64,000 bases of DNA from Sphingobium baderi. Its GTDB lineage: Bacteria; Pseudomonadota; Alphaproteobacteria; Sphingomonadales; Sphingomonadaceae. The DNA lies in contig NZ_CP013264.1 in assembly GCF_001456115.1 (NCBI RefSeq), positions 620,001 through 684,000 of the forward strand, read 5' to 3'. Below the pieces are notes generated by a model. That model made no database searches and was not told the DNA's origin. It worked only from the letters and a program-made list of their open reading frames with translations. Each line of letters opens with the position of its first letter. The first letter of the stretch is position 1. The position numbers and the translations under genes are program-made. Positions 1-64,000 of this stretch are shown here, piece after piece.

Positions 1-407
1 ATCGCGCCTCCGTCAGCCGCCAGCGCGACGCGCGACATGGATTCGACGCCACCGCCAACGGCAAGGCGCGCCTCGCCCATGGCGACCTTGGCCGCCGCCA
101 TGTTGCACGCCTCCAGTCCCGATGCACAGAATCGATTGACCTGCACCCCCGGCACGCGCTCGTCATAGCCCGCGACAAGGGCAGCGATCCGCGCAATGTC
201 GCTGCCCTGTTCGCCGACCGGCATGACGCAGCCCATGATCACATCGTCCACCAGCGCGGTGTCCAGCCCATTGCGGTCGCGGATCGCCCGCAAGACCTGC
301 GCCGCAAGCGAAAGCGCAGTAATCTCATGGAGCGCGCCATCGGGCCGCCCCTTGCCGCGCGGGGTGCGAACGGCGTCATAAATATAGACATCGGGCATGG
401 CGGTCAT
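1..407 (-). CDS. Acetyl-CoA acetyltransferase (thiolase), N-terminal part, cut by window edge
   Basis: Reading the minus strand from the ATG at 407 gives a protein beginning MTAMPDVYIYDAVRTPRGKG and staying open to base 1. This is the standard N-terminus of type II thiolases, which condense or cleave acyl-CoA in fatty-acid and polyhydroxyalkanoate metabolism. The motif VNRFCASGLEA, at about residues 95-105, holds the nucleophilic cysteine that forms the acyl-enzyme. The VGGGVESMS stretch after it is also typical. A second in-frame ATG at 398 is an equally good start. The C-terminal catalytic His and second Cys lie outside the window, so activity cannot be judged. Neighbouring genes do not show which pathway it serves. 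Confidence 0.9.
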   Translation of the reverse strand, partial: MTAMPDVYIYDAVRTPRGKGRPDGALHEITALSLAAQVLRAIRDRNGLDTALVDDVIMGCVMPVGEQGSDIARIAALVAGYDERVPGVQVNRFCASGLEACNMAAAKVAMGEARLAVGGGVESMSRVALAADGGA

Positions 408-666
408 CTGCTTGCCAGTGCCCGCGCCGATGCCTCGCCATTGATCCTCATCCTCATCCTTCCCGATACAATGATCCGTTGAGGCGGTTCTGACACTGAA
501 ATGAAGAACGGCGAACGGCGGCGGATGACAGGAGATGACCTTTCAGGACAATTTTGCACGGATCGCGCATTTTGGCGCTCAGGGCCAATTGCTGACACGC
601 GCTGCCATCGACCGCCGGGTCATGCGCTGATTGTCTGCGCCGTCGATAATGAAGGGGTTAAAGCCG
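408..666. other. Intergenic region between divergent thiolase and dehydrogenase genes
   Basis: No convincing gene is seen. A 31-codon reading frame (ATG at 535, TGA at 628-630) starts right after an AGGAG sequence, but its product is not recognised and may be a remnant or chance. The region must hold the promoters for the flanking divergent genes; no clear -35/-10 pair was identified by eye. Confidence 0.4.
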
Positions 667-1638
667 ATGCACATCCTGATCGCGGGTCCGGACAATGCCC
701 GGCCATTTCTGGAAAAGCTGGCTGCGGCGATTCCGAAGGGCGGCGCGGATGTCGCGTGCCGATACGATCTGGACAGGCCATCCGATTACGACAAATGGGC
801 GGATACCGATATATTGGTGGCGTTTGCCAGGCCCTGCGACCGCAGGGACATGGATCTCGCTCCCCGGCTGGGCGCCATCATTCTGCCCTCGCTGGGTTTT
901 GACGGGGTCGACATCGACGCCGCGACTGCGCGCGGCATCGCCGTCGCAAACGGCCATGTGATCGAGAATTTTGAAACCGTGGCGGAAGCTGCGTTCCTGT
1001 TCATGCTGATGTCCCTCTACGACATTCATGAAGCGCAGGCGCGCCTGCGCCTTGGGGCAATACGCACCGGCCCGCCCGCCGCCCGGATGCTCAAGGGCAA
1101 GACGATAGGCATCATCGGGTTCGGCAACATAGCACGCGCATTGGTCGGGCGGCTCGAAGGATGGGGCGCCCGGACCCTTGTCTCTAGCCGCAGCCCCATC
1201 GCCCATCCGGGCGGCGGCGTCATCCGGTGCGACCTCGACACCCTGCTTGCCAATAGCGATATCGTCCTGCCGCTTGTCCCCTTGACCGGGGAGACGCAAG
1301 GACTGTTCACCAAAAAACGGCTGCTGAGCATGAAGAGGGGCGCCCTCTTCATAAACCTGTCACGCGGCGCCGTCGTCGACGAAGCGGCTCTTTGCGATCC
1401 GGAGGTCATCGGGCATCTGGGCGGCATCGCGCTGGATGTGTTCGAAGTCGAGCCGCTGCCCAAGGACAGCCCGCTGCGCCATCACCCCAAAGCGATACTG
1501 ACCGGCCACGAAATCGCGCATACGCAGGAAAACCTGACCGCCTTGTTCGATATGGCGCTGAAGAACATCCTGTCAGCGGTGGCCGGCGACGCCATGCCCA
1601 CTCTTCTCAATCCAGCGTCGGGGCAAGTTTCGGGATAG
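667..1638 (+). CDS. D-isomer-specific 2-hydroxyacid dehydrogenase family protein
   Basis: About 323 residues, a normal length for the NAD(P)-dependent D-2-hydroxyacid dehydrogenases, which interconvert 2-oxoacids and D-2-hydroxyacids in the cytoplasm. The Rossmann motif GIIGFGNIARAL lies near residue 148. The catalytic Arg is in NLSRGAVVDE (about 235), the Glu in ALDVFEVEPLP (about 260), and a His in LTGHEIAHTQE replaces the usual TPHIAG context. The ATG at 667 is preferred because GAAGGGG lies about 10 bases upstream. Upstream TTG (631) and ATG (649) are alternatives. The substrate cannot be inferred from the sequence; the divergent thiolase gives only weak context. Confidence 0.85.
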   Translation: MHILIAGPDNARPFLEKLAAAIPKGGADVACRYDLDRPSDYDKWADTDILVAFARPCDRRDMDLAPRLGAIILPSLGFDGVDIDAATARGIAVANGHVIENFETVAEAAFLFMLMSLYDIHEAQARLRLGAIRTGPPAARMLKGKTIGIIGFGNIARALVGRLEGWGARTLVSSRSPIAHPGGGVIRCDLDTLLANSDIVLPLVPLTGETQGLFTKKRLLSMKRGALFINLSRGAVVDEAALCDPEVIGHLGGIALDVFEVEPLPKDSPLRHHPKAILTGHEIAHTQENLTALFDMALKNILSAVAGDAMPTLLNPASGQVSG

Positions 1639-1659
1639 TCGGTTCGCGCAGGCCGGCCC

Positions 1660-3057
1660 TCACTCCCAGCCGCCGCCCAGCGCCAGGAAGATCGCGACCT
1701 GATCCAGCAGCAGTTGCGATCGCGCCGCCGCCGCCGCGGCTTCCGCGCCCGCCAGGCTCCGCTGCGCGTCCAGCAGCGACAGGAAATCCCCGCGCCCGAA
1801 GCGGAACAGCCGCTGCGCCTGTCCGGCCGACACCGCCGCGCTGTCCCGCGCCGCATCCAGCGCCGCCGCGCGCTCGGCGTCCCGGCGATAGGTTTCCAGC
1901 GCGCTCTCCGCCTGCCGCAGCGCCTCCAGCACCGTCCCGTCGAAGCGGGCAAGGTCCGCCTTCACCTGCGCGTCGGCCTGGTCGATCCGCGCCCGCACGA
2001 CCGGGCGGTTGGGAAAGCTCCACGACAGGAGCGGCCCCAGGCTCATGCCGAAGGACGTGCCGCCGCCCAGATCCTTGAGCGGCCCCGACAGCCCCAGCGA
2101 CCCGCCGATGCTGATATGGGGATAAAGGTCCGCCATCGCCACGCCCAGCCGCGCCGTGTCGCCCGCAATGGCGCGCTCCGCCTGCCTGATGTCGGGCCGC
2201 CGCCGGATCAGCGCCGCCCCGTCCCCCGTCGGCAGGGGCTGCCCCAGCACCGGCAACGCCGCGCATCCTTCCACCTCGGCGGGATAGTCGGCAGGCGGTC
2301 GCCCCAGCAATGTGGCGAGCAGATACAACCCGTTCTGCCGCTGCGCCTCGAACGCGGGGAGCGCCGCCGCGCTGCTTTCCACCGCCGCCTCCGCCCGGCT
2401 GACGTCGAAGGCCGTGCCCCGCCCGCCGCGGAACAGCCGCCGCGTCGCGTCCGCCGTATCGCGCTGCAAGGCCACCACCTGCCGGTTGACGCCCAGCGAA
2501 TAATTGGCCGCGCACACCTGTGCATAGGCCTGCGCCACCGCCGCCGCGATGCTCGTCCGCACGGTGTCGCGCGCCGCCACGCTCGCCTCCACATCGGCGC
2601 TGCTCGCCTCGATCGCGCGCCGCACCTGCCCGTTGAGGTCGAGCGTATAGGACGCGCTCAGCCCCAGATCATAGCCGACCACGCCCGGCAGGCTCTCCCC
2701 CGTGCCCGAAGGCCGCGACAGGCTCGCCCCGCCCTCCACGCTTGTGCCGATCGTCCGCCCGGCCTGCGCCTCGCGCAGCACCGCCTGCGCCCGCGTCAGG
2801 TTAGCGTCGGCCACGCGCAGGTCGGCATTGGCCGCCAGCGCCTGTTCCACCAGCGCATCCAGCTTCGGATCGTCATAAAGCCGCCACCAACGGTCGGGCA
2901 GCGGCGCATGACTGGTCATCCCGCCCTCCCCCGCATGGAAAGCCCCCTGCGCGGCAGGCGCCGTCGCCGCCGACCGTTCCGGCGCATGATAATCCGGCCC
3001 CGCCGTGGCGCAGCCCGCCAATCCGAGCGCAGCCAGAGGCGCGAGCAGCTTACGCAT
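1660..3057 (-). CDS. Outer-membrane factor lipoprotein of an efflux system (NodT/OprM family)
   Basis: About 465 residues. The N-terminus MRKLLAPLAALGLAGCAT carries a lipobox (LAGC), so the mature protein should be a lipid-anchored outer-membrane channel. The start GPDYHAPE, then repeated Ala/Arg/Gln-rich helices and the motif RRPDIRQAERAI, are typical of the outer-membrane efflux family. It would form the exit duct for the HlyD-type adaptor encoded just upstream; the two reading frames overlap by 8 bases, indicating co-transcription and coupling. The ATG at 3057 is chosen over the longer frame because it starts the signal peptide. It is the last gene of the operon. Confidence 0.9.
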   Translation of the reverse strand: MRKLLAPLAALGLAGCATAGPDYHAPERSAATAPAAQGAFHAGEGGMTSHAPLPDRWWRLYDDPKLDALVEQALAANADLRVADANLTRAQAVLREAQAGRTIGTSVEGGASLSRPSGTGESLPGVVGYDLGLSASYTLDLNGQVRRAIEASSADVEASVAARDTVRTSIAAAVAQAYAQVCAANYSLGVNRQVVALQRDTADATRRLFRGGRGTAFDVSRAEAAVESSAAALPAFEAQRQNGLYLLATLLGRPPADYPAEVEGCAALPVLGQPLPTGDGAALIRRRPDIRQAERAIAGDTARLGVAMADLYPHISIGGSLGLSGPLKDLGGGTSFGMSLGPLLSWSFPNRPVVRARIDQADAQVKADLARFDGTVLEALRQAESALETYRRDAERAAALDAARDSAAVSAGQAQRLFRFGRGDFLSLLDAQRSLAGAEAAAAAARSQLLLDQVAIFLALGGGWE

Positions 3058-3952
3058 GGCGGCACGTCCCCGGCCTGGCATCCTTCGCCTTGGGCTCCAC
3101 CGTCACCGTCGCGGTCCGCCCGGTGATAAGGCTGATGTCGGCGGGCACCTGGGTCAGCTTGACCCGCACCGGAATGCGCTGCGCCAGCCGCACCCAGGAG
3201 AAAGTCGGCTCCACATTGGGCAACAGATTGCCCGAATCCGATCGGGTCGAATCGTTGATGCCATAAGCGATGCTTTCGACCCGCCCATGCAGGTCCTGCT
3301 CCTCGCCCATCATCCGCACCGTCACCGGCGCGCCCAGACAGATGAGCGGCAATTTCGTCTCCTCGAAATAGCCCTCGACGCGCAGGCTGTCCCTGTCCAC
3401 CAGCGCCATCGCCTGCTTGCCCGCCGCCACATAATCGCCCTGATGCAGGTCCAGATTGGTGACGACGCCATTGACCGACGCCCGCACCTGCGTGCGCTTC
3501 AGGTCCAGCGCCGCGCCGTCCCGCGCCGTGATCGCCTCCGCCAGCGCCGCCTGCGCCGTCGCCACGCGGGCGACATTCTGCTCATGCGCTTCCGCCGCGA
3601 CCAGATCGCCCAGCGCCATGTCGCGCCGCGCTTCCCGCCGTGCCTGCCCCAGCGTCGCCTGCGCGCTTTCCACCCGCGCCACCGCCTGCCTGAGCGCCAG
3701 TTCGTATCGGGGCCGGTCGATCACGAACAGCAGGTCGCCTTCCTGCACCCGCTGGTTGTCGCGCACCGCCACGGACGTCACCAGCCCGCCAATATCCGGC
3801 GTCACCCGCACCACATCGGCGCGCACGCGGCCATCGCGGGTCCACGGGCTGCGCTCATAATGATTCCACATCCAGATGGCGATCAGCGCGGCGGCGATGA
3901 CAAGGATGATGGTGGCGGCGCTGCGGATCAGCGTCGTGGTCAAGCGGTTCAT
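3050..3952 (-). CDS. HlyD-family membrane fusion protein (AaeA/EmrA-like efflux adaptor)
   Basis: 300 residues with one N-terminal membrane helix (about 10-30), then a biotinyl-lipoyl-like half-domain with TPDIGGLVTSVAV and the counterpart half VRASVNGVVTNLDL, separated by a coiled-coil of about 100 residues. This is the layout of HlyD/AaeA adaptors that join an inner-membrane pump to an outer-membrane channel. The SPWTRDGRVRADVVRV opening is characteristic of the group that works with FUSC-type transporters. Its start overlaps the end of the DUF1656 gene as ATGA, and its end overlaps the outer-membrane factor gene. Substrates of the family are aromatic acids and related compounds; the substrate here is unknown. 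Confidence 0.9.
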   Translation of the reverse strand: MNRLTTTLIRSAATIILVIAAALIAIWMWNHYERSPWTRDGRVRADVVRVTPDIGGLVTSVAVRDNQRVQEGDLLFVIDRPRYELALRQAVARVESAQATLGQARREARRDMALGDLVAAEAHEQNVARVATAQAALAEAITARDGAALDLKRTQVRASVNGVVTNLDLHQGDYVAAGKQAMALVDRDSLRVEGYFEETKLPLICLGAPVTVRMMGEEQDLHGRVESIAYGINDSTRSDSGNLLPNVEPTFSWVRLAQRIPVRVKLTQVPADISLITGRTATVTVEPKAKDARPGTCRHA

Positions 3953-4164
3953 AAACGGATTCCAAGAGTGGGGACGATAAGCGCAAGCGCGCCCAGCATC
4001 AGGATGAAGATGCTGAGGTCGACCGCTGCCCGATAGGCAAGGAAACGATAGAGGCCAAAGGCGCCGATCAGCCGGGTCACGGCCCAGCTCAGGATCAGCG
4101 CGATCAGCGCCAGCAGCAGCAAAGTGGGCATGTAGACGCCGCCCAGGGCGATTTCTCCGGTCAT
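3949..4164 (-). CDS. DUF1656 small inner-membrane protein (AaeX-like)
   Basis: 71 residues with two predicted membrane helices (about 12-32 and 47-67) and the family start MTGEIALGGVYMP. DUF1656/AaeX proteins are nearly always encoded between a FUSC transporter and a HlyD adaptor, as here. Their role is not established; a small accessory subunit of the pump is the usual assumption. The gene overlaps both neighbours by ATGA, so its translation is coupled to them. Confidence 0.85.
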   Translation of the reverse strand: MTGEIALGGVYMPTLLLLALIALILSWAVTRLIGAFGLYRFLAYRAAVDLSIFILMLGALALIVPTLGIRL

Positions 4165-6212
4165 GCGATGTCTCTCCGATAGCCGCCCGCGTCCGGGAAC
4201 AGCGTGCGGCGCAGGCTCACCAGCGCCAGCACGCCGTCCCGCCGCACCGACGCCCGGCCATGGGCGGAAAGGTCGCCCAGCGCCATGTCGATGTCATGCA
4301 GCAGATCGGGCGCGGGGGGCGCGGGCGCATCGGGATCGAGCCGCCGGTAATAATGGCTGACCCCGCCCAGCACATTGCCCAGCGACGCGCCCTGATCCGG
4401 CGGCAGGTCCAGCCGCAACTGCCGCAACTCGCCGATGGAAACGCCGGTACGCAGGTCGCGCAGCGCGTCGTCGAGCGGCCTGCCGCTATGGTTGCGGACA
4501 GCCGCGAGACGCGTGGCAAGCAACCCGATGCGATCCAGCATCCGGTTGATCCAGCCGCGCACGTCGGGCGGACTCATCAACGTGGCGCGATTGGCTATGT
4601 CGATCCAGCCGGCGCGAACGGTCCGCCGGATCGCGCGCTCCACACCCGCCGACTGCAACAATCCCACCATGACGATCGCGAACCAGATGCCGACGATCTG
4701 CGCCACGGCGCCGTTCACATAGGCGGCAAAGGCATTGACATAGCGGTCCGCCAACAGCGCGGGATTGCCAAGGCCCAGCAGCGTCGGCAACGCAATGCCC
4801 GCCCATCGCGGCGAAGCCATCAGCGAACCGAGCAACAGCAGCGGCGGCGCATAGGCCATGACCAGCATGGGAAAGCCGTCGAGCCGGGGCATGATCGCAT
4901 AGCCATAGAGCGCGCCAAGAGCCGACGCCACGATCGTGCCGATCAGGAATCCCTTGAGTGGGGCCAGCGGATTGTCCATCGCCGCGAAGATCGCAAGAAA
5001 GACCCCGGCCAGCATGACCGCCGTGCCCCCGTCCTTCCATCCGCTGCCGATCCACAGCGCGCAGCCCAGCACCACGGTGACGAATGCGCTGAACGCGGCG
5101 CGCAGCGCGCCGGTATAATCCAGATGCAGTTCGCGGCTGCGGCGTCCTTCCAGCAGTTCGGCCACCCGCGCCGTCACCGGCGCGCGCCTGTGCGTCGCCA
5201 TCTGGTCATACAGGTCGCGGCAGTCGCGATGCACGGCGATCAACGTGGCGAGCCGGGCATAGAGGCTGAGGCGCATCATGTCGGCCCAGCGCATATCCGC
5301 CCTCGCTTCCGGTTCCAGCATGGCGCAGCGGTCGATCAGCCTCTGCGCCCGCGTGGCGCGGGTGGTGCTGTCGTTTCCCGGCGACTGGAGCCATTCGCGC
5401 GTGTCGCCGATCAGCGCGTCGACCTGCGCGGGAATGGCGCCTCCATGTGCGGCCTTCAGCATCGCCAGCCGGTCCTGCACCGAAGCGCCCAGCGGCAGTA
5501 GCAGCGACAGTTGGTCCTGCATCGCCCGCACGGTGCGGACGCGCGGCGCCAGCCGGCTGATGTCGAAAGGCAGGTGGATCGACAATTGGTGCAATTCGGT
5601 GACATCCTGCGCCAGCCGCCGGCGCTCGGTGTCCAGCCCGGCGACCGGTTCGATGGCGATGGCGTCGTGCGACCAGCGTTCCGCATCGCGCAGGATCGTC
5701 TGGACCCGATTGAGCAGGACACCGGTGATCGAACCGGGCAGCACGACGCCATGGACCAGACTGCCGCACAGGATGCCGACCACGATTTCCTGCACACGCA
5801 ACGCGGCGACGGTGAAAATGGCTTGGGGCGCGTCGACGTCCGGGAAGACGATCAGGCATGTGGTGTAGCCCGCCAGCACGAACATGTAGGATCGCGGCGT
5901 GCGGTCCAGCACGGATACGAAGACGCAAAGCGCCAGCCATGACGCCATGGCGAGCGACAGCAGTTCCGGCGCGTTGGCCAGCGGCGGCACGATCGCGACA
6001 GCGAACATCGCGCCGACCAGCGTGCCGACGATGCGGAACACGGCCTTGGAAATGACGGCGCCCGCCATCGGCTGGGCGACGATATAGCTGGTCAGGAATG
6101 CCCAATAGGGCCGTTCCAGCCCGATGCTGAGCGATATATAGAGCGCCAGCGTGCCCGCCAGAAAGCATTTCAGCCCGAACAGGGCTGCTGGCCATCCGAA
6201 ACGCTCTTTCAT
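4161..6212 (-). CDS. FUSC-family efflux transporter (AaeB-like)
   Basis: 683 residues from the ATG at 6212, which overlaps the stop codon of the upstream MarR gene as ATGA. An N-terminal block of about six hydrophobic helices starts at LFGLKCFLAGTLALYISLSI; GLERPYWAFLTSYIVAQPMA is characteristic of the family. A soluble helical region of about 200 residues and a second helix block (from about residue 340) follow. This two-half design matches fusaric-acid resistance/AaeB proteins that export aromatic acids across the inner membrane. With DUF1656, adaptor and outer-membrane factor it forms a complete tripartite pump. The longer frame upstream of 6212 lies inside the MarR gene and is not used. 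Confidence 0.92.
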   Translation of the reverse strand: MKERFGWPAALFGLKCFLAGTLALYISLSIGLERPYWAFLTSYIVAQPMAGAVISKAVFRIVGTLVGAMFAVAIVPPLANAPELLSLAMASWLALCVFVSVLDRTPRSYMFVLAGYTTCLIVFPDVDAPQAIFTVAALRVQEIVVGILCGSLVHGVVLPGSITGVLLNRVQTILRDAERWSHDAIAIEPVAGLDTERRRLAQDVTELHQLSIHLPFDISRLAPRVRTVRAMQDQLSLLLPLGASVQDRLAMLKAAHGGAIPAQVDALIGDTREWLQSPGNDSTTRATRAQRLIDRCAMLEPEARADMRWADMMRLSLYARLATLIAVHRDCRDLYDQMATHRRAPVTARVAELLEGRRSRELHLDYTGALRAAFSAFVTVVLGCALWIGSGWKDGGTAVMLAGVFLAIFAAMDNPLAPLKGFLIGTIVASALGALYGYAIMPRLDGFPMLVMAYAPPLLLLGSLMASPRWAGIALPTLLGLGNPALLADRYVNAFAAYVNGAVAQIVGIWFAIVMVGLLQSAGVERAIRRTVRAGWIDIANRATLMSPPDVRGWINRMLDRIGLLATRLAAVRNHSGRPLDDALRDLRTGVSIGELRQLRLDLPPDQGASLGNVLGGVSHYYRRLDPDAPAPPAPDLLHDIDMALGDLSAHGRASVRRDGVLALVSLRRTLFPDAGGYRRDIA

Positions 6213-6658
6213 GGCTCCGCGCGCCGTTCCGCTATGCGCCGTCCCAACAGTTCCATCAGGCGGACGGCGACATCTATATCGCTGTCCGGCACCCCCTCCA
6301 GCAGCGCGTTGCGGAGTATATCCAGCCTCTCCATGATGGCGCCGACCAGTTCCTGTCCCGCCGGGGTTAGCGCCAGCCGGTTGGATCGCCGGTCGTCGGG
6401 ATGGGGCGATCGCTCCACCAGCCGCGCCGCCTCGAGCTGATGCAATGTGCGGACGAGCGATGGCTGGGTGATTTCCAGCGCCTCCGCCAGATCGATCTGG
6501 CGCGCTTCCGGGCCCAGCCGGTCGAGGTGAAGCAAGCACCAGCCCGCCGAATTGGAAATACCGATTTCCGCCAGCGTCCGGTCCGCCAGACTGCGCCACC
6601 CGCGCGCCACAGGCGAAAATGTCCGCGAAAGCGCGCGCTGGCGTTCCAGTATCGGCAT
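6209..6658 (-). CDS. MarR-family transcriptional regulator of the efflux operon
   Basis: 149 residues. The winged-helix region shows LAEALEITQPSLVRTLHQLE (recognition helix, about 60-80) and the wing SPHPDDRRSNRLALTPAG (about 86-103), the standard MarR layout. MarR proteins bind palindromes as dimers and release on binding small phenolic ligands. It is the first gene of the operon, so autoregulation is expected; a palindrome lies directly upstream of its start codon at 6663-6678. The start ATG at 6658 is only 7 bases downstream of the likely -10 element, so no conventional ribosome-binding site is present. Confidence 0.92.
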   Translation of the reverse strand: MPILERQRALSRTFSPVARGWRSLADRTLAEIGISNSAGWCLLHLDRLGPEARQIDLAEALEITQPSLVRTLHQLEAARLVERSPHPDDRRSNRLALTPAGQELVGAIMERLDILRNALLEGVPDSDIDVAVRLMELLGRRIAERRAEP

Positions 6659-6662
6659 AAAC

Positions 6663-6693
6663 AGTTAGATAGCTAACTAATCTTCATTGTCAA
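6663..6693 (-). promoter_or_regulatory. Promoter and MarR operator of the efflux operon, probably leaderless
   Basis: On the minus strand a perfect TTGACA (6688-6693) is followed after 16 bases by TATCTA (6666-6671). The inverted repeat AGTTAG/CTAACT with a 4-base spacer covers 6663-6678, overlapping the -10. The ATG of the MarR gene follows at 6658. Repressor bound there would block RNA polymerase, and transcription would start at or next to the A of the ATG. The sequence elements are seen; their function is inferred. Confidence 0.6.
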
Positions 6694-6770
6694 GAAGTGC
6701 TTTCCCTTCGCCATCTCCCTCTTGACTTTGCGATGGCCCGGCACTCGCCGGACCATCCCTTGTCCCTGGC

Positions 6771-7079
6771 TCAGCCCCGCCGCGTACCCGAAAATCCCGC
6801 CGCGCCAAACGCGCCAAGCTGCATCGTGCCGGTGATGGCATCGCCATTCACGTCCGCCTCGCATTCCAGCGTCATCGGCATCGGCAGCGTCATCTCCATC
6901 TTCCACGTCAGCTTGTTGCCATCGACCTTGCCGTCCTTGACGTCGAGCGATCCCATCATGCCCGCAAAGGTGCCATTGAAGCGATCCCCCGCGCTGATGA
7001 CGGTGAAGACGCCGTTCTGGTCGCCCATCGGCGTCTTCGCGACGCAATCATAGGCGCCGTCCACTGCTGCCATATCCAT
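6771..7079 (-). CDS. Conserved hypothetical protein (102 aa)
   Basis: 102 residues; not matched to a named family. The ATG at 7079 is preceded by AAGGGAG three bases upstream, while a second ATG at 7073 is also in frame. The protein has no signal peptide or membrane helix. It is built of alternating short strands: GAYDCVAKTPMGDQNGVFTV, then DRFNGTFAGMMGS, then NKLTWKMEMTLPMPMTLEC. This suggests a small beta-barrel of about eight strands in which a polar Gly-rich pattern repeats. It sits 18 bases downstream of the M16 peptidase gene on the same strand, so it is probably co-transcribed with it. Confidence 0.7.
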   Translation of the reverse strand: MDMAAVDGAYDCVAKTPMGDQNGVFTVISAGDRFNGTFAGMMGSLDVKDGKVDGNKLTWKMEMTLPMPMTLECEADVNGDAITGTMQLGAFGAAGFSGTRRG

Positions 7080-7097
7080 GTCTCCCTTGTGCAGCCG

Positions 7098-9965
7098 TCA
7101 ATCGGCCAACGTGCCCATCTCCACCGGCAGGCCGACCGCGTCAAGCTGCGGCCGTACCAGTTTCGCGTCGCCCACCACGACCCAGATCAGCCGATCGGCG
7201 TCGATCGCCTCCCGCGCGGCCTTGTCCATGTCCGCAGCCGTCATTGCGCGATAGGTGCCGGGCAGCGTCTCATAATAATTGTCCGCCCGCCCGAGCAGGT
7301 TGTTCCGCATCATCGCCCCCAGCAGGTCGGTCGATGTCTCGAAACTGCCGGGAAGCGAGAGAATCTGGCTGTTGATGGTCTGGTTGCGTTCCGCCTCGGT
7401 CGTGCCCTTCGCAGTCAGATATTCGCTGATATCCTTGCGCGCCGCGATAATCGACTCGCCGGTCTTGTCGGTCTGCACCGGGGCATAGACCAGCAGCGGG
7501 ATCGTCTCCTTGACGCCGGGCAGCGCGGTCCCGGCATAATAGGCCCAGCCCTTCGTTTCGCGCAGGTCCATGATGAGGCGGGAGGTCGTGCTGCCGCCCA
7601 GCACCTCATTAGCGGTGAGGAGATCGACGGGATTATCCGTGCCTTGCTTGTTGGTGAGCACACCAGCCAGTATCATCGATTGCGGGCTTTGCGGCTTGTC
7701 GACCAGGATGATCCGGGCCGGGCGCATCATGCGGTCCATGCGGAACAGCTTCGTACCCTTCTGCGCGGCGGGCGCCTTCCAGTCGCCGAACCGCTTTTCC
7801 AGCAGCGGCATGATCTCGCTCAACGTCGTGTCGCCAGTGACGAAAATCGTTGCATTGTCGGGTCGCAGCCATGTGTCATGAAAGGCGGTCAAATCCTGCC
7901 GCACCACCGCCTTCACCCCGCTTTCCGTGCCGGAGCCGGTGAAGGGGATGCCATAGGGATGCGCCTGCCCATAAAGCAGCGGTGGCAGCAGGCGCTGCGC
8001 GATGGGCATGGGTTCGGTCTTTTCCGCCGCGATCCGGGTCAGAAGCTGGCCGCGCAGCCGCTCCACTTCCTTGGGATCGAAGGCCGGGTTGCGGATGATG
8101 TCCGACAACAGCCCCAGCGAGGCGTCGAGATTGGGCTTCAGCGCATAGAGTCCGACCGTGGTGGTATCCATGCCATTCTTCGCGCCGATGGAGGCGCCCA
8201 GCCGTTCCTGCTCCTCAGCGATCTGGACGGAACTGCGCGTCTTGGTGCCTTCGTCCAGCAGCGCGGTCGTCAGCGCCGCCGTGCCCAGCTTCGCCTTGTC
8301 ATCCGCCGCGTTACCTGCGTCGAAGGACACCGACACGCGCACCACCGGCACTGTCGCGCGACGGGCAAAGACGATGGGGATGCCGTTCTTCAGCTTGGCA
8401 TGTTCGACCTTCGGGAAGACGAGGTCGGCGACCGGCTCGATCGGCGGCTCGGCGATCTTGGTCGGCGCGGGCGGCTGTGCGGCGGCGGGCGCGGGCGCCT
8501 TGGGATCGCGGAAATAAGCCGGCTTGTGCGTAGCATTGCCAGCCAGCGCATTATCCGCAGCCGAACGCTCGCCTGGCGCGACCGTCAGGCGGAAGACCGG
8601 GCGACTGAGCCACTTGCGAGCGGTCTCCCTCACCGTTTGCGGGGTGGCGGCGGCATAGGCGGCAAGGTCCTTCTTATATTTGCCGGGATCGTTCGAATAG
8701 ACAGCGCCTTCGGCCAGTGTCACCGCCTTGCCGCTGAAACCACCGACCTTCTCCAGCCCCGAAATCGTGCCCGACACCTGCTGCGTCGCGGCGCGGAGCA
8801 CTTCGTCAGCGCTCGGTCCCTTGGCCAGATAATCGGCGAGAAGCTGGTCCAACCTTTTGCCCACCGCGACCGGGTCAGCGCCGGGCTTCACGTCCACGGT
8901 GATCTCGGCGATGCTAAGTTTCTCGAAGGGCTGGATGCTGGCCTTGACCGCGACGGCAACCTTCTCGTCCTTCACCAGGATATTATCGAGCCGCGAGGAG
9001 CCCAGCCCTCCGAAGACGGACATGGCGAGATCAAGCTGCTGCAGGTCCGGCGAATTAACACCGGGCACGATCCAGTTGCGATAGAGGCGCGTCGCGGCGA
9101 CATTGTCGTGCATCACTTTCTCGACATCCTTGTCGAGCGTGGGGACGGTGGCATCCACATCCTGTGGAGCGGGACCGGCAGCGATATTGCCGAACCACTT
9201 TTCCGCCTTCACCTTCGCGGTCGGCACATCAATATCACCGGCCAGCACTAGCACGGCATTGTTCGGGCCGTAGTGAGTCCTGAACCAGTTCTGCACGTCA
9301 GTCAGGCTAGCGGCGTTCAGGTCCGCCATCGAGCCAATGGTGGAGTGACGATAGGGATGCCCTTCCGGCAGCATGGCGGCAAGCTGGGCATATTCGACGA
9401 GGCCATATGGCTCATTCTCGCCCATGCGCTTTTCGTTCTGAACCACGCCGCGTTGGGTATCGAGCTTGGTCTGCGTCACCGCGCCCAGCAAGTGTCCCAT
9501 GCGGTCGGCTTCCAGAAACAGCGCCCGGTCGAGCGCGCCGGTCGGCACCGTTTCGAAATAGTTGGTGCGGTCGAACCAGGTCGTCCCGTTCCAGTCAGTC
9601 GCGCCGATATCTTCCAGCCGCCCGAAGAAGGGACCGTCCGCATTCTCCGAACCGTAGAACATGAGGTGCTCGAACAGATGGGCAAAGCCGGTCTTGCCCG
9701 CCGGTTCGAAGCGCGATCCGACATGGTACCAGACGGACACGGCGACGACGGGTGCCTTGCGGTCCGTATGGACGATGACGCGCAAGCCATTTTTGAGCGT
9801 GAATTGCTCATAGGGAATGTCGACTTTCGTCACGAGGCTGGAAAGCGGCGCGGGCGCGGCGATGGTGGCGGAAGGGGCGGCCATGGCGGTGGCAGGCAAA
9901 GCGGGCGCGAGCGAAGACAAGCAGAGCATCCATGCTGCACGACGCGACTGAGGGAAAAAGGTCAT
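7098..9965 (-). CDS. M16-family zinc peptidase (pitrilysin-like), secreted, two-domain
   Basis: 955 residues with an N-terminal signal peptide ending at ATAMAAPSA (about 30). The inverted zinc motif HLFEHLMFYGSEN (HxxEH, about residues 93-105) has the expected downstream Glu region (EADRMGHLL and QNEKRMGE). A second M16-like half without the zinc motif starts near residue 510 (VFPKVEHAKLKNGIPIVFAR). Together they form the clamshell of periplasmic M16 peptidases, which degrade peptides. The family often occurs near TonB-dependent receptors in sphingomonads, as here, but no direct link is shown. It is divergent from the M28 peptidase gene across about 150 bases. Confidence 0.92.
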   Translation of the reverse strand: MTFFPQSRRAAWMLCLSSLAPALPATAMAAPSATIAAPAPLSSLVTKVDIPYEQFTLKNGLRVIVHTDRKAPVVAVSVWYHVGSRFEPAGKTGFAHLFEHLMFYGSENADGPFFGRLEDIGATDWNGTTWFDRTNYFETVPTGALDRALFLEADRMGHLLGAVTQTKLDTQRGVVQNEKRMGENEPYGLVEYAQLAAMLPEGHPYRHSTIGSMADLNAASLTDVQNWFRTHYGPNNAVLVLAGDIDVPTAKVKAEKWFGNIAAGPAPQDVDATVPTLDKDVEKVMHDNVAATRLYRNWIVPGVNSPDLQQLDLAMSVFGGLGSSRLDNILVKDEKVAVAVKASIQPFEKLSIAEITVDVKPGADPVAVGKRLDQLLADYLAKGPSADEVLRAATQQVSGTISGLEKVGGFSGKAVTLAEGAVYSNDPGKYKKDLAAYAAATPQTVRETARKWLSRPVFRLTVAPGERSAADNALAGNATHKPAYFRDPKAPAPAAAQPPAPTKIAEPPIEPVADLVFPKVEHAKLKNGIPIVFARRATVPVVRVSVSFDAGNAADDKAKLGTAALTTALLDEGTKTRSSVQIAEEQERLGASIGAKNGMDTTTVGLYALKPNLDASLGLLSDIIRNPAFDPKEVERLRGQLLTRIAAEKTEPMPIAQRLLPPLLYGQAHPYGIPFTGSGTESGVKAVVRQDLTAFHDTWLRPDNATIFVTGDTTLSEIMPLLEKRFGDWKAPAAQKGTKLFRMDRMMRPARIILVDKPQSPQSMILAGVLTNKQGTDNPVDLLTANEVLGGSTTSRLIMDLRETKGWAYYAGTALPGVKETIPLLVYAPVQTDKTGESIIAARKDISEYLTAKGTTEAERNQTINSQILSLPGSFETSTDLLGAMMRNNLLGRADNYYETLPGTYRAMTAADMDKAAREAIDADRLIWVVVGDAKLVRPQLDAVGLPVEMGTLAD

Positions 9966-10119
9966 GAGCGCCTCATGAAAATCGGTGGATCATGCGGCCA
10001 AGGAGAAGGCCAGTTACGCCGCAGCATAGCGGGGCGTTTTATGGACGCAATACGCATTCCGCTGGACAGCACAGACGGCGCGGATAGTTTCGATGGCCCA
10101 ACCATCAGAGAGTTTCCTC

Positions 10120-11748
10120 ATGGCCCTTCGTATTGCCCTTTCCGCTATGGCTCTTGCCCTTGCCATTCCTCCAATGGCCATAGCTCAGGACAGGCCCGTC
10201 TTTTCGTCCGACGCGATCCGCGCGGATATAAGCTTTCTGGCGGATGATCTGCTGGAAGGGCGCGATGGCGGAACGCGGGGCTACGATATTGCCGCGCGCT
10301 ATGTCGCGGCGCGCTTCACCGCGCTGGGGCTGGAACAGGTCGTGCCAGATAGCTGGTATCAGCCGGTGTCGCTGGCGGTGGCGAAACTGGACAAAAACAA
10401 CTCCACCGGGCTCACCATCGATGGCAAGCGTTTCGACAATGGCGGTGATGTGGCGATTGGCGCGTTTGGCCGGGAACCGAAGCAAAGTTTTGAGGCTGGC
10501 GCGGTCTTCGTCGGCTATGGGCTCCGGTCGGACCGGGAGAAGATCGACGATTATGCGGGCCTTGATCTCAAGGGTAAATGGGCAGTCGCGCTGTCGGGAT
10601 CGCCGGTGGGGATGCCAAGCGAGATCGGGGCCCATCTGGCGGCGGAGAAAACGCGGGCAGCGCAACAGGCGGGCGTCATCGGCCTCATCACCATCCCCAG
10701 CCCTACCATGTTGGCGCGGACGCCATGGGAAAGATTGCAGGAGCGGGCGAGCGACCCCAGCGTGGGATGGGTGCAACCCGATGGGCAGCTTTATGTCCGC
10801 ACACCGGGGATAAGAGGATCGGCCTATGCCAATGGCGCGGCGGCGGAGGCTTTGCTGGCCGGATCGGGACGGACGCTGGCGGCAGTCCGGGCCGAGGCTG
10901 GGAAGAAGGGCGGGCGGCCCAAGGGATTTGCGCTGAAGCCGCTGGTCCGCATCGACCGGACGAGCAGCGTGACGCACGCACCCAGCAGCAATGTGCTGGC
11001 GGTGCTGCCCGGTTCCGATCCGGCGCTGGCCAAAGAATATGTACTGCTGATGGCGCATCTCGACCATGTGGGCGTGAAGCCCGACACGCCCGGCAAGGAC
11101 AAGATCTACAATGGCGCGATGGACAATGCGTCGGGCATCGCGACGATGCTGGCGGTAGCGAAAGCCTTTGCGGAGAGTGGAGCGCGGCCGAAACGCTCCA
11201 TCCTGTTCGCGGCGGTGACAGCGGAAGAGGACGGGTTGCTGGGATCGCAATATCTGGCCAAGAACATGGTGCTGCCAGCGGGCGGGAAGCTGGTGGGCGT
11301 CGTCAATCTGGACATGCCGATCCTGACTTACGACTTTCAGGACGTGGTGGCCTTTGGGGCGGAGCATTCGACACTGGGACCGATCGTGGAACGGGCGGCG
11401 AAGTCGGAAGGGATCGCCCTGTCGGCCGATCCGATATCTGCGGAGGGATTGTTCACGCGGTCGGACCATTATCGCTTCGTCGAGGAAGGCGTGCCTTCGG
11501 TATTCCTGATTTCGGGCTTTGCCGGGCCGGGGAAGGCGGCGTTCGAGCATTTCCTCAAGACCGATTACCACAAGCCGTCCGACCAGATCGACCTTCCTTT
11601 CCATTGGGAGGCGGCGGCGAAGTTCGCGCGGGTGAATTATGCCATTGCGCGGGAGATCGCCGATGCGGCGGAGGCTCCGCGCTGGTATGAAGGGGACTTC
11701 TTCGGCGACGCCTTCGCGCCCGGCGAGGCCAAGGCGGCGAAACCATGA
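10120..11748 (+). CDS. M28-family zinc aminopeptidase, exported
   Basis: 542 residues from the ATG at 10120, which has AGAGAG eight bases upstream and begins a clean signal peptide (MALRIALSAMALALAIPPMA). The longer frame from 10093 would add nine residues. A PA-like insert occupies roughly residues 120-270. The M28 metal site is visible: MAHLDHVGV (His, Asp), YNGAMDNASGIA (bridging Asp) and AAVTAEEDGLLGSQYL (catalytic Glu, ligand Glu), with a later Asp in NLDMP and a His near FLKTDYHKPSDQ. Such enzymes remove N-terminal residues from peptides in the periplasm. The upstream divergent M16 peptidase suggests a shared peptide-use role. Confidence 0.92.
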   Translation: MALRIALSAMALALAIPPMAIAQDRPVFSSDAIRADISFLADDLLEGRDGGTRGYDIAARYVAARFTALGLEQVVPDSWYQPVSLAVAKLDKNNSTGLTIDGKRFDNGGDVAIGAFGREPKQSFEAGAVFVGYGLRSDREKIDDYAGLDLKGKWAVALSGSPVGMPSEIGAHLAAEKTRAAQQAGVIGLITIPSPTMLARTPWERLQERASDPSVGWVQPDGQLYVRTPGIRGSAYANGAAAEALLAGSGRTLAAVRAEAGKKGGRPKGFALKPLVRIDRTSSVTHAPSSNVLAVLPGSDPALAKEYVLLMAHLDHVGVKPDTPGKDKIYNGAMDNASGIATMLAVAKAFAESGARPKRSILFAAVTAEEDGLLGSQYLAKNMVLPAGGKLVGVVNLDMPILTYDFQDVVAFGAEHSTLGPIVERAAKSEGIALSADPISAEGLFTRSDHYRFVEEGVPSVFLISGFAGPGKAAFEHFLKTDYHKPSDQIDLPFHWEAAAKFARVNYAIAREIADAAEAPRWYEGDFFGDAFAPGEAKAAKP

Positions 11749-11807
11749 ATGAAATGGCGAAGCGATGGGTTTTTGGCGTGGCCGGATAGGATATTTGCGT
11801 AACGCCT

Positions 11808-11835
11808 CTTGTGTTGCCTTTTAGCAACACTACAT
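11808..11835 (+). promoter_or_regulatory. Inverted repeat and possible heat-shock promoter upstream of clpB
   Basis: A perfect 7-bp inverted repeat (GTGTTGC at 11811-11817, GCAACAC at 11824-11830, 6-base spacer) lies 34 bases before clpB. CTTG (11808-11811), 18 bases, then CTACAT (11830-11835) loosely resembles the alphaproteobacterial sigma-32 pattern (CTTG, 17-18 bases, CYTAT). No T-run follows the repeat, so a terminator is unlikely. An operator within a heat-shock promoter is inferred, not shown. Confidence 0.35.
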
Positions 11836-11863
11836 CGCGAACAGCTTTTACGAAGGGGATGTC

Positions 11864-14443
11864 ATGAACCTCGAGAAATTCACTGATCGCGCCAAGGGCT
11901 TTCTCCAGTCGGCGCAGACCGTCGCGATCCGCATGAACCATCAGCGGATCACCCCGGAACACCTGCTCAAGGCGCTGCTGGAGGATCAGCAGGGCATGGC
12001 CGCGGGCCTGATCAAGGCCGCCGGTGGATCGCCCGAGATCGCGGTGCGCGATACCGATGCGGCGCTGGCGAAGATACCTGCCGTGTCGGGCAGCGGCGCG
12101 CAGCAGACGCCGGGCCTCGACAATGACGCCGTGCGCGTGCTCGACAGCGCGGAGCAGGTGGCCCAGAAGGCGGGCGACAGCTTCGTCACCGTCGAGCGGC
12201 TGCTGCTGGCGCTGACGCTCGCCTCCACCACGGCGGCGGGCAAGGCGCTCGCCGCGGCGGGCGTGAAGGCCGAGGCGCTCAACGCCGCGATCAACGATCT
12301 GCGCGGAGGCCGCAGCGCCGATACGGCGAGCGCCGAGGACCGCTATGACGCGCTCAAGAAATTCGCGCGCGACCTGACGCAAGCCGCGAAGGACGGTAAG
12401 CTGGACCCGGTGATCGGGCGCGACGAGGAGATTCGCCGCACCATCCAGATCCTGGCGCGGCGGACCAAGAACAACCCCGTCCTCATCGGCGACCCCGGCG
12501 TCGGCAAGACCGCCATCGCCGAAGGGCTGGCGTTGCGTATCGCCAATGGCGATGTGCCCGATACGCTGAAAGACCGCACGCTGATGGCGCTCGACATGGG
12601 GAGCCTGATCGCGGGCGCCAAATATCGCGGCGAGTTCGAGGAGCGCTTGAAGGGCGTGCTCGATGAGGTGAAGGGCGCCGAAGGGCAGATCGTGCTGTTC
12701 ATCGACGAGATGCACACGCTGATCGGCGCGGGCAAGTCCGAAGGCGCGATGGATGCGGGCAACCTGCTCAAGCCCGCTCTGGCACGCGGCGAACTGCACT
12801 GCATCGGCGCGACGACGCTCGACGAATATCGCAAATATGTCGAGAAAGACCCGGCGCTCCAGCGGCGGTTCCAGCCGGTGTTCGTGGGCGAACCGACGGT
12901 GGAGGACACCATTTCCATCCTGCGCGGCCTGAAAGAGAAATATGAGCTGCACCATGGCGTGCGGATCACCGACGGCGCGCTGGTGTCGGCGGCGACGCTC
13001 TCCAACCGCTACATCACCGACCGTTTCCTGCCCGACAAGGCCATCGACCTGATGGACGAGGCGGCGTCGCGCCTGCGGATGGAGGTGGAGAGCAAACCCG
13101 AGGAGATCGAAAATCTCGACCGGCGGATCATCCAGCTCAAGATCGAGCGGGAGGCGCTGAAGAAGGAGACGGACAAGGCGTCGGCGGACCGGCTGGCGGC
13201 GCTGGAAGAGGATCTTGCCAATCTGGAGCAGCAGTCGGCGGAACTGACGCAGCGCTGGCAGGCGGAGAAGGACAAGATCGCGGGCGAAAGCAAGCTCAAG
13301 GAGCAGCTCGATGCCGCGCGGCTGGAACTGGAGCAGGCGCAGCGCGGCGGCGACCTCGCGAAAGCGGGGGAACTGGCCTATGGGCGCATCCCCGAACTGG
13401 AGCGCAAGCTGGAAGAGGCGCAGAACGTCACGCAGGGCGCGATGCTGCGCGAGGAGGTGACGAGCGAGGATATCGCCTCGGTCGTGAGCCGCTGGACTGG
13501 CATCCCCGTCGACAAGATGATGGAGGGCGAGCGCGAGAAGCTGCTCGCCATGGAAGCGGAACTGGGCAAGCGCGTCATCGGGCAGCAGGAGGCGGTGAAG
13601 GCCGTGGCGACCGCCGTGCGCCGTTCACGCGCGGGATTGCAGGACCCGAACCGGCCGCTGGGATCGTTCCTGTTCCTGGGGCCCACGGGCGTGGGCAAGA
13701 CGGAACTGACCAAGGCGCTTGCGGGCTTCCTGTTCGACGACGACAACGCGATGGTGCGGATCGACATGAGCGAGTTCATGGAGAAGCACAGCGTCGCGCG
13801 GCTGATCGGCGCGCCTCCGGGCTATGTCGGCTATGAGGAAGGCGGCGTGCTGACCGAAGCGGTGCGGCGGCGGCCCTATCAGGTGGTGCTGTTCGATGAG
13901 GTGGAGAAGGCGCATGGCGACGTGTTCAACGTGCTGTTGCAGGTGCTGGACGACGGGCGCCTGACCGATGGGCAGGGGCGCACGGTGGACTTCACCAACA
14001 CGATCATCGTGCTGACGTCCAATCTGGGCAGCCAGTATCTGACCAATCTGGCGGACGGCCAGAGCGTCGAGGATGTCGAGCCGCAGGTGATGGAGGTGGT
14101 CCGGGCGCATTTCCGGCCGGAGTTCCTCAACCGCCTGGACGACATCATCCTGTTCCACCGCCTGGGCGCGGACCATATGGCGCCGATCGTCGATATCCAG
14201 GTCGGGCGGGTGCAGAAGCTGCTGAAGGACCGCAAGGTGGTGCTGGACCTGACGGACGGCGCGCGGGCGTGGCTGGGGCGGGTCGGTTACGATCCGGTCT
14301 ATGGCGCGCGGCCGCTCAAGCGGGCGGTGCAGCGTTACCTGCAAGACCCGCTCGCCGACCTGATCCTGCGCGGCGAAGTGCCGGATGGGTCGACGGTGAA
14401 GGTCGAGGAAGGCGATGGCGGGTTGGTGTTGAGGGTGGCTTGA
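11864..14443 (+). CDS. clpB: ATP-dependent disaggregase ClpB
   Basis: 859 residues, the usual ClpB length. An N-terminal Clp repeat domain starts at [18 protein letters not shown]. The first AAA domain has Walker [11 protein letters not shown] (about 209) and Walker [13 protein letters not shown] coiled-coil middle domain (about 400-525, starting [17 protein letters not shown]) separates ClpB from ClpA/ClpC. The second AAA domain has [10 protein letters not shown] (about 606) and [11 protein letters not shown]. No ClpP-binding loop is apparent, as expected. ClpB, with DnaK, dissolves protein aggregates after heat shock. The gene is monocistronic with a strong terminator 18 bases after the stop. 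Confidence 0.98.
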
Positions 14444-14460
14444 TCCCACCCTCTAGCGAA

Positions 14461-14486
14461 AAAAGGGGGGCATATGCCCCCCTTTT
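14461..14486 (+). terminator. Rho-independent terminator, probably bidirectional, of clpB and the receptor gene
   Basis: A perfect 26-base palindrome: AAAAGGGGGG, CATATG, CCCCCCTTTT, followed by CTTTT. It stands between the converging clpB (+) and TonB-dependent receptor (-) stop codons and has an A-run/T-run on both sides, so it can stop transcription from both. Confidence 0.9.
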
Positions 14487-15194
14487 CTTTTGATACTGAA
14501 AACTGTGCTCAAAACAGCTTGCCGGTTTGCAGCTTCACACCTGCATAAAGGAAGCGACCTACACCGGAAATCGGATAGCTGAGTTCTCCCAGGTCCGGCG
14601 TCTGATCCGTGAAATTGTTGATCCCCGCATAAACCTGGAACCTTTCATCGACTTCATAGGCGAAGCGGATGTCATGTTGCTGAAGCTCTTTGTACCAGAC
14701 ATATTTAGGATCGACGAGATCGGGATTGCCGGTCAATTCCTCCGTCAGATAGCGGCGGGTCTTGCTGGAATAGGTGAAAGTATAGTTGGCGGTGAACTTG
14801 TTCAGTTTCCACACCAGGTCCAATGTACCGCGCCACCGGGGATTGTAAGCCTCCAAAATATCATTATCGATCTCAGCGCCGATGGAAGGAACTTCCGTCT
14901 TCCTGTCCAGATAGCCACCGATCAGGTTGATATTGAAGGTGCCGAGATTCTCGCTGGGCGAAAACACGTAGCGGATGGAGAAATCCGCGCCTGCCGTCCG
15001 CAGCGCGGCCACATTCTGCGGTCGCACATTGAAACCGATGCGACGCTGGATATCGTTGCCGTCACCCAGGACGAAGCCCGTTGCCGGATCACGGAATATA
15101 TTCTCGCAGAACACATTTTCGGCGGTGGGCTGATCCACGCAAAGCCGCGCCAATTCGGTCGGCGTAGGCGTGTTGACGGCATTTTTGATCTTAA

Positions 15195-16651
15195 CAGGCC
15201 GTTGACGAAGTCGGCGGTGGCTGATTCAGTGCGGCAGTGGGATTGTCTGGCGGGTTAGCGGCGATGGCGATGGGGCGTGATAGCGAGGTCCAGTCCGATT
15301 TGATCGTGACGTGGGCGGAGATACCGCGTTCACCGGGGCATGTTTTCTACGACAAGCTCCAGAAGCTGCTGGCCGAGGCGGGCTTCGATGGCTTTGTCGA
15401 GAAGACGTGCAAGCCCTATTATGCGCCGCGGATGGGAGCCCCGTCGCTGCCGCCGGGCCGCTATTTCCGCATGCTGCTGATCGGCTATTTCGAGGGCATC
15501 GACAGCGAACGCGGGATTGTCTGGCGCTGTTCGGATTCGCTGTCGCTGCGGGAGTTCCTGCGACTGTCGAGCCGCGACAAGGTCCCTGATCATAGCTGGT
15601 TGTCGAAGACGCGGAGCCGCCTGCCGCACGAGGTACATGACCAGATCTTCGGCTGGGTACTGGCCCTCGTCGCCGGGCACGATCTGGTGAAAGGCGAGCG
15701 GATCGGCGTCGATGGCTCGACCATGGAGGCGAACGCCGCGCTGCGTACCATCGTGCGGCGTGACAATGGCGAGACCTACCGCGAGATGCTGGTGCGCATG
15801 GCGCAAGAGAGCGGCATCGACACGCCGACGATCGACGACCTTGTCCGGCTCGATCGCAAACGCAAGGGCAAGAAGCTGTCGAATGCGGACTGGGCGAGCA
15901 AGACCGATCCCGACGCGAAGGTCGCGCGGATGAAGAACGGCTCGACGCGTCTGGCCTACAAGCCCGAACACGCGGTCGATCTCGACACGGGTGTTATCGT
16001 GGCAGCGCCGATCCACCCGGCCGACAAGGGCGACACGACAACGCTCGACGCCACGCTGGAGACGGCAGCACGCAACCTCGCCGACATTGGCCTGGCGCCG
16101 ACGTCCGGGGATCCCTGCGATCTTGTGACCGATAAAGGCTATCATTCGCGCGAGCTCCTCAAGGGTCTCGACGGCGACATCTGGAAGACGCGCATCGCCG
16201 AGCCGGCACCGCCGAATGGATATCTGCGCTGGCACGGCGACGAGGCTGCCCAGAAGGCCGTCTACGCCAATCGGTCTCGCCTGAAATCCGCCGTCGGACG
16301 CAAGGCGATGCGCAAGCGTGGTGAGATGGTCGAGCGTAGCTTTGCCCACGTCCTGGATCGCGGCGGCATGCGCCGCGCGTGGCTGCGCGGGCGCGAGAAT
16401 GTTCACAAGCGTTATTTGATCCACGTCGCCGGGTTCAATCTTGGCATTCTCATGCGCGCCCTGTTCGGTTGCGGCACTCCGAGGGGCGCCAGGGGCGCAT
16501 CCAAGGCATTCTTGTTCGTAGTTCAGACCGATGTTGCGCTCGTCATCGCCCTCGTCGCCGAGTTCGACGGAGAAAGGGCCATGCTCCTCATCGTTTTTAC
16601 CCCTGAAGGCGCTGACAGACCCGGCTGAAAACCGACTTCGTCACCGCGCTG
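15195..16651 (+). mobile_element. Insertion sequence, IS1182-like (IS5/IS1182 group), 1457 bp
   Basis: The ends are imperfect inverted repeats: CAGGCCGTTGACGAAGTCGG at 15195-15214 and, on the other strand, CAGCGCGGTGACGAAGTCGG at 16651-16632 (17 of 20 match). TTAA occurs directly outside both ends (15191-15194 and 16652-16655) as a 4-bp target duplication. One transposase gene fills the element, in the orientation opposite to the receptor it interrupts. Intact ends, intact transposase and a perfect duplication indicate a recent insertion. Confidence 0.92.
15264..16628 (+). CDS. DDE transposase of the IS1182-like element
   Basis: 454 residues from the ATG at 15264; GTG at 15237 is an alternative. 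The N-terminal region has PPGRYFRMLLIGYFEGIDSE and WRCSDSLSLREFL, typical of this transposase group. The RNase-H-like catalytic acidic residues are seen in GERIGVDGSTMEAN (D), DLVTDKGYHSREL (D) and GEMVERSFAHVLDRGG (E). It lacks frameshifts, so the element is probably active. It cuts at the inverted repeats and would insert at TTAA, judging from the duplication. The last ~40 residues run almost to the right inverted repeat. Confidence 0.93.
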   Translation: MAMGRDSEVQSDLIVTWAEIPRSPGHVFYDKLQKLLAEAGFDGFVEKTCKPYYAPRMGAPSLPPGRYFRMLLIGYFEGIDSERGIVWRCSDSLSLREFLRLSSRDKVPDHSWLSKTRSRLPHEVHDQIFGWVLALVAGHDLVKGERIGVDGSTMEANAALRTIVRRDNGETYREMLVRMAQESGIDTPTIDDLVRLDRKRKGKKLSNADWASKTDPDAKVARMKNGSTRLAYKPEHAVDLDTGVIVAAPIHPADKGDTTTLDATLETAARNLADIGLAPTSGDPCDLVTDKGYHSRELLKGLDGDIWKTRIAEPAPPNGYLRWHGDEAAQKAVYANRSRLKSAVGRKAMRKRGEMVERSFAHVLDRGGMRRAWLRGRENVHKRYLIHVAGFNLGILMRALFGCGTPRGARGASKAFLFVVQTDVALVIALVAEFDGERAMLLIVFTPEGADRPG

Positions 16652-18954
16652 TTAATGTCGTACCAGTCGAAAGTGAGTGTCAGACCGGGAATGAACCGGG
16701 GTTGCAACACGAGGCCCGCCGTCCACGACTTAGCCGTCTCCTCCGTCAGCAACGGATTGCCGCCGGTCGTTCCGCGCCGGGTCGTATTGACTGAAGGAAC
16801 GGTGGAAGGCGTGAAATTGGCAATCTCGTCCGGGGTCAGGCCAAGGCCGGACAAAATGGTGGCGCAATTCGCGCGGCGATATTGCGTGCCCTCATCCAGC
16901 CGCCTGAAATCGCAAGGGTCCTGAACCTGAAGGAACGTGCCCGTCGCGGGCTGAAACAGTTCGCCGATATTGGGCGCGCGCACCGCCTGCGAATAGGACC
17001 CACGGAACCGCAGATCGGGGATCGGCGCATAAATGCCGTCCACCTTCCATGTGGTCGTCTTGCCTACGGTGCTATAGTCGGAAAAACGTATCGCACCTCC
17101 GACCGAGAGCAGATGGGCGAAACGCATATTGGACAGGATCGGCGCATTCACTTCGCCGAAAAATTCCTTCACGCTGAAACGCCCGCCGCTGATAGGTAGC
17201 GCAGCGAAGTCACGGAATTCGCCGTTCTGAATCAGCGCATCGGGCGTCTCGCGGCTCTTTTCGCGACGATATTCTCCGCCCAGCGCGAAGCCGAAGGAAC
17301 CGCCGCCGGGGAAGGTGAAAACCGAATCCAGGTTGCCCGAAACGGACCCCGTCACCACTTCCTGCGAAATCTTGGAGCGGCTGACATTGTCGGCCAGCAC
17401 GAAGGCGAGCGCTTCAGGATCGGCCACGCCATTGCCCAAAACATTGAGCGGACGACAGGCGCTACCCGCGCCCGGCGTGAAGGTTGTGGCAGGACCGCCA
17501 AAATTATCCGGATCGATGACACCGCCATAGGCAAGCGTCGACCGGCAGACGATATCCCCCGTCACAGGATCACGCACCGCATCCAGCGCCGCATAGTAGC
17601 GGTCGCCGATCAGATTGGCGGTCTGACGGTTACGGACCTTGGTTTCGCCATAGATATAGGAAACATCATAGTTGAGATTGTCGGTAATTGCGCCGTCAAA
17701 GCCGAGCACGATACGCTTAGTCTTGCGCTTTACGGTTTCGCCGCGAATGCCGAAGTCGTAATTGTCACGCGATACCAAGGCACCGTCCGGCGCGGCGCCC
17801 GCACCAAACCGGTCGGCCAGATAAGCATTGTCCGGCTGAAGATAAGTGAAGAAATCGAAGCTGGGCTGAGCCACGGAATAGGCTTTGGTCTCGACATATT
17901 TGCCCTCTGCATAGAAGCGGATGGCGGGGGAGAATTCATAGCTGGCCAGCATATTGAACATGTGCCGGTTCTGCGATGGTTGAAGATCGCCGAAATAGCC
18001 GGCAACCGGCGTGTTCGATCCGCCGACCGCACGCGCATTACCGCCGATCAGGATTTGCCCTCGATCATAAGGAAGACCGCTGCCGGTGAAATCGGGGATG
18101 CCGTCGAGATCGAGATCCACGGCACCATCGGGCGAACTGTCGGCCCAGGTCAGATTGCTATAGGGAATCCGATCAGGAACGTTGGGATCATCATCCAAGT
18201 CATCCTGATTCTGAAGGATTTCCCTATATTTCGCAGGATTTCCCGAAAATCCGCGCGCAAAGGGGCTAAGACGATCGGACTTATTATATTCATATGCAAC
18301 CGCAATGTTGCCGCGCCCTTCCGCGAAATTCTTGCCCGCCGTCACGCTGAAATAGCGATTGGCTGCGTCACCCTTGGACGAAATGCCGGATTGGGCGCGC
18401 GCGGTCAGTCCTTCGAAATTGCGCTTGAGCACGAAATTGACCACGCCCGACACGCCATCCGCGCCGTAAATCGCCGATGCGCCGCCCGTTAGAACGTCAA
18501 CCCGTTCGATCAGATCTTCGGGAATAGTGTTGATATCCACAGCCGCCGAATTGGCGATGCCGGCGACGTGGCGCTTACCGTTCACGAGAACGAGTGTCCG
18601 CTCCTCCCCCAGATTGCGGAGATTGAGCAGGTTGACGCCCGTCTCACCAAAGCCCGCGTCCGCGCCTCCGGACAGCGAACTGCCGGTGGAAGCCGAAAGT
18701 GCAGGATTGCGCAAAAGAATATCGGTCAGGTTGGTACGGCCTGTCTGCTCGATCTGTTCGGCAGAAACCGCAACGATGGGATTGGCGACATCCAGTTCCG
18801 GTCGCGCAATACGCGAACCCGTAACGACAATTATCGGTTCATCTTCCCCTTGGGTCGATTCCTGCGCCATGGCATAGGATGAAATCAAAGCCATGCCGAT
18901 AGCGATCGACCCAGCACTGTTCCGCAAACTTGCTGTTTTCGATATGATTTTCAC

Positions 18955-19086
18955 TGTCCAGTCCCTTGCTCTGGAGTTCGAGAGAATGTTCTGCTCTCTC
19001 AACAATCACGCGATAGGGATTTATGCCCGACAGCATCCCGCGCATGAGTGGCTTTGAAACTGCGGATGGCGAGAGGAACTGTAAAG
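18955..19086 (-). promoter_or_regulatory. Structured 5' leader of the split receptor gene, shared with its paralogue
   Basis: Reading toward the GTG, the leader holds CTTTACAG (19079-19086), GCTGTCGGGCAT (19023-19034), a GAGAG/CTCTC hairpin, and a 5-bp stem TCCAG (18971-18975)/CTGGA (18957-18961) whose loop AGCAAGGGA contains the ribosome-binding site. The same elements in the same order, at nearly the same distances, precede the paralogue starting at 23050. The shared block next to the start is identical over 22 bases. A role in translational control is inferred. Confidence 0.55.
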
Positions 19087-19335
19087 ACAGAGAAAATGAC
19101 TCCAGTTGATTATGCTGCCAACTGTAGCAAATCTATCACAGGGTTTCTATATAGCGCCAATTAGAAATTATATTATAACTATCTTATAAAAATAGAAATG
19201 ATATAATGTCACATTTGTCGTATTTATAATTATATAAATGATTTATTTAAATTACACCTAGTATAAATAATATAGATTATATTCATATCTATTATATTAT
19301 TTATATTAATATAATACTATATAGGTAAAATTATC
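19087..19335. other. Extremely A+T-rich intergenic segment between receptor and oxygenase genes
   Basis: No gene is seen. By hand count only about 39 of the 240 bases 19141-19380 are G or C, against a clearly GC-rich background. It must contain the divergent promoters for the receptor (-) and the oxygenase (+), and many TATAAT-like stretches are present, too many to choose one. CAGTTG/CAACTG forms a 6-bp inverted repeat at about 19112-19133. Confidence 0.6.
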
Positions 19336-20055
19336 ATGAATATATCCTATAAGATAAATTCAAATCTTAATTTAGATATAATAAAAGATACCTATAAGTC
19401 AGCTGGACGAGTTAGAATTTCAGATTTTCTCGATTCTTCCTTTGCTGAAGCATTATTATCTGCTCTCGTGCAACGTGCCGACTGGATGCAAGTCATCAAT
19501 TCCGGTGACAGGATATTTGAGCTGTCCCGAGAATTGAGGCGATCCTTTGACGACGATAGAAACAAAAATCTCGAGGAAGCAATCAAGAATAGCGCCCGGT
19601 ACGGGTTCCAATATCGCTATGAAACCATCCGTGTTCCTGATGATATAGGTCAAAGAAACCCGGACGATATCCTGCATTTTTTCGTCAATTTCATGAATTC
19701 CCGGCCTGTTATCGAATTCATGCGCGAAATCACGGGCGATGAAGAGGTTGACTTTGTGGATGCACAAGCCACGGCTTATGGATCAGGCGATTTCCTGTCG
19801 CGTCATAACGACGCCATCGACGGCAAGCATAGACGCGCGGCCTATGTTCTTGGCCTCACTCGATCATGGCGATTTGAATGGGGCGGCCTGCTCATGTTTC
19901 ATGAAGGAGAAACCGCCTCCGCCTGGCTGCCGACCTTCAACGGCCTGAGTCTGTTTTCCGTTCCTCAAGACCACAGTGTAAGTCTGGTGACGTCCTTTGC
20001 CGATCAACGCCGCTATTCAGTCACCGGCTGGCTAAGGTCGTTCCACGAGAAATAA
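19336..20055 (+). CDS. 2-oxoglutarate/Fe(II)-dependent oxygenase (prolyl-hydroxylase-like)
   Basis: 239 residues. The double-stranded beta-helix iron motif is visible: FLSRHNDAIDGKHRRAAYVL (HxD), then a distal His in FSVPQDHSVSLVTSF and the 2-oxoglutarate-binding Arg in DQRRYSVTGWLR. This fits small prolyl-4-hydroxylase-type oxygenases that hydroxylate proteins or small substrates using 2-oxoglutarate and oxygen. It lies between two TonB-dependent receptor genes, an arrangement seen repeatedly in sphingomonads and Caulobacter, where oxygenases travel with receptors. The first ~40 codons are very A+T-rich (ATA, AAA, TTA), unlike the rest. No ribosome-binding site stands out. Confidence 0.85.
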   Translation: MNISYKINSNLNLDIIKDTYKSAGRVRISDFLDSSFAEALLSALVQRADWMQVINSGDRIFELSRELRRSFDDDRNKNLEEAIKNSARYGFQYRYETIRVPDDIGQRNPDDILHFFVNFMNSRPVIEFMREITGDEEVDFVDAQATAYGSGDFLSRHNDAIDGKHRRAAYVLGLTRSWRFEWGGLLMFHEGETASAWLPTFNGLSLFSVPQDHSVSLVTSFADQRRYSVTGWLRSFHEK

Positions 20056-20088
20056 ATAAGGGGCAGAGTTCCCACTCCGCCCCTTATT
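20055..20088 (+). terminator. Bidirectional rho-independent terminator between oxygenase and receptor genes
   Basis: AATAAGGGGC (20055-20064) pairs with GCCCCTTATT (20079-20088), extended inside by GAGT/ACTC. It begins at the oxygenase stop codon and precedes the receptor stop (20111) on the other strand, so it can serve both converging genes. Confidence 0.85.
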
Positions 20089-20110
20089 CCCAATATAGAC
20101 TGGACGCGGA

Positions 20111-23050
20111 TCAGAAGCGAAGCTTCGCCGAGATCGAGAGATAGCGTCCCAGAACATCATAAGTGCTAGGCAGTGTGTTGGACTGCTCGCCGTTACCGCC
20201 GGTCTGCTGGCTGATAACGAAGGGCGGACGCTTGTCGAACAGGTTCGACACAGTGCCGGTGAGGCTGAAATTATCCGTGATGTCGGCCGCGAGGGCCAAA
20301 TCGAAATAATTGAAAGCCTTGATCTTTTCCACCGCATAGGTGGTGTTCGGATCATCATCGCGCACGCCGCCCGTGTAACGCCATTGCACCGAAGTCGTTA
20401 TCTTACCGAAGTCGAGAGTAGTGCGGAGAGAATGGCGCCACTTCGGAATCGGCTGGCCCGACGGCACCGAAGTGCTGCACGCCACGCCGAACTTGCCGAC
20501 GCATTCATTGACGATCGGCACGCCAACGACGGGCGTGAAGTCATATTTGAAAACGCGCGTGCCGTTGAAGTTCAGCGACAGTTTCGGTTCATCGCCGGCA
20601 ATCGTGAACGGCAGCGGCGTGGTGTAGCCCAACGAGATATCCAGACCGTCGGTCTTGAGGCCACCCGAATTCTGGTTCTGGTCGACGATCCGTTCCACCT
20701 GACCGAGCGAGTTACGCGAAATTAGGTCACAGAAGGACTGAATGCCCTGGTCAAAACAGCCCGCAAAGATATTGCCTTGGCCATAAGGGCTGATGAAACC
20801 CGTGATCTTGATCTTGTAATAGTCAACCGTCGCGCTGAAACCGGGCAACAGGCCGGGCGTCAAGACCGCACCGATGGTAAAGGTCTTCGACTTTTCTTCG
20901 CGCAGATCCGCATTACCCGACTGGAACGATGGCGGATTCACCAGGTTCGAGTCGTTGGTGTTCGGATCGCCCACATATTGGGCGGGCACGCCATTGGCGA
21001 TACAGGCCTGACCCAATGCGCTGGTCGGCGTCACACCGGCATTGCCGCACGGATCGCTCTGGCCGTCAAAGCTGACGGTCTGCCCCAGATACAGCTCGTT
21101 GACGCTGGGACCACGGATTGCCCGCTGGAACTGGCCACGGAAGCCGATGCCCTTGACAACTTCAAGCTGCGCGCCTGCCGCCCAGGTGAACACATTGCCC
21201 GGCGCGTTGGAATAATGCGTGAAACGCGCCGCGCCGTTGACTTCAAACCGCTTCACGAAGGTGTCGGCCAGAAGCGGAACATTCACTTCGCCGAAGAATT
21301 CGCGAACACTGTAGCCACCCGATGTGGGCGCGCCAGGATTGAAGCCGCCGACATTGCCCGATGCCAGGAAGGTGTCGGGCGTGGTGCTGCCCCGTTCCGA
21401 ACGCCATTCCGCGCCGAGCGCGACGCCGACGCCGCCTGCGCCGAGATCGAACAGGCTGGAGTTGGTGAAGGCGACGCTGGCAACCTGGGTCGTGTATTCC
21501 TCCAGATTGGTCGCGCCAATGCCGAGATAAGCGGCCGCGTCGGAGGAAAGATTACCCGTGCCGAAGAGATTCGCCGGGACGCAGCCCGCCTGACGCGCAT
21601 CGGCCGAAGAGCAGACAAGCGTGCCCCCATTGGGCTCACCCGCGAACGGGAAGGGCGAGATGTTACCGGCCGAATCCTGGAAAGCGGTACGAGTCGCAGC
21701 CAGGAAATTGGTCAGAGCAACATTGCCCGTCTGACGCTGGGAATTCTTGGTCCGGGCATACATGTAGTAGCCGTCATAGGACCAGCCCGCTCCCAGGTCG
21801 CCTTCCGCACCGACGACGATCCGGAAAGCGCTGCGATCATCCTGATTGAGGCGGCCGCCCAGGCCCAAGGTGCGGAAACCATAGGCCGGGACGCTGACAT
21901 AGCCATCGCCATCCGTATCAAGACCGTTCAATGCAGCCTGAAGTTCAGGCGAGAAGTAGGGCGAATTCGCCTGGATGTCGAAAGCGCCCAGCGACCCTGC
22001 GTTCACGCCGGTGCCAAAGGGGGTGGAGTTGCCCAGCGGCGTCGCGGCAAGCAGGTTGTCAACGCGATTGTTGACATATTGCGCTTCCATATAGGGCTTG
22101 AAGATGCTGCTCACCTCATATTGCGCGCGCGCGGAGATGAGGAAGCGTTCCTGCGGAACCTGCAGATAGTTCGCGGGATTGGTGTTATAGGCGTTGGCCG
22201 ATGAGTCATATGCACTCGGGCTGCCATCCGGGTTGAAGAAGATTGCACTGTTCGGAAGTCCCAGCGCGGCATTCAGGCCGGGAACCTGGATACGACCCTC
22301 AGGGATCGAACCGGAACCGCCGGGGCTGAAAGTGCCGTCCTGGTTATCGTTGAAACTGTCACGCGACCAGCTACGTTTGCTGGCGAAGATCGCCTTGCGC
22401 TTGTAATAATCGAGCGAAAGCGTGACGTTACCGCGGTTGTCATCGAAATTGGCGCCGATGGTGCCATTGATGTCCCAACGCGCGCCATCGCCACGGCTGC
22501 TGAGCTCGTATGTCGAATTGAGTTCGATGCCTTCAAAGTCGCGCTTCAGGACGAAGTTGACGACACCGGCGATCGCGTCCGACCCGTAAACGGCCGAGCG
22601 GCCACCCGTCACCACGTCCACGCGCTCAATCAGCGCCTGCGGAATGGTGTTGAGGTCGACGACCTGATTGACGTCATAGGACATGTAGCGGCGGCCATTG
22701 ACCAGCACCAGCGTACGCGAAGTGCCAAGGCCGCGAAGGTCGACGGTCGCGATGCCGCCGCCGGGATTGTTCGACGTGCCCGTCGACGAACCCATGACCT
22801 GTGGCAGATCGTTGAGGACGCTCTCGACGTTGGTCTGGCCCTTAAGCGCAAACTGCTCGGCCGACACCACCGCAATGGGGCTAGCCTGGTCGAGGTCCGG
22901 CCGCGCGATACGCGAACCGGTAACGATGATAGTGGCTTCGCCTTCGTCGGCGGCCCCGCCCTGTGCAAATGCAGCAGCAGGAAGCATCGCGCCCACAATG
23001 AATGGCGCGACACCGGCGCGCAGAAGCGCGGTTTTCGAAAGTTTCTTCAC
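20111..23050 (-). CDS. TonB-dependent receptor, intact paralogue
   Basis: 979 residues from the GTG at 23050 (AAGGGA seven bases upstream). Signal peptide ends near PAAAFAQGG. The plug domain opens with ATIIVTGSRIARPDLDQASP and includes ALIERVDVVTGGRSAVYGSD; the 22-strand barrel follows and the protein ends in YLSISAKLRF, with the C-terminal Phe used for barrel assembly. The family takes up siderophores, vitamins, peptides or sugars using TonB energy; the substrate is unknown. It is clearly paralogous to the IS-split receptor (same plug sequence, same leader) and may partly compensate for its loss. Confidence 0.93.
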   Translation of the reverse strand: MKKLSKTALLRAGVAPFIVGAMLPAAAFAQGGAADEGEATIIVTGSRIARPDLDQASPIAVVSAEQFALKGQTNVESVLNDLPQVMGSSTGTSNNPGGGIATVDLRGLGTSRTLVLVNGRRYMSYDVNQVVDLNTIPQALIERVDVVTGGRSAVYGSDAIAGVVNFVLKRDFEGIELNSTYELSSRGDGARWDINGTIGANFDDNRGNVTLSLDYYKRKAIFASKRSWSRDSFNDNQDGTFSPGGSGSIPEGRIQVPGLNAALGLPNSAIFFNPDGSPSAYDSSANAYNTNPANYLQVPQERFLISARAQYEVSSIFKPYMEAQYVNNRVDNLLAATPLGNSTPFGTGVNAGSLGAFDIQANSPYFSPELQAALNGLDTDGDGYVSVPAYGFRTLGLGGRLNQDDRSAFRIVVGAEGDLGAGWSYDGYYMYARTKNSQRQTGNVALTNFLAATRTAFQDSAGNISPFPFAGEPNGGTLVCSSADARQAGCVPANLFGTGNLSSDAAAYLGIGATNLEEYTTQVASVAFTNSSLFDLGAGGVGVALGAEWRSERGSTTPDTFLASGNVGGFNPGAPTSGGYSVREFFGEVNVPLLADTFVKRFEVNGAARFTHYSNAPGNVFTWAAGAQLEVVKGIGFRGQFQRAIRGPSVNELYLGQTVSFDGQSDPCGNAGVTPTSALGQACIANGVPAQYVGDPNTNDSNLVNPPSFQSGNADLREEKSKTFTIGAVLTPGLLPGFSATVDYYKIKITGFISPYGQGNIFAGCFDQGIQSFCDLISRNSLGQVERIVDQNQNSGGLKTDGLDISLGYTTPLPFTIAGDEPKLSLNFNGTRVFKYDFTPVVGVPIVNECVGKFGVACSTSVPSGQPIPKWRHSLRTTLDFGKITTSVQWRYTGGVRDDDPNTTYAVEKIKAFNYFDLALAADITDNFSLTGTVSNLFDKRPPFVISQQTGGNGEQSNTLPSTYDVLGRYLSISAKLRF

Positions 23051-23209
23051 GGTCCAGTCCCTTGCTCTGGAGTGAAGGCAGTTTCCTGCCCCCATTATGG
23101 TCCTAAGGAGAGATATGCCCGACAGCGTTCCCCTTGTGGATTGGCGGAAATTGCGCGGGACTGGGGTCATCTGTAAAGCGCGCTCACAGCGCGCGCACTG
23201 CTTTTACAG
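23051..23209 (-). promoter_or_regulatory. Structured 5' leader of the intact receptor gene
   Basis: The leader shares with the paralogue the CTTTACAG box (23171-23178), GCTGTCGGGCAT (23115-23126) and the TCCAG/CTGGA stem (23067-23071/23053-23057) presenting the ribosome-binding site in its loop. In addition CTGTAAA (23171-23177) and TTTACAG (23203-23209) form an outer inverted repeat that encloses a perfect GCGCGCT-CAC-AGCGCGC hairpin (23178-23194). A GGCAG/CTGCC hairpin sits closer to the start. Function is inferred from conservation only. Confidence 0.55.
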
Positions 23210-23437
23210 CGGGCTGTATCATAAATGCAACAAACTGGCGCCGGGGTAAAAATCGGGGAAAGCAATATTATTACAACGTTCCCAGGTGACCATATTCATT
23301 GCTGCAGACGACGGAGTTTTGCTTGACCGATTATGCCATTTCCATGGTTTTTCGGGCTCTTTGACACCTCTCTTGACGCAGGGAGCTTCGGGTGCTTGCT
23401 AGCTCTGGCATTTGCCGGGAAGCGATGGAGAAAGCCG

Positions 23438-23977
23438 TTGACCAAAACATCACACGTCCTTGTTCTTGCCATCGCCTTCGGCCTGGCGTTGCAAAATGCA
23501 CGCGCTGCGCCCCCTCAACAGCCTCGTCCCGAAATCTTCACCGACCTGCTGAAATGCCGCGACATTGCAATGGATTCACAACGACTCGCTTGTTTTGATC
23601 GGCAGGTCGCCGATATGCAGGCGGCATCGGATCGCGATGAAGTCGTGATTTTGGACAAGGCTGAATTGCACAAAACGCGGCGGACGCTTTTTGGCTTTTC
23701 CTTTCCCAAACTGCCTTTCCTTGACGGCGACGACGATGCGAAAAAGGAAGAAGAAGGGTTTTCCCGTATCCAGACCACCATCGCCTCGGTCAAAAATCTT
23801 GGTTATGGGAAATGGCAGATCCAGTTGGAGGACGGCGCACAATGGATGACGACGGAACCCATCATCCGCCGCACTCCGAAAGCGGGCATGACGATAGAAA
23901 TCCGCCGCGCCAGCATGGGCAGCTTCATGGGCAAGATCGAAGATGATCGCGCCGTGCGGATGAAGCGCGTCGGCTGA
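23438..23977 (+). CDS. Conserved hypothetical exported protein with a CRDI...RLACFD motif
   Basis: 179 residues from a TTG at 23438, chosen because GGAG (23427-23430) lies seven bases upstream and the frame then opens with a clean signal peptide (MTKTSHVLVLAIAFGLALQ, cleavage after NARA). A longer frame starts at ATG 23333. After the signal comes KCRDIAMDSQRLACFDRQV, a two-cysteine motif found in several exported proteobacterial proteins. An acidic/lysine stretch (DGDDDAKKEEEG) and a beta-rich C-terminal half (GKWQIQLEDGAQWMTTEP) follow. Function unknown. It is convergent with the M23 peptidase gene. Confidence 0.7.
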   Translation: MTKTSHVLVLAIAFGLALQNARAAPPQQPRPEIFTDLLKCRDIAMDSQRLACFDRQVADMQAASDRDEVVILDKAELHKTRRTLFGFSFPKLPFLDGDDDAKKEEEGFSRIQTTIASVKNLGYGKWQIQLEDGAQWMTTEPIIRRTPKAGMTIEIRRASMGSFMGKIEDDRAVRMKRVG

Positions 23978-23983
23978 GTCGTT

Positions 23984-24835
23984 TCATTCTGCCGACGGCA
24001 TCGCCCCCGCCAGCAACAGCGGGTCGATCCGGGCGTCGTTCCACTTCATGCTCCAGTGGAGATGCGGGCCGGTGGCGCGGCCCGTCGCGCCGACCGCGCC
24101 GATGCGTTGCCCTTGGGACACATGCTGTCCGGGACTCACGTCGATCCGCGACAGGTGCAGGAAGGCGCTGTTGAGGCCGTGGCCGTGGTCGATCATCAGC
24201 AGATTGCCCTCCAGCGTGAAGGGCCTGTCCGCCGCGAGGATCACCACGCCGTCGGCCGGGGCGACGACAGGCTCTCCCGTCGCGCCCGCCACGTCCACGC
24301 CGCTGTGATAGGCGCCGGGCGTGCCCTGATAGATGCGTTGCGCGCCGAACAGGCCGGAGATACGGCCCCGGCGCGGCCAGATGAACCGCTGCCGCCAGCC
24401 CTGCGCGTCCGTCACCGTGGCGCGGGCGGCGGCGATGCGGTCAAGTTCAGGCTTGCGGATCGCCATGAAGGCTTCCGTGCTTTTCGTGGGACGCATGGGG
24501 GCGTTGATGCGCTCCAGACGCCAGGCGCGCGGCGCGATGGTGAGCGGGCGCTCCATGACGCGGCCATCGGCGAGGCGCGCGGTGAGGCGTGCCTGCGGGC
24601 CTGCGTCGCGATCGAAGGCGATGAGGAAGCGGCCATCGCGCTCGACGGGGACGGGCTGGCCGTTCAAGCGCAGATCGACCGTTGCCGATGGGGCAGTGCC
24701 GAGCATCACCCCGCCCTGCGTCATTTCGCCCGACAAGCGGAAATCGTAAGCGGCGACGGCAACGGACGGAGCAGGCGCGGACGGCGCTGCGACCGCGGTC
24801 AACGCCAACGCCGCGGCCGCCAGGAAGAACTTCAT
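23984..24835 (-). CDS. M23-family metallopeptidase (LytM domain), exported
   Basis: 283 residues with a signal peptide (MKFFLAAAALALTAVAAPSA). The N-terminal half is a beta-rich domain. The C-terminal LytM domain (about 160-275) has the zinc motif YHSGVDVAG (HxxxD) and the HLHW pair near the end, with the intervening MIDHGHGLNSAFLHLS. These residues suggest an active endopeptidase cutting peptidoglycan cross-links in the periplasm. The start ATG overlaps the stop of the DUF2093 gene upstream (ATGA), so the two are translationally coupled. It could be a lytic enzyme in division or envelope remodelling. Confidence 0.9.
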   Translation of the reverse strand: MKFFLAAAALALTAVAAPSAPAPSVAVAAYDFRLSGEMTQGGVMLGTAPSATVDLRLNGQPVPVERDGRFLIAFDRDAGPQARLTARLADGRVMERPLTIAPRAWRLERINAPMRPTKSTEAFMAIRKPELDRIAAARATVTDAQGWRQRFIWPRRGRISGLFGAQRIYQGTPGAYHSGVDVAGATGEPVVAPADGVVILAADRPFTLEGNLLMIDHGHGLNSAFLHLSRIDVSPGQHVSQGQRIGAVGATGRATGPHLHWSMKWNDARIDPLLLAGAMPSAE

Positions 24836-25044
24836 CCTTCGCCGCGGGCTTTCAGTTCGGCGCGGGCGGAGACTTCGGCGCTGGCATAGGGTTCCTGCCG
24901 CGATATGCTCCAGTAACGCAGATTTTCGAGCGCGATCTTCTGCCCGGTCACCGCGCAGATTACATGATCGCCCGCCTGCAACACGCGGAAGCTGTAGGGC
25001 ATATAATGCAGCCGGGCGGCGCGGTCGCGGTTGGACATCAGCAT
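24832..25044 (-). CDS. DUF2093 small protein
   Basis: 70 residues from ATG 25044 (or 68 from ATG 25038). The sequence AARLHYMPYSFRVLQAGDHV followed by CAVTGQKIALENLRYWS is the signature of the alphaproteobacterial DUF2093 family. Its CAVTG and YWS features hint at a small metal- or nucleic-acid-binding fold, but nothing is established. The gene lies between xseA and the M23 peptidase on the same strand, with 31 bases to xseA and an ATGA overlap with the peptidase. The longer upstream frame runs into xseA and is not coding. Confidence 0.85.
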   Translation of the reverse strand: MLMSNRDRAARLHYMPYSFRVLQAGDHVICAVTGQKIALENLRYWSISRQEPYASAEVSARAELKARGEG

Positions 25045-25075
25045 TTCAGGCGGCCTCTTACACGGGTCGGGGGCG

Positions 25076-26578
25076 TCAGGAAAACAGATCCTGTTGCCGG
25101 ATTTCCTCTTCGCTACGCGGTTTGCGGGGCGGGCGGGACGGAATCGATATAGCCGCAGGGGCGGGCTTCTCAAGAGGTGGCGCGCCATCGACGGCGGCGT
25201 CCACCTCTCCATCGCGGAAATGGAGCGTGACCTGCCCGGCAGCGCGGGCGGCGGTCGTGTCGCGGATCAGGTGGCCGCCCGCCATGACACGCGCAAACCC
25301 GCGCTGGAGCGGCCGGTCGGGATCGAGCGAGACGAACAGGCGCGAGAGGCGGTCGAAAGCGGTGGAACGCTCCGCCAGCGCGCGGGCAAGATAGTCAGGA
25401 CGCAGCTTCAGGCGGTCCACCCGCTCCTTCGCGCGGCTCACATATTGCTGGAGCAGCGCGGGGCGAAGCGCCCCGGCTGCCTGGCTGAGATGCGTCCGGG
25501 CATTGGCAAGGCGGTGGCGCAGGCCGCTGGCAAGCGCGTCGGAAAGCTGGTCGAGCCGCTGCCGCTGGGGCGCGAGCAGCGTGTCGGGCGTGGGCATGAG
25601 CCGCGCCTGCATCTCCAGCCGCTCGCGCGCCTGCGCCGCGCCGCGCCGGACGGCCCGGTCCATGCGGAGGCCCTGTTCGCGCAGCATGGCCAGCAGCTCG
25701 GCGCGGACCGGCACGGCCATTTCTGCAGCGGCGGTGGGCGTGGGCGCGCGCATGTCGGCGGCATAATCGCAAAGGGTGGTGTCGGTTTCGTGGCCGACGG
25801 CCGAGATGATCGGGATCGAACATTCCGCCACGGCGCGGACGACGATTTCCTCGTTGAAGCTCCACAGATCCTCGATGGAGCCGCCGCCGCGCGCGACGAT
25901 GACGAGATCGGGTCGCGGCAGCGCGCCACCGGCGGGCATGGCGGAAAAGCCGCGCACGGCACGGGCCACCTGCGCCGCCGCGCCTTCGCCCTGCACCAGC
26001 ACCGGCCAGAGCAGCACATCGGTCGGGCAGCGGTCCGACAGGCGGTGGAGGATGTCGCGGATGACGGCGCCGGTGGGCGAGGTCACGACGCCGATGGTGC
26101 GCGGCATGAAGGGCAAGGGACGTTTACGGTCGCGGTCGAACAGGCCCTCTCCCGCCAGTTTCGCCTTGAGCTTTTCGAGGAGCGCCATCAGCGCGCCCTC
26201 CCCGGCCAGTTCCATCCGGTCGATGACGATCTGATATTTGGAGCGGCCGGGATAGGTGGTGAGCTTGCCGGTGGCGATCACCTCCACCCCGTCCTGCGCG
26301 GCGAAGGCCAGGCGGGCGGCGCCGCCTTTCCACATCACGCCGTCGATGACGGCATTATCGTCCTTGAGCGCGAGATAGAGGTGGCCGGACGCCGCACGCT
26401 TGAAGCCGGAAATTTCGCCGCGCAGGCGGACATGGCCGAAACGGTCCTCCACCGTGCGCTTGAGCAGCGAGGACAATTCGCTCACGGACAGCGGCGGCGC
26501 GTTGTCCCCCGCCCGTTCCTCCGCTAACAGGCGACCCGAACTGTCATAGGCATCGAAATCCGGGGACATGGGCGACAT
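25076..26578 (-). CDS. xseA: Exodeoxyribonuclease VII large subunit
   Basis: 500 residues from ATG 26578; AAGG lies six bases upstream, while ATG 26569 would be three codons shorter. The OB-fold N-terminus ([20 protein letters not shown], about 50-70) is followed by the catalytic region with [38 protein letters not shown] and [21 protein letters not shown] long coiled-coil follows. With XseB it degrades single-stranded DNA in both directions. XseB is not encoded in the window. It is divergent from purD with overlapping start codons. Confidence 0.97.
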
Positions 26579-27860
26579 GAACATCCTTCTGCTTGGCGGC
26601 GGCGGCCGCGAACATGCGCTGGCGTGGAAGCTGGCGCAATCGCCGCGCCTCAAAACATTGTATGCCGCGCCGGGCAATCCGGGCATAGCGCAGCATGCGA
26701 CGCTGGTCGACCTCGACGCGAAGGATCATCGCGCGGTCGTCGATTTCTGCATCCGCCATTCCATCGGGCTGGTGGTGATCGGCCCGGAAGCGCCGCTGGT
26801 CGATGGCCTTGCCGACAATCTGCGCGCGACGGGGACGCCGGTGTTCGGGCCGGGCAAGAAGGCGGCGCAGCTGGAAGGCTCCAAGGGCTTCACCAAGGAT
26901 CTGTGCAAGCGCGCGAATATCCCCACCGCCGCCTATGAACGCGTGACCAGCAAGGACGGCGCGATCGCGGCGCTGGACGATTTCGCGCTGCCGGTGGTCA
27001 TCAAGGCCGATGGGCTGGCGGCGGGCAAGGGCGTCATTATCGCGGAGACGCGGGAGGAGGCGCTGGAGGCGCTGGACACCATGTTTTCCGGCGCGTTCGG
27101 CGCGGCGGGCGAGGAAGTGGTGCTGGAGGAATATATGCGCGGGGAGGAAGCGAGCTTCTTTGCGTTGACGGACGGGAGCGCGATCCTGCCCTTCGGCTCC
27201 GCACAGGATCACAAGCGGGTGGGCGATGGCGACACCGGACCGAACACGGGCGGCATGGGCGCCTACAGCCCGGCGCGGGTGCTGACGGCGGAGCTGGAGC
27301 AGCAGGTGATGGAACGGATCATCCGGCCGACCGTGGAGACGCTGGCCGCCGAGGGGACGCCTTATTCGGGCGTGCTCTATGCCGGGCTGATGCTGACGGA
27401 CGAAGGTCCGAAGCTGATCGAATATAATGCCCGGTTCGGCGATCCGGAATGTCAGGTGCTGATGATGCGCTTCGACGGCGATCTGGTGGAATTGCTGCTG
27501 GCGGTCGCGGACGGAACGCTGGCCGATCAGGGTCCGGTGGAACTGGCGGATCGCACCGCGCTCACCATCGTCATGGCGGCAAACGGCTATCCGGGGACAC
27601 CGGAAAAGGGCGGCGTCATCACCGGGATCGACGCGGCGCAGGCAGGCGGCGCGCGGGTTTTCCATGCGGGCACGGCGGAAAAGGACGGCGCGATCGTCGC
27701 GACGGGCGGCCGCGTGCTGAACGTCACGGCGACGGGGCAAAGCGTGCGCGAGGCGCAGAAAGCAGCCTATGCGGCGGTGGACGCGATCGACTTTCCGACC
27801 GGCTTTTGCCGCCGCGATATCGGCTGGCGGGAAGTCGCGCGGGAAGAAACCGTGGCCTGA
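26577..27860 (+). CDS. purD: Phosphoribosylamine-glycine ligase
   Basis: 427 residues from ATG 26577 ([19 protein letters not shown]); an ATG at 26568 would add three residues but its GGGG is too close. The ATP-grasp fold shows the N-terminal GGGGREHAL nucleotide-binding loop, [23 protein letters not shown] in the grasp region (about 150), [13 protein letters not shown], and [15 protein letters not shown]. It joins glycine to phosphoribosylamine in step two of purine synthesis. It is the first gene of a short plus-strand run leading to the helix-hairpin-helix protein gene. Confidence 0.98.
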
Positions 27861-27927
27861 TTGCCCTTGTCCCACAGGCCAAGCTGCTCTTAAATAGGGT
27901 AAAGGGTAGGAATGGGAGACGGAAGGG

Positions 27928-28491
27928 ATGCAGGAATTCTTCATTGACTATGGCCTGTGGCTGCTGATCGCGCTGCTGATCATTATCGGGATCGTTTTCC
28001 TGCTGTCGGGCAGGCAGAAGGCCGATCAGGCGGACGATGCCGCATCCGCCGCGCCGGTCGAGCAGAAACCGGCGTCGCTGGCTTCAACGCCACCGCCTCC
28101 CGCGCCCAAGGCCGTGGCCGTGCCGGTGCCGATGGTGCCGGTGGATGTCGAAGCCATCATCCCAGCCGTGCCGGAAACCGAGCCCGTCGCCGCGCCAGTA
28201 GAAGCGCCGCCCGTCGTCCCGGTATCGCCCGCCGTCACCGCGCCGTCCGAAGGACCGGACGATCTGCTCAAGCTCAAGGGCGTGGGGCCGAAGCTCAACA
28301 TGCTGCTGATCGAACTGGGGGTCACGCGCTTTGCCCAGATCGCGGCGTGGACCGATGCCGATCTCGCCGCGATCGACGCCAAGCTGGGTAATTTCAAGGG
28401 CCGTCCCGTGCGCGACCAGTGGATCGACCAGGCGAAATATCTCGCCGCCGGGGACGTTGCCGGGTTCGAGGCCAAATACGGCAAGATCTAA
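27928..28491 (+). CDS. Membrane-anchored helix-hairpin-helix protein
   Basis: 187 residues. An N-terminal membrane helix (WLLIALLIIIGIVFLL, about 10-25) is followed by a Pro/Ala/Val-rich linker of about 75 residues, then a C-terminal helix-hairpin-helix domain starting DDLLKLKGVGPKLNMLLIEL and continuing FAQIAAWTDADLAAIDAKLG. This domain type in ribosomal L21-linked and NADH dehydrogenase-linked proteins binds DNA or proteins; here the role is unknown. Anchoring a DNA-binding-like domain to the inner membrane by a flexible linker is notable. The ATG at 27928 has GGGAG upstream. Confidence 0.8.
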   Translation: MQEFFIDYGLWLLIALLIIIGIVFLLSGRQKADQADDAASAAPVEQKPASLASTPPPPAPKAVAVPVPMVPVDVEAIIPAVPETEPVAAPVEAPPVVPVSPAVTAPSEGPDDLLKLKGVGPKLNMLLIELGVTRFAQIAAWTDADLAAIDAKLGNFKGRPVRDQWIDQAKYLAAGDVAGFEAKYGKI

Positions 28492-28495
28492 CGCA

Positions 28496-29302
28496 TCACG
28501 CTCTAGGGTTTGCTGCCAATATCTCCCGCGCACGCGGGGCCAGACGCTCTGTCGCCGCCGCGTGGATGCCAGGCGCGGTGCAGAGCAGGCCGAAAGCGGC
28601 GGGCCGGGGCTGGTTATAGAATAAAGGCGCGCCCAGCGCATCGGTGACGATCGCGCCGGCTTCCTGCGCGATAAGGCCAGCGGCCGCTATATCCCATTCA
28701 TTGCCCCATCGCACGGTGGCGACAAGGTCCGCTTCATCCGCCGCGACCATCGCCATACGCAGCGCGATGCTGTTGGGCTTTTCCACCGTCGCAAGATCGC
28801 GGTCGATGCGGGGAAGCTGATCGGCGGGAACGCGCGCGCCCGCCAGCATCGTGCGCGATCCAGCGTGCAGGCGGACGCCATTGCGGGTCGCCCCATGCCC
28901 TGCCTGCGCGACCCACAATTCATTGCGCGCGGGTGCGGCGAGCACCCCGGCGCGCACCGCGCCATCCTCCACCAGGGCGACGGAAACCGCCCAGCCGCGC
29001 CGCCCGCGCAGATAGTCGCGGGTGCCGTCGATCGGATCGACGACCCAGACGCGCGATTGGCCAAGCCGATGGACGGTGTCGGCGGTTTCCTCCGACAGCC
29101 AGCCCGCCGAAGGATCGAGCGCGAAGAGGTGCGCGCGCAGCATGGCGTCGAGTTCGATATCGGCTTCGCAGACGGGCTGGCCGGGCGTCTTTTCCCACTG
29201 GCGCACCTGCGTGTTACCGCCGGCCCATAGCGCCAACGCCCGGTCGGCCGCATCGGACACGACCGACACCAGCGCGCCTATGTCCGGCTCACCCCCCTGC
29301 AA
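28496..29302 (-). CDS. cysQ: 3'(2'),5'-bisphosphate nucleotidase / inositol monophosphatase family
   Basis: 268 residues. The metal site is visible: SEETAD (about 90), VVDPIDGTRDYLRGR (about 108-122) and GNEWDIAAAGLIAQEAGA (about 220), the standard motifs of Li-sensitive phosphatases. The family member in this position is usually CysQ, which removes 3'-phosphoadenosine 5'-phosphate formed in sulfate assimilation, although inositol monophosphatase activity cannot be excluded. The best start is TTG 29302, inside the end of the pmbA gene; GTG 29269 is an alternative. The 14-base overlap with pmbA suggests co-transcription. Confidence 0.85.
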   Translation of the reverse strand: MQGGEPDIGALVSVVSDAADRALALWAGGNTQVRQWEKTPGQPVCEADIELDAMLRAHLFALDPSAGWLSEETADTVHRLGQSRVWVVDPIDGTRDYLRGRRGWAVSVALVEDGAVRAGVLAAPARNELWVAQAGHGATRNGVRLHAGSRTMLAGARVPADQLPRIDRDLATVEKPNSIALRMAMVAADEADLVATVRWGNEWDIAAAGLIAQEAGAIVTDALGAPLFYNQPRPAAFGLLCTAPGIHAAATERLAPRAREILAANPRA

Positions 29303-30635
29303 CGGTCATCCCGTCGACGCGCAGGGTGGGCACGTTGATGGCGTAGCGATAGCTGAGGTCGCTTGCCGGCGTCAGGGCGCGGAACATATCCTTCAAATTG
29401 CCCGCGATGGTGATCTCCGACACCGCCCGCGTCACCGCGCCATTTTCGATGAGGAAGCCCGCCGCCCCCCGGCTGTAGTCGCCGGTCACGCCGTTGACGC
29501 CCATGCCGATCAGTTCGGTGACGTAAAGGCCGCGCTTCACGTCCGCCATCAGGTCACCGGGGGAAATGGCGCCCGGTTCCATATGGACGTTGGACACGCC
29601 CGCGCCCGGCGCGCCACTGCCGCCCCGGCTGGCATGGCCGGTCGGTTCGAGGCCGAGCTGCCGGGCCGAGGCGCTGTCGAGCAGCCAGCCGGTCAGGACG
29701 CCCGCGTCGATCAGCGCGCGGCGCGCGACGGGAAGCCCCTCCCCATCGAAGGGCCGCGATCGCAGGCCGCGCTGGCGCAGCGGATCGTCGATGATGGTGA
29801 CGGCCGAATCGAACAATGCCTCGCCCAGGCTGTCGAGCAGGAAGCTGGACCGGCGGGCGATGGCCGGACCGACGATGCCGCCGATCAGGTGCCCGACAAG
29901 GCTGGACCCCACGCGGGGATCGAAGATGATGGGCAGCATGCCGCTTTCGATACGGACGGGGTTGAGGCGGGCGACGGCGCGATGACCCGCGCGCTGGCCG
30001 ACTTCCTCCGCATGGTCGAGATCTTCGAGATGGCGGGCGCTGTGGCTGGCATGGTCGCGCTGCATGTCCGCGCCGGTGCCCGCGAGCACGCTGGCCCAGG
30101 TGGAATGGCTGGTGCCCGCATAGGCCCCCGCAAAGCCATGGCTGGTGGCAAGCGCCATCTGGCTGCGCCCATTGGCAGCGCCGCCGCCTTCGCTGTTGGT
30201 GATGCCGGGGATGGTGCGGGCCGCTTCTTCCACGACCAGCGCGCGTTCGCGCAGGGCGGCAGGTTCCGGCTCCTCCTCATCGACGAGATCGAGATGGGGC
30301 AGGCGCTTGCGGAGCAGGCGGTCTTCGGGGGCGAGACCGGCATAGGGGTCGTCGGGCGCTTCGCGGGCCATGGCGATGCAGCGTTCGACCAGGGTTTCGA
30401 GCGTCGCGGGGTTCATGTCCGACCCGGAAATGCTCGCGGAACGCTGGCCCACGAAGACACGCAGGCCGATTTCCTCGCCTTCCGAGCGTTCCACATCCTC
30501 CAGTTCGCCCAGACGCACCGACACGGTGGTCGATGCGTTGCAGGCATAGATGGCGTCCGCCGCATCCGCGCCCGCCCGGCGCGCAGCCGTCACCAGATCC
30601 TGCGCGCGCGACTGGGCTTCTTCGAGGCTGAGCAT
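29289..30635 (-). CDS. pmbA: TldD/PmbA-family protein (PmbA)
   Basis: 448 residues from ATG 30635. The frame opens MLSLEEAQSRAQDLVTAARR and has GLRVFVGQRSASISGSD (about 55-70), EDDPYAGL-like DDPYAGLAPED, FDPRVGSSLVGHLIGG and VTGDYSRGAAGFLIENG near the C-terminus. These are the family's conserved blocks. PmbA lacks the HExxxH zinc motif, which belongs to its partner TldD; together they process microcin precursors and trim unfolded peptides. TldD is not in this window. The longer frame to 30818 overlaps nudC antisense-free sequence of another gene and lacks a signal; it is not used. Confidence 0.93.
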   Translation of the reverse strand: MLSLEEAQSRAQDLVTAARRAGADAADAIYACNASTTVSVRLGELEDVERSEGEEIGLRVFVGQRSASISGSDMNPATLETLVERCIAMAREAPDDPYAGLAPEDRLLRKRLPHLDLVDEEEPEPAALRERALVVEEAARTIPGITNSEGGGAANGRSQMALATSHGFAGAYAGTSHSTWASVLAGTGADMQRDHASHSARHLEDLDHAEEVGQRAGHRAVARLNPVRIESGMLPIIFDPRVGSSLVGHLIGGIVGPAIARRSSFLLDSLGEALFDSAVTIIDDPLRQRGLRSRPFDGEGLPVARRALIDAGVLTGWLLDSASARQLGLEPTGHASRGGSGAPGAGVSNVHMEPGAISPGDLMADVKRGLYVTELIGMGVNGVTGDYSRGAAGFLIENGAVTRAVSEITIAGNLKDMFRALTPASDLSYRYAINVPTLRVDGMTVAGG

Positions 30636-30679
30636 GGAGGAGAGACGATCCTGAAAAGATGGAAAACAGGTTTCGGCCC

Positions 30680-31597
30680 TTACGCGCTTGCCCGCGCGGG
30701 CGCAACGTGCGCGAGCCAGTGATCGAGCAGATGCCAGGCGACCGCCATCGGCGGCGGGGTCAGAAACGGCGCGTCCGGCCGTCCTTCCAGCGCGGCGCGG
30801 ACCTGATCGGCGTCGCACCAGATGGCGTCCTCTATCTCCGTCTGGTCTAGCGTCAGCGCATCGTCATCGGCCTGCGCCATGCAGGCGATCATCAGGGTCG
30901 AGGGGAAGGGCCAGGGCTGGCTCATGACATAGCGGATCGAATGGACGGTGACGCCCGCTTCTTCCTTGAGTTCGCGGGCGACCGCCTCCTCGATCGTTTC
31001 GCCCGGTTCAAGGAACCCGGCGAGCGCGGAATAATGGCGCGGGGGCCAGCGATGCTGGCGACCGACAAGGACGCGGCCGCGATGTTCGGCCAGCATGATG
31101 ACGACCGGATCGACGCGGGGGAAATGTTCGGTATCGCAGCCCTTGCACCGGCGCGCCCAGCCGCCCTTGTGCGGCACGGTAGGCGAACCGCAGGCCGCGC
31201 AAAAACGGTGGCGGGCATGCCAGTCGACCAGGCTGCGCGCGCCGGCATAAAGCGCGGCCTGATCGGGGGAGACTTCGTTCACGACGGCGCGGCTGCGGGC
31301 CGAAGGGGTGAAGCTGCCAGCCGCCCGATCGATCAGGCGCGCGAAAATCGGTATGCGGGCGGGATCGACGCCGAGGAGGACATAATCCTCCATCACGGCG
31401 CCGGGAGGCAGCGGTTCCATGGCGAGCGCGCCATCCACGACCACAGGATCGAGGCCGTCCAGCAGCACGCAAAGAGCCGCGGGGTCGGCGAAGGTTTTGG
31501 CCAGCAGCGCGGGATTGGAGCGAATTTCGTCGACGCGGTCCAGCCTGCTGCCGACATAGCCGGGCAGCGGCTTTTCCGAGGCTTCAGAGCCGTGCAT
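30680..31597 (-). CDS. nudC: NAD+ diphosphatase / NADH pyrophosphatase NudC
   Basis: 305 residues. A zinc ribbon is seen as FCAACGSPT and RCKGCDTEHFPRVDP (Cys pairs at about 131/134 and 149/152). The Nudix box is GFLEPGETIEEAVARELKEE continuing AG, and SQPWPFPSTLM after it is the NudC hallmark that separates it from other Nudix enzymes. It hydrolyses NAD(H) to NMN(H) and AMP and removes NAD caps from RNA. Its start overlaps the end of mutY by 14 bases, suggesting a mutY-nudC-pmbA-cysQ transcription unit. Confidence 0.96.
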   Translation of the reverse strand: MHGSEASEKPLPGYVGSRLDRVDEIRSNPALLAKTFADPAALCVLLDGLDPVVVDGALAMEPLPPGAVMEDYVLLGVDPARIPIFARLIDRAAGSFTPSARSRAVVNEVSPDQAALYAGARSLVDWHARHRFCAACGSPTVPHKGGWARRCKGCDTEHFPRVDPVVIMLAEHRGRVLVGRQHRWPPRHYSALAGFLEPGETIEEAVARELKEEAGVTVHSIRYVMSQPWPFPSTLMIACMAQADDDALTLDQTEIEDAIWCDADQVRAALEGRPDAPFLTPPPMAVAWHLLDHWLAHVAPARASA

Positions 31598-32660
31598 TCT
31601 GGGTCATCTCCTTGATCGCCGCATCGGCCGCGCGGCGGAAAAGCGTGGGAAGGCCAGCCTGCTCCAGCGTGCCCAGCGGCCACCATTCACCCTGCCCCGG
31701 CGGAACGCAATCCCCGTTCACACGAGCGACATGCACCATGAGGTCAAGCGAGAAATGGGTAAAGACATGGGTGACGGGGTCGGCAAGGGCGCTCCAGCGG
31801 GCGGGAAACGGCGGTGTGGCAGCGGGCGCGGCGGCGCTCCAGTCCGAGGACGGCAAGGCGCGCATCCCGCCGAGCAGGCCTTTGTCCGGGCGGCGGACCA
31901 GCCAGACATGGCCGTCCGCCCGCTCAATCCACCAAACATGGCCATGGCGATGGGGTCTGGCCTTTTTCGCGGCCTTGACCGGGAAGGCGGCGGGATCGGC
32001 GGTGAGGAAGGCCGCGCAATCCTCCCGCAAGGGGCAAATGCCGCAGGCGGGGTTGCGGGGCGTGCAGATGGTTGCGCCCAGATCCATCATCGCCTGTGCG
32101 AAATCGCCTGCGCGAGCGTCCGGCGTGATCCTGTCGGCGGCGGCGCGGATTTCGGGCCGGGCGGCAGGGAGCGGCGTGGCGATGGCGAAGAGGCGGGCGA
32201 CGACGCGCTCGACATTGGCGTCCACCACCACAGTGCGGCGGCGGAAGGCGATGGCGGCGACGGCGGCGGCGGTATAGGCTCCCACCCCCGGCAGGGCGCG
32301 CAGCCCTTCCTCCGTATCGGGGAAAGTTCCGCCATGATCGCGGGCGACGGCGCGGGCGCAGGCGAGCAGGTTGCGAGCGCGGGCATAATAGCCAAGGCCC
32401 GCCCATGCGGCCATCACCTCCGCATCGTCCGCTGCCGCCAGATCGGCAACGGTCGGCCATCGATCGGTAAAGCGAGCGAAATAGGGAGCGACGGCGGCCA
32501 CGGTCGTCTGTTGCAGCATGATTTCCGACAGCCAGACGCGATAGGGATCGGCGGCTTCGTTCGATCCGGGCGGCGCGCGCCATGGCAGGCGGCGGGCGTG
32601 GACGTCGTAATGCGCGAGGAGGTCTTTCGCGATTTTCCTGTTGCTGCTCTCGACGCGCAT
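31584..32660 (-). CDS. mutY: A/G-specific adenine glycosylase
   Basis: 358 residues. The helix-hairpin-helix motif LPGVGAYTAAAVAAIAF (about 127-143) is followed by VDANVERVVARLF with the catalytic Asp. SEIMLQQTTVAAVAPYFARF is the conserved N-terminal helix. The iron-sulfur cluster loop CTPRNPACGICPLREDC has the exact C-x6-C-x2-C-x5-C spacing. A C-terminal MutT-like domain (HVWWIERADGHVWLVRRPDK) recognises 8-oxoguanine. MutY removes adenine mispaired with 8-oxoG. It is divergent from the DUF721 gene across only 26 bases. Confidence 0.97.
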   Translation of the reverse strand: MRVESSNRKIAKDLLAHYDVHARRLPWRAPPGSNEAADPYRVWLSEIMLQQTTVAAVAPYFARFTDRWPTVADLAAADDAEVMAAWAGLGYYARARNLLACARAVARDHGGTFPDTEEGLRALPGVGAYTAAAVAAIAFRRRTVVVDANVERVVARLFAIATPLPAARPEIRAAADRITPDARAGDFAQAMMDLGATICTPRNPACGICPLREDCAAFLTADPAAFPVKAAKKARPHRHGHVWWIERADGHVWLVRRPDKGLLGGMRALPSSDWSAAAPAATPPFPARWSALADPVTHVFTHFSLDLMVHVARVNGDCVPPGQGEWWPLGTLEQAGLPTLFRRAADAAIKEMTQNARL

Positions 32661-32686
32661 GGCGGCGCTATGCCATTAAGCGAGGC

Positions 32687-33229
32687 ATGACGGAACGCCC
32701 CGCAGCACCCAAAGCGAAGAATCGCGCCGAAGCGGCGGCGGAACGTCCACGCATGGGCGGCCCGCGGCAGATCGCGGACCTGATGCCCGACATCGGGCGG
32801 GCGGCTTTCCGCAAGTTCGGTTTCGTGCAGTCGAGCGTCGTCACCCGCTGGGCGGAAATCGTGGGGCCGCATTATGCGGATATTTCCGTCCCCGAATCGA
32901 TTCGCTTCCCGGTGGGGCAGAAAGCGGGCGGGACGCTGCAACTGACGGTCATGAGCGGCCATGCGCCGATGATGCAGCATGTGATGCCCGACATCATCGA
33001 GCGGGTGAACCGCTTCTTCGGCTATAATGCCGTCGCGAAGGTCGCGATGAAGCAGGGGCAGGTGCGGCCCGCCAAGCCGGAACGCCGCCCGCCGCCGCGC
33101 AACCTGAAGCCCCTGCCTATGGAACTGGGCGATTCGCTGCGGGACATTGGCGACCCGGAATTGCGCGCGGTGCTCGAATCGCTGGCGCAGGGGATTGCCA
33201 ATACGAGCGGATTGCCCAAGATCAGCTAG
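32687..33229 (+). CDS. DUF721 (DciA-like) domain protein
   Basis: 180 residues from ATG 32687. The DUF721 domain occupies roughly residues 25-120 (IADLMPDIGRAAFRKFGF, VVTRWAEIVGPHYADISVP, GTLQLTVMSGHAPMMQHV). Proteins of this family in proteobacteria, including DciA, load the replicative helicase; members in alphaproteobacteria are usually named only by the domain. A basic, Pro-rich linker (RPAKPERRPPPRNLKPLP) and a short C-terminal helix follow. The gene heads the conserved alphaproteobacterial run DUF721-DsbA-smc. Confidence 0.85.
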   Translation: MTERPAAPKAKNRAEAAAERPRMGGPRQIADLMPDIGRAAFRKFGFVQSSVVTRWAEIVGPHYADISVPESIRFPVGQKAGGTLQLTVMSGHAPMMQHVMPDIIERVNRFFGYNAVAKVAMKQGQVRPAKPERRPPPRNLKPLPMELGDSLRDIGDPELRAVLESLAQGIANTSGLPKIS

Positions 33230-33405
33230 AATATGCCCCTATTCAGCTTGGAGCGGGCTGCAAATCGGCGCTTTTTGCGCTCCCGGTGCTCACATGCTGC
33301 AAGCACGCCGCGCGCCGGTTCCCAAAATCCCCTATTTTCGCCACGCCCTAAACTGAATATCCAGATATTCCAATCATTCCGCCTCCGTTCAGGAGGCATG
33401 GCGTT
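33230..33405 (+). promoter_or_regulatory. Upstream region of the DsbA-like gene
   Basis: 176 bases without a gene. AGGAGG at 33391-33396 is a full-strength ribosome-binding site and, nine bases before ATG 33406, decides the start of the DsbA-like protein. An ATG at 33398 would give only a five-codon frame. No clear promoter hexamers were picked. Confidence 0.45.
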
Positions 33406-34086
33406 ATGGACATAATCATGAACAAGATTCGTCTGCTTGCCCTTAGCCTGCTCGCTATTCCCGCCGCGGCCCTCGCTGCGCCCAATTGGGTCGGCCATGT
33501 CGCGCTGTCGCCCATTGGCGGGCATGTGCTGGGCAATCCCGCCGCGCCCACGAAGCTGGTCGAATATGTGAGCTACACATGCAGCCACTGCGCGCATTTC
33601 GTGGCGGAAGCCAGCCAGCCGCTGCGCGAACGCTATGTGAAGGGCGGCAAGTTCAGCGTCGAAGTCCGCAACGCCGTGCGCGACAAATATGATCTGGCGG
33701 CCGCTTTGCTGGCGCGATGCGGCGGGGCGAAACGCTTTTTCGGCAATCATGAGGCGCTGTTCGCCAATCAGGACGCATGGATGGACAAGCTGACCGTCTA
33801 TGACAAGAATGGCGCGGCCAGGCCCGCCGACCAGAAGGCCGCGCTGCGCGAGATCGGGCAGAAGACCGGCCTCTATGCCCTGATGAACAAGCGCGGCTTC
33901 ACCAATGCCCAGCTTGACGGGTGCATCAACGATCCCGCTTCGATGAAGCAGGTGCTGGCGATGACCGACGAGGCATGGAACAAGGTGAAAATCAGCGGCA
34001 CGCCGTCCTTCACCATCAACGGCACGCTGGTGCAAGGGTCGGACTGGATGCGCTTACAGGCTGCATTGCCCGACGCGCCGCAGTGA
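33406..34086 (+). CDS. DsbA-family thiol:disulfide oxidoreductase, periplasmic
   Basis: 226 residues with a signal peptide ending AAALAAPNW (about 28). The thioredoxin-fold active site is YTCSHCAHF (CSHC, about residues 62-65) and the cis-Pro loop is KISGTPSFTING (about 205). It would oxidise cysteines of exported proteins. The ATG at 33406 is chosen for its AGGAGG. A second gene of the same family follows 48 bases later, so both are probably transcribed together. Confidence 0.92.
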   Translation: MDIIMNKIRLLALSLLAIPAAALAAPNWVGHVALSPIGGHVLGNPAAPTKLVEYVSYTCSHCAHFVAEASQPLRERYVKGGKFSVEVRNAVRDKYDLAAALLARCGGAKRFFGNHEALFANQDAWMDKLTVYDKNGAARPADQKAALREIGQKTGLYALMNKRGFTNAQLDGCINDPASMKQVLAMTDEAWNKVKISGTPSFTINGTLVQGSDWMRLQAALPDAPQ

Positions 34087-34134
34087 TCTAGACCTGCATT
34101 ATCACCGACACACAAGAACGGAGCCGATCGTCCC

Positions 34135-34872
34135 GTGAAAGCCCTGCATGGCATTGCCCTTATCGCCCTTTCCCTGACGCTGGCCGCCTGTGGCGGGAAG
34201 ACGGATGAAAGCGCCAAGCCCACCGGCGAACCGATCGCCGCCGTCGCCGCACCCGCCGGAACAAGCTGGGCCGACACCGTCAACGAAACGCCTGACGGCT
34301 ATTTCGTCATGGGCAACCCGGACGCCAAGCTGAAGCTGGTGGAATATGGATCGTTCACCTGTTCGCACTGCCGCGACTTTTCCGCCGAGGCGTCGGAGGA
34401 AATCCGCAACATCGTGAACACCGGCAAGATGAGTTACGAGTTCCGCACCTTCGTGCGCGATCCCATCGACATTTCGACGGCCCTGTTGGCGGCGTGTGGC
34501 GGCAAGGACGTATTCTACCCGCTGTCGGAGCAGTTCTTCGCCAATCAGAATGCGATGTTCGAAAAGGCGCAGGCGCTGGGCGACGACAAATATCAGCAGT
34601 TGATGAGCGCGCCGCCGCAACAGCGTTTCGGCCAGCTGGCGGGCGCCCTTGGGCTGGTGGACTTCGCCAAGCAGCGCGGCATTTCGGAAGATCAGGCGAA
34701 ACAGTGCCTTGCCAACACCGCTGCGGCCGAAAAGCTGGCCAAGGGCGTGCAGGCCGCCAATGAGCAATATAAGATCGAGGGAACCCCCAGCTTCCTCATC
34801 AACGGCGTTCTGGTGGACAATGTGGCGAATTGGGCATCGTTGCAGCCCAAGCTGAAAGAAGCGGGGATCTGA
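34135..34872 (+). CDS. DsbA-family thiol:disulfide oxidoreductase, lipoprotein
   Basis: 245 residues from GTG 34135. The N-terminus ALIALSLTLAACGGK has a lipobox (LAAC), so this one should be lipid-anchored, unlike its neighbour. The active site is SFTCSHCRDF (CSHC, about 78-81) and the cis-Pro loop IEGTPSFLINGVLVDN. The two DsbA-like proteins share this fold but differ in localisation, which suggests a division of labour between soluble and membrane-attached substrates. It precedes smc by 65 bases. Confidence 0.92.
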   Translation: MKALHGIALIALSLTLAACGGKTDESAKPTGEPIAAVAAPAGTSWADTVNETPDGYFVMGNPDAKLKLVEYGSFTCSHCRDFSAEASEEIRNIVNTGKMSYEFRTFVRDPIDISTALLAACGGKDVFYPLSEQFFANQNAMFEKAQALGDDKYQQLMSAPPQQRFGQLAGALGLVDFAKQRGISEDQAKQCLANTAAAEKLAKGVQAANEQYKIEGTPSFLINGVLVDNVANWASLQPKLKEAGI

Positions 34873-34937
34873 TTGACGGCGGGGGGGCTTCCTTCTTCAC
34901 GGCCTGACCGGGCGGCGCGCCGCCCCGGAGGCTGGTC

Positions 34938-37900
34938 GTGCAGATAAAGCGCCTCAAGCTGTCCGGCTTCAAGAGCTTCGTCGACGCAACGGAGCTGCGG
35001 ATCGAGCCGGGCCTGACCGGCATCGTCGGCCCCAATGGCTGCGGCAAGTCCAACCTGCTGGAAGCGATCCGCTGGGTCATGGGCGAATCCAGTGCCAAGT
35101 CGATGCGCGGCGGCGGCATGGAGGATGTGATCTTCGCGGGCACCGCCAGCCGCCCGCAGCGCGATTTCGCCGAAGTGTCGCTGCTGACCGTGCAGGAACA
35201 GGGCGAGCTTTTTTCCGCCGTCGATGTGGGGGCGGACGGCGAACTGGAAGTCACCCGCCGGATCGAACGGGGGGCGGGCAGCGCCTATCGCGCCAATGGG
35301 CGCGACGTGCGGGCCAAGGACATCGCCCTCATCTTCGCCGATGCCGCCACCGGGGCGCATAGTCCCGCGCTGGTGAGCCAGGGGCGCATCGCCGCCGTCA
35401 TCGCCGCGCGCCCGCAGGAACGCCGGGCCATGCTGGAGGAAGCGGCGGGGATCGCGGGCCTGCATGTGCGGCGCAAGGATGCCGAACAGAAGCTGCGCGC
35501 CGCCGAGGGCAACCTGACCCGGCTGGACGAGATATTGGCGGACATGGAGAGCCGCGCGGGCAGCCTGCGGCGGCAGGCCAAGGCGGCGGAACGCTATATC
35601 CGGCTGTCGGAACAGATCCGCGTGGCCGAGGCGCGGGTGATTTTCGCCCGCTGGCGCGAGGCGAGCGCGAGCGCCGACGCGGCGCGGACCGAGGCGAAGC
35701 AGGCGGAAGGCGCGGTCGTGGCGGCGCATGAAGCGCAGATAGCGGCGGCGGCCCACGCGCAGGCCGCGGTGGAGGCTCTGGCGGAACGGCGTTCCGCCGC
35801 GCAGGCGGCGCGCGATGCGGCCAATGAGGCGGGGCACAGGCTCAACGCGCTCAAGAGCGAGCGGGACGGTGTGGTGCGGCGGATGCACGACCTTGCCACG
35901 CAGGCGCGGCAGTTGGAGGAAGATCGCGAGCGCGAGGGGACGCTGGCCCATGACGCGGCGGAGGCGATGGCGCGGCTGACCGAGGAAGTCGCGACGCTCA
36001 AGGCGCGTATTGCCGGGACGGAAGCGATCATCCCCGACTTTGCAGCCCGGATCGGCAAAGCGGAGGACGCGGCGCGCGACGCCGAAGTGGAATTGGCAAG
36101 GGCGATGGCCAAACAGGCGGGCGAGCAAGCTGAACTGCGCGTGGCCGAGGCAGCCCTGGCGGCGGCGCAGGGGCGGCTGGACCGGGCAGAACGCGAGGTA
36201 ACGAAGCTGGAAGCAGAGGTCGATGCCCTGCCCGACGCCGCGCCGCTGGAAGCGAAGCGCGCCGAGGCGCTGGCCGCGCAGGAACAGGCCGGGCGGGATC
36301 GCGATGCCGCCGAAGCTGTGATTGCGGGGGCCGATGCGGAGCGGCAGGCGGCGAGCGAGGCGCGAGCGGAGGCGGATACCGCCTTGTCATCCACGCGGGC
36401 CGCTTTGGCGGCGCTGGATAGCGAGGCGGCGGCGCTGAGGCGTGCGGTGGAGAGCGGCGCGGGCGGGAAAAGCCGGGCGCTGGATCGGCTGAAGGCCGCG
36501 CCGGGTTATGAACATGCGCTGGCGGCGGCGCTGGGCGACGATCTGGAAGCGCCGATCGGGACGGAGGGGCCGCGATTCTGGGGCGGGGCCGCCCCGGCCG
36601 CAGGTGATCCTGCCATGCCGGAGGGATGCACGCCGCTTGCCGGTCATGTGACCGCGCCGCCGGAACTGGCGCGGCGGCTGGCGCAGGTCGCCGTGGCGGA
36701 GCGTGACGCGGGGCAGGCGCTGGCCGTGGGGCAGAGGCTGGTGACGCGGGACGGAAAGCTGCGGCGCTGGGACGGCTATGTCGCGACGCAGGGCGGCGCG
36801 GCGGCGGCGGAGCGGCTGATCCGGCTCAACCGGCTGGACGCGATTGCGGCGGTCCGCCCGGCAGCGGACAGGGCTGTCGAGGCGGCGCGGGCGGCGCAGG
36901 GCGACGCGCAGGCGCGCGAGCAGGCGGCGGCGCTGGCGCTGGCGTCCGGGCGGGCGGCTCTGAGCGAGGCGGAGCAGCGGTTGCGGACAGCCCTGCGCGC
37001 GGCGGACGAGACCGGGACGGCGCTGGAAAGGCTGGCCGGGCGGCGTGAAGGCATTGAGGAGCGGCTGACGGTCGCGCGGCGGGATCGCGATGCGGCGGCG
37101 CAGGAACGGCAAACGGCGCAGGCGGCGCGGGCCGCCATGCCCGATGGCGAGGAAACCCACGCTCTGGTCGCCAGCCTGTCGCAGGCGAGCGAAAAGGCGC
37201 GGGCCGCGGTCAGCCAGTTGCAGGCCGACCGGGCGTTGGCCGACAGGGCGCTGAGCGGCGACCGCGAACGCATGGCGGCGGCGGAGGCCGATGCGAAAAG
37301 CTGGCAATCCCGTGCGGGCGAGGCCGGGAAGCGCATCGCGGCGATGACGAAACGCGGCGAGGATGTGGCCGCCGAGCAGGCGCGGATGGCGCAGGAGCCG
37401 GAGCGGCTGGCAGACGCGATTGCCGCATTGACGGAGCAAGGCGCGGCGCTGACGGAGGCGTCCGACGCCGCGCGCAAGGCCGAGGCCGAGGCCGAGGCGA
37501 CGCTGCGGACCGCCGAACGGCGGGCGAGCGAGGCCGGGGAAGCGCTGGCGGCGGCGCGGGAAGCGCGGGCCACGGCAGTGGCGCGGGCCGAGGCGGCGGA
37601 CGAGCGGCGCATCGAGACCAACCGCCTGTCGGGCGAGCGGTTCGAATGTCCACCGCCGGTGCTGCCCGAGCGGCTGGGCTTTGCCAGCGCCGACATTCGC
37701 ATCGCCCAGACCGAACAGGCCGAGCATGATCGCCTGTCCGCCGAGCGCGAGCGGATCGGGCCGGTCAATCTGGTCGCGGCGCAGGAACTGGAAGAGCTGG
37801 ACGCCACGCAGGCGAAGAGCCGGGCCGAGAGCGAGGAACTGGCCCAGGCGATCCATCGCCTGCGCGGCTCCATCGGCAGCCTCAATCGCGAGGGGCGGCA

Positions 37901-38381
37901 AAGGCTGCTGGCCGCGTTCGAGGCGGTGGACGGGCATTTCCGGCAGCTTTTCACGACGCTGTTCAACGGCGGGCAGGCGCATCTGGAACTGATCGACAGC
38001 GACGATCCGCTGGAGGCGGGGCTGGAAATCATGGCGCAGCCGCCGGGCAAGAGGCTGTCCGCGCTGACGCTGCTGTCGGGCGGCGAGCAGGCGCTCACCG
38101 CCGTGGCGCTGATCTTCGGGCTGTTCCTCACCAATCCCGCGCCGATCTGCGTGCTGGACGAGGTGGACGCGCCGCTCGACGACGCCAATGTGGAGCGTTT
38201 CTGCGACATGCTGGACGCGATGGTGCGGCAGACGCGGACACGCTATCTGATCGTCACCCATAATGCCGTCACCATGGCGCGGATGCACCGGCTGTTCGGC
38301 GTGACCATGGTGGAGCGCGGCGTCAGCCGCCTGGTGTCGGTCAGCCTGGGCGGCGCGGAGGCTTTGCTGGCGGCGGAGTAG
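34938..38381 (+). CDS. smc: Chromosome segregation protein SMC
   Basis: 1147 residues from GTG 34938, with GGAGG six bases upstream. Walker A GPNGCGKSNLLEAIRW (about 32-47) and the Q-loop start the N-terminal ATPase half. Two long Ala/Glu/Arg coiled coils flank a hinge at about residues 525-620. The C-terminal half has the signature LLSGGEQALTAVALIFGLF and Walker B PICVLDEVDAPLDDANV. SMC folds sister chromosomes, with ScpA and ScpB (not in the window). Codon use is like its neighbours, and the hinge is shorter than in Gram-positive SMC. Confidence 0.98.
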   Translation: MQIKRLKLSGFKSFVDATELRIEPGLTGIVGPNGCGKSNLLEAIRWVMGESSAKSMRGGGMEDVIFAGTASRPQRDFAEVSLLTVQEQGELFSAVDVGADGELEVTRRIERGAGSAYRANGRDVRAKDIALIFADAATGAHSPALVSQGRIAAVIAARPQERRAMLEEAAGIAGLHVRRKDAEQKLRAAEGNLTRLDEILADMESRAGSLRRQAKAAERYIRLSEQIRVAEARVIFARWREASASADAARTEAKQAEGAVVAAHEAQIAAAAHAQAAVEALAERRSAAQAARDAANEAGHRLNALKSERDGVVRRMHDLATQARQLEEDREREGTLAHDAAEAMARLTEEVATLKARIAGTEAIIPDFAARIGKAEDAARDAEVELARAMAKQAGEQAELRVAEAALAAAQGRLDRAEREVTKLEAEVDALPDAAPLEAKRAEALAAQEQAGRDRDAAEAVIAGADAERQAASEARAEADTALSSTRAALAALDSEAAALRRAVESGAGGKSRALDRLKAAPGYEHALAAALGDDLEAPIGTEGPRFWGGAAPAAGDPAMPEGCTPLAGHVTAPPELARRLAQVAVAERDAGQALAVGQRLVTRDGKLRRWDGYVATQGGAAAAERLIRLNRLDAIAAVRPAADRAVEAARAAQGDAQAREQAAALALASGRAALSEAEQRLRTALRAADETGTALERLAGRREGIEERLTVARRDRDAAAQERQTAQAARAAMPDGEETHALVASLSQASEKARAAVSQLQADRALADRALSGDRERMAAAEADAKSWQSRAGEAGKRIAAMTKRGEDVAAEQARMAQEPERLADAIAALTEQGAALTEASDAARKAEAEAEATLRTAERRASEAGEALAAAREARATAVARAEAADERRIETNRLSGERFECPPPVLPERLGFASADIRIAQTEQAEHDRLSAERERIGPVNLVAAQELEELDATQAKSRAESEELAQAIHRLRGSIGSLNREGRQRLLAAFEAVDGHFRQLFTTLFNGGQAHLELIDSDDPLEAGLEIMAQPPGKRLSALTLLSGGEQALTAVALIFGLFLTNPAPICVLDEVDAPLDDANVERFCDMLDAMVRQTRTRYLIVTHNAVTMARMHRLFGVTMVERGVSRLVSVSLGGAEALLAAE

Positions 38382-38390
38382 AGGCCCGCC

Positions 38391-39848
38391 TCAATCGCGG
38401 CGCACCCAATGTTCGATGCGGCGGAACAGGCCGCGCTGCGTGACCGGCTCGAACATCTCGTCGGGATTTTCCGGGTCCAGCACTTCATTGTCGGCCAGCC
38501 ATTGCTGCACGTCGTTGAGATTGGGCGTTTCATAGGGACGCAGGGTGCGGCCCGCCTTGGTCCGCAATTCCTCTATCGCCGCGATCAGGCCGCGCTCGGC
38601 AATGAGGACGGAGACGCGCTCTTTCGGCAGGTCGAGATGCTCCGCGATAAGGTCGTCGCGGATGGCGGCGATCGTCGCCTGCTGACCGTCATTGGCGGGA
38701 AGCGCCGTGTCGATTGACATGTCGCATTCGGTGTCGAGGCCAAGCGAACGATTGTTCATGTTGGAGGAGCCGACGCGGATCAGGCGGTCGTCGGCGATCA
38801 GAATCTTGGCATGGACATAGATCGGCTCGCCACGCGCGGTGAAGGGATGATAGAGGCGCAGGCGATTGTAGGTATCGCGCGCCTTCAAAGCCTCGAACAG
38901 GCGGGCGCGGGCAGTGTCCATCGCCTGTTGTTCCAGCCAGCCGTCAGCCTGCTGCGGGTTGACGATGACGATTTCCGGGCCATCCGGATCGCCCAGCCGC
39001 GCCGCAAGGGCTTCGGCGATGCGGCGGGAAGCGAAATACTGGCTTTCGGCGTAGATGCAACGTCTGGCGGCCGCGATCTGGTTGACGTAGAGCCGTTCGA
39101 TCTCCTTCACCGGCGGCTGGTCGTCCATTTCCGGCGCAGTGCGGGCGATGGCGACATCCACGTCACGGAACTGGACGGGAAGCGCGTCAGGCCAGCAATC
39201 GTCCACGCCCTCGACCGGCGGCAGGTCGTCGCCCCCCGCCCCCTTCCAGCGGGCGCGGCTGTGATCGCCCAGCGCGGCCGCCACCGGCCCCTTGAGCGCG
39301 GTCGTCGCATCGTGCCACGGGCCATAGGACGTGCCGTCGGGATGCCTGCGGCCCGGATCGTCGTCGCGATGGTGGCGCGTGTCCCAGCGGTCGGCGGTCA
39401 TGTCGATGCCGCCGCAGAAAGCGAAGCAATCGTCGATCACCACGATCTTCTGATGATGGGACGCGCCGACCGGATGATGGCTGTCCAGCTTCACGGTGAT
39501 GCGGGGATGCGCCATCCAGCGCAGCGTCGTCAGCAGGTTGGACGGGCGCAGCATCGACTTGAACGCGCCGGTGTCCCAGCGGAGCAGGTAGATTTCGAGG
39601 TCCGGCGTGCGTTCCACCAGCCAGCGGATGAAATCGCCGATGATGACAGGCGCGCCGTCCTTCGCATCCTCCTCGCGGATGAGGCTGATGCGGGCGTCGA
39701 AATCCCAGCCGATCAGCATGATCCGCTTCGTCGCTTTCAGCATCGCGGCGCGGGCGTGGCGGAAATAGGCGTCTGCGTCGATGATGACGCTGGCCTGGGT
39801 GGCGCGGGCGATGCGCCAGCAATCCTGGCCCTGGGTCGGGGCGCTCAT
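38391..39848 (-). CDS. Phospholipase D family protein (two HKD motifs)
   Basis: 485 residues from ATG 39848. The first HKD motif is SHHQKIVVIDDCFAFCGGID (about 137-156), the second HAKILIADDRLIRVGSSNMN (about 364-383). The pattern is that of bacterial PLD-like phosphatidyltransferases and phospholipases; the absence of an N-terminal signal peptide or membrane helix suggests a cytoplasmic or membrane-associated enzyme rather than cardiolipin synthase. Its ATG overlaps the stop codon of ubiA (ATGA), so the two are co-expressed. The gene is convergent with smc. Confidence 0.9.
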   Translation of the reverse strand: MSAPTQGQDCWRIARATQASVIIDADAYFRHARAAMLKATKRIMLIGWDFDARISLIREEDAKDGAPVIIGDFIRWLVERTPDLEIYLLRWDTGAFKSMLRPSNLLTTLRWMAHPRITVKLDSHHPVGASHHQKIVVIDDCFAFCGGIDMTADRWDTRHHRDDDPGRRHPDGTSYGPWHDATTALKGPVAAALGDHSRARWKGAGGDDLPPVEGVDDCWPDALPVQFRDVDVAIARTAPEMDDQPPVKEIERLYVNQIAAARRCIYAESQYFASRRIAEALAARLGDPDGPEIVIVNPQQADGWLEQQAMDTARARLFEALKARDTYNRLRLYHPFTARGEPIYVHAKILIADDRLIRVGSSNMNNRSLGLDTECDMSIDTALPANDGQQATIAAIRDDLIAEHLDLPKERVSVLIAERGLIAAIEELRTKAGRTLRPYETPNLNDVQQWLADNEVLDPENPDEMFEPVTQRGLFRRIEHWVRRD

Positions 39849-40741
39849 GCGTTGCCGACCACGAGGCAGGCCAGGAACATGAGCAGTCCGGCGAAACGGT
39901 TGGAACGGAATTTGACGAGCGGGTCCGCGCCATCCTCCCTCAAGGTGCCGACCTGCCAGAGCAGATGCGCGGCCATGGGGAGGAGTGCGATGAGCGCCAG
40001 CAATTGCGGCCGGACCTGCCAGATGGCGGCGCTCCACAATGCGAGCGCGAGAAGATAGCAGAGCGTCACCCCGCCCCGCACATGGCGGCCCATGGACAGC
40101 GCGCTGGAGCCTATGCCGATCAACGCGTCATCCTCCCGGTCCTGCAGCGCATAGATGGTGTCATAGCCCACGACCCAGAAAATGGTTCCAGCATAGAGCA
40201 GAAGGCCCGGCAGGGTGAGCGATCCCGCCACCTCGCTCCAGCCGACGAGCGCGGCCCAGGAAAAGACGAGGCCGAGCCATAGCTGCGGCCATCCGGTGAT
40301 CCGCTTCATGAAGGGATAGGCCGCGACGAGGGCGAGCGAGGCCAGCGCCACGACCTGCGCGTAAAGGCGCAGTTGCAGCAGGACGGCGAGGCCGATGAGG
40401 CAGAGCGCGAGGAGCCAGACCCATGCGGCTTTCAGCGACACCGCGCCGCTCGCCAACGGACGCGCGGCTGTGCGGGCGACCTTCCGGTCGAGATCGCGGT
40501 CGACAATGTCGTTGAAGACGCAGCCCGCACCGCGCATGGCGATGCTGCCGACCAGCAGCCAGAGGATCAGCGGCCATTGCCGCGCGCCGCCGGCCAGAGC
40601 CACGCTCCACGCGCCCGGCCAGAACAGCAGCCACCAGCCGATCGGCCGGTCCAGCCGCGCCAGCAGCGCCAGCGCGCGCGGCAGGGCGGGCAGGCGCGCG
40701 ACGAGGCCGCGGGCTTCGCTGTCGGGGACGATCTGTTCCAC
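39845..40741 (-). CDS. ubiA: 4-hydroxybenzoate polyprenyltransferase
   Basis: 298 residues from GTG 40741. About nine hydrophobic segments. The first Asp-rich motif is FNDIVDRDLDRKVARTAARP (about 77-96) and the second is LQDREDDALIGI (about 199-210), binding Mg and the polyprenyl diphosphate. UbiA attaches the isoprenoid tail to 4-hydroxybenzoate in ubiquinone synthesis, in the inner membrane. It is transcribed away from rsmE. Confidence 0.95.
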   Translation of the reverse strand: MEQIVPDSEARGLVARLPALPRALALLARLDRPIGWWLLFWPGAWSVALAGGARQWPLILWLLVGSIAMRGAGCVFNDIVDRDLDRKVARTAARPLASGAVSLKAAWVWLLALCLIGLAVLLQLRLYAQVVALASLALVAAYPFMKRITGWPQLWLGLVFSWAALVGWSEVAGSLTLPGLLLYAGTIFWVVGYDTIYALQDREDDALIGIGSSALSMGRHVRGGVTLCYLLALALWSAAIWQVRPQLLALIALLPMAAHLLWQVGTLREDGADPLVKFRSNRFAGLLMFLACLVVGNA

Positions 40742-40828
40742 TTGCCGTTTCTCCGTTTGCGCGGCGCGTCTCGACTTCGCTCGACATGAGCGGCATTAGG
40801 GCGATGCCCGCGAAACGGAAAGACGCAA
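40742..40828. promoter_or_regulatory. Short divergent region between ubiA and rsmE
   Basis: 87 bases hold the promoters for both genes. The TCTCGACTTCGCTCGACAT stretch at about 40768-40787 is an imperfect palindrome (TCGAC/GCTCGA) of the kind scattered between genes in sphingomonads, and a related motif (CTTCGAC) recurs in the intergenic repeat near 48.7 kb. Confidence 0.4.
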
Positions 40829-41575
40829 ATGACCGCAACCCCCGCATGGCCGCCGCAAAGCGCGCCGCGCCTCTATGTCGAAACGCCGCTGGGCGAAGGG
40901 GCCGCTGTGCCGGTGGAGGGCAATGCGGCCCATTATCTGATCGGCGTGATGCGGGTGAAACCGGACGATGTGGTGCTGCTGTTCGACGGGCGGTCTGGCG
41001 AATGGGCGGCGCGGGCGCGCGACATTCGCAAGCGCGATCTGGTGCTGGTCTGCGAGACGCGGACCAGGCCGCTGGAACATGTGCCCGATTTCTGGCTGTG
41101 CTGCGCGCCGATCAAGAAGGGGCGCATCGACCTGATCGCCGAAAAAGCGTGCGAACTGGGCACGGCGAAGCTGCAACCGGTGCTGACGCGGCGGGCGGTG
41201 GTGGACAGGCTAAACCTCGACCGGCTGCGCGCGCATCTGGTGGAGGCGGCGGAGCAATGCGGGCGGACAGCGCTACCGGAGCTTGGGGAGATGGTGAAGC
41301 TGGACGCGCTGCTGCGCGAATGGCCGGATGATCGCTGGCTGTTCTTCGCGGACGAGACGGGCGGCGCGCCTTTGGAGCAGGCTTTGCGGGCGCATCCCGG
41401 GCCGGCCGCTTTCCTGATCGGGCCGGAGGGCGGATTCGATCCGAGTGAGCGCGAAGCGATCCGCGCCGTGGCGAAAGCCGTTCCCGTCTCGCTTGGCCCG
41501 CGCATCCTGCGCGCGGAGACGGCCGCCATCGCCGCGACATCGGCGTGGATGGCGCTGAATGGGGATTGGCAATAG
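40829..41575 (+). CDS. rsmE: 16S rRNA (uracil-1498-N3)-methyltransferase
   Basis: 248 residues. The SPOUT knot shows FLIGPEGGFDPSEREAI (about 192-208) and VSLGPRILRAETAAIAA (about 219-235). The N-terminal PUA-like part begins PRLYVETPLGEGAAVPV. It methylates U1498 of 16S rRNA using S-adenosylmethionine. It is followed by gshA after 100 bases on the same strand. Confidence 0.95.
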   Translation: MTATPAWPPQSAPRLYVETPLGEGAAVPVEGNAAHYLIGVMRVKPDDVVLLFDGRSGEWAARARDIRKRDLVLVCETRTRPLEHVPDFWLCCAPIKKGRIDLIAEKACELGTAKLQPVLTRRAVVDRLNLDRLRAHLVEAAEQCGRTALPELGEMVKLDALLREWPDDRWLFFADETGGAPLEQALRAHPGPAAFLIGPEGGFDPSEREAIRAVAKAVPVSLGPRILRAETAAIAATSAWMALNGDWQ

Positions 41576-41675
41576 TTTCATTCCGCAATGGGATTGAAGC
41601 CCTTGCGCGCGCGCCCTATCTGTCGCGCTCGCGCTCGCTGTTTGACGCGCGTGGGGGAAGCATTAAGGGCGGGGG

Positions 41676-43049
41676 ATGAGCACCAGAACCGACTCAGGGG
41701 GAAATGATCCCGTCATCGAAAGCCGCGATCAGCTGATCGCGGCCTTTGCCAAGGGCGAAAAGCCCAAGGATCGCTGGCGGATCGGCACCGAACATGAGAA
41801 ATTCGTCTATTCGGCGAAGGATCATCATGCCCCATCCTACGAAGAAAAAGGCGGCATCCACACGCTGCTGATCGGCCTTACCCGCTATGACTGGCAGCCG
41901 GTGTTCGAGGGTGAGAATATCATCGCCCTGTCCGGCCCCGACGGCACGATCAGCCTGGAACCGGCGGGACAGTTGGAGCTTTCCGGCGCGCCGCTCGAAA
42001 ATCTGCACCAGACCTGCGCCGAAACGGGCCGCCATCTGGAACAGGTCAAATATGTGGGCGATATGCTGGGCCTGGGCTTCCTGGGCCTTGGCATGTGGCC
42101 GGACAAGACGCGCGACGCGCTGCCGATCATGCCCAAGGGGCGCTATGGCATCATGCTGCGCCACATGCCGCGCGTGGGGTCGATGGGCCTCGACATGATG
42201 CTGCGGACCTGCACGATCCAGACCAACCTCGACTATGGCAGCGAAGCGGACATGGCGCAGAAATTCCGCGTGTCGCTGGCGCTGCAACCGCTGGCGACGG
42301 CGCTGTTCGCCAATTCGCCCTTCACCGAAGGGAAACCCAACGGATATCTTTCCTATCGCAGCCATATCTGGTCGGACACCGACCCCGGCCGCACGGGCAT
42401 GTTGCCCTTCGTGTTCGAGGATGGCTTCGGTTATGAGCGTTATGCGGACTATGCGCTCGATGTGCCGATGTATTTCGTTTACCGCGACGGCCGGTATATC
42501 GACGCGGCGGGGCAAAGTTTCCGCGATTTCCTTGCGGGCAAGCTCCCTGCCCTGCCCGGCGAAAAGCCGACCGAGAAGGATTGGGAGGATCACCTATCCA
42601 CCGCCTTCCCCGAAGTGCGGATGAAAAGCTTTCTGGAGATGCGCGGCGCGGATGGCGGGCCGTGGAATCGTATTTGCGCGCTGCCTGCTCTGTGGGTCGG
42701 GCTGCTCTACGATCAAGGGGCGCTCGATGCGGCATGGGATCTGGTCAAGGACTGGACCATGGAGGAGCGGCAGGTGCTGCGCGATTCCGTGCCGAAGCTG
42801 GGCCTCGACGCGCCGATCGCGGGCGGGCGCAAGCTGCGCGACATTGCGGGGCAGGTGCTGGACATTGCGCGGAGCGGGCTGGCGGCGCGCGGGCGGCTCA
42901 ACGCGGCGGGCGACAATGAAACAGGCTATCTCTCCGCGCTGGACGAGATCGTGGCTTCAGGCCGCACCCATGCCGAACGGCTGCTGGAACGCTATCATGG
43001 CGAGTGGGGCGGCGACATCAGCCGCATCTATGCCGAAGAGAGCTTCTGA
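41676..43049 (+). CDS. gshA: Glutamate-cysteine ligase (plant/alphaproteobacterial type)
   Basis: 457 residues. RIGTEHEKFVY (about 28-38) is the glutamate-binding opening, with LSGPDGTISLEPAGQLELSG, MPKGRYGIMLRHMPRVGSMG and RMKSFLEMRGADGGPWNR following; these mark the plant-like GshA class rather than the enterobacterial one. It makes gamma-glutamylcysteine, the first step of glutathione. GGGGG before the ATG serves as ribosome-binding site. Glyoxalases I and II, which need glutathione, are encoded 6-7 kb downstream. Confidence 0.96.
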   Translation: MSTRTDSGGNDPVIESRDQLIAAFAKGEKPKDRWRIGTEHEKFVYSAKDHHAPSYEEKGGIHTLLIGLTRYDWQPVFEGENIIALSGPDGTISLEPAGQLELSGAPLENLHQTCAETGRHLEQVKYVGDMLGLGFLGLGMWPDKTRDALPIMPKGRYGIMLRHMPRVGSMGLDMMLRTCTIQTNLDYGSEADMAQKFRVSLALQPLATALFANSPFTEGKPNGYLSYRSHIWSDTDPGRTGMLPFVFEDGFGYERYADYALDVPMYFVYRDGRYIDAAGQSFRDFLAGKLPALPGEKPTEKDWEDHLSTAFPEVRMKSFLEMRGADGGPWNRICALPALWVGLLYDQGALDAAWDLVKDWTMEERQVLRDSVPKLGLDAPIAGGRKLRDIAGQVLDIARSGLAARGRLNAAGDNETGYLSALDEIVASGRTHAERLLERYHGEWGGDISRIYAEESF

Positions 43050-43052
43050 CCT

Positions 43053-44354
43053 TCATTCCGCCGGTTGAAGATCGCCTTCGACCGGCCTTTTCCGTCCCGC
43101 GATCCATGCAAAGAAGCGGGGGATGGGCGCGTTGCGTTCCATCCATTCGCTATAGGCGCGATAATCGGGATCGACGGACAAATGCTTTTCCTCCGTCCTG
43201 GCGCGCCAGAAATAGACGGCATTGGTGGCCGCCAGCAGCGCGCAGTTGCGGACCAGCTCGGTCAGGCTGCCTGAAACCGTGAGGAAGGGCAGCGAGGAGA
43301 ACCACCAGAACAGATTCTTCGAGAGGTAAGCCGGATGGCGCGTCCAGCGATAGGGGCCATGCGTCAAGATGCCGCGATGGGTGAGGTTGGAAAAGCGGAT
43401 GCCGAACACGACTGTCGCCCAGGCATAGATGCCGGTCAGCAGCACCAGCCAGCCGCCCAGCAACCATTGCAGCGCCGTGTGTCCTTCCGTCCACATATCC
43501 CATTCCGCGCCGCCCGCATGATAATCGAGCGGGCCGCCATTCCCCATCAGGACGAAGGGCGGATAGCAGATCAGCGCCGCGACCCATCCGGCCAGATAGG
43601 GATTGGCCGTGCGGATGTGGGAATCCAGCGGCTTCATCGTCAGCATGTAGCCGACCGTCGCCATGCACACGTCGATCATGAACATGACCGCGATCAGGAA
43701 CGCCGCCAAGGCTACGGGATGGGAAAAGGCTTCGTCGATCCGCCACTGGACGACGCTGGCGAAATTGCCCGGCACGATGGAGACCATGAAGGCGAGGAAG
43801 AAGCCCTTCACGGCCCATGCCCGCGCATGATTGGCCACTTCGCGCATGTCGGGCGCGCCCGCAGATCCGCCGATCACCCATTGGCCAAAGGCGTAGCTGG
43901 CGTCGCGCGGATCGATCAAACGCCGGTCGAGCCAGATGACATAGGGAACGGACAGCACCAACAGCCATGGCGCGGCGACCATGAACAGATCCATCGAAAA
44001 ACGGTAATTGCCGTCCCAATACCAGCGCGCGACGCAGTAGAAGATGGCGAGGGCGAGCCATGTCGCCCACAGGCCGGCGATCTTGACGAGGCTGATGTCG
44101 CGCGCTTCGCTCCATGGCCGCGCCGCGCCCTTCCAGTCGATGCCGGTGGAGGCATTGCGGTGCACCTTGTCCACGATCAGCGACCACAGCACCATCGGCA
44201 CCCCGCAGGCGGCCACGGCGACAAGACCCGCACTGGGACCATCCATGCCATAATGCCGCGCAATCAGCGTCCACAGGCCAAGCCCGGCGAGGCCAGCAAG
44301 GCCGACTCCATGGCTGACGGCGGATTTGGGGCGGACTGCAGCGGGATTCGTCAT
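43053..44354 (-). CDS. Membrane methyltransferase of the isoprenylcysteine carboxyl methyltransferase (ICMT/PEMT) type
   Basis: 433 residues from ATG 44354. About ten hydrophobic segments. The C-terminal part has GPYRWTRHPAYLSKNLFWW (about 353-371) and EEKHLSVDPDYRAYSEW (about 402-418), the S-adenosylmethionine-binding pattern (RHPxY ... E) of the ICMT/PEMT group. The substrate in bacteria is unknown. It is convergent with gshA (three bases apart). Confidence 0.8.
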   Translation of the reverse strand: MTNPAAVRPKSAVSHGVGLAGLAGLGLWTLIARHYGMDGPSAGLVAVAACGVPMVLWSLIVDKVHRNASTGIDWKGAARPWSEARDISLVKIAGLWATWLALAIFYCVARWYWDGNYRFSMDLFMVAAPWLLVLSVPYVIWLDRRLIDPRDASYAFGQWVIGGSAGAPDMREVANHARAWAVKGFFLAFMVSIVPGNFASVVQWRIDEAFSHPVALAAFLIAVMFMIDVCMATVGYMLTMKPLDSHIRTANPYLAGWVAALICYPPFVLMGNGGPLDYHAGGAEWDMWTEGHTALQWLLGGWLVLLTGIYAWATVVFGIRFSNLTHRGILTHGPYRWTRHPAYLSKNLFWWFSSLPFLTVSGSLTELVRNCALLAATNAVYFWRARTEEKHLSVDPDYRAYSEWMERNAPIPRFFAWIAGRKRPVEGDLQPAE

Positions 44355-44403
44355 GGTCCCGACTTTAGGGCGAAATGGTAAGCAAGCCGTGAAGGCGCTG
44401 CCC

Positions 44404-45027
44404 CTATCCGCCCAGCACGTTGATCGTGAAGGCCAATATGCCCAGGTTGAAGACAAAGGCGGCAATGCAGTGGAAGATGACCACGCGGCGGACCTCCATG
44501 ACGTTGATCGACACGTCCGACGTCTGGAAGGTCATGCCCAGCGTGTATGAAAAATAGATGAAATCCCAATAGCGCGGCTCTTGGGTGGCAGGGAAATCCA
44601 TGCCGCCTTTGTCCTTCCCCTTTTCATCGGCGACATAGAAGATATGGGCATAATGCAAGGCATAGATATGGTTGGAAAAGAGCCACGCCAGCGCCAGCGT
44701 CGCCAGCACCAGCGCGATGACGGCCCGATCCGGCCCGCCATGCTGCATGACCGCCACGCCGACTGCGACCAGTATGACCAGCGAAACGATGCCGGTCAGG
44801 ATCAGCATCAGTTCGCGATTGGCGTCATTGGCCGCCGCGTTGCGGCGCATCGTCTGCGGGTCGGCCTTCAGCAGCGCTATGGTGGAGAGCAGGAAGGCCA
44901 GCGCCGCCACATCGAACCCCGCCATCGCCGCTTCATGCCAGGGCAGCACCAGCGCAAACGGTGCAATACTGACCAGCAAGGCCAGGAACATGACATAGCG
45001 CCACGGAAAGACAGGGGATGTTTTCAT
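44404..45027 (-). CDS. DUF1345 membrane protein
   Basis: 207 residues from ATG 45027 (ATG 45036 is possible). Five hydrophobic segments, starting YVMFLALLVSIAPFALVLPW. The C-terminal YWDFIYFSYTLGMTFQTSDV (about 150-170) is a signature of the DUF1345 family, resembling the pore loop of small ion channels. Function is not established. It is separated by 49 bases from the methyltransferase gene on the same strand. Confidence 0.85.
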   Translation of the reverse strand: MKTSPVFPWRYVMFLALLVSIAPFALVLPWHEAAMAGFDVAALAFLLSTIALLKADPQTMRRNAAANDANRELMLILTGIVSLVILVAVGVAVMQHGGPDRAVIALVLATLALAWLFSNHIYALHYAHIFYVADEKGKDKGGMDFPATQEPRYWDFIYFSYTLGMTFQTSDVSINVMEVRRVVIFHCIAAFVFNLGILAFTINVLGG

Positions 45028-45140
45028 GCCACGCATGGAAGGCGCAAAGCGCGCGCGATGCAAGAGGGGGAAGGATAATGAGGGGTGGCGCGGCGCGCAT
45101 TTGGCTGTAAGGAACAGATCATGACCAAAAGGCGCGGGGC

Positions 45141-45749
45141 ATGATCGCGAAACTGAAAGGGCGGCTGGACAGCACCGGCATCGACCACGCCATCATCGAC
45201 GTGGGCGGCGTGGGCTATCTGGTCGGTGCATCGTCGCGCACATTGGCCGCGCTGGGGCCGGTGGGCGAAGCCGTGACCGTGCACACCGAAATGCTGGTGT
45301 CGGAGGATTCGATCCGCCTCGTCGGCTTTGCGCGGGGGGAGGAGCGCGACTGGTTCCGCCTGCTGATCGGCGTGCAGGGCGTGGGCTCGCGGGTGGCGCT
45401 GGCCATCCTGTCGGCGCTGGAACCGCTGGAACTGCACCGCGCGGTCGCGGCGGGGGACAAGGCGATGGTCGCGCGGGCCAATGGCGTCGGCCCCAAGCTG
45501 GCGCTGCGGATCGTCAATGAACTGAAAGACAAGATCGGCGTGGCGCCCACGGCCGCCGGGCCTCTGGGGTCGGGCGGCATTCCGATTTCGGCAGGCGGAT
45601 ATGGTGCCGATGCCTTGTCCGCGCTCCAGAATCTGGGCTTCCGCCCCGCCGAAGCCAGCGCGGCAGTGGCTGCGGCGGAAGAGGAGCTAGGCGAGGAGGC
45701 AACCCTTGACGCCCTCGTCCGCCTCGCCCTGCGGAAGGCGGCGAAATGA
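45141..45749 (+). CDS. ruvA: Holliday junction DNA helicase subunit RuvA
   Basis: 202 residues. Domain I has [20 protein letters not shown], and the helix-hairpin-helix domain II has [19 protein letters not shown] and [17 protein letters not shown]. Domain III closes the protein ([20 protein letters not shown]). RuvA binds the four-way junction and recruits RuvB. Its stop overlaps the RuvB start as ATGA. Confidence 0.98.
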
Positions 45750-46768
45750 GCGACGAGGACCGCCTGATCGCCTCCACCCGCCGCGCTGAGGATGTGGACG
45801 CGGCGCTACGTCCCAGGACGCTCGACGAATTTATCGGGCAGAAGGCGGCGCGGGAGAATCTGCGTATCTTCATCGAGGCGGCGAAGGGGCGCGGCGAGGC
45901 GCTGGACCATGTGCTGTTCTTCGGCCCGCCCGGCCTTGGCAAGACGACGCTGGCGCAGATCGTCGCGAAGGAAATGGGCGTGGGCTTCCGCGCCACGTCC
46001 GGCCCGGTGATCGCCAAGTCGGGCGATCTTGCCGCGCTGCTCACCAATCTGGATGAAGGCGACGTGCTGTTCGTGGATGAGATCCACCGGCTCAATCCCG
46101 CGGTCGAGGAAGTGCTCTATCCCGCGATGGAGGACCGCGCGCTGGACCTGATGATCGGCGAGGGGCCGTCGGCGCGGTCGGTGCGGATCGACCTGCCCCG
46201 CTTCACGCTGGTCGGCGCGACGACGCGGCAGGGATTGCTGACGACGCCGCTGCGCGACCGCTTCGGCATTCCGGTGCGGCTGCAATTCTATACGGTGGAG
46301 GAACTGGAACTGGTGGTGCGGCGGGCCGCGCGATTGCTGGACCTTGGCATCACCCCCGACGGCGCGGTGGAGATCGCGCGCCGGTCGCGGGGCACGCCGC
46401 GCATCGCAGGCAGGCTGCTGCGCCGGGTGCGCGACTTCGCCAATGTCGCGGGCGCGGCGGCCGTCGACGCGAAGGTAGCGGACGCGTCGCTCAGCCGTCT
46501 GGAGGTCGATCATCTGGGGCTGGACCTGATGGACCGGCGTTACCTGACGATGATCGCGGACATCTATCGCGGCGGGCCGGTCGGCGTGGAAACGCTGGCG
46601 GCGGGGCTTTCGGAGCCGCGCGACACGATCGAGGAAGTGATCGAGCCTTATCTGATCCAGCTTGGCCTCATCGCCCGGACGGCGCGGGGGCGCTGCCTGA
46701 ACGGGCCGGGATGGAAGCATCTGGGCCTCAATCCGCCCGCCGGATCACAGGACGGCCTGTTCGACTGA
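45746..46768 (+). CDS. ruvB: Holliday junction DNA helicase subunit RuvB
   Basis: 340 residues. Walker [13 protein letters not shown] (about 62) and Walker [14 protein letters not shown] (about 110), with the sensor and arginine-finger region [20 protein letters not shown]. The C-terminal winged helix ends [20 protein letters not shown]. RuvB is the ring motor of branch migration. ruvC is not adjacent. Confidence 0.98.
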
Positions 46769-46863
46769 AACCCCAAAACAGCATGGCCGTTACGGCAGAG
46801 CGCCGTTATAGCTGCACGGGCGACAGGCGCGCGGCGGAACGGGCCGATAACAGGAGTGGGCCT

Positions 46864-48642
46864 TTGAGGGCAATTGAACGCTTTCCCAATCTGGTGACGA
46901 TGTTCTTTGCGCGCGCGAAGGAGATGGGCGACGCCCCCTTCCTGTGGCGCAAGAAGGACGGCGCATGGCGTTCGATGAGTTGGACGGACGTCGCCTATGA
47001 CGTGGCGGCGCTGGCGAGCGCGCTCCGGGCGCAGGGGCTGAAACCCGGAGACCCGGTGATGCTGGTGAGCGAGAACCGGCCGGAATTCTGCATCGCCGAT
47101 CTGGCCATCATGGCGGCGGGCGGCGTCACCGTGCCGACCTACACCACCAACACCACGCGCGATCATCAGCATATCCTGACGGACAGCGGGGCGCAGGCGG
47201 TGATCGTGTCCACCGCGAAACTCGCCGCCACGCTGATGCCCGCCGTGCTGCGGTCGCAGGCGCGCTTCGTGATCGGCATGGAACCGGTGCGCGGGGCGCA
47301 GGGCCAGATCGCATGCCATTTGTGGAGCGACCTGATCGCCGCGCATCCCACCGATATCGAGGCCTGCGCGCTGGAACAGACGGCGGGACGCGAAGATCTG
47401 GCCTGCATCATCTACACCAGCGGCACGGGCGGCGCGCCGCGCGGGGTGATGCAGCATCACGGCTCGATCCTCTGCAATATCGAGGGCGCCGCAAAGCTGG
47501 TCGCGGAGGATTTCGGATGGGATGACGAGGTTTTCCTGTCCTTCCTCCCCCTCTCCCACGCCTATGAGCATAGCGGCGGGCAGTTCCTGCCGATCATGCT
47601 GGCGGCGCAAATCTATTATTCCGAAGGGCTGGAAAAACTCGCCTCCAATATCGAGGAGACGCGGCCCACCATCATGGTGGTTGTCCCCCGCCTGTTCGAA
47701 GTGCTGCGCGCGCGGATCATCAAGTCGATCGAGAAACAGGGGAAGCTCCCCCATTTCCTGCTGCAACAGGCGCTGCGGATCGCCGCGAAGGAGCAGCGCG
47801 GCGCAAAGTCGGTGTTGGACCTGCCGATGAAGGCGCTGCTGTCGCGGACTTTGAGGCCCAAGGTGGCGAAGCGCTTCGGCGGGCGGATGAAGGCGCTGGT
47901 GTCGGGCGGCGCGCCGCTCAATCCCGATGTCGGGCTGTTCTTCGAGGCGATGGGGCTGACGCTGCTGCAAGGCTATGGCCAGACGGAGGCGGGACCGGTC
48001 ATCAGTTGCAACCGGCCCGCCGCCGGCATCGCCATGGACACGGTCGGCCCGCCGCTGGATGGCGTGGAAGTCAGAATCGCCGAGGATGGCGAGATATTGG
48101 CGCGCGGCGAACTGGTGATGCACGGTTACTGGCGCAATCCGGCGGAAACGGAAAAGGTGCTGAAGGACGGCTGGCTGCACACCGGCGACATTGGCGAGAT
48201 CGATGCGCGCGGGCGCATCCGCATCACCGACCGCAAGAAGGACCTGATCGTCAATGACAAGGGCGACAATGTCGCGCCCCAGAAGGTCGAGGGGATGCTG
48301 ACCCTGCAACCCGAAATCGGGCAGGCGATGGTGTCGGGCGACCGGCGGCCGCATCTGGTCGGCCTGATCGTGCCGGACGCCGAATGGACCCGCGAATGGG
48401 CAGCGGCGCAGGGCAAGGGCGTTGAAGGGGTCGAGAGCGATCCGGCCTATCTGACAGCGCTGCGGGCGGCGGTGGACCGGGTGAACCAGGACCTGTCCGT
48501 GATCGAGCGGGTGCGGCGCTTCATCCTGGCGGACGAGCCCTTCTCCATCGAGAATGAAGAAATGACCCCGTCGATGAAAATCCGCCGCCACGTCATCCGC
48601 AAACGCTATCAGGAGCGGCTGGACGCGCTTTATAAGGCGTAG
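46864..48642 (+). CDS. Long-chain acyl-CoA synthetase (AMP-binding)
   Basis: 592 residues from TTG 46864, chosen because AGGAG lies at 46852-46856; the ATG at 46783 gives 27 extra residues without similarity. The P-loop is ACIIYTSGTGGAPRGVMQHH (about 175-195); the adenylation motifs GQTEAGPVISCNRP and DGWLHTGDIGEIDARGRIRI, and the RKKDLIVNDKGDNVAPQKVE hinge, are all present. It activates fatty acids through acyl-AMP. No beta-oxidation genes are adjacent. Confidence 0.92.
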   Translation: MRAIERFPNLVTMFFARAKEMGDAPFLWRKKDGAWRSMSWTDVAYDVAALASALRAQGLKPGDPVMLVSENRPEFCIADLAIMAAGGVTVPTYTTNTTRDHQHILTDSGAQAVIVSTAKLAATLMPAVLRSQARFVIGMEPVRGAQGQIACHLWSDLIAAHPTDIEACALEQTAGREDLACIIYTSGTGGAPRGVMQHHGSILCNIEGAAKLVAEDFGWDDEVFLSFLPLSHAYEHSGGQFLPIMLAAQIYYSEGLEKLASNIEETRPTIMVVVPRLFEVLRARIIKSIEKQGKLPHFLLQQALRIAAKEQRGAKSVLDLPMKALLSRTLRPKVAKRFGGRMKALVSGGAPLNPDVGLFFEAMGLTLLQGYGQTEAGPVISCNRPAAGIAMDTVGPPLDGVEVRIAEDGEILARGELVMHGYWRNPAETEKVLKDGWLHTGDIGEIDARGRIRITDRKKDLIVNDKGDNVAPQKVEGMLTLQPEIGQAMVSGDRRPHLVGLIVPDAEWTREWAAAQGKGVEGVESDPAYLTALRAAVDRVNQDLSVIERVRRFILADEPFSIENEEMTPSMKIRRHVIRKRYQERLDALYKA

Positions 48643-48707
48643 AGATTTATAGGCGCTGGGGACTGTTTTGGGCCAATGAGGGAAATTCCCCGCCTCACTT
48701 CGTTCAC

Positions 48708-48843
48708 CCTGAGTAGGGGTTCAGCCCTTCGACTGACTGCTGACAGCAGTCGCTCAGGATAAACTTGGCCCCGCGCCAAGTCGAAGCTAGCGCGACATCT
48801 GTCCTTCGATACGCCCCTTCGACAGGCTCAGGCGCTACTCAGG
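48708..48843. repeat. Nested inverted-repeat intergenic element
   Basis: CCTGAGTAG (48708-48716) and CTACTCAGG (48835-48843) form an outer 9-bp repeat. Inside are GACTGCT-GAC-AGCAGTC (48735-48751) and ACTTGGC-CCCGC-GCCAAGT (48763-48781), and the words CCCTTCGACTGAC and CCCCTTCGACAGG, each followed by CTCAGG, appear twice. It sits in the 259-base gap between the converging acyl-CoA ligase and lipoprotein genes; a REP-like element or part of a small transposon-derived repeat family is likely. Confidence 0.7.
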
Positions 48844-48901
48844 AAGAACGGGGATGGGGAAGCGGGCCATCCGCTCGCCACCCATAACCGCCAAGCGAAC
48901 G

Positions 48902-49303
48902 CTATTTGCCCGGCGTGCGATAAGGGGTGAAGTCGCCCAGCGCGCAAGTTCCCGTGGTCATGCCGATCGTGAGGTCCGCGCTTCTCGCGATGTCGCCCCG
49001 GCAATATTGCGATCCGAACGGCCGGATGATCATCGTGTCGCCGCGCGTCAGACCGGGACAACTGCCGATCAACTCATTCTTGTAGATGAGCTTGCTGCTC
49101 ATCCTATAGAGGACGATATTGCCGCTGATGACGCGGAAACTGCCTTGCGGCCGCATGGTGACGCAGCTCACCTTTTCGCCGGGCACTTTTCCAGCGAGCG
49201 CTTTTTCCAGTTCCGCCGTCTGCTTTTCCGTCAGCCGGGGCGCTTCATAGCTCCCCGCGCAAGCCCCCAGCACCAGCGGTGCAAGCATGATCCCGAGACG
49301 CAT
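48902..49303 (-). CDS. Conserved hypothetical lipoprotein
   Basis: 133 residues from ATG 49303. MRLGIMLAPLVLGACAGS carries a lipobox (LGAC). The rest is beta-rich with four cysteines (KVSCVTM, IGSCPGL, SQYCRGD, TGTCALGD), compatible with two disulfides. No named family is recognised. It is 51 bases downstream of gloB on the same strand. Confidence 0.75.
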   Translation of the reverse strand: MRLGIMLAPLVLGACAGSYEAPRLTEKQTAELEKALAGKVPGEKVSCVTMRPQGSFRVISGNIVLYRMSSKLIYKNELIGSCPGLTRGDTMIIRPFGSQYCRGDIARSADLTIGMTTGTCALGDFTPYRTPGK

Positions 49304-49354
49304 GACGACTCTCCTGTTTCCTGTTCTCAAGACGCCAGGATAGAGCAAAAACCG

Positions 49355-50089
49355 TCAGGCGGCATCCTTTGCCGCGCGCCTTTGCGCCAATTCCGCTACA
49401 TCGCGCGCGCGCATGAAGATATTGGTGTCCCGTTCCAGGGCGATGGTGGTCGGCACGGTCGCCTCCCCCTGCGCCCGCGCGGCCTCGACGCTCTCCATCC
49501 TTGCGCGCAGGGCGGCATTGTCCGGCTCGACGGTCAGGGCGAAACGACCATTGGACTCCGTATATTCATGCGCGCAATAGACGGTGGTGTCGCCCGGCAG
49601 GGCCGCAAAGCGCTGCATATTGGCGAACATCTGCGCCGCTGTGCCTTCGAAAAGGCGGCCGCAGCCCATGGCGAACAGCGTATCGCCCACGAAGATGATC
49701 CCGTCATCGGCCAGATGATAGGCGATATGGCCCGCCGTATGAGCAGGAACCGCCATCACCTGCGCGACATGATCGCCGATGCGGACGCTGTCCCCTTCCC
49801 CGACCGTCCGGTCGAGCGTGCCGATCTTCGCGGCCTCCGCCGCCGGGCCGGTGATCGTGCAGCCACCCCAATCCTTCGCCGCCGCCTTGATTGCCGCATT
49901 GCCACCGACATGATCGCCATGCCAGTGCGTGTTCCAGATCTGGCCGATGGTCCAGCCCCGCTGCGCGGCGGCATCCAGCACCGGCTCCGCCACCGCCGGG
50001 TCGACCGCGACCGTATCCCCGCTGGCCGGATCGTGGATCAGCCAGACATAATTATCGGAGAGGACGGGAACGCGGACGACTTCCAGCAT
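49355..50089 (-). CDS. gloB: Hydroxyacylglutathione hydrolase (glyoxalase II)
   Basis: 244 residues. The metallo-beta-lactamase motif NTHWHGDHVGGN (about 57-68) binds the two metals, with further ligands at VPAHTAGHIAYH and VGDTLFAMGCGR. The C-terminal CAHEYTESNGRFAL binds glutathione thioester. It hydrolyses S-lactoylglutathione to lactate and glutathione. It directly follows gloA (three bases apart), forming a methylglyoxal detoxification operon. Confidence 0.96.
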   Translation of the reverse strand: MLEVVRVPVLSDNYVWLIHDPASGDTVAVDPAVAEPVLDAAAQRGWTIGQIWNTHWHGDHVGGNAAIKAAAKDWGGCTITGPAAEAAKIGTLDRTVGEGDSVRIGDHVAQVMAVPAHTAGHIAYHLADDGIIFVGDTLFAMGCGRLFEGTAAQMFANMQRFAALPGDTTVYCAHEYTESNGRFALTVEPDNAALRARMESVEAARAQGEATVPTTIALERDTNIFMRARDVAELAQRRAAKDAA

Positions 50090-50092
50090 GGT

Positions 50093-50539
50093 TTACCAGA
50101 CTCCCGTATTGGGCATCGACGCCCACGGCTCGGCCGGTTCCAGATGGCCATCCTGCAACAGTTCGATGGAGATATTGTCGGGCGTGCGGATGAACGCCAT
50201 GTGCCCGTCGCGCGGCGGCCGGTTGATCGTCACGCCGGCATCCATCAGGCGCTGACACGTCTCGTAGATATTTTCGACCCGGTAGGCGAGATGGCCGAAA
50301 TTGCGCCCGCCGGTATAATCTTCCGGCGCGCTGCCGTCCTGCGCGGGCCAGTTCCAGGTTAGTTCGACCTGCGCGGACTCGTCACCCGGCGCGGCCAGGA
50401 AAACCAGCGTGAAGCGCCCCTGCTCACTATCGACCCTCTTCTGCTCCTCAAGACCGAGGAGGTTGAAGAAAGCGATCGTCTTGTCGATGTCGGCAACGCG
50501 GATCATCGTGTGCAGATATTTGGGCAAGCGAAACTCCAT
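50093..50539 (-). CDS. gloA: Lactoylglutathione lyase (glyoxalase I)
   Basis: 148 residues. Metal ligands are seen in LHTMIRVAD (His), QVELTWNW (Glu), NFGHLAYRV (His) and NISIELLQDG (Glu). It isomerises the methylglyoxal-glutathione hemithioacetal to S-lactoylglutathione, handing over to GloB. Both need glutathione made by GshA encoded upstream. Confidence 0.95.
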   Translation of the reverse strand: MEFRLPKYLHTMIRVADIDKTIAFFNLLGLEEQKRVDSEQGRFTLVFLAAPGDESAQVELTWNWPAQDGSAPEDYTGGRNFGHLAYRVENIYETCQRLMDAGVTINRPPRDGHMAFIRTPDNISIELLQDGHLEPAEPWASMPNTGVW

Positions 50540-50630
50540 TCGTCACGATAAGCAACGGTTCATCTCAGGCGCGGCAGGAACCTTTCCAAGATAGGACGGG
50601 TTGGTCCGTGAAGGAAGAGGGAGGATCGGC

Positions 50631-51335
50631 ATGGCGCTGGAAATGCGGGACAAGGTTTTGCTGGGCTGCGCGGGATTGCTGGCGCTGGGCGTGGTGAGCG
50701 GCGGCTATCTGCTGGGCGATGGGCTCAAGCGCGCGAAGGCGGCGGATCGCTCCGTCACCGTGCGCGGCCTTGCGGAAAAGGATGTGACCGCCGACCTTGC
50801 CACATGGTCGATCAGCTATTCCGCCAATGGCTTCGACCTGCCCACGGTGCGGACCGAGATCGACAATAATACGAAGGAACTGAAAGCCTATTTCGCGAGC
50901 CTCGGCTTCAAGGCCGATGCGCTGACGCCGATCGGCGCGGGCGTGAACCAATATATGAACAATGGCGTCAACAACATCACCATCACGCAGCGGATGCTGC
51001 TCCGCACGACCGATATTGCCCGCGCGCAGCGGGCCGTGGCGCAGCAATTCGACCTCGTCCGGCGCGGCGTGACGGTGCAGGAGGGATCGGGGATGCGCTA
51101 CAGTTTCACCAAGCTCAACGACGTCAAGCCGCAGATGGTCGCCGCCGCGACCAAGGATGCGCGCGCCGCCGCCGAACAGTTCGCGCGCGACAGCGGCGCC
51201 AGCGTTGGCGGCATCAAGGGCGCCACGCAGGGCTATTTCTCCATCGAGCCGCGCGACGGCGAAGCGGAGGGGTCGAGCGATACGCCCTACAAGAAGGTAC
51301 GCGTCGTCACGACCGTCGATTTCTACCTGAACTGA
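50631..51335 (+). CDS. SIMPL (DUF541) domain protein
   Basis: 234 residues from ATG 50631, with GGAGGA five bases upstream. An N-terminal membrane helix or signal (LLGCAGLLALGVVSGGYLL) is followed by SVTVRGLAEKDVTADLATWS, the opening of the SIMPL domain, and ends VRVVTTVDFYLN. Proteins of this group sit in the periplasm and have been linked to oxidative stress and signalling, without a defined mechanism. It is convergent with the TPR protein gene. Confidence 0.88.
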   Translation: MALEMRDKVLLGCAGLLALGVVSGGYLLGDGLKRAKAADRSVTVRGLAEKDVTADLATWSISYSANGFDLPTVRTEIDNNTKELKAYFASLGFKADALTPIGAGVNQYMNNGVNNITITQRMLLRTTDIARAQRAVAQQFDLVRRGVTVQEGSGMRYSFTKLNDVKPQMVAAATKDARAAAEQFARDSGASVGGIKGATQGYFSIEPRDGEAEGSSDTPYKKVRVVTTVDFYLN

Positions 51336-51339
51336 GCGG

Positions 51340-52209
51340 TCAGGGCGCGGGCGGGAGGCGGGTGAGATTATCCGCCGCCGCCTTGCCAGCGGGCGCTTCA
51401 GGAGCCAGCTTGACGGCCCGCTGCCAGGCCGAGCGCGCGACATCCGCATGGTCGGTGAGGATCGCGATATTGCCTTCCTCCAGCGCCACAGAGGCGTCAT
51501 CGGGCGACAGTTGAACGGCCCGGGCGATATGCGCCTGCGCCAAAGGCATTTCCCCCATGCGACGCGCCAGGGTGGCGGACAACAGCCAGCCGAGCGGGTC
51601 CTTGGGCGCTTGTTCCAGCGCAATGTCGAGCGAATCCCGCGCCCCCTGATGATCGTTCAGCGCGACAAGGGCGCGGGCGCGGTCCAGATGCGCCTCGCCC
51701 TTTTCGATCCCGTCGGGCAATCCGCGCGCCAGCGCCGCGTCGAAATCCGCCTTTGCCTTGGCCGCGTCTCCCCCCGCCAGCGCAGCATTGCCCGCCTGCG
51801 CCCAGAGCCGCGCGCTTTGCGCCATTTCGCCGGTGCGTTCGGCCTCGTCCGCCGCCTGTTCCAGCGCGACGATGGCGGGCGCCCAGCGTTCCGCGCGCGC
51901 ATAGGCAAAGCCCATGCAATGCCGGGCGTAGAAGTTGCCGCCTTCGATCCGCCATTTCTCGGCAAAGGCCACTCCCTGCTCGGGCGACTGGAGCGCGGCG
52001 TCGATGCAGGCCTGAAAAGGCGCGGCATATTTGGGCGGGACGGGGATCATGCCGTCCTTCGCCTCTTCGGACGTCCGGGGCGCGGGCGCGCTTTCCGCAG
52101 CGGCGGCGCGCGCTTCGACGGCCTCCTTGCGCTTGCGGTTCATCACCGCCTCGATCTCCGGATCATAGGCCTGGGGCATGAGCAGCAGGAGGGGAAGAAG
52201 GAAGGGCAT
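51340..52209 (-). CDS. Tetratricopeptide-repeat protein, exported
   Basis: 289 residues. A short hydrophobic N-terminus (MPFLLPLLLLMPQA) is followed by four or five TPR units (for example YARHCMGFAYARAERWAPAI and LARRMGEMPLAQAHIARAVQ), which form a helical scaffold for protein contacts. The start ATG shares one base with the stop codon of the upstream hydrolase gene (TGATG), so translation is coupled. Function unknown. Confidence 0.85.
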   Translation of the reverse strand: MPFLLPLLLLMPQAYDPEIEAVMNRKRKEAVEARAAAAESAPAPRTSEEAKDGMIPVPPKYAAPFQACIDAALQSPEQGVAFAEKWRIEGGNFYARHCMGFAYARAERWAPAIVALEQAADEAERTGEMAQSARLWAQAGNAALAGGDAAKAKADFDAALARGLPDGIEKGEAHLDRARALVALNDHQGARDSLDIALEQAPKDPLGWLLSATLARRMGEMPLAQAHIARAVQLSPDDASVALEEGNIAILTDHADVARSAWQRAVKLAPEAPAGKAAADNLTRLPPAP

Positions 52210-52967
52210 CAGAGATTGTCCAGCAGGCTGGCGACGGCGCGGATCAACAAGGCGATGTCGCTGTCGCGCGAAAGGCGGTGATCGCCGTCCTTAATCAGCA
52301 GCGTCTGCACATCGGATGAACGCACCTGCCGCGCGATCCGCAGCGCGATTTCCCACGGCACGTCGGGATCGGCCTGACCCTGGAGCAGGCGGATGGGGCA
52401 ATCAAGCGCGATTTCGCCCTCCAGCACCCTGAGCGCCTGTCCCGATTTCCAGAAGCCGAGCGTCGTCACATAGGGCTGATCGCCATAAGGCGTCGGCTCG
52501 ACGAGGCGACCTTGCGCGGCCAGCGTCGCCCGGTCGGCTTGCGGAAATCCCCACTCCGTGAAATCGGGCGCCGCCGCTATGCCCACGATCCCCGCCACGC
52601 GATCCGGCCGGGCGAGCGCGATCAGCAGGGCCAGCCATCCGCCCATGGACGATCCGACGAGCAGCAGAGGCCCCTGCGTCAGCGCATCGATCAGCAACAG
52701 GGCATCGTCACGCCAGCTGACCAGCGTGCCGTCCTCGAACGCGCCCTCGCTCGCGCCGTTGCCGGCATAGTCAAGCCGCAGCATGGCCCGCCCCGTTTCC
52801 GCCGCCCATCGATCCAGCGCAACAGCCTTCCCGCCTTCCATGTCCGACATATAGCCGGGCAGAAAAACGATGGTGGTGCCCTTCCCGGCGCGATGGCGAT
52901 AGGCCAGCTTCAGCCCATCGGGGCGCGGAAAGAAGGAAGGGGGCGACGATGGCGGGATATCCGGAAT
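52209..52967 (-). CDS. Alpha/beta hydrolase, apparent AUU start codon
   Basis: 252 residues. The nucleophile elbow is VGSSMGGWLALLIAL (GxSxG, about 108), the acid is likely in LQGQADPDVPW, and the histidine in IKDGDHRLSRDSDI. The fold is similar to small esterases and peptidases of the family. No ATG, GTG or TTG lies in frame between the tRNA gene and the domain. The only strong ribosome-binding site, AGGAGG (52973-52978), is five bases upstream of ATT 52967, so an AUU start, as in infC, is inferred. The longer frame through the tRNA is not used. Confidence 0.85.
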   Translation of the reverse strand: MPDIPPSSPPSFFPRPDGLKLAYRHRAGKGTTIVFLPGYMSDMEGGKAVALDRWAAETGRAMLRLDYAGNGASEGAFEDGTLVSWRDDALLLIDALTQGPLLLVGSSMGGWLALLIALARPDRVAGIVGIAAAPDFTEWGFPQADRATLAAQGRLVEPTPYGDQPYVTTLGFWKSGQALRVLEGEIALDCPIRLLQGQADPDVPWEIALRIARQVRSSDVQTLLIKDGDHRLSRDSDIALLIRAVASLLDNL

Positions 52968-53097
52968 CTGATCCTCCTGCGGGATGAAAGTCTTTCCCGA
53001 CCCTTTAGAAGGTCCGATGCGCGGAGTCAGAAAAATTATGCGGCGGATATGATTGACAGCCCCCCGGCCAACGGCTAATCGCGCCCACCTACCCCGT
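52968..53097. other. Region between tRNA-Leu and the hydrolase
   Basis: 130 bases. It contains the ribosome-binding site for the AUU start on the minus strand and presumably the divergent promoters for the tRNA and the hydrolase. TTGACAG at 53053-53059 precedes the tRNA start (53098) by about 40 bases and is a plausible -35; no good -10 was settled. Confidence 0.4.
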
Positions 53098-53184
53098 GCC
53101 CAGATGGCGGAATTGGTAGACGCACCAGCTTCAGGTGCTGGCGATCGCAAGGTCGTGGAGGTTCGAGTCCTCTTCTGGGCACCA
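53098..53184 (+). tRNA. tRNA-Leu (CAG anticodon), island integration site
   Basis: 87 bases with CCA encoded. Acceptor stem GCCCAGA/TCTGGGC, anticodon stem CCAGC/GCTGG with loop TTCAGGT (CAG), a long variable arm typical of leucine tRNA, and a T-loop TTCGAGT. The 3' end from 53162 onward is repeated at 63063-63092 with one base missing, marking the attachment site of the island. Confidence 0.95.
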
Positions 53185-53192
53185 TTTGTTCT
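53162..53192 (+). repeat. attL: tRNA-Leu 3' end
   Basis: 31 bases (TTCGAGTCCTCTTCTGGG, then CACCATTTGTTCT) repeated at 63063-63092 as TTCGAGTCCTCTTCTGG, then CACCATTTGTTCT. They differ only by one missing G in the acceptor-stem part of the far copy. Confidence 0.93.
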
Positions 53193-53216
53193 TCCGGCGA
53201 CGTCCGGGAACATCCG

Positions 53217-53243
53217 AAAAGCGGCTGATTTCAGCCGCTTTTT
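53217..53243 (+). terminator. Rho-independent terminator after tRNA-Leu
   Basis: AAAAGCGGCT (53217-53226), loop GATTTC, AGCCGCTTTT (53233-53242), then T. It lies on the island side of attL, so the island carries its own terminator behind the tRNA, insulating it from the integrase gene. Confidence 0.9.
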
Positions 53244-53346
53244 GTGTTATATCCGTCCAGTCAAATCCGGGCTGATCCGGCACCAATCGGGAACAAATAT
53301 GGTATCCTGCATGGTATCGAAGGCCCCTTATGGACGGGCCGATACC

Positions 53347-54570
53347 ATGGGAAAACTCTTCGCGACGACCGTCACGAGCGCCAAGCCGAGAGAGCGCGAA
53401 TACAAGCTCACCGACGGCGCCGGCCTCTATCTCCTCGTCAAGCCGAACGGCACGAAGCTCTGGCGTCTCAACTACGCCTATCTCGGCAAGCAGCGCACGC
53501 TCTCCTTCGGCGCGTGGCCCGACGTTGGCCTCGCCGATGCGCGCGAGCGGCGCGACGAAGCCCGCAAGCTGATCGCCGCCGGCCTCGATCCCTCGCACGA
53601 AGCGAAGCTTGCCGAGGCGCGAGCGATGCTGTCCGAGGAAAACAGCTTCAAGCTGGTCGCCGAGGAATGGGTTGCCAAGCAGGAGCGCGAAGGGATGGCG
53701 GAGATCACCCTGAGCAAAATCCGCTGGCTGCTCGCCAAGGCCTATCCCAGGATCGGCAACCGCGCCGTCGCCAAGATCACCGCCCAGGAAGTGCTTGCCG
53801 TGCTCCGTTCGATCGAGGCAACCGGCCGATATGAAAGCGCGCGGCGGATGCGCAGCGTGCTGAGCCGCGTGTTCCGCTACGCCATCGCGACCACGCGGGC
53901 CGAAATCGATCCGGCCCGTGACCTGCGCGGCGCGCTGACCGTACCCAAGGCAAAGCATCTCGCAGCCATCACCACGCCCAAGGGCGCCGGAGAACTCATG
54001 CGCGCGATCGAGGGTTACACCGGCCACGCCATCACCCTGTTCGGGCTCAGGCTGTCGGCCCATCTGTTCGTACGCCCGGGCGAACTGCGCCAGGCCGAGT
54101 GGAGCGAATTCGACTTCGACCGCTCGGTCTGGAACATCCCCGAGCAGAAGATGAAGATGCGACGGCCGCACCGCGTGCCGCTGTCCACGCAGGTGACCGG
54201 GCTTTTCGAGCAGCTCTGGGATCTGACGGGCACAGGACGATACTGCTTCCCCTCCTTCCGCTCGCCGCGTCGCCCGATGTCGGAGAACACGGTCAACGCG
54301 GCCCTTCGAGCGCTCGGGTTCGGCCAGGAGGAGATGACGGCGCACGGCTTCCGGGCGATGGCAGCGACGCTGCTCAACGAAACGGGCAAGTTCAATCCCG
54401 ACGCCATCGAGCGCCAACTCGCCCATATGGAGACCAACGCCATCCGGCGTGCCTACACGCGCGGCGAATATTGGGACGAGCGCGTGCGGATGATGCAGTA
54501 CTGGTCGGATCAGCTCGACGAGATGCGCGACGGCGCAAGGGTTCTGAAGCCCAACTTCCGACGCGCCTGA
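53347..54570 (+). CDS. Tyrosine-type integrase with DUF4102 arm-binding domain
   Basis: 407 residues from ATG 53347; ATG 53299 or 53311 would add up to 16. The N-terminal DUF4102 domain starts MGKLFATTVTSAKPREREYK with LTDGAGLYLLVKPNGTKLWR. The catalytic Arg is in LFVRPGELRQAEW, the H-x-x-R box is AHGFRAMAATLL, and the second His is in RQLAHMETNAIRRAY with the catalytic Tyr at its end or in TRGEYW. This is the P4-like family that integrates at tRNA 3' ends, here at the adjacent tRNA-Leu. It looks intact. Confidence 0.95.
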   Translation: MGKLFATTVTSAKPREREYKLTDGAGLYLLVKPNGTKLWRLNYAYLGKQRTLSFGAWPDVGLADARERRDEARKLIAAGLDPSHEAKLAEARAMLSEENSFKLVAEEWVAKQEREGMAEITLSKIRWLLAKAYPRIGNRAVAKITAQEVLAVLRSIEATGRYESARRMRSVLSRVFRYAIATTRAEIDPARDLRGALTVPKAKHLAAITTPKGAGELMRAIEGYTGHAITLFGLRLSAHLFVRPGELRQAEWSEFDFDRSVWNIPEQKMKMRRPHRVPLSTQVTGLFEQLWDLTGTGRYCFPSFRSPRRPMSENTVNAALRALGFGQEEMTAHGFRAMAATLLNETGKFNPDAIERQLAHMETNAIRRAYTRGEYWDERVRMMQYWSDQLDEMRDGARVLKPNFRRA

Positions 54571-54580
54571 GGCTCCCAAC

Positions 54581-54856
54581 CTAGCGATCACGGTAAGTCC
54601 GCTCGGTCACGTCGGAGATCGATCGGAATACAGCGGACGAATCCTGGGTGAGCGGATCATGGGCCTGCACATGCCCTTGCGCCCATTCCAGCCACTCGGC
54701 GGCCGTCCTATCACCAACTTCCAATGAAGAGTCCGGCATCGCGGCACGCAGTGCCATGAGGAAATCCCGCGCGAGTCCCGCTTCGCGCCATCTGCCAGCC
54801 TGTTCGAGAAAGCATCGAAAGCGGTCGCGGTCGAGCTTGAGTTCCCGCGCCAGCAT
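54581..54856 (-). CDS. Hypothetical protein or fragment (91 aa)
   Basis: 91 residues on the minus strand, from ATG 54856. Alpha-helical and charged, with EWLEWAQGHVQAHDPLTQDS near the C-terminus, a tail type met in proteins of plasmids and integrative elements but not tied to a family by me. The same frame stays open further upstream into the lasso-cyclase fragment, so this may be the C-terminal remnant of a longer gene whose front part was replaced. Not recognised. Confidence 0.45.
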   Translation of the reverse strand: MLARELKLDRDRFRCFLEQAGRWREAGLARDFLMALRAAMPDSSLEVGDRTAAEWLEWAQGHVQAHDPLTQDSSAVFRSISDVTERTYRDR

Positions 54857-54882
54857 CTGGCGACACCGTTCGTCGGTCTCTC

Positions 54883-55329
54883 TCAGCCGCTGGCGCTCCT
54901 CACCTCGGTCCCGGTCGCTTTGAGACTGGCGGCCACTATCGCCGAATCGAGCCCACCGGAGAGCAGCAGGACGGCTCGATCATGGCCGGTGACGCGGGCG
55001 CGCACGGCAAGATGCACCGCATTGCGCACGGCGCGAGCCGCTTCCCCGGGATCGTCGATCATCCGGTCTCGACCGACGAAGGCCCAGGGCGACCACAAAG
55101 TTTCGCGGTCCGCCCCGTCCGCCGAGACAAGCAGGCGATCGCCGCCGCGCAGTTCCTCGACGCCGCCGAGGCAGGTCTCGCTGCGCCGCCATTCAGGATA
55201 GGCGATGTGGCGCGCAAGAGCGCCGGGATCGACGGTGAAGCGGCATCCGAGGTCCGACAGCAGTGCCAGATCGGACGCGACCAAGAGCACGCCTCCGTCC
55301 CTTGCATGATAACATCCCAGGTCGCCCAT
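54883..55329 (-). pseudogene. Fragment of an asparagine synthase-like (lasso-peptide cyclase-type) gene
   Basis: 148 codons. The N-terminal part reads GDLGCYHARDGGVLLVASDL, ALARHIAYPEWRRSETCLGG and LWSPWAFVGRDRM, followed by the PP-loop LLLSGGLDSAIVAASLKA. That combination is seen in asparagine synthase-related proteins, in particular lasso-peptide B-protein cyclases of sphingomonads. The family has 500-600 residues; both ends are missing here. The beginning abuts the HsdS fragment and the end runs out of frame 15 residues after the PP-loop. No precursor, protease or transporter genes are nearby. Confidence 0.7.
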
Positions 55330-55332
55330 CGG

Positions 55333-55862
55333 CGCACGTACACAAGGGCGATCTTGTCATCCATGCTATGGATGCATTTGCCGGAGCGATTGGCGTTTCA
55401 GACTCAACCGGGAAATCCACCCCCGTTTATTCGGCTTGCATTCCGCGCAAGCCCGATACCGTAAACCCCTATTTCTACGCCTACTATATGCGCAGCTTGG
55501 CAGGATCGGGCTATTTGGTTTCGCTAGCCAAAGGAATCCGTGAACGGTCCACCGATTTCCGGTTTGCCGACTTCGCAGAATTGGTCTTGGCCTTGCCATC
55601 TTTGGACACACAAAACGCGATTGTCGGTTTCCTCGATGAGAAAACAGGGAAGATCGACGCTGCGATTGCGCTGGAGGAGCGGCAGATTGCCTTGCTGAAA
55701 GAGCGCAAGCAGATCGTTATCCAGAACGCTGTCACCAAGGGCCTGAACCCCAACGCCCCCATGAAGGACAGCTGCGTCGATTGGATTGGCGAAATCCCGG
55801 CGCATTGGGGTGTCTTTCCGTTGTTCAGCAAAGCCTGTCGCTGTTTGTCCGCTACCAGTTGA
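55333..55862 (+). pseudogene. Fragment of a type I restriction-modification specificity subunit (HsdS)
   Basis: The frame reads VHKGDLVIHAMDAFAGAIGV, YFYAYYMRSLAGSGYLVSLA, RSTDFRFADFAELVLALPSL, then the conserved spacer helix QNAIVGFLDEKTGKIDAAIA and ending WIGEIPAHWGV. This is the end of a first target-recognition domain, the central helix and the first residues of the second domain; a full HsdS has about 400-450 residues. Both ends are cut and no HsdM or HsdR is in the window, so it is a relic. Confidence 0.85.
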
Positions 55863-55889
55863 TGGTGACGGCGCCGCTGCCCGAGCTTT

Positions 55890-57101
55890 TTGACGCGCAC
55901 GCTGATCGCGCTCGACATCACCCTAGCCGGGCTGTTCTGGGCGCTGGGCGGCGAGGACAATGTGCTCGGCCGCCTGATCCGCAAGATCCTCTACATCGGC
56001 GCCTTCGCGTTCATCATCAACAGCTTCTCAACGCTAAGCGACATCATCTTCCGCTCGTTCGCGCAGGCCGGACTGACCGCAGGCGGTGGGACGATCACCG
56101 CTGCCGATCTTTTGAAGCCCGGCCGCCTTGCCGGGACCGGCTTCTCCGCCGCCTGGCCGCTACTGCAACAGGTCCACCAGTATCTCGGCTTCACGACCTT
56201 CTTCGACAACTTCCTGACGATCGTGGTGCTGCTGGTCGCGTGGGTGATCGTGATCCTCGCCTTCTTCATCCTCGCCGTGCAGATGTTCGTCACCATTCTC
56301 GAGTTCAAGCTGACGAGCCTAGCCGGCTTCATCCTCGTGCCTTTCGCGCTGTGGAACCGCACCAGCTTCCTCGCCGAGCGGGTGCTGGGCAATGTCGTGT
56401 CGTCGGGCATCAAGGTCATGGTGCTCGCGGTCATCGTCGGCATCGGCTCGAACTACTTCACCCAGTTCACCACCGCGCTCCAGGGCCAGGAACCCGACAT
56501 CGGGCAGGCCATGAGCCTTGTGCTGGCAAGCCTTGCTCTTTTCGGGCTCGGTATTTTCGGCCCCGGCATCGCTTCGGGTCTCGTCGCAGGCGCGCCGCAG
56601 CTGGGAGCAGGCGCTGCACTCGGCACCGTGCTTGGCGCGGGCGGCATCATGTACCTCGGCGGCGCAGGCGCGGTCGGTGCAGCTCGCGGCCTTGCCGCCG
56701 CCGGCCTTGGCGCGGTGCGTGCAGGTACCGCAATGGGTTCGGCGGCGTCGACAGCCTACACCCTCGGCCAGGAGGGCGCCGGCTCCTCCAGCGTCGGCGC
56801 CGGGATCGGCGGCATGGCGAGCGCCGCAGCCGGTGCCGCGCGGTCGCGGATGTCGGCCGCGCTAGGTCTTGGCGAGGCCGCCGAATCCGGCCGCCAAGCC
56901 GCGTTCAGCGCCATGACTGGCCGCACGGCATCCGCGGCCTCGGAAGCTGCGGATGGCGCGTCGTCGATGCCCGGATGGGCAAAGGCGATGAAGGCGCAGC
57001 AGAGCGCCCGCCATCACCGCCAGACCGCCATGCACGCCGTCCAATCCGGCGATCGTGGCGGTCATGGCGCAACCCCCGACATCAAGGAAAGGGAGGATTG
57101 A
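55890..57101 (+). CDS. trbL: Conjugal transfer protein TrbL, N-terminally truncated
   Basis: 403 residues in the best remaining frame, from a TTG at 55890. It opens TRTLIALDITLAGLFWALGG, which in full-length TrbL is preceded by roughly 35-45 residues. Six or so membrane segments follow, then the typical Gly/Ala-rich C-terminal region. TrbL is the VirB6-like inner-membrane channel component of the Trb type IV secretion system. The junction lies at about 55850-55890, next to the HsdS fragment, so the operon was broken there, with trbB-E and trbJ lost. Confidence 0.85.
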   Translation: MTRTLIALDITLAGLFWALGGEDNVLGRLIRKILYIGAFAFIINSFSTLSDIIFRSFAQAGLTAGGGTITAADLLKPGRLAGTGFSAAWPLLQQVHQYLGFTTFFDNFLTIVVLLVAWVIVILAFFILAVQMFVTILEFKLTSLAGFILVPFALWNRTSFLAERVLGNVVSSGIKVMVLAVIVGIGSNYFTQFTTALQGQEPDIGQAMSLVLASLALFGLGIFGPGIASGLVAGAPQLGAGAALGTVLGAGGIMYLGGAGAVGAARGLAAAGLGAVRAGTAMGSAASTAYTLGQEGAGSSSVGAGIGGMASAAAGAARSRMSAALGLGEAAESGRQAAFSAMTGRTASAASEAADGASSMPGWAKAMKAQQSARHHRQTAMHAVQSGDRGGHGATPDIKERED

Positions 57102-57106
57102 TCCTC

Positions 57107-57931
57107 ATGATCTCGCATTCGACATTTTTCAGGCGCGCCGTCCAGCGATACGGACATACACCTGAGCCCGAGACACCCTATCAACGTGCCGGCCAACTCT
57201 GGGACGAACGCATCGGCTCGGCCCGCGTCCAGGCACGGAACTGGAGGTTGATGGCCTTCGGCTGCCTGGGCCTCGCCACCGTGCTGTCGGGCGGCCTGCT
57301 GTGGCAGTCGCTGCAAAGCCGCGTCGTTCCCTATGTGGTCGAGGTCGACAAGCTCGGCGAGACGCGCGCCGTCCAGCCCGCTGACAAGGATTATCAGCCG
57401 ACCGACAGCCAAGTCGCATGGTTCCTCTCCCGGTTCATCGAACATGTGCGCTCGGTCTCGCTCGATCCGGTGCTGATGCGCCAGGACTGGCTTTCAGCCT
57501 ACGATTTCACGACCAAGCGCGGGAGCATATTCCTTGGCGATTACGCCCGCGCCGCCGATCCGTTCGGTCATATCGGCGAGCGCACCGTCTCGGTGCAGGT
57601 GACCAGCGTGGTGCGCGCCTCGGACAAGTCGTTCCAGCTCAAATGGGTCGAGACCGCCTACGAGCGCGGCGCCCAGGCAGGCACCTCGCATTGGACCGCG
57701 ATCCTGACCACCCAGATGGTGGCACCGACCAGCGCCGATACGCTGAGGAAGAACCCACTCGGCATCTATGTCGATGCGATCGACTGGAGCCGTGAACTCG
57801 AGCCAGCCGGTTCCTCGCCAACGGCCGTCGCGCCGGCGCGCGCTGCGCTGCCGTCACCGGCCAGCATCCCCGCTGGATCGCCGCTCGACCCCAACCTCGG
57901 CGCCGCAACAAATCAGGAGACCCAGCCATGA
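57107..57931 (+). CDS. trbF: Conjugal transfer protein TrbF (VirB8-like)
   Basis: 274 residues from ATG 57107; GGGAGG lies ten bases upstream. A membrane helix (about 46-66, GCLGLATVLSGGLLWQSL) is followed by the VirB8-like NTF2 fold with VVPYVVEVDKLGETRAVQP and DWLSAYDFTTKRGSIFLGDY. A Pro/Ala-rich tail follows. VirB8 nucleates the T4SS. The stop codon overlaps trbG (ATGA). Confidence 0.92.
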   Translation: MISHSTFFRRAVQRYGHTPEPETPYQRAGQLWDERIGSARVQARNWRLMAFGCLGLATVLSGGLLWQSLQSRVVPYVVEVDKLGETRAVQPADKDYQPTDSQVAWFLSRFIEHVRSVSLDPVLMRQDWLSAYDFTTKRGSIFLGDYARAADPFGHIGERTVSVQVTSVVRASDKSFQLKWVETAYERGAQAGTSHWTAILTTQMVAPTSADTLRKNPLGIYVDAIDWSRELEPAGSSPTAVAPARAALPSPASIPAGSPLDPNLGAATNQETQP

Positions 57932-58905
57932 AAGCCGCTTTTCGCGCGGCGACGGCACTTGCCCTCGCTGCTCCCGCTGCCGCCCAGACCACATCGACGG
58001 CTCCGGCATTGCCCGCGCGCGCAGCGGTGCCATCGGTTGCGGTCGCGACGCCGCCGAACGGACCAGTCGTTTCGCCACCAAAGGCTGCCACGCCGGTTCC
58101 GCGCCGCCGACATATCCCACCATCGCCCGCTGAACTGCGCGTCCGGGCCGCCAATCGCGCCGCGACGCTCGAACCGGCAACCGGCGGCTATCTCAATGCA
58201 GTGCAGGTCTTTCCGTACAGCGACGGCGCCATCTACCACGTGCTGACCGCGCCAGGCCAAGTCACCGACATCGCGCTCCAGCCCGGCGAGACGCTGGTGG
58301 CGGTGGCGGCGGGCGATACCGTGCGCTGGGTGATCGGCGATACAACGAGCGGTGGAGCTGGCAGCGGTTCCGATGAAACCAGGCGCACGCATGTGCTGGT
58401 GAAGCCATTCACGGCCGGGCTCACCACCAACATCATCATCACCACCGATCGGCGGACCTATCATCTGGCACTGACCAGCACCGCGCGCACGGCCATGCCG
58501 GCGCTTTCCTGGACCTATCCGCAGGACGCGCTGATCGCGCTCAAGGCCGCCGCCGAAGCGGCGAGAGCAGCGCAGCCGGTGGCTTCGGGGCTTGCCGTCG
58601 ACCAGCTGCACTTCGGCTATGCTATCACGGGCGACAAGCCTGCCTGGCGGCCGCTGCGCGCGTTCGATGACGGGCGCCAGACGTTCATCGAGTTCCCAGC
58701 CAGTCTCGGCGAAAGCGAGGCGCCGCCGCTGTTCCTGGTCGATGCCAAGGGCAATGCCGAGCTGGTCAACTACCGCGTGCAGGGCCGCTACTATGTCGTC
58801 GACAGGATCTTCGATGCGGCGGAGCTGCGCCTCGGACTCAAGCATCAGGATGTGGTACGGATCAACCGGACCGGTCAAACGGCCAGCCGGCGGAGGCCGT
58901 CGTGA
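57928..58905 (+). CDS. trbG: Conjugal transfer protein TrbG (VirB9-like)
   Basis: 325 residues with a signal peptide (LALAAPAAAQ). The first half has YSDGAIYHVLTAPGQVTDIA and LQPGETLVAVAAGDTVRWVI, the second LHFGYAITGDKPAWRPLRAF and VNYRVQGRYYVVDRIFDAAE, matching TrbG/VirB9. It is a component of the outer-membrane core complex. Overlaps with both neighbours suggest one operon. Confidence 0.93.
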   Translation: MKAAFRAATALALAAPAAAQTTSTAPALPARAAVPSVAVATPPNGPVVSPPKAATPVPRRRHIPPSPAELRVRAANRAATLEPATGGYLNAVQVFPYSDGAIYHVLTAPGQVTDIALQPGETLVAVAAGDTVRWVIGDTTSGGAGSGSDETRRTHVLVKPFTAGLTTNIIITTDRRTYHLALTSTARTAMPALSWTYPQDALIALKAAAEAARAAQPVASGLAVDQLHFGYAITGDKPAWRPLRAFDDGRQTFIEFPASLGESEAPPLFLVDAKGNAELVNYRVQGRYYVVDRIFDAAELRLGLKHQDVVRINRTGQTASRRRPS

Positions 58906-60098
58906 CCGAGGCGGTGACGACACAGCCTGCCAAGCTCGATCCCGAGAGCCTGGCGCTCCGTTCGCGCCCGCCGCGCGCGATCCGGTTCAAGCGCGGCGTC
59001 ATCATCGCCATCGCGGCGCTGGGATCGGTCAGCCTCATGACGGTGACATGGCTGGCGCTGAAGCCGCGCCTGTTCCACCACGTCACGGGTCAGGAGGAAC
59101 TCTCCTCACCCGATCCGCGTCCCACCAGCGACACGCTCAGCGGCCTGCCGGCAAGCTATGGCGATGTGCCCCGGCTCGGGCCGCCGCTGCCCGGTGACCT
59201 CGGCAAACCGATCCTCGATCACCAGCAGCAACTTGCGACCGGAATCAACCCGAGTGACCAGCAACGCCAGCAGGCCGAGGCGGCCGAGCATGAGCGCCAG
59301 CTCGCCGAATTGAAGGCCGCGCGCGAATCCGGTTTGCTGGTACAGAGCCGGCAGGCGGCGACTGCCCCCGCAACACCGACGGCCAGCATATCCGCCGGTG
59401 ATGGCGCCCAGCCCAGTCCGCCGAAACTGGCGCTCGATCCGGCGACCGATCCCAACGCGCAGGGGCGCAAGGAGGCCTTCGTCGGGAACCTCGATCCGCG
59501 CGGCGACGTCAATCCCCATGTCCTGACGCCGGCGCCATCGCCCTACACCCTGTCGGCGGGCAGCGTGATTTCCGCGAGCCTGATCACCGGCCTGCGTTCC
59601 GACCTGCCGGGGCTGGTTACCGCGCAGGTCACCGAGAACACCTATGACAGCGCCACGGGGCGGATCCTGCTCGTCCCGCAAGGCGCGCGGCTAATCGGCA
59701 GTTACGATTCGGTCGTGGCATTCGGCCAGAGCCGCGCGCTGATCGTCTGGCAGCGGATCGTCATGCCCGATGGCTCATCGCTGCGCATAGACAACGTCCC
59801 CGCCACCGATCCCTCGGGCTATGCGGGCCTGTCGGACAAGGTGGATTTTCACACCTGGGCTCTGCTCAAGGGCGTGGCGATATCGACCCTGCTCGGCGTG
59901 GGTGCGAACCTGACGTTCACCGGCGAAAGCGACCTCGTCCAGGCGATCCGGGAGTCGACGCAGCAGAACGTGTCCCGCGCCGGCGACCAGATCACATCCC
60001 GCAATCTCCAGGTCCAGCCGACGATCACGATCCGGCCCGGTGCCCCGGTACGGCTGATCGCCCATCGCGATCTCATTCTCGCGCCGTGGCGCAATTAG
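58902..60098 (+). CDS. trbI: Conjugal transfer protein TrbI (VirB10-like)
   Basis: 398 residues from GTG 58902. One membrane helix (VIIAIAALGSVSLMTVTWLAL, about 30-50), a Pro/Gln-rich periplasmic linker, then the beta-barrel core with PYTLSAGSVISASLITGLRS, ILLVPQGARLIGSYDSVVAF and RQ-type QRIVMPDGSSLRIDNVPATD. TrbI spans the envelope and energises the core complex. It looks complete, though its partners in the inner membrane are missing. Confidence 0.93.
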   Translation: MTEAVTTQPAKLDPESLALRSRPPRAIRFKRGVIIAIAALGSVSLMTVTWLALKPRLFHHVTGQEELSSPDPRPTSDTLSGLPASYGDVPRLGPPLPGDLGKPILDHQQQLATGINPSDQQRQQAEAAEHERQLAELKAARESGLLVQSRQAATAPATPTASISAGDGAQPSPPKLALDPATDPNAQGRKEAFVGNLDPRGDVNPHVLTPAPSPYTLSAGSVISASLITGLRSDLPGLVTAQVTENTYDSATGRILLVPQGARLIGSYDSVVAFGQSRALIVWQRIVMPDGSSLRIDNVPATDPSGYAGLSDKVDFHTWALLKGVAISTLLGVGANLTFTGESDLVQAIRESTQQNVSRAGDQITSRNLQVQPTITIRPGAPVRLIAHRDLILAPWRN

Positions 60099-60107
60099 GA
60101 GGAACAT

Positions 60108-60329
60108 ATGCCGGAACTCAAGCTCCCCAAGCTGCCGGACAGAACGGCGATCAAGCTGTCCATCACCGTCACGCCAGACCTGCATCAAATGCTCCAGGAC
60201 TATGCCGCGCTCTATGCAGAGTCCTATGGGCGCGAAGAGCCGATTGCAGAACTCATTCCAGCAATGCTGGCCGCATTCCTCGAAAGCGACCGGGCCTTCT
60301 TGCGCTCGCGACGTGTCCCGGTGCGATGA
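60108..60329 (+). CDS. DUF2274 small protein
   Basis: 73 residues, MPELKLPKLPDRTAIKLSIT then VTPDLHQMLQDYAALYAESY, the hallmark of DUF2274, a family that nearly always follows trbI in integrative conjugative elements. A ribbon-helix-helix-like fold is likely and a regulatory role is possible, but the function is unknown. GGAGG eight bases before the ATG is a good ribosome-binding site. Its stop overlaps the next ATG (ATGA). Confidence 0.9.
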   Translation: MPELKLPKLPDRTAIKLSITVTPDLHQMLQDYAALYAESYGREEPIAELIPAMLAAFLESDRAFLRSRRVPVR

Positions 60330-60538
60330 TGATCGCCTACGCTTCCCGCATTGGCACAGGTCGCGATCTGGACGCCCTGCGTGCTGCCGGATGGCGGCTG
60401 GTGGTTTCGGCACGCGGTGTCCTTCGCGCTGAAGGATTCCGCTATGCGCTCGACAATGGCGCGTGGACCTCGTTCCGGCGTGGCGAACCCTCGCATGTAG
60501 CCGCGTTCGAGAGGCTGGCCGGAAGGATCACACTATGA
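60326..60538 (+). CDS. Truncated small protein common downstream of DUF2274 in conjugative elements
   Basis: 70 residues, MMIAYASRIGTGRDLDALRA then AGWRLVVSARGVLRAEGFRY and ALDNGAWTSFRRGEPSHVAA. To my recollection the same opening is the N-terminus of a longer protein (about 200 residues) found at this place in related elements; here a stop follows at residue 71. The ATG overlaps the DUF2274 stop. Function unknown; the truncation is inferred from memory of related elements and would be checked by a database search. Confidence 0.6.
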   Translation: MMIAYASRIGTGRDLDALRAAGWRLVVSARGVLRAEGFRYALDNGAWTSFRRGEPSHVAAFERLAGRITL

Positions 60539-60563
60539 CGCTCAATTGCCTGCGATCGCGGTC

Positions 60564-60800
60564 ATGACGAGATCGCCAACCATCGAAGAGCGCAGACAGG
60601 CGAGGCAGGAAGCCCTTGCCGTTCTGGAGACATTGCCGACCGAGCCGATCAGCGTGCGGGTATCCACTGCGGTGAAGCTCACAGGCATCCCCCGATCGAC
60701 GCTTTACGAGTTAATCAATTCCGGCGAGATCGAGACCGTCAAGATCGGCAGATCGACATTCATCCCCTATCGCTGCCTGAGGCGGCTAGTTGAAGGTTGA
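60564..60800 (+). CDS. Excisionase-like helix-turn-helix protein
   Basis: 78 residues from ATG 60564 (a longer TTG start at 60546 exists). RVSTAVKLTGIPRSTLYELI followed by NSGEIETVKIGRSTFIPYRC and LRRLVEG is the winged helix of the MerR-like excisionase/DNA-binding family. Such proteins direct the integrase to excise the element or regulate transfer genes. It is the last plus-strand gene of the island and sits next to the two palindromic operators at 60843-60912. Confidence 0.85.
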   Translation: MTRSPTIEERRQARQEALAVLETLPTEPISVRVSTAVKLTGIPRSTLYELINSGEIETVKIGRSTFIPYRCLRRLVEG

Positions 60801-60842
60801 AGCAGCAAATTGTCGAAGGCGTACGCGCGGCGACGCAGAAAA

Positions 60843-60912
60843 ATGTTCCTGATCGGGAATGAATGCGGCGGCCGAAGATCGATAGGAGCGTCATATTCCC
60901 GATCGGGAACAT
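60843..60912. promoter_or_regulatory. Paired palindromic operators 52 bp apart
   Basis: ATGTTCCTGATCGGGAAT (60843-60860) and ATTCCCGATCGGGAACAT (60895-60912) are inverted copies of each other with one mismatch; each is also near-palindromic (core TTCCCGATCGGGAA). The centres are 52 bp apart, about five helical turns, so both sites face the same side of DNA and could be bound by one dimer pair or a looped dimer. Candidate binders are the excisionase-like protein or HipB. Nothing else lies in this 181-base gap. Confidence 0.6.
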
Positions 60913-60981
60913 GGATAGTCATCGTCTCGACAAGATTGTTTCGTTTGCGATGACAACAGTATCGTCCGACTTCTTCCGTGC

Positions 60982-62238
60982 TCACTTTTCCGCGCAGGAG
61001 TTCAGAATCGGCGTTATCACTTTCACATGCGCGTCGATACGCTCGAGCACCTTCGCAGGGACGACGGCGCGCTCCGGCAGATGCCACCAATGCTCATTGA
61101 CGCGAGCCACCGTCTCCACGACGGCTTGGAGAACCGCTGGCTCGGGCAGCCTGGCGCGGTTCGCGAAGTATTTCCAGCGCGGCGCCGATAGCGCCTTGAA
61201 CGACCGTTCGCCGCCAAGCGACAGCGCCATGCTGTCTGTGGGAATGTAAGGGATGGTCGACAGCATGTCGTAGATCGGCGCGAGCGCGGGCGTGCCGCCG
61301 TCATCACGATAGATCAGCGACCAGTTCTTCAGGTGCATGTCACCATTGCCGGTCACCACCGCCAGCGCGAGCCGGCGCACAAATTCGAGCGCGGCGGCAG
61401 GGGATACGGCCGCGTTCACGGCGGCGGCCACATCGTGATAGGCCGCCCCCTCATATTTGCGGGAGGGATAGACGCCAAACACCTGGGCGAAGTCCTCGAT
61501 GTGGATCCTCTCACCCTGTGGGCCACGGTCAAAACGCCTGATGAGAAGAACCTTGCCTTCCGACAGCGTGTCGAAATCCTCCGGTATTCCCTCAAAATCG
61601 GATTTCTCGACCAGTTCGCGCTCGGGCACGTCCATGCCGATCGCGGCCGCCAGGGCGAGATTGGCAAACTCGTTCTCGGACACGCCAGGAAATGCCGTGG
61701 AGGGGAACTTCGCGATGTATTGCCCCTGGTCGTCATCGAGCGGAAGCGTCAGGCCGCCCCCCTTGCCAGTGTTCTTCATCACCGACAGCTTCATCTGCAC
61801 GCCCGCGAGTGAGAAACGCGCCTTCGGCTTTCCCTTTGCACTGTCCTGCGACGTTACTTTCGTGCCGTCACTCGGCAGGACCCGGACGGCTCCCGGCAGA
61901 TCCGCGCCGAGCGCCGCCAACAGGTCGAAATCATTGCCCGGACGGACGGCGCCTGCATGATGCTTTTCCATCGCCTCGCGCAGCTTGTCCTCTGGTAGCA
62001 GGTTGGCGAAGAAGGCCGGCAATGCCCCGCTCACCGGCTTGGGATCCTTGCGCAAGCCCCCGGTGGCCGCGCGAAAGGACAGGCTGAGGATCGGCACACC
62101 GCCAGTCGTCCGATACGCCTCGTCAAAGCTGAACGCGTTGAAGTCACCGGGCGTCCTGACGATCACACCGACCTTCAGAGCATTCAGGAACACGTCCAGG
62201 GACTGGATCGCCTGAGGTGCGTGAGAAGTCTGAGTCAT
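60982..62238 (-). CDS. hipA: HipA-family serine/threonine kinase toxin
   Basis: 418 residues from ATG 62238. ARFSLAGVQMKLSVMKNTGK (about 140-160) is the ATP-binding lobe, YIAKFPSTAFPGVSENEFAN follows, and the catalytic loop VVTGNGDMHLKNWSLIY (about 298-314) has the Asp and Asn, with the DFG-like Asp in LAPIYDMLSTIPYI. HipA phosphorylates a tRNA synthetase and halts growth. AAGGCGG lies five bases before the ATG. The 11-base gap to hipB indicates one operon with the antitoxin first. Confidence 0.95.
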   Translation of the reverse strand: MTQTSHAPQAIQSLDVFLNALKVGVIVRTPGDFNAFSFDEAYRTTGGVPILSLSFRAATGGLRKDPKPVSGALPAFFANLLPEDKLREAMEKHHAGAVRPGNDFDLLAALGADLPGAVRVLPSDGTKVTSQDSAKGKPKARFSLAGVQMKLSVMKNTGKGGGLTLPLDDDQGQYIAKFPSTAFPGVSENEFANLALAAAIGMDVPERELVEKSDFEGIPEDFDTLSEGKVLLIRRFDRGPQGERIHIEDFAQVFGVYPSRKYEGAAYHDVAAAVNAAVSPAAALEFVRRLALAVVTGNGDMHLKNWSLIYRDDGGTPALAPIYDMLSTIPYIPTDSMALSLGGERSFKALSAPRWKYFANRARLPEPAVLQAVVETVARVNEHWWHLPERAVVPAKVLERIDAHVKVITPILNSCAEK

Positions 62239-62249
62239 GAGGTCCGCCT

Positions 62250-62543
62250 TCAATCGGGCTGTGAAACAAAGGCGGGCAAGTCGTCGTCGTCACGCGGACG
62301 CATCAATGCCCGGACGGCCGGGACCATCGCTTGCGGCACCAGCATCATCTCCAGCCCGAGCGCACGGGAGACATTCATGAGCGTCGTTGCGCGCGCTGCA
62401 GCAATGCCCGTTTCGATATCGCGATAACGTGGACGGGATATGCCAGCCAGATCGGCCACCTGTTCTTGCGTCAACCCGGCCGCCAGCCTCGCCTGCCGCA
62501 GGAGGTCGCCGAGTTCGCGCAGGGTTTCGGATATAGCGTTCAC
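62250..62543 (-). CDS. hipB: HipB-family antitoxin (XRE helix-turn-helix)
   Basis: 97 residues from GTG 62543. LGDLLRQARLAAGLTQEQVA then DLAGISRPRYRDIETGIAAA is the helix-turn-helix region (about 11-50), with the DNA-reading helix at its middle. A flexible C-terminus (MRPRDDDDLPAFVSQPD) may contact HipA. HipB binds HipA and represses the operon. AAGGATC before the GTG acts as ribosome-binding site. Confidence 0.93.
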   Translation of the reverse strand: MNAISETLRELGDLLRQARLAAGLTQEQVADLAGISRPRYRDIETGIAAARATTLMNVSRALGLEMMLVPQAMVPAVRALMRPRDDDDLPAFVSQPD

Positions 62544-63062
62544 GGTGATCCTTATACGATTCAAAATGAAATCACATGAAGCGTTTGCATATTTTGCTTC
62601 GGCCAGCACGTCAAATTTGAATGATCCCTTTTCATATCATATAGACAGAGTAAGATATGTAAACGTATCATGATTTGGATAACGTCTGCCCGTTCAGGAG
62701 CGAAGAGAACAAGCGACTGGTAGCGGCGAGGCGCTGGGAAATCGCATCTTCAGGGTCTGGCGGCCTATGATCTGTCCGAAATTTGCAGCTGTATTTCGGA
62801 CAGCGGCGGCTCCTCACGCCGGGTCGAGCGCTTCGGGATGTGCAGATTTCAGGTTATCGTTCTGCGCAAAAATTGGGTTTTCCTGTTTGGAACGATCGGA
62901 ATCATGCCATCCGAATCACCCGCCTGATTGACCTGCTTTCAGGTCGGAATTTTCCGTCCAAGGACTCGAACCTCCGAAGCAAAAAGTCCCAGGGTATCGA
63001 TTATGGTATCTGCCGGCGGAAGGCGCAGTATGATATTGAACTTTAATAACAAATTTGCCGTT
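62544..63062. other. Gap between hipB and attR; promoter and a perfect inverted repeat
   Basis: 519 bases with no gene found. The A+T-rich 62560-62680 part must hold the hipB promoter; the words GATTTCATTTTGAATC (62565-62580 on the minus strand) look palindromic and may be its operator. The remainder contains the 11-bp inverted repeat at 62772-62803, otherwise nothing recognised. Confidence 0.5.
62772..62803. repeat. 11-bp perfect inverted repeat
   Basis: CTGTCCGAAAT (62772-62782) and ATTTCGGACAG (62793-62803) pair perfectly around TTGCAGCTGT. No T-run follows, so a terminator is unlikely. Position between hipB and attR allows an operator, an IS remnant end or a regulatory RNA stem. Confidence 0.75.
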
Positions 63063-63092
63063 TTCGAGTCCTCTTCTGGCACCATTTGTTCT
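63063..63092 (+). repeat. attR: copy of the tRNA-Leu 3' end with one base missing
   Basis: 30 bases matching 53162-53192 except that the G-run of the acceptor stem has two instead of three G (TCTGG, then CACCA). It is the right boundary of the island; beyond it the sequence is chromosomal. Confidence 0.92.
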
Positions 63093-63450
63093 CCAAGCGA
63101 TTGATTTCCTTGGAACATTGCCAAAATTTGTGCCTTCTTCAACGTAACCGGCGCCGAATGGGATAGGACCCGTTGAGGCAGAATGCTGCCTCGACGCGCT
63201 TGCGAAGAAGAAGGCAATGCGCTGGCGGTACTCGCTGGGAAGGGGAACAAGAGCGCGGCCTTATAGTGGCCCCGCTCATCAATCCGGTGATGTTTGTCGT
63301 CAAGTTTAACGGCATTGTGATCACACTTATTTTCCAGCGGTCATCCTGGCATGTTTCTCATCGAGAGGGTTTCCGCCCGGCCCGATGCCCGTCGCGCGCC
63401 TGCGGAGACTTTGCGATGACAGGTCGTCGAAAATCGGTTATCGGAGCATC
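63093..63450. other. Chromosomal gap right of the island
   Basis: 358 bases between attR and the small His-rich protein. No coding frame with recognisable content is seen. TCCAAG/CTTGGA around 63092-63116 forms a weak stem directly after attR, perhaps the original terminator region of the tRNA. Confidence 0.5.
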
Positions 63451-63777
63451 ATGGTCCGTCGGGGTTTCATTCTTTTGTGGATGATCGTCGCGTCGCTTAC
63501 TGCGGCGTCGGTGGTGCATGCCAACGAAACGGCCCCTTCGTCCATCATTGAATGTTCTGGCTATGTCCATAGCGATGGCGACGCCGATCAATCGCAAGGT
63601 GACGCCGACAAGGCCATCCCGCACCATCATGGCAGCTGTCATGGCGCAGCGTCACTGTTGCCCAGGGCGATCGTGCCAATTCTCTTCGACATCAAGGCTG
63701 CTCCAAAATCTGCTGCCATGTCCAAGGCGCTTGGCCGGTGGACACCCGGGCCTGACCTAAGGCCTCCCATAGCCTGA
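63451..63777 (+). CDS. Small exported His-rich protein next to a metal-efflux gene (CzcI-like by position)
   Basis: 108 residues from ATG 63451, with GGAG four bases upstream. A signal peptide (GFILLWMIVASLTAASVVHA) is followed by HSDGDADQSQGDADKAIPHH then HGSCHGAASLL, a cluster of His and Cys suited to metal binding. Small proteins of this sort often precede czcC or cusC in sphingomonads and pseudomonads. No family is assigned; the metal role is inferred from composition and context. Confidence 0.65.
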   Translation: MVRRGFILLWMIVASLTAASVVHANETAPSSIIECSGYVHSDGDADQSQGDADKAIPHHHGSCHGAASLLPRAIVPILFDIKAAPKSAAMSKALGRWTPGPDLRPPIA

Positions 63778-63850
63778 TTGACGCTCAAACGACTGTTCCC
63801 CTGCTTTAGGCGGGCGGGCAGCTGGACGCTTATCAGTCAGGATTTCATAC

Positions 63851-64000
63851 ATGCACAGGATCATTGCGGCCTTTCTGGCCGCCGCGTCTTGCGTCGCCAT
63901 CTCGCAAGCGCAGGACAATATTGCGGCAGGGCAGCCTGCACACGCAGCCTTTACGCTCGACCAAGCTGTCGCCATCGCTGGCGGCAGCGCCCCGGCTGCC
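63851..64000 (+). CDS. Outer-membrane efflux protein (CzcC/TolC family), N-terminal part, cut by window edge
   Basis: 50 codons from ATG 63851, with AGGA eight bases upstream. MHRIIAAFLAAASCVAISQA is a signal peptide, then FTLDQAVAIAGGSAPAA, the first helix of the outer-membrane factor family (LxxAVxxAxxxxP). With the preceding small His-rich protein this suggests the start of a czc/cus-type heavy-metal efflux operon. The rest lies beyond the window. Confidence 0.75.
   Translation, partial: MHRIIAAFLAAASCVAISQAQDNIAAGQPAHAAFTLDQAVAIAGGSAPAA

Follow-up and report, generated by a model that had tools for sequence, protein, structure and literature searches.

A structured leader RNA at a probable fixed expression site for exchangeable TonB-dependent receptors in sphingomonads

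Introduction

What does a folded leader do when it is shared by genes for different outer-membrane receptors? The question is raised by a 64,000-nucleotide stretch of Sphingobium baderi DNA (hereafter, the window), in which two TonB-dependent receptor genes stand in tandem, each behind a similar leader and both on the minus strand. An earlier note, made from the sequence alone, had proposed an RNA regulator shared by receptor mRNAs: a riboswitch, a translational thermosensor or a protein-binding site. Here we ask whether the leader is real, where it occurs, and what it would control.

Results

Two unlike receptors share leader words

As the earlier note stated, both leaders contain the same three words, including ACTCCAGAGCAAGGGACTGGAC, which is the same in both over exactly 22 bases, and they differ just 5' of this block, where leader 1 has a GAGAG/CTCTC hairpin and leader 2 a GGCAG/CTGCC hairpin (Table 1). 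The span which that note described, 18955-23209, stops just short of the receptor 1 start codon (GTG) at one end and of the receptor 2 palindrome at the other. The receptor 1 gene is disrupted by an insertion sequence, whose transposase scores 180 bits against NF033551, under the model cut-off of 270. In receptor 2 the signal peptide covers about residues 1-33, judged by eye, and the variable body starts at about residue 40; a relative of the convergent 2OG-Fe(II) oxygenase occupies the same position beside the related receptor of locus L182.

The 20-base P4 block occurs twice in the 4.58-Mb genome at up to 3 mismatches, both times in these leaders. A scan for CTTTACA plus the P4 core over a collection of 84,980 species, one genome each, returned 76 stretches, and in 75 of them a frame with a TonB-dependent-receptor-like N terminus opens a few bases downstream, as judged by eye and with several frames cut at the end of the fetched piece. 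Sphingomonads are named in the titles of 72 of these 75 records; the other 3 are bins whose titles say no more than 'bacterium' or 'Proteobacteria bacterium'. In the remaining stretch (Parabacteroides, L061) the start codon is missing from the expected place, and this stretch was dropped as a chance match. Given only two genomic sites and this cross-species pattern, the shared block is more than chance. Nor do the two simpler sources that the earlier note had named, coding sequence or recent duplication only, account for it: the spacing between P4 and the start codon shifts by single bases, so that no reading frame is kept, and the two receptors are only 35% identical while the block recurs across genera.

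Table 1. Features of the receptor locus, with positions in the window
Feature	Position	Strand	Basis or remark
Leader 1 words	CTTTACAG from 19086; GCTGTCGGGCAT 19034-19023; P4 block 18976-18957; GTG 18954-18952	-	
Leader 2 words	CTTTACAG from 23178; GCTGTCGGGCAT 23126-23115; P4 block 23072-23053; GTG 23050-23048	-	
Palindrome TGTGATAGATTTGCTACA (class TGT-N12-ACA), candidate operator of receptor 1	19123-19140	-	36 bases ahead of CTTTACA
Palindrome TGTTGCATTTATGATACA, candidate operator of receptor 2	23215-23232	-	36 bases ahead of CTTTACA
Promoter-like element, receptor 1: CTTTACA + 16 bases + GCAGTT	19058-19086	-	
Promoter-like element, receptor 2: CTTTACA + 17 bases + GCAATT	23149-23178	-	
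P2 of leader 1, 5' stem-loop, apical GCTGTCGGGC	19003-19050	-	Fold of near-identical L097; compensatory changes in alignment A4
P3 of leader 1, GAGAG/CTCTC	18978-19002	-	Fold of L097; A4
P4 of leader 1, CTCCAG-AGCAAGGGA-CTGGA	18957-18976	-	Ribosome-binding site in loop
P2 of leader 2, apical GCTGTCGGGC	23101-23140	-	Fold of near-identical L103; A4
P3 of leader 2, GGCAG/CTGCC	23073-23094	-	Fold of L103; A4
P4 of leader 2	23053-23072	-	20 bases identical to leader 1
TonB-dependent receptor 1, 5' part, GTG start	16600-18954	-	Pfam Plug and beta-barrel
IS1182-like transposase gene inside receptor 1	15237-16628	+	NF033551, E 7.6e-53
Receptor 1, C-terminal remainder	14509-15153	-	Pfam beta-barrel
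TonB-dependent receptor 2, 979 aa, GTG start	20111-23050	-	
2OG-Fe(II) oxygenase gene, convergent with receptor 2	19336-20055	+	Pfam PF13661
Upstream flank kept in many loci	23333-27860		
ORF without assigned identity, upstream flank	23333-23977	+	
Presumed M23 peptidase gene	23984-24835	-	Provisional name, from sequence
Presumed xseA	25076-26686	-	Provisional name, from sequence
Presumed purD	26568-27860	+	Provisional name, from sequence
Presumed clpB, downstream flank	11864-14443	+	Provisional name

A candidate operator and a predicted promoter precede the leader

Upstream of each leader lies a palindrome, and TGT-N12-ACA recurs at about the same offset in 89 of 90 distinct copies. The arrangement TTTACA-N16/17-GCA is found in 82 of 86 distinct copies; CTTTACAG, which the earlier note had read as a word of the RNA, is thus predicted to be promoter DNA and probably is not transcribed as part of the leader. 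When the operator-promoter combination was sought genome-wide with a strict pattern, one that does not fit the receptor 1 palindrome, the single match was receptor 2 itself. From this promoter, transcription would begin just before P2, where an A is conserved, and the mRNA would then open with a stem-loop shielding its 5' end. Transcription from at or before CTTTACAG would instead let the minimum free energy fold of leader 2 sequester the ribosome-binding site, which counts against the explanation we favor below. That CCCCAGTCCC might act as a general switch, by pairing with the ribosome-binding site of leader 2, was considered and rejected, because CCCCAGTCCC is absent from the other 11 leaders folded and is located before the predicted transcription start.

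The leader folds into three hairpins

Comparison of the copies indicates that the leader is a real structured RNA, made up of three hairpins in order: P2, which is the 5' stem-loop, then P3 and P4. Over 62 of the 97 aligned copies, the folding z was -1.96 for the predicted transcript and -2.39 for the P2 segment, as against -0.17 for upstream DNA; in the window, P2 of leader 1 gave -1.73 and P2 of leader 2 gave 0.24, which is not significant by itself. The compensatory changes for which the earlier note had called are seen in P2 and P3 on unguided MAFFT alignments, with a bias in their favor in that the structures tested came from those same alignments. In A4 (36 sequences), 13 of 26 pairs show changes on both sides (8.2 on average in shuffles, 2 of 500 as high), and the cells so changed number 51 (shuffled mean 13.4; 0/500). 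Pairs changed on both sides number 8 of 28 in A5 (10 sequences; 5/500 as high) and 9 of 31 in A6 (11 sequences; 0/500). On the full alignment A3, which holds all 97 copies (28 loci found later, the window, and L038-L113 less L061, L072, L074, L079, L082, L090, L101, L106 and L108, giving 67 of 76), RNAalifold recovered P4 alone. There, P2 pairs changed on both sides are not above shuffles (442/500 as high), while P2 cells changed on both sides are (0/500). None of the Rfam 15 covariance models matched the leaders; across the window only a tRNA (53098-53181) reaches the gathering cut-off, and three sub-threshold matches near the locus fall outside the leaders. A folded leader kept at one chromosomal site, while the receptor attached to it differs, suggests an RNA family not yet described at a place of receptor exchange.

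The leader occurs once or twice per genome, probably at one site

When 94 genomes of the genus were searched with a covariance model built from the leaders, as the earlier note had proposed, 90 gave a match, 85 of them with a single copy and 5 with a pair; in the genomes sampled outside the family the leader was not found. The copies look to sit at one syntenic locus near the M23 peptidase, xseA and purD genes. Among 95 fetched loci, many of them short in flank, 72 contain the M23 gene and 20 have clpB downstream; of 18 extended loci, 14 had M23, xseA or purD and 4 only the unassigned ORF of the upstream flank. With one or two copies per genome, and a single syntenic locus where the flanks are readable, a regulon spanning many receptor genes was rejected.

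P4 displays the ribosome-binding site

P4 is a nearly invariant 5-bp hairpin whose loop bears the ribosome-binding site. In line with the earlier note, the site is predicted to be displayed, with a mean unpaired probability of 0.77 at 37 °C over the 62 leaders and P4 formed at 0.66. Because 67 of the 97 aligned copies were retrieved by a pattern fixing the P4 core, its invariance in those 67 is no evidence. All 23 model-found copies whose loop departs from the search pattern nevertheless retain the CCAG/CTGG stem, as do all 6 of the weak matches of the genus examined, out of 95 genus-search rows. The sole compensatory change in P4 is in the outer pair of L191, one of these weak matches, U-A to A-U.

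These features bear on how P4 might act. P4 is moderately stable, with roughly -5 to -6 kcal/mol at 37 °C, which would suit an RNA thermometer, but the ribosome-binding site is in a loop rather than in a melting stem as in ROSE or fourU elements, and the thermosensor that the earlier note had entertained is hardly credible. In CsrA/RsmA hairpins, GGGA is displayed in a loop over the ribosome-binding site, much as here; a CsrA target was nonetheless rejected, since no csrA gene was found in this genome (PF02599 gave 0/1, with 3 of 14 control genomes matching). A trans-acting small RNA pairing with the P4 loop would explain why the displayed loop bases A..AAGGG are retained in nearly all copies. 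We consider it improbable: loop length and some loop bases differ between genera, and no antisense partner of the block lies elsewhere in the genome within 3 mismatches of 20, a scan that short seeds would escape.

The same null results, no CsrA gene and no long antisense match, are compatible with a plainer account, in which P4 is a strong translation-initiation site without a regulator, its displayed site being picked out by the ribosome, and P2 and P3 merely stabilize the mRNA. The E. coli ompA leader has a 5'-terminal stem-loop and more hairpins ahead of the ribosome-binding site, and the present leader, likewise on an outer-membrane protein mRNA, resembles it in architecture; it differs in that a nearly invariant hairpin holds the ribosome-binding site itself in its loop, and in having a variable gene body. 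The predicted accessibility of the site in a formed P4 and the retention of one leader across different receptors suit this account, but the CCAG/CTGG stem is kept beyond the need of a generic hairpin, and we judge it rather unlikely.

The receptor body is decoupled from its leader and flank

Of 50 usable loci, 48 were compared (two were removed for their 97% M23 identity, window receptor 1 was excluded, and M23 matches >200 aa were required). Spearman correlation with M23 similarity was 0.73 for the leader, 0.59 for the promoter and 0.54 for the signal peptide, but 0.04 for the body, with Mantel counts of 0, 0, 0 and 65 of 300, respectively. Identity bins and some pairs compared separately include shorter M23 fragments, and it is these correlations on which we rely. 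With 36 chosen loci and a quick tree, the AU test rejected a single clade for 11 bodies (p 3.3e-5), whereas their M23 proteins form one clade (support 100); this group was named from leader type before that tree was built and after pairwise identities were known. Between loci L133 and L102 the identity is 81% in the leader and 70% in the signal peptide but 34% in the body, while L133, from another genus, is 79% identical to receptor 2 in the body and 37% in the signal peptide. The break between constant and variable parts falls near residues 40-45, at VTGSRI, as mapped on 107 and 20 pairs picked by body identity (one of the 20 added by hand; several of the 20 carry the widespread body type, so that break position alone is informative).

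Sorting of ancient tandem paralogues, with gene conversion of 5' regions rather than import of foreign bodies, could also yield such a pattern. Leader-bearing receptor pairs 4-7 kb apart (the window, L186, L187 and L188) and a break on a motif common to the receptors compared both speak for it. Leaders and signal peptides that track flank kinship, the L133 body, and a relative at 62% on a plasmid typed as conjugative speak against it, and we regard it as doubtful. Against the reading favored below, bodies do cluster by lineage beyond chance (7 changes; shuffled mean 13.2; 0/200 as low), and the commonest body type, found in 35 of 85, may be an ancestral one that was in part passed on vertically.

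Constant heads on different bodies have precedents. The sapA surface-layer genes of Campylobacter fetus join a constant 5' region to variable bodies and switch within a strain, whereas the differences here are between species, compared with one genome per species. The receptor tree is discordant with the flank tree at a syntenic site, as expected of a variable receptor locus; the Pseudomonas fpvA pyoverdine receptor locus is described as variable, with a receptor tree independent of species phylogeny (PMC11366639). There, the receptor co-varies with adjacent NRPS genes (PMC11366639), whereas leader and signal peptide stay constant here; no synthetase gene recurred among the clustered neighbors of the sphingomonad loci.

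Discussion

One leader with exchanged bodies has, on sequence comparison, the look of a fixed expression site serving interchangeable TonB-dependent receptors: the receptor varies largely irrespective of species kinship, while promoter kind, leader and export signal stay constant. We favor, with a probability of roughly 0.6, the reading that the window holds two tandem copies of such a site, seen in one sphingomonad family, and that the leader sets the dose of an exchangeable receptor. The unit would comprise the palindromic operator, the promoter, the P2-P3-P4 leader and the signal peptide, ahead of a body exchanged over evolutionary time. The ribosome-binding site would lie in the P4 loop close by the start codon, which is GTG, ATG or TTG, and control may pass through the near-invariant P4 stem and loop, read by a trans factor or by the ribosome itself. 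The leader would thereby fix the receptor amount whichever receptor is present, rather than sense the receptor's own substrate.

The idea of an RNA regulator shared by receptor mRNAs thus stands as to the structured leader, but not as to a thermosensor, and a substrate riboswitch is disfavored because the leader stays as the body is swapped. Structured leaders of TonB-dependent receptor mRNAs do include the cobalamin riboswitch of btuB-type genes, to which the present leader is alike in that respect, although no Rfam family matches it. A riboswitch with P2 as aptamer would account for the apical GCUGUCGGGC conserved in most Sphingobium leaders; other groups carry other apical P2 sequences in place of a conserved ligand-binding core, and this alternative is highly improbable. 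More tentatively, and with the odds against it, the site could be a dedicated one in which operator, promoter, three-hairpin leader and signal peptide are chromosomal, bodies, some on conjugative plasmids, are recombined at VTGSRI, and a P4-binding factor sets the dose. Our literature search, with subscription journals mostly outside it, found nothing on point on leader RNAs or a variable receptor locus of sphingomonads.

The finding adds a leader RNA that has no Rfam counterpart yet is present in nearly all genomes searched of one genus. At the receptor site concerned, how the gene is regulated and which receptor it encodes seem to evolve apart. Two questions follow: what reads a near-invariant ribosome-binding hairpin in a genome that yielded no CsrA, and does the exchange of receptors drive phage resistance or niche change? 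If the dedicated expression site is real, a P4-binding factor would dose any receptor installed there, and the cell's phage, bacteriocin or nutrient profile could change with its regulation unchanged.

The receptor leader and its distribution

It had been proposed in an earlier note that the two TonB-dependent receptor genes share a structured leader, and that description holds for both leaders, the last block being identical over 22 bases. The 20-base core of P4, the hairpin that carries the ribosome-binding site in its loop, has only two occurrences in the genome, one in each leader, when up to three mismatches are allowed. An Rfam search of the leaders gave no match, and no description of the leader or locus was found in the literature searched, of which coverage was partial. 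A pattern combining CTTTACA with the P4 core retrieved 76 stretches from a collection of 84,980 species, with a receptor-like open frame beginning a few bases downstream in 75; of the 75 records, 72 carry sphingomonad titles, and the other three are bins whose names do not say so. A match in Parabacteroides goldsteinii has no start codon in place and was taken as chance.

The proposed covariance-model search also found the leader elsewhere. Among 397 genomes of the family, model R1, built from 22 leaders, detects it in 46 (E ≤ 0.01), a lower bound because seven candidates per genome were scored under strict filters. Twenty-three of the 48 R1 hits were inspected, among them the 16 least significant, which reach E 0.0095, and all 23 precede a receptor-like frame. 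Of 94 genomes of the genus, R2, a wider covariance model, finds the leader in 90, and in 81 of the 83 that are good assemblies; 85 genomes have one copy and 5 have two. Under strict filters and with few candidates per genome, 15 of 296 genomes drawn from the order matched, every one in the same family, and 1 of 289 drawn from the class, the window's own genome. The leaders of L190, L191, L193, L194 and L195, loci of the genus, exceed the window's in length, at about 170-185 bases counted from CTTTACA to the start codon, and retain CTGTCGGGC and P4.

Features of the window
Feature	Position	Strand	Remarks
TonB-dependent receptor 2	20111-23050	minus	Plug and beta-barrel domains
TonB-dependent receptor 1, 5' part	16600-18954	minus	Plug and beta-barrel domains; 785-aa frame from GTG
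IS1182-like transposase gene	15237-16628		Within receptor 1
Receptor 1, C-terminal remainder	14509-15153		Separate piece
2OG-Fe(II) oxygenase gene	19336-20055		Between the two receptor genes
18-bp palindromes TGT-N12-ACA	19123-19140 and 23215-23232		Candidate operators; near-fixed distance from CTTTACA

The transposase gene interrupts receptor 1, leaving the 785-aa frame and the separate C-terminal piece; the Sphingobium wenxiniae counterpart (L097) is an open frame over 994 aa. Comparison of the window with locus L103 shows XseA to be 97% and receptor 2 to be 99.8% identical. Judged from sequence, the window organism is close to S. wenxiniae.

Hairpins of the leader

Downstream of promoter-like DNA, the leader RNA contains three hairpins, P2, P3 and P4. 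The P2 stem is tipped by GCTGTCGGGC in most Sphingobium leaders and by other sequences elsewhere, and the sequence of P3 varies freely. The idea of a structured leader is borne out by compensatory changes in P2 and P3, seen in MAFFT alignments that were not structure-guided. Pairs changed on both sides number 13 of 26 in alignment A4 (36 sequences; shuffled mean 8.2, 2 of 500 as high), 8 of 28 in A5 (10 sequences; 5 of 500) and 9 of 31 in A6 (11 sequences; 0 of 500), and A4 has 51 cells with both-side changes compared with a shuffled mean of 13.4 (0 of 500), in a test that favours structures derived, as these were, from the same alignments. In all three, paired cells make up 90-96%, and sliding the partner strands brings this down to at most 51%. 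In the structure-fitted alignment A3, both-side changes occur in all seven P2 pairs of the model, a count that 442 of 500 shuffles match; cells with both-side P2 changes number 165, compared with 78 in shuffles (0 of 500). Over 62 leaders, predicted transcripts out-fold their shuffles (mean z -1.96; P2 segment -2.39), which upstream DNA does not (mean z -0.17). Leader 2 of the window does not reach significance by itself (z -1.41; P2 segment 0.24).

P4 consists of TCCAG, a loop A..AAGGG(A/G) and CTGGA. Its four inner pairs are identical in 97 of 97 aligned copies, most of them selected by the P4 pattern: 67 were found by a pattern fixing these pairs, the window's two supplied the pattern and five more fit it. 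The remaining 23, found by model, differ in their loops, which have 7 to 10 bases and contain AAGGGA or AAGGGG, and all keep CCAG/CTGG, as do six of six weak hits in the genus. The sole compensatory change seen in P4 is in the weak hit L191, where the outer pair U-A becomes A-U. The case for P4 is thus one of conserved letters and a flexible loop, with little covariation. The predicted mean probabilities are 0.77 for an unpaired ribosome-binding site and 0.66 for a formed P4.

A palindrome and a putative promoter precede the leader

The palindrome TGT-N12-ACA lies upstream of the leader at a near-fixed distance in 89 of 90 distinct copies, and pooled upstream sequence contains 99 matches, compared with 2.1 after shuffling. 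Downstream of it, CTTTACA is followed after 16 or 17 bases by GCA in 82 of 86 copies, a spacing that suits a -35/-10 pair and points to a promoter. The absence of a consensus -10 does not settle the matter, because one study (PMC8407463) found that the majority of the alphaproteobacterial sigma-70 promoters it analysed lack T at -7. A conserved A about 7 bases past GCA would be the transcription start, and the P2 stem would then begin almost at the 5' end of the mRNA.

The locus retains its head while receptor bodies change

The same neighbors are found repeatedly: on the upstream side an unknown ORF and genes that, judged by their sequences, are probably an M23 peptidase gene, xseA and purD, and downstream, in some loci, presumably clpB. 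The M23 gene was seen in 72 and clpB in 20 of the 95 fetched loci; in many of these the upstream sequence is too short to reach M23. Of 18 loci extended upstream, 14 have M23, xseA or purD; the other four have just a relative of the unknown ORF, and in one of them another receptor gene lies nearby. The ORF in the window (23333-23977) has no Pfam or NCBIfam match; in other genera, relatives of 31-73% identity (the near-identical L103 aside) adjoin the locus.

Across 48 loci, similarity between loci correlates with their M23 similarity at 0.73 for the leader, 0.59 for the promoter and 0.54 for the signal peptide (for each, none of 300 Mantel permutations reached the value), compared with 0.04 for the receptor body, the part from about residue 40 on (65 of 300). 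When M23 identity is 75% or more (139 pairs), the leaders have a median identity of 79%, the signal peptides 84% and the bodies 39%, and in 71 pairs the bodies are less than 45% identical. The switch from head (operator, promoter, leader and signal peptide) to body lies near residues 40-45, at VTGSRI, past which, in chosen pairs, identity drops in 107 of the same lineage and climbs in 20 of different lineages. For example, L102 and L133, both from genus g72, are 81% identical in leader, 70% in signal peptide and 34% in body, and L133 is 79% identical to receptor 2 in body and 37% in signal peptide. The M23 proteins of eleven Sphingorhabdus-type loci group together in one clade (support 100), and such a clade is rejected for their bodies (p 3.3e-5). 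Bodies still cluster by lineage (7 changes compared with a shuffled mean of 13.2, 0 of 200 as low), which argues against full decoupling from the flank. Grouped at 55% identity, 85 bodies make up 20 types, of which the largest has 35 members.

In L182, the extended L133 locus, an oxygenase gene occupies the same place beside that receptor, as if it were part of the exchanged receptor unit. A 2OG-Fe(II) oxygenase gene lies near some receptors, in 6 of 95 loci plus L182 (395-1102) and L187; besides the window and L182, the loci listed with one nearby are L043, L064, L092, L097, L098, L099 and L187.

Tandem receptor pairs occur in the window, L186 (6.3 kb apart), L187 (6.4 kb) and L188 (7.0 kb). 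The second receptors of L186 (6619) and L187 (minus strand, 6966) have a TTG start and a leader of different sequence that carries GTTTACAG, with P4 loop letters or length unlike those of the first copy. Applied to second-receptor leaders, R2 found the copy of genome G898 weakly and missed that of G862. A 20-kb S. yanoikuyae plasmid, typed as conjugative, encodes a 62% relative of receptor 2 (L184; features at 16822-16990) that is preceded by the palindrome, CTTTACA and GAGCAAGGGAC, without the P4 stem CCAG/CTGG; its leader scores weakly with R2 (18.7 bits, E 0.004). A GTG with a four-codon open frame precedes the annotated start of this receptor.

Possible function of the leader

Collectively, these data show that the leader is conserved and structured and that receptor bodies change at a site that otherwise stays constant. 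Because the leader stays while the body changes, it is unlikely to sense its receptor's own substrate. The riboswitch and thermosensor suggested earlier find no support, as the features tested do not place the leader in either class. P4 may be the control point, and its candidate readers would be a protein, a small RNA or the ribosome alone; neither a csrA gene nor a long antisense copy of P4 was found in the genome. The ompA-type leader is a protective one, and the receptor leader may work similarly. The site, in turn, may work like the fpvA-type variable receptor locus described in PMC11366639. The leader would set the stability and translation of the receptor mRNA whichever receptor is present.
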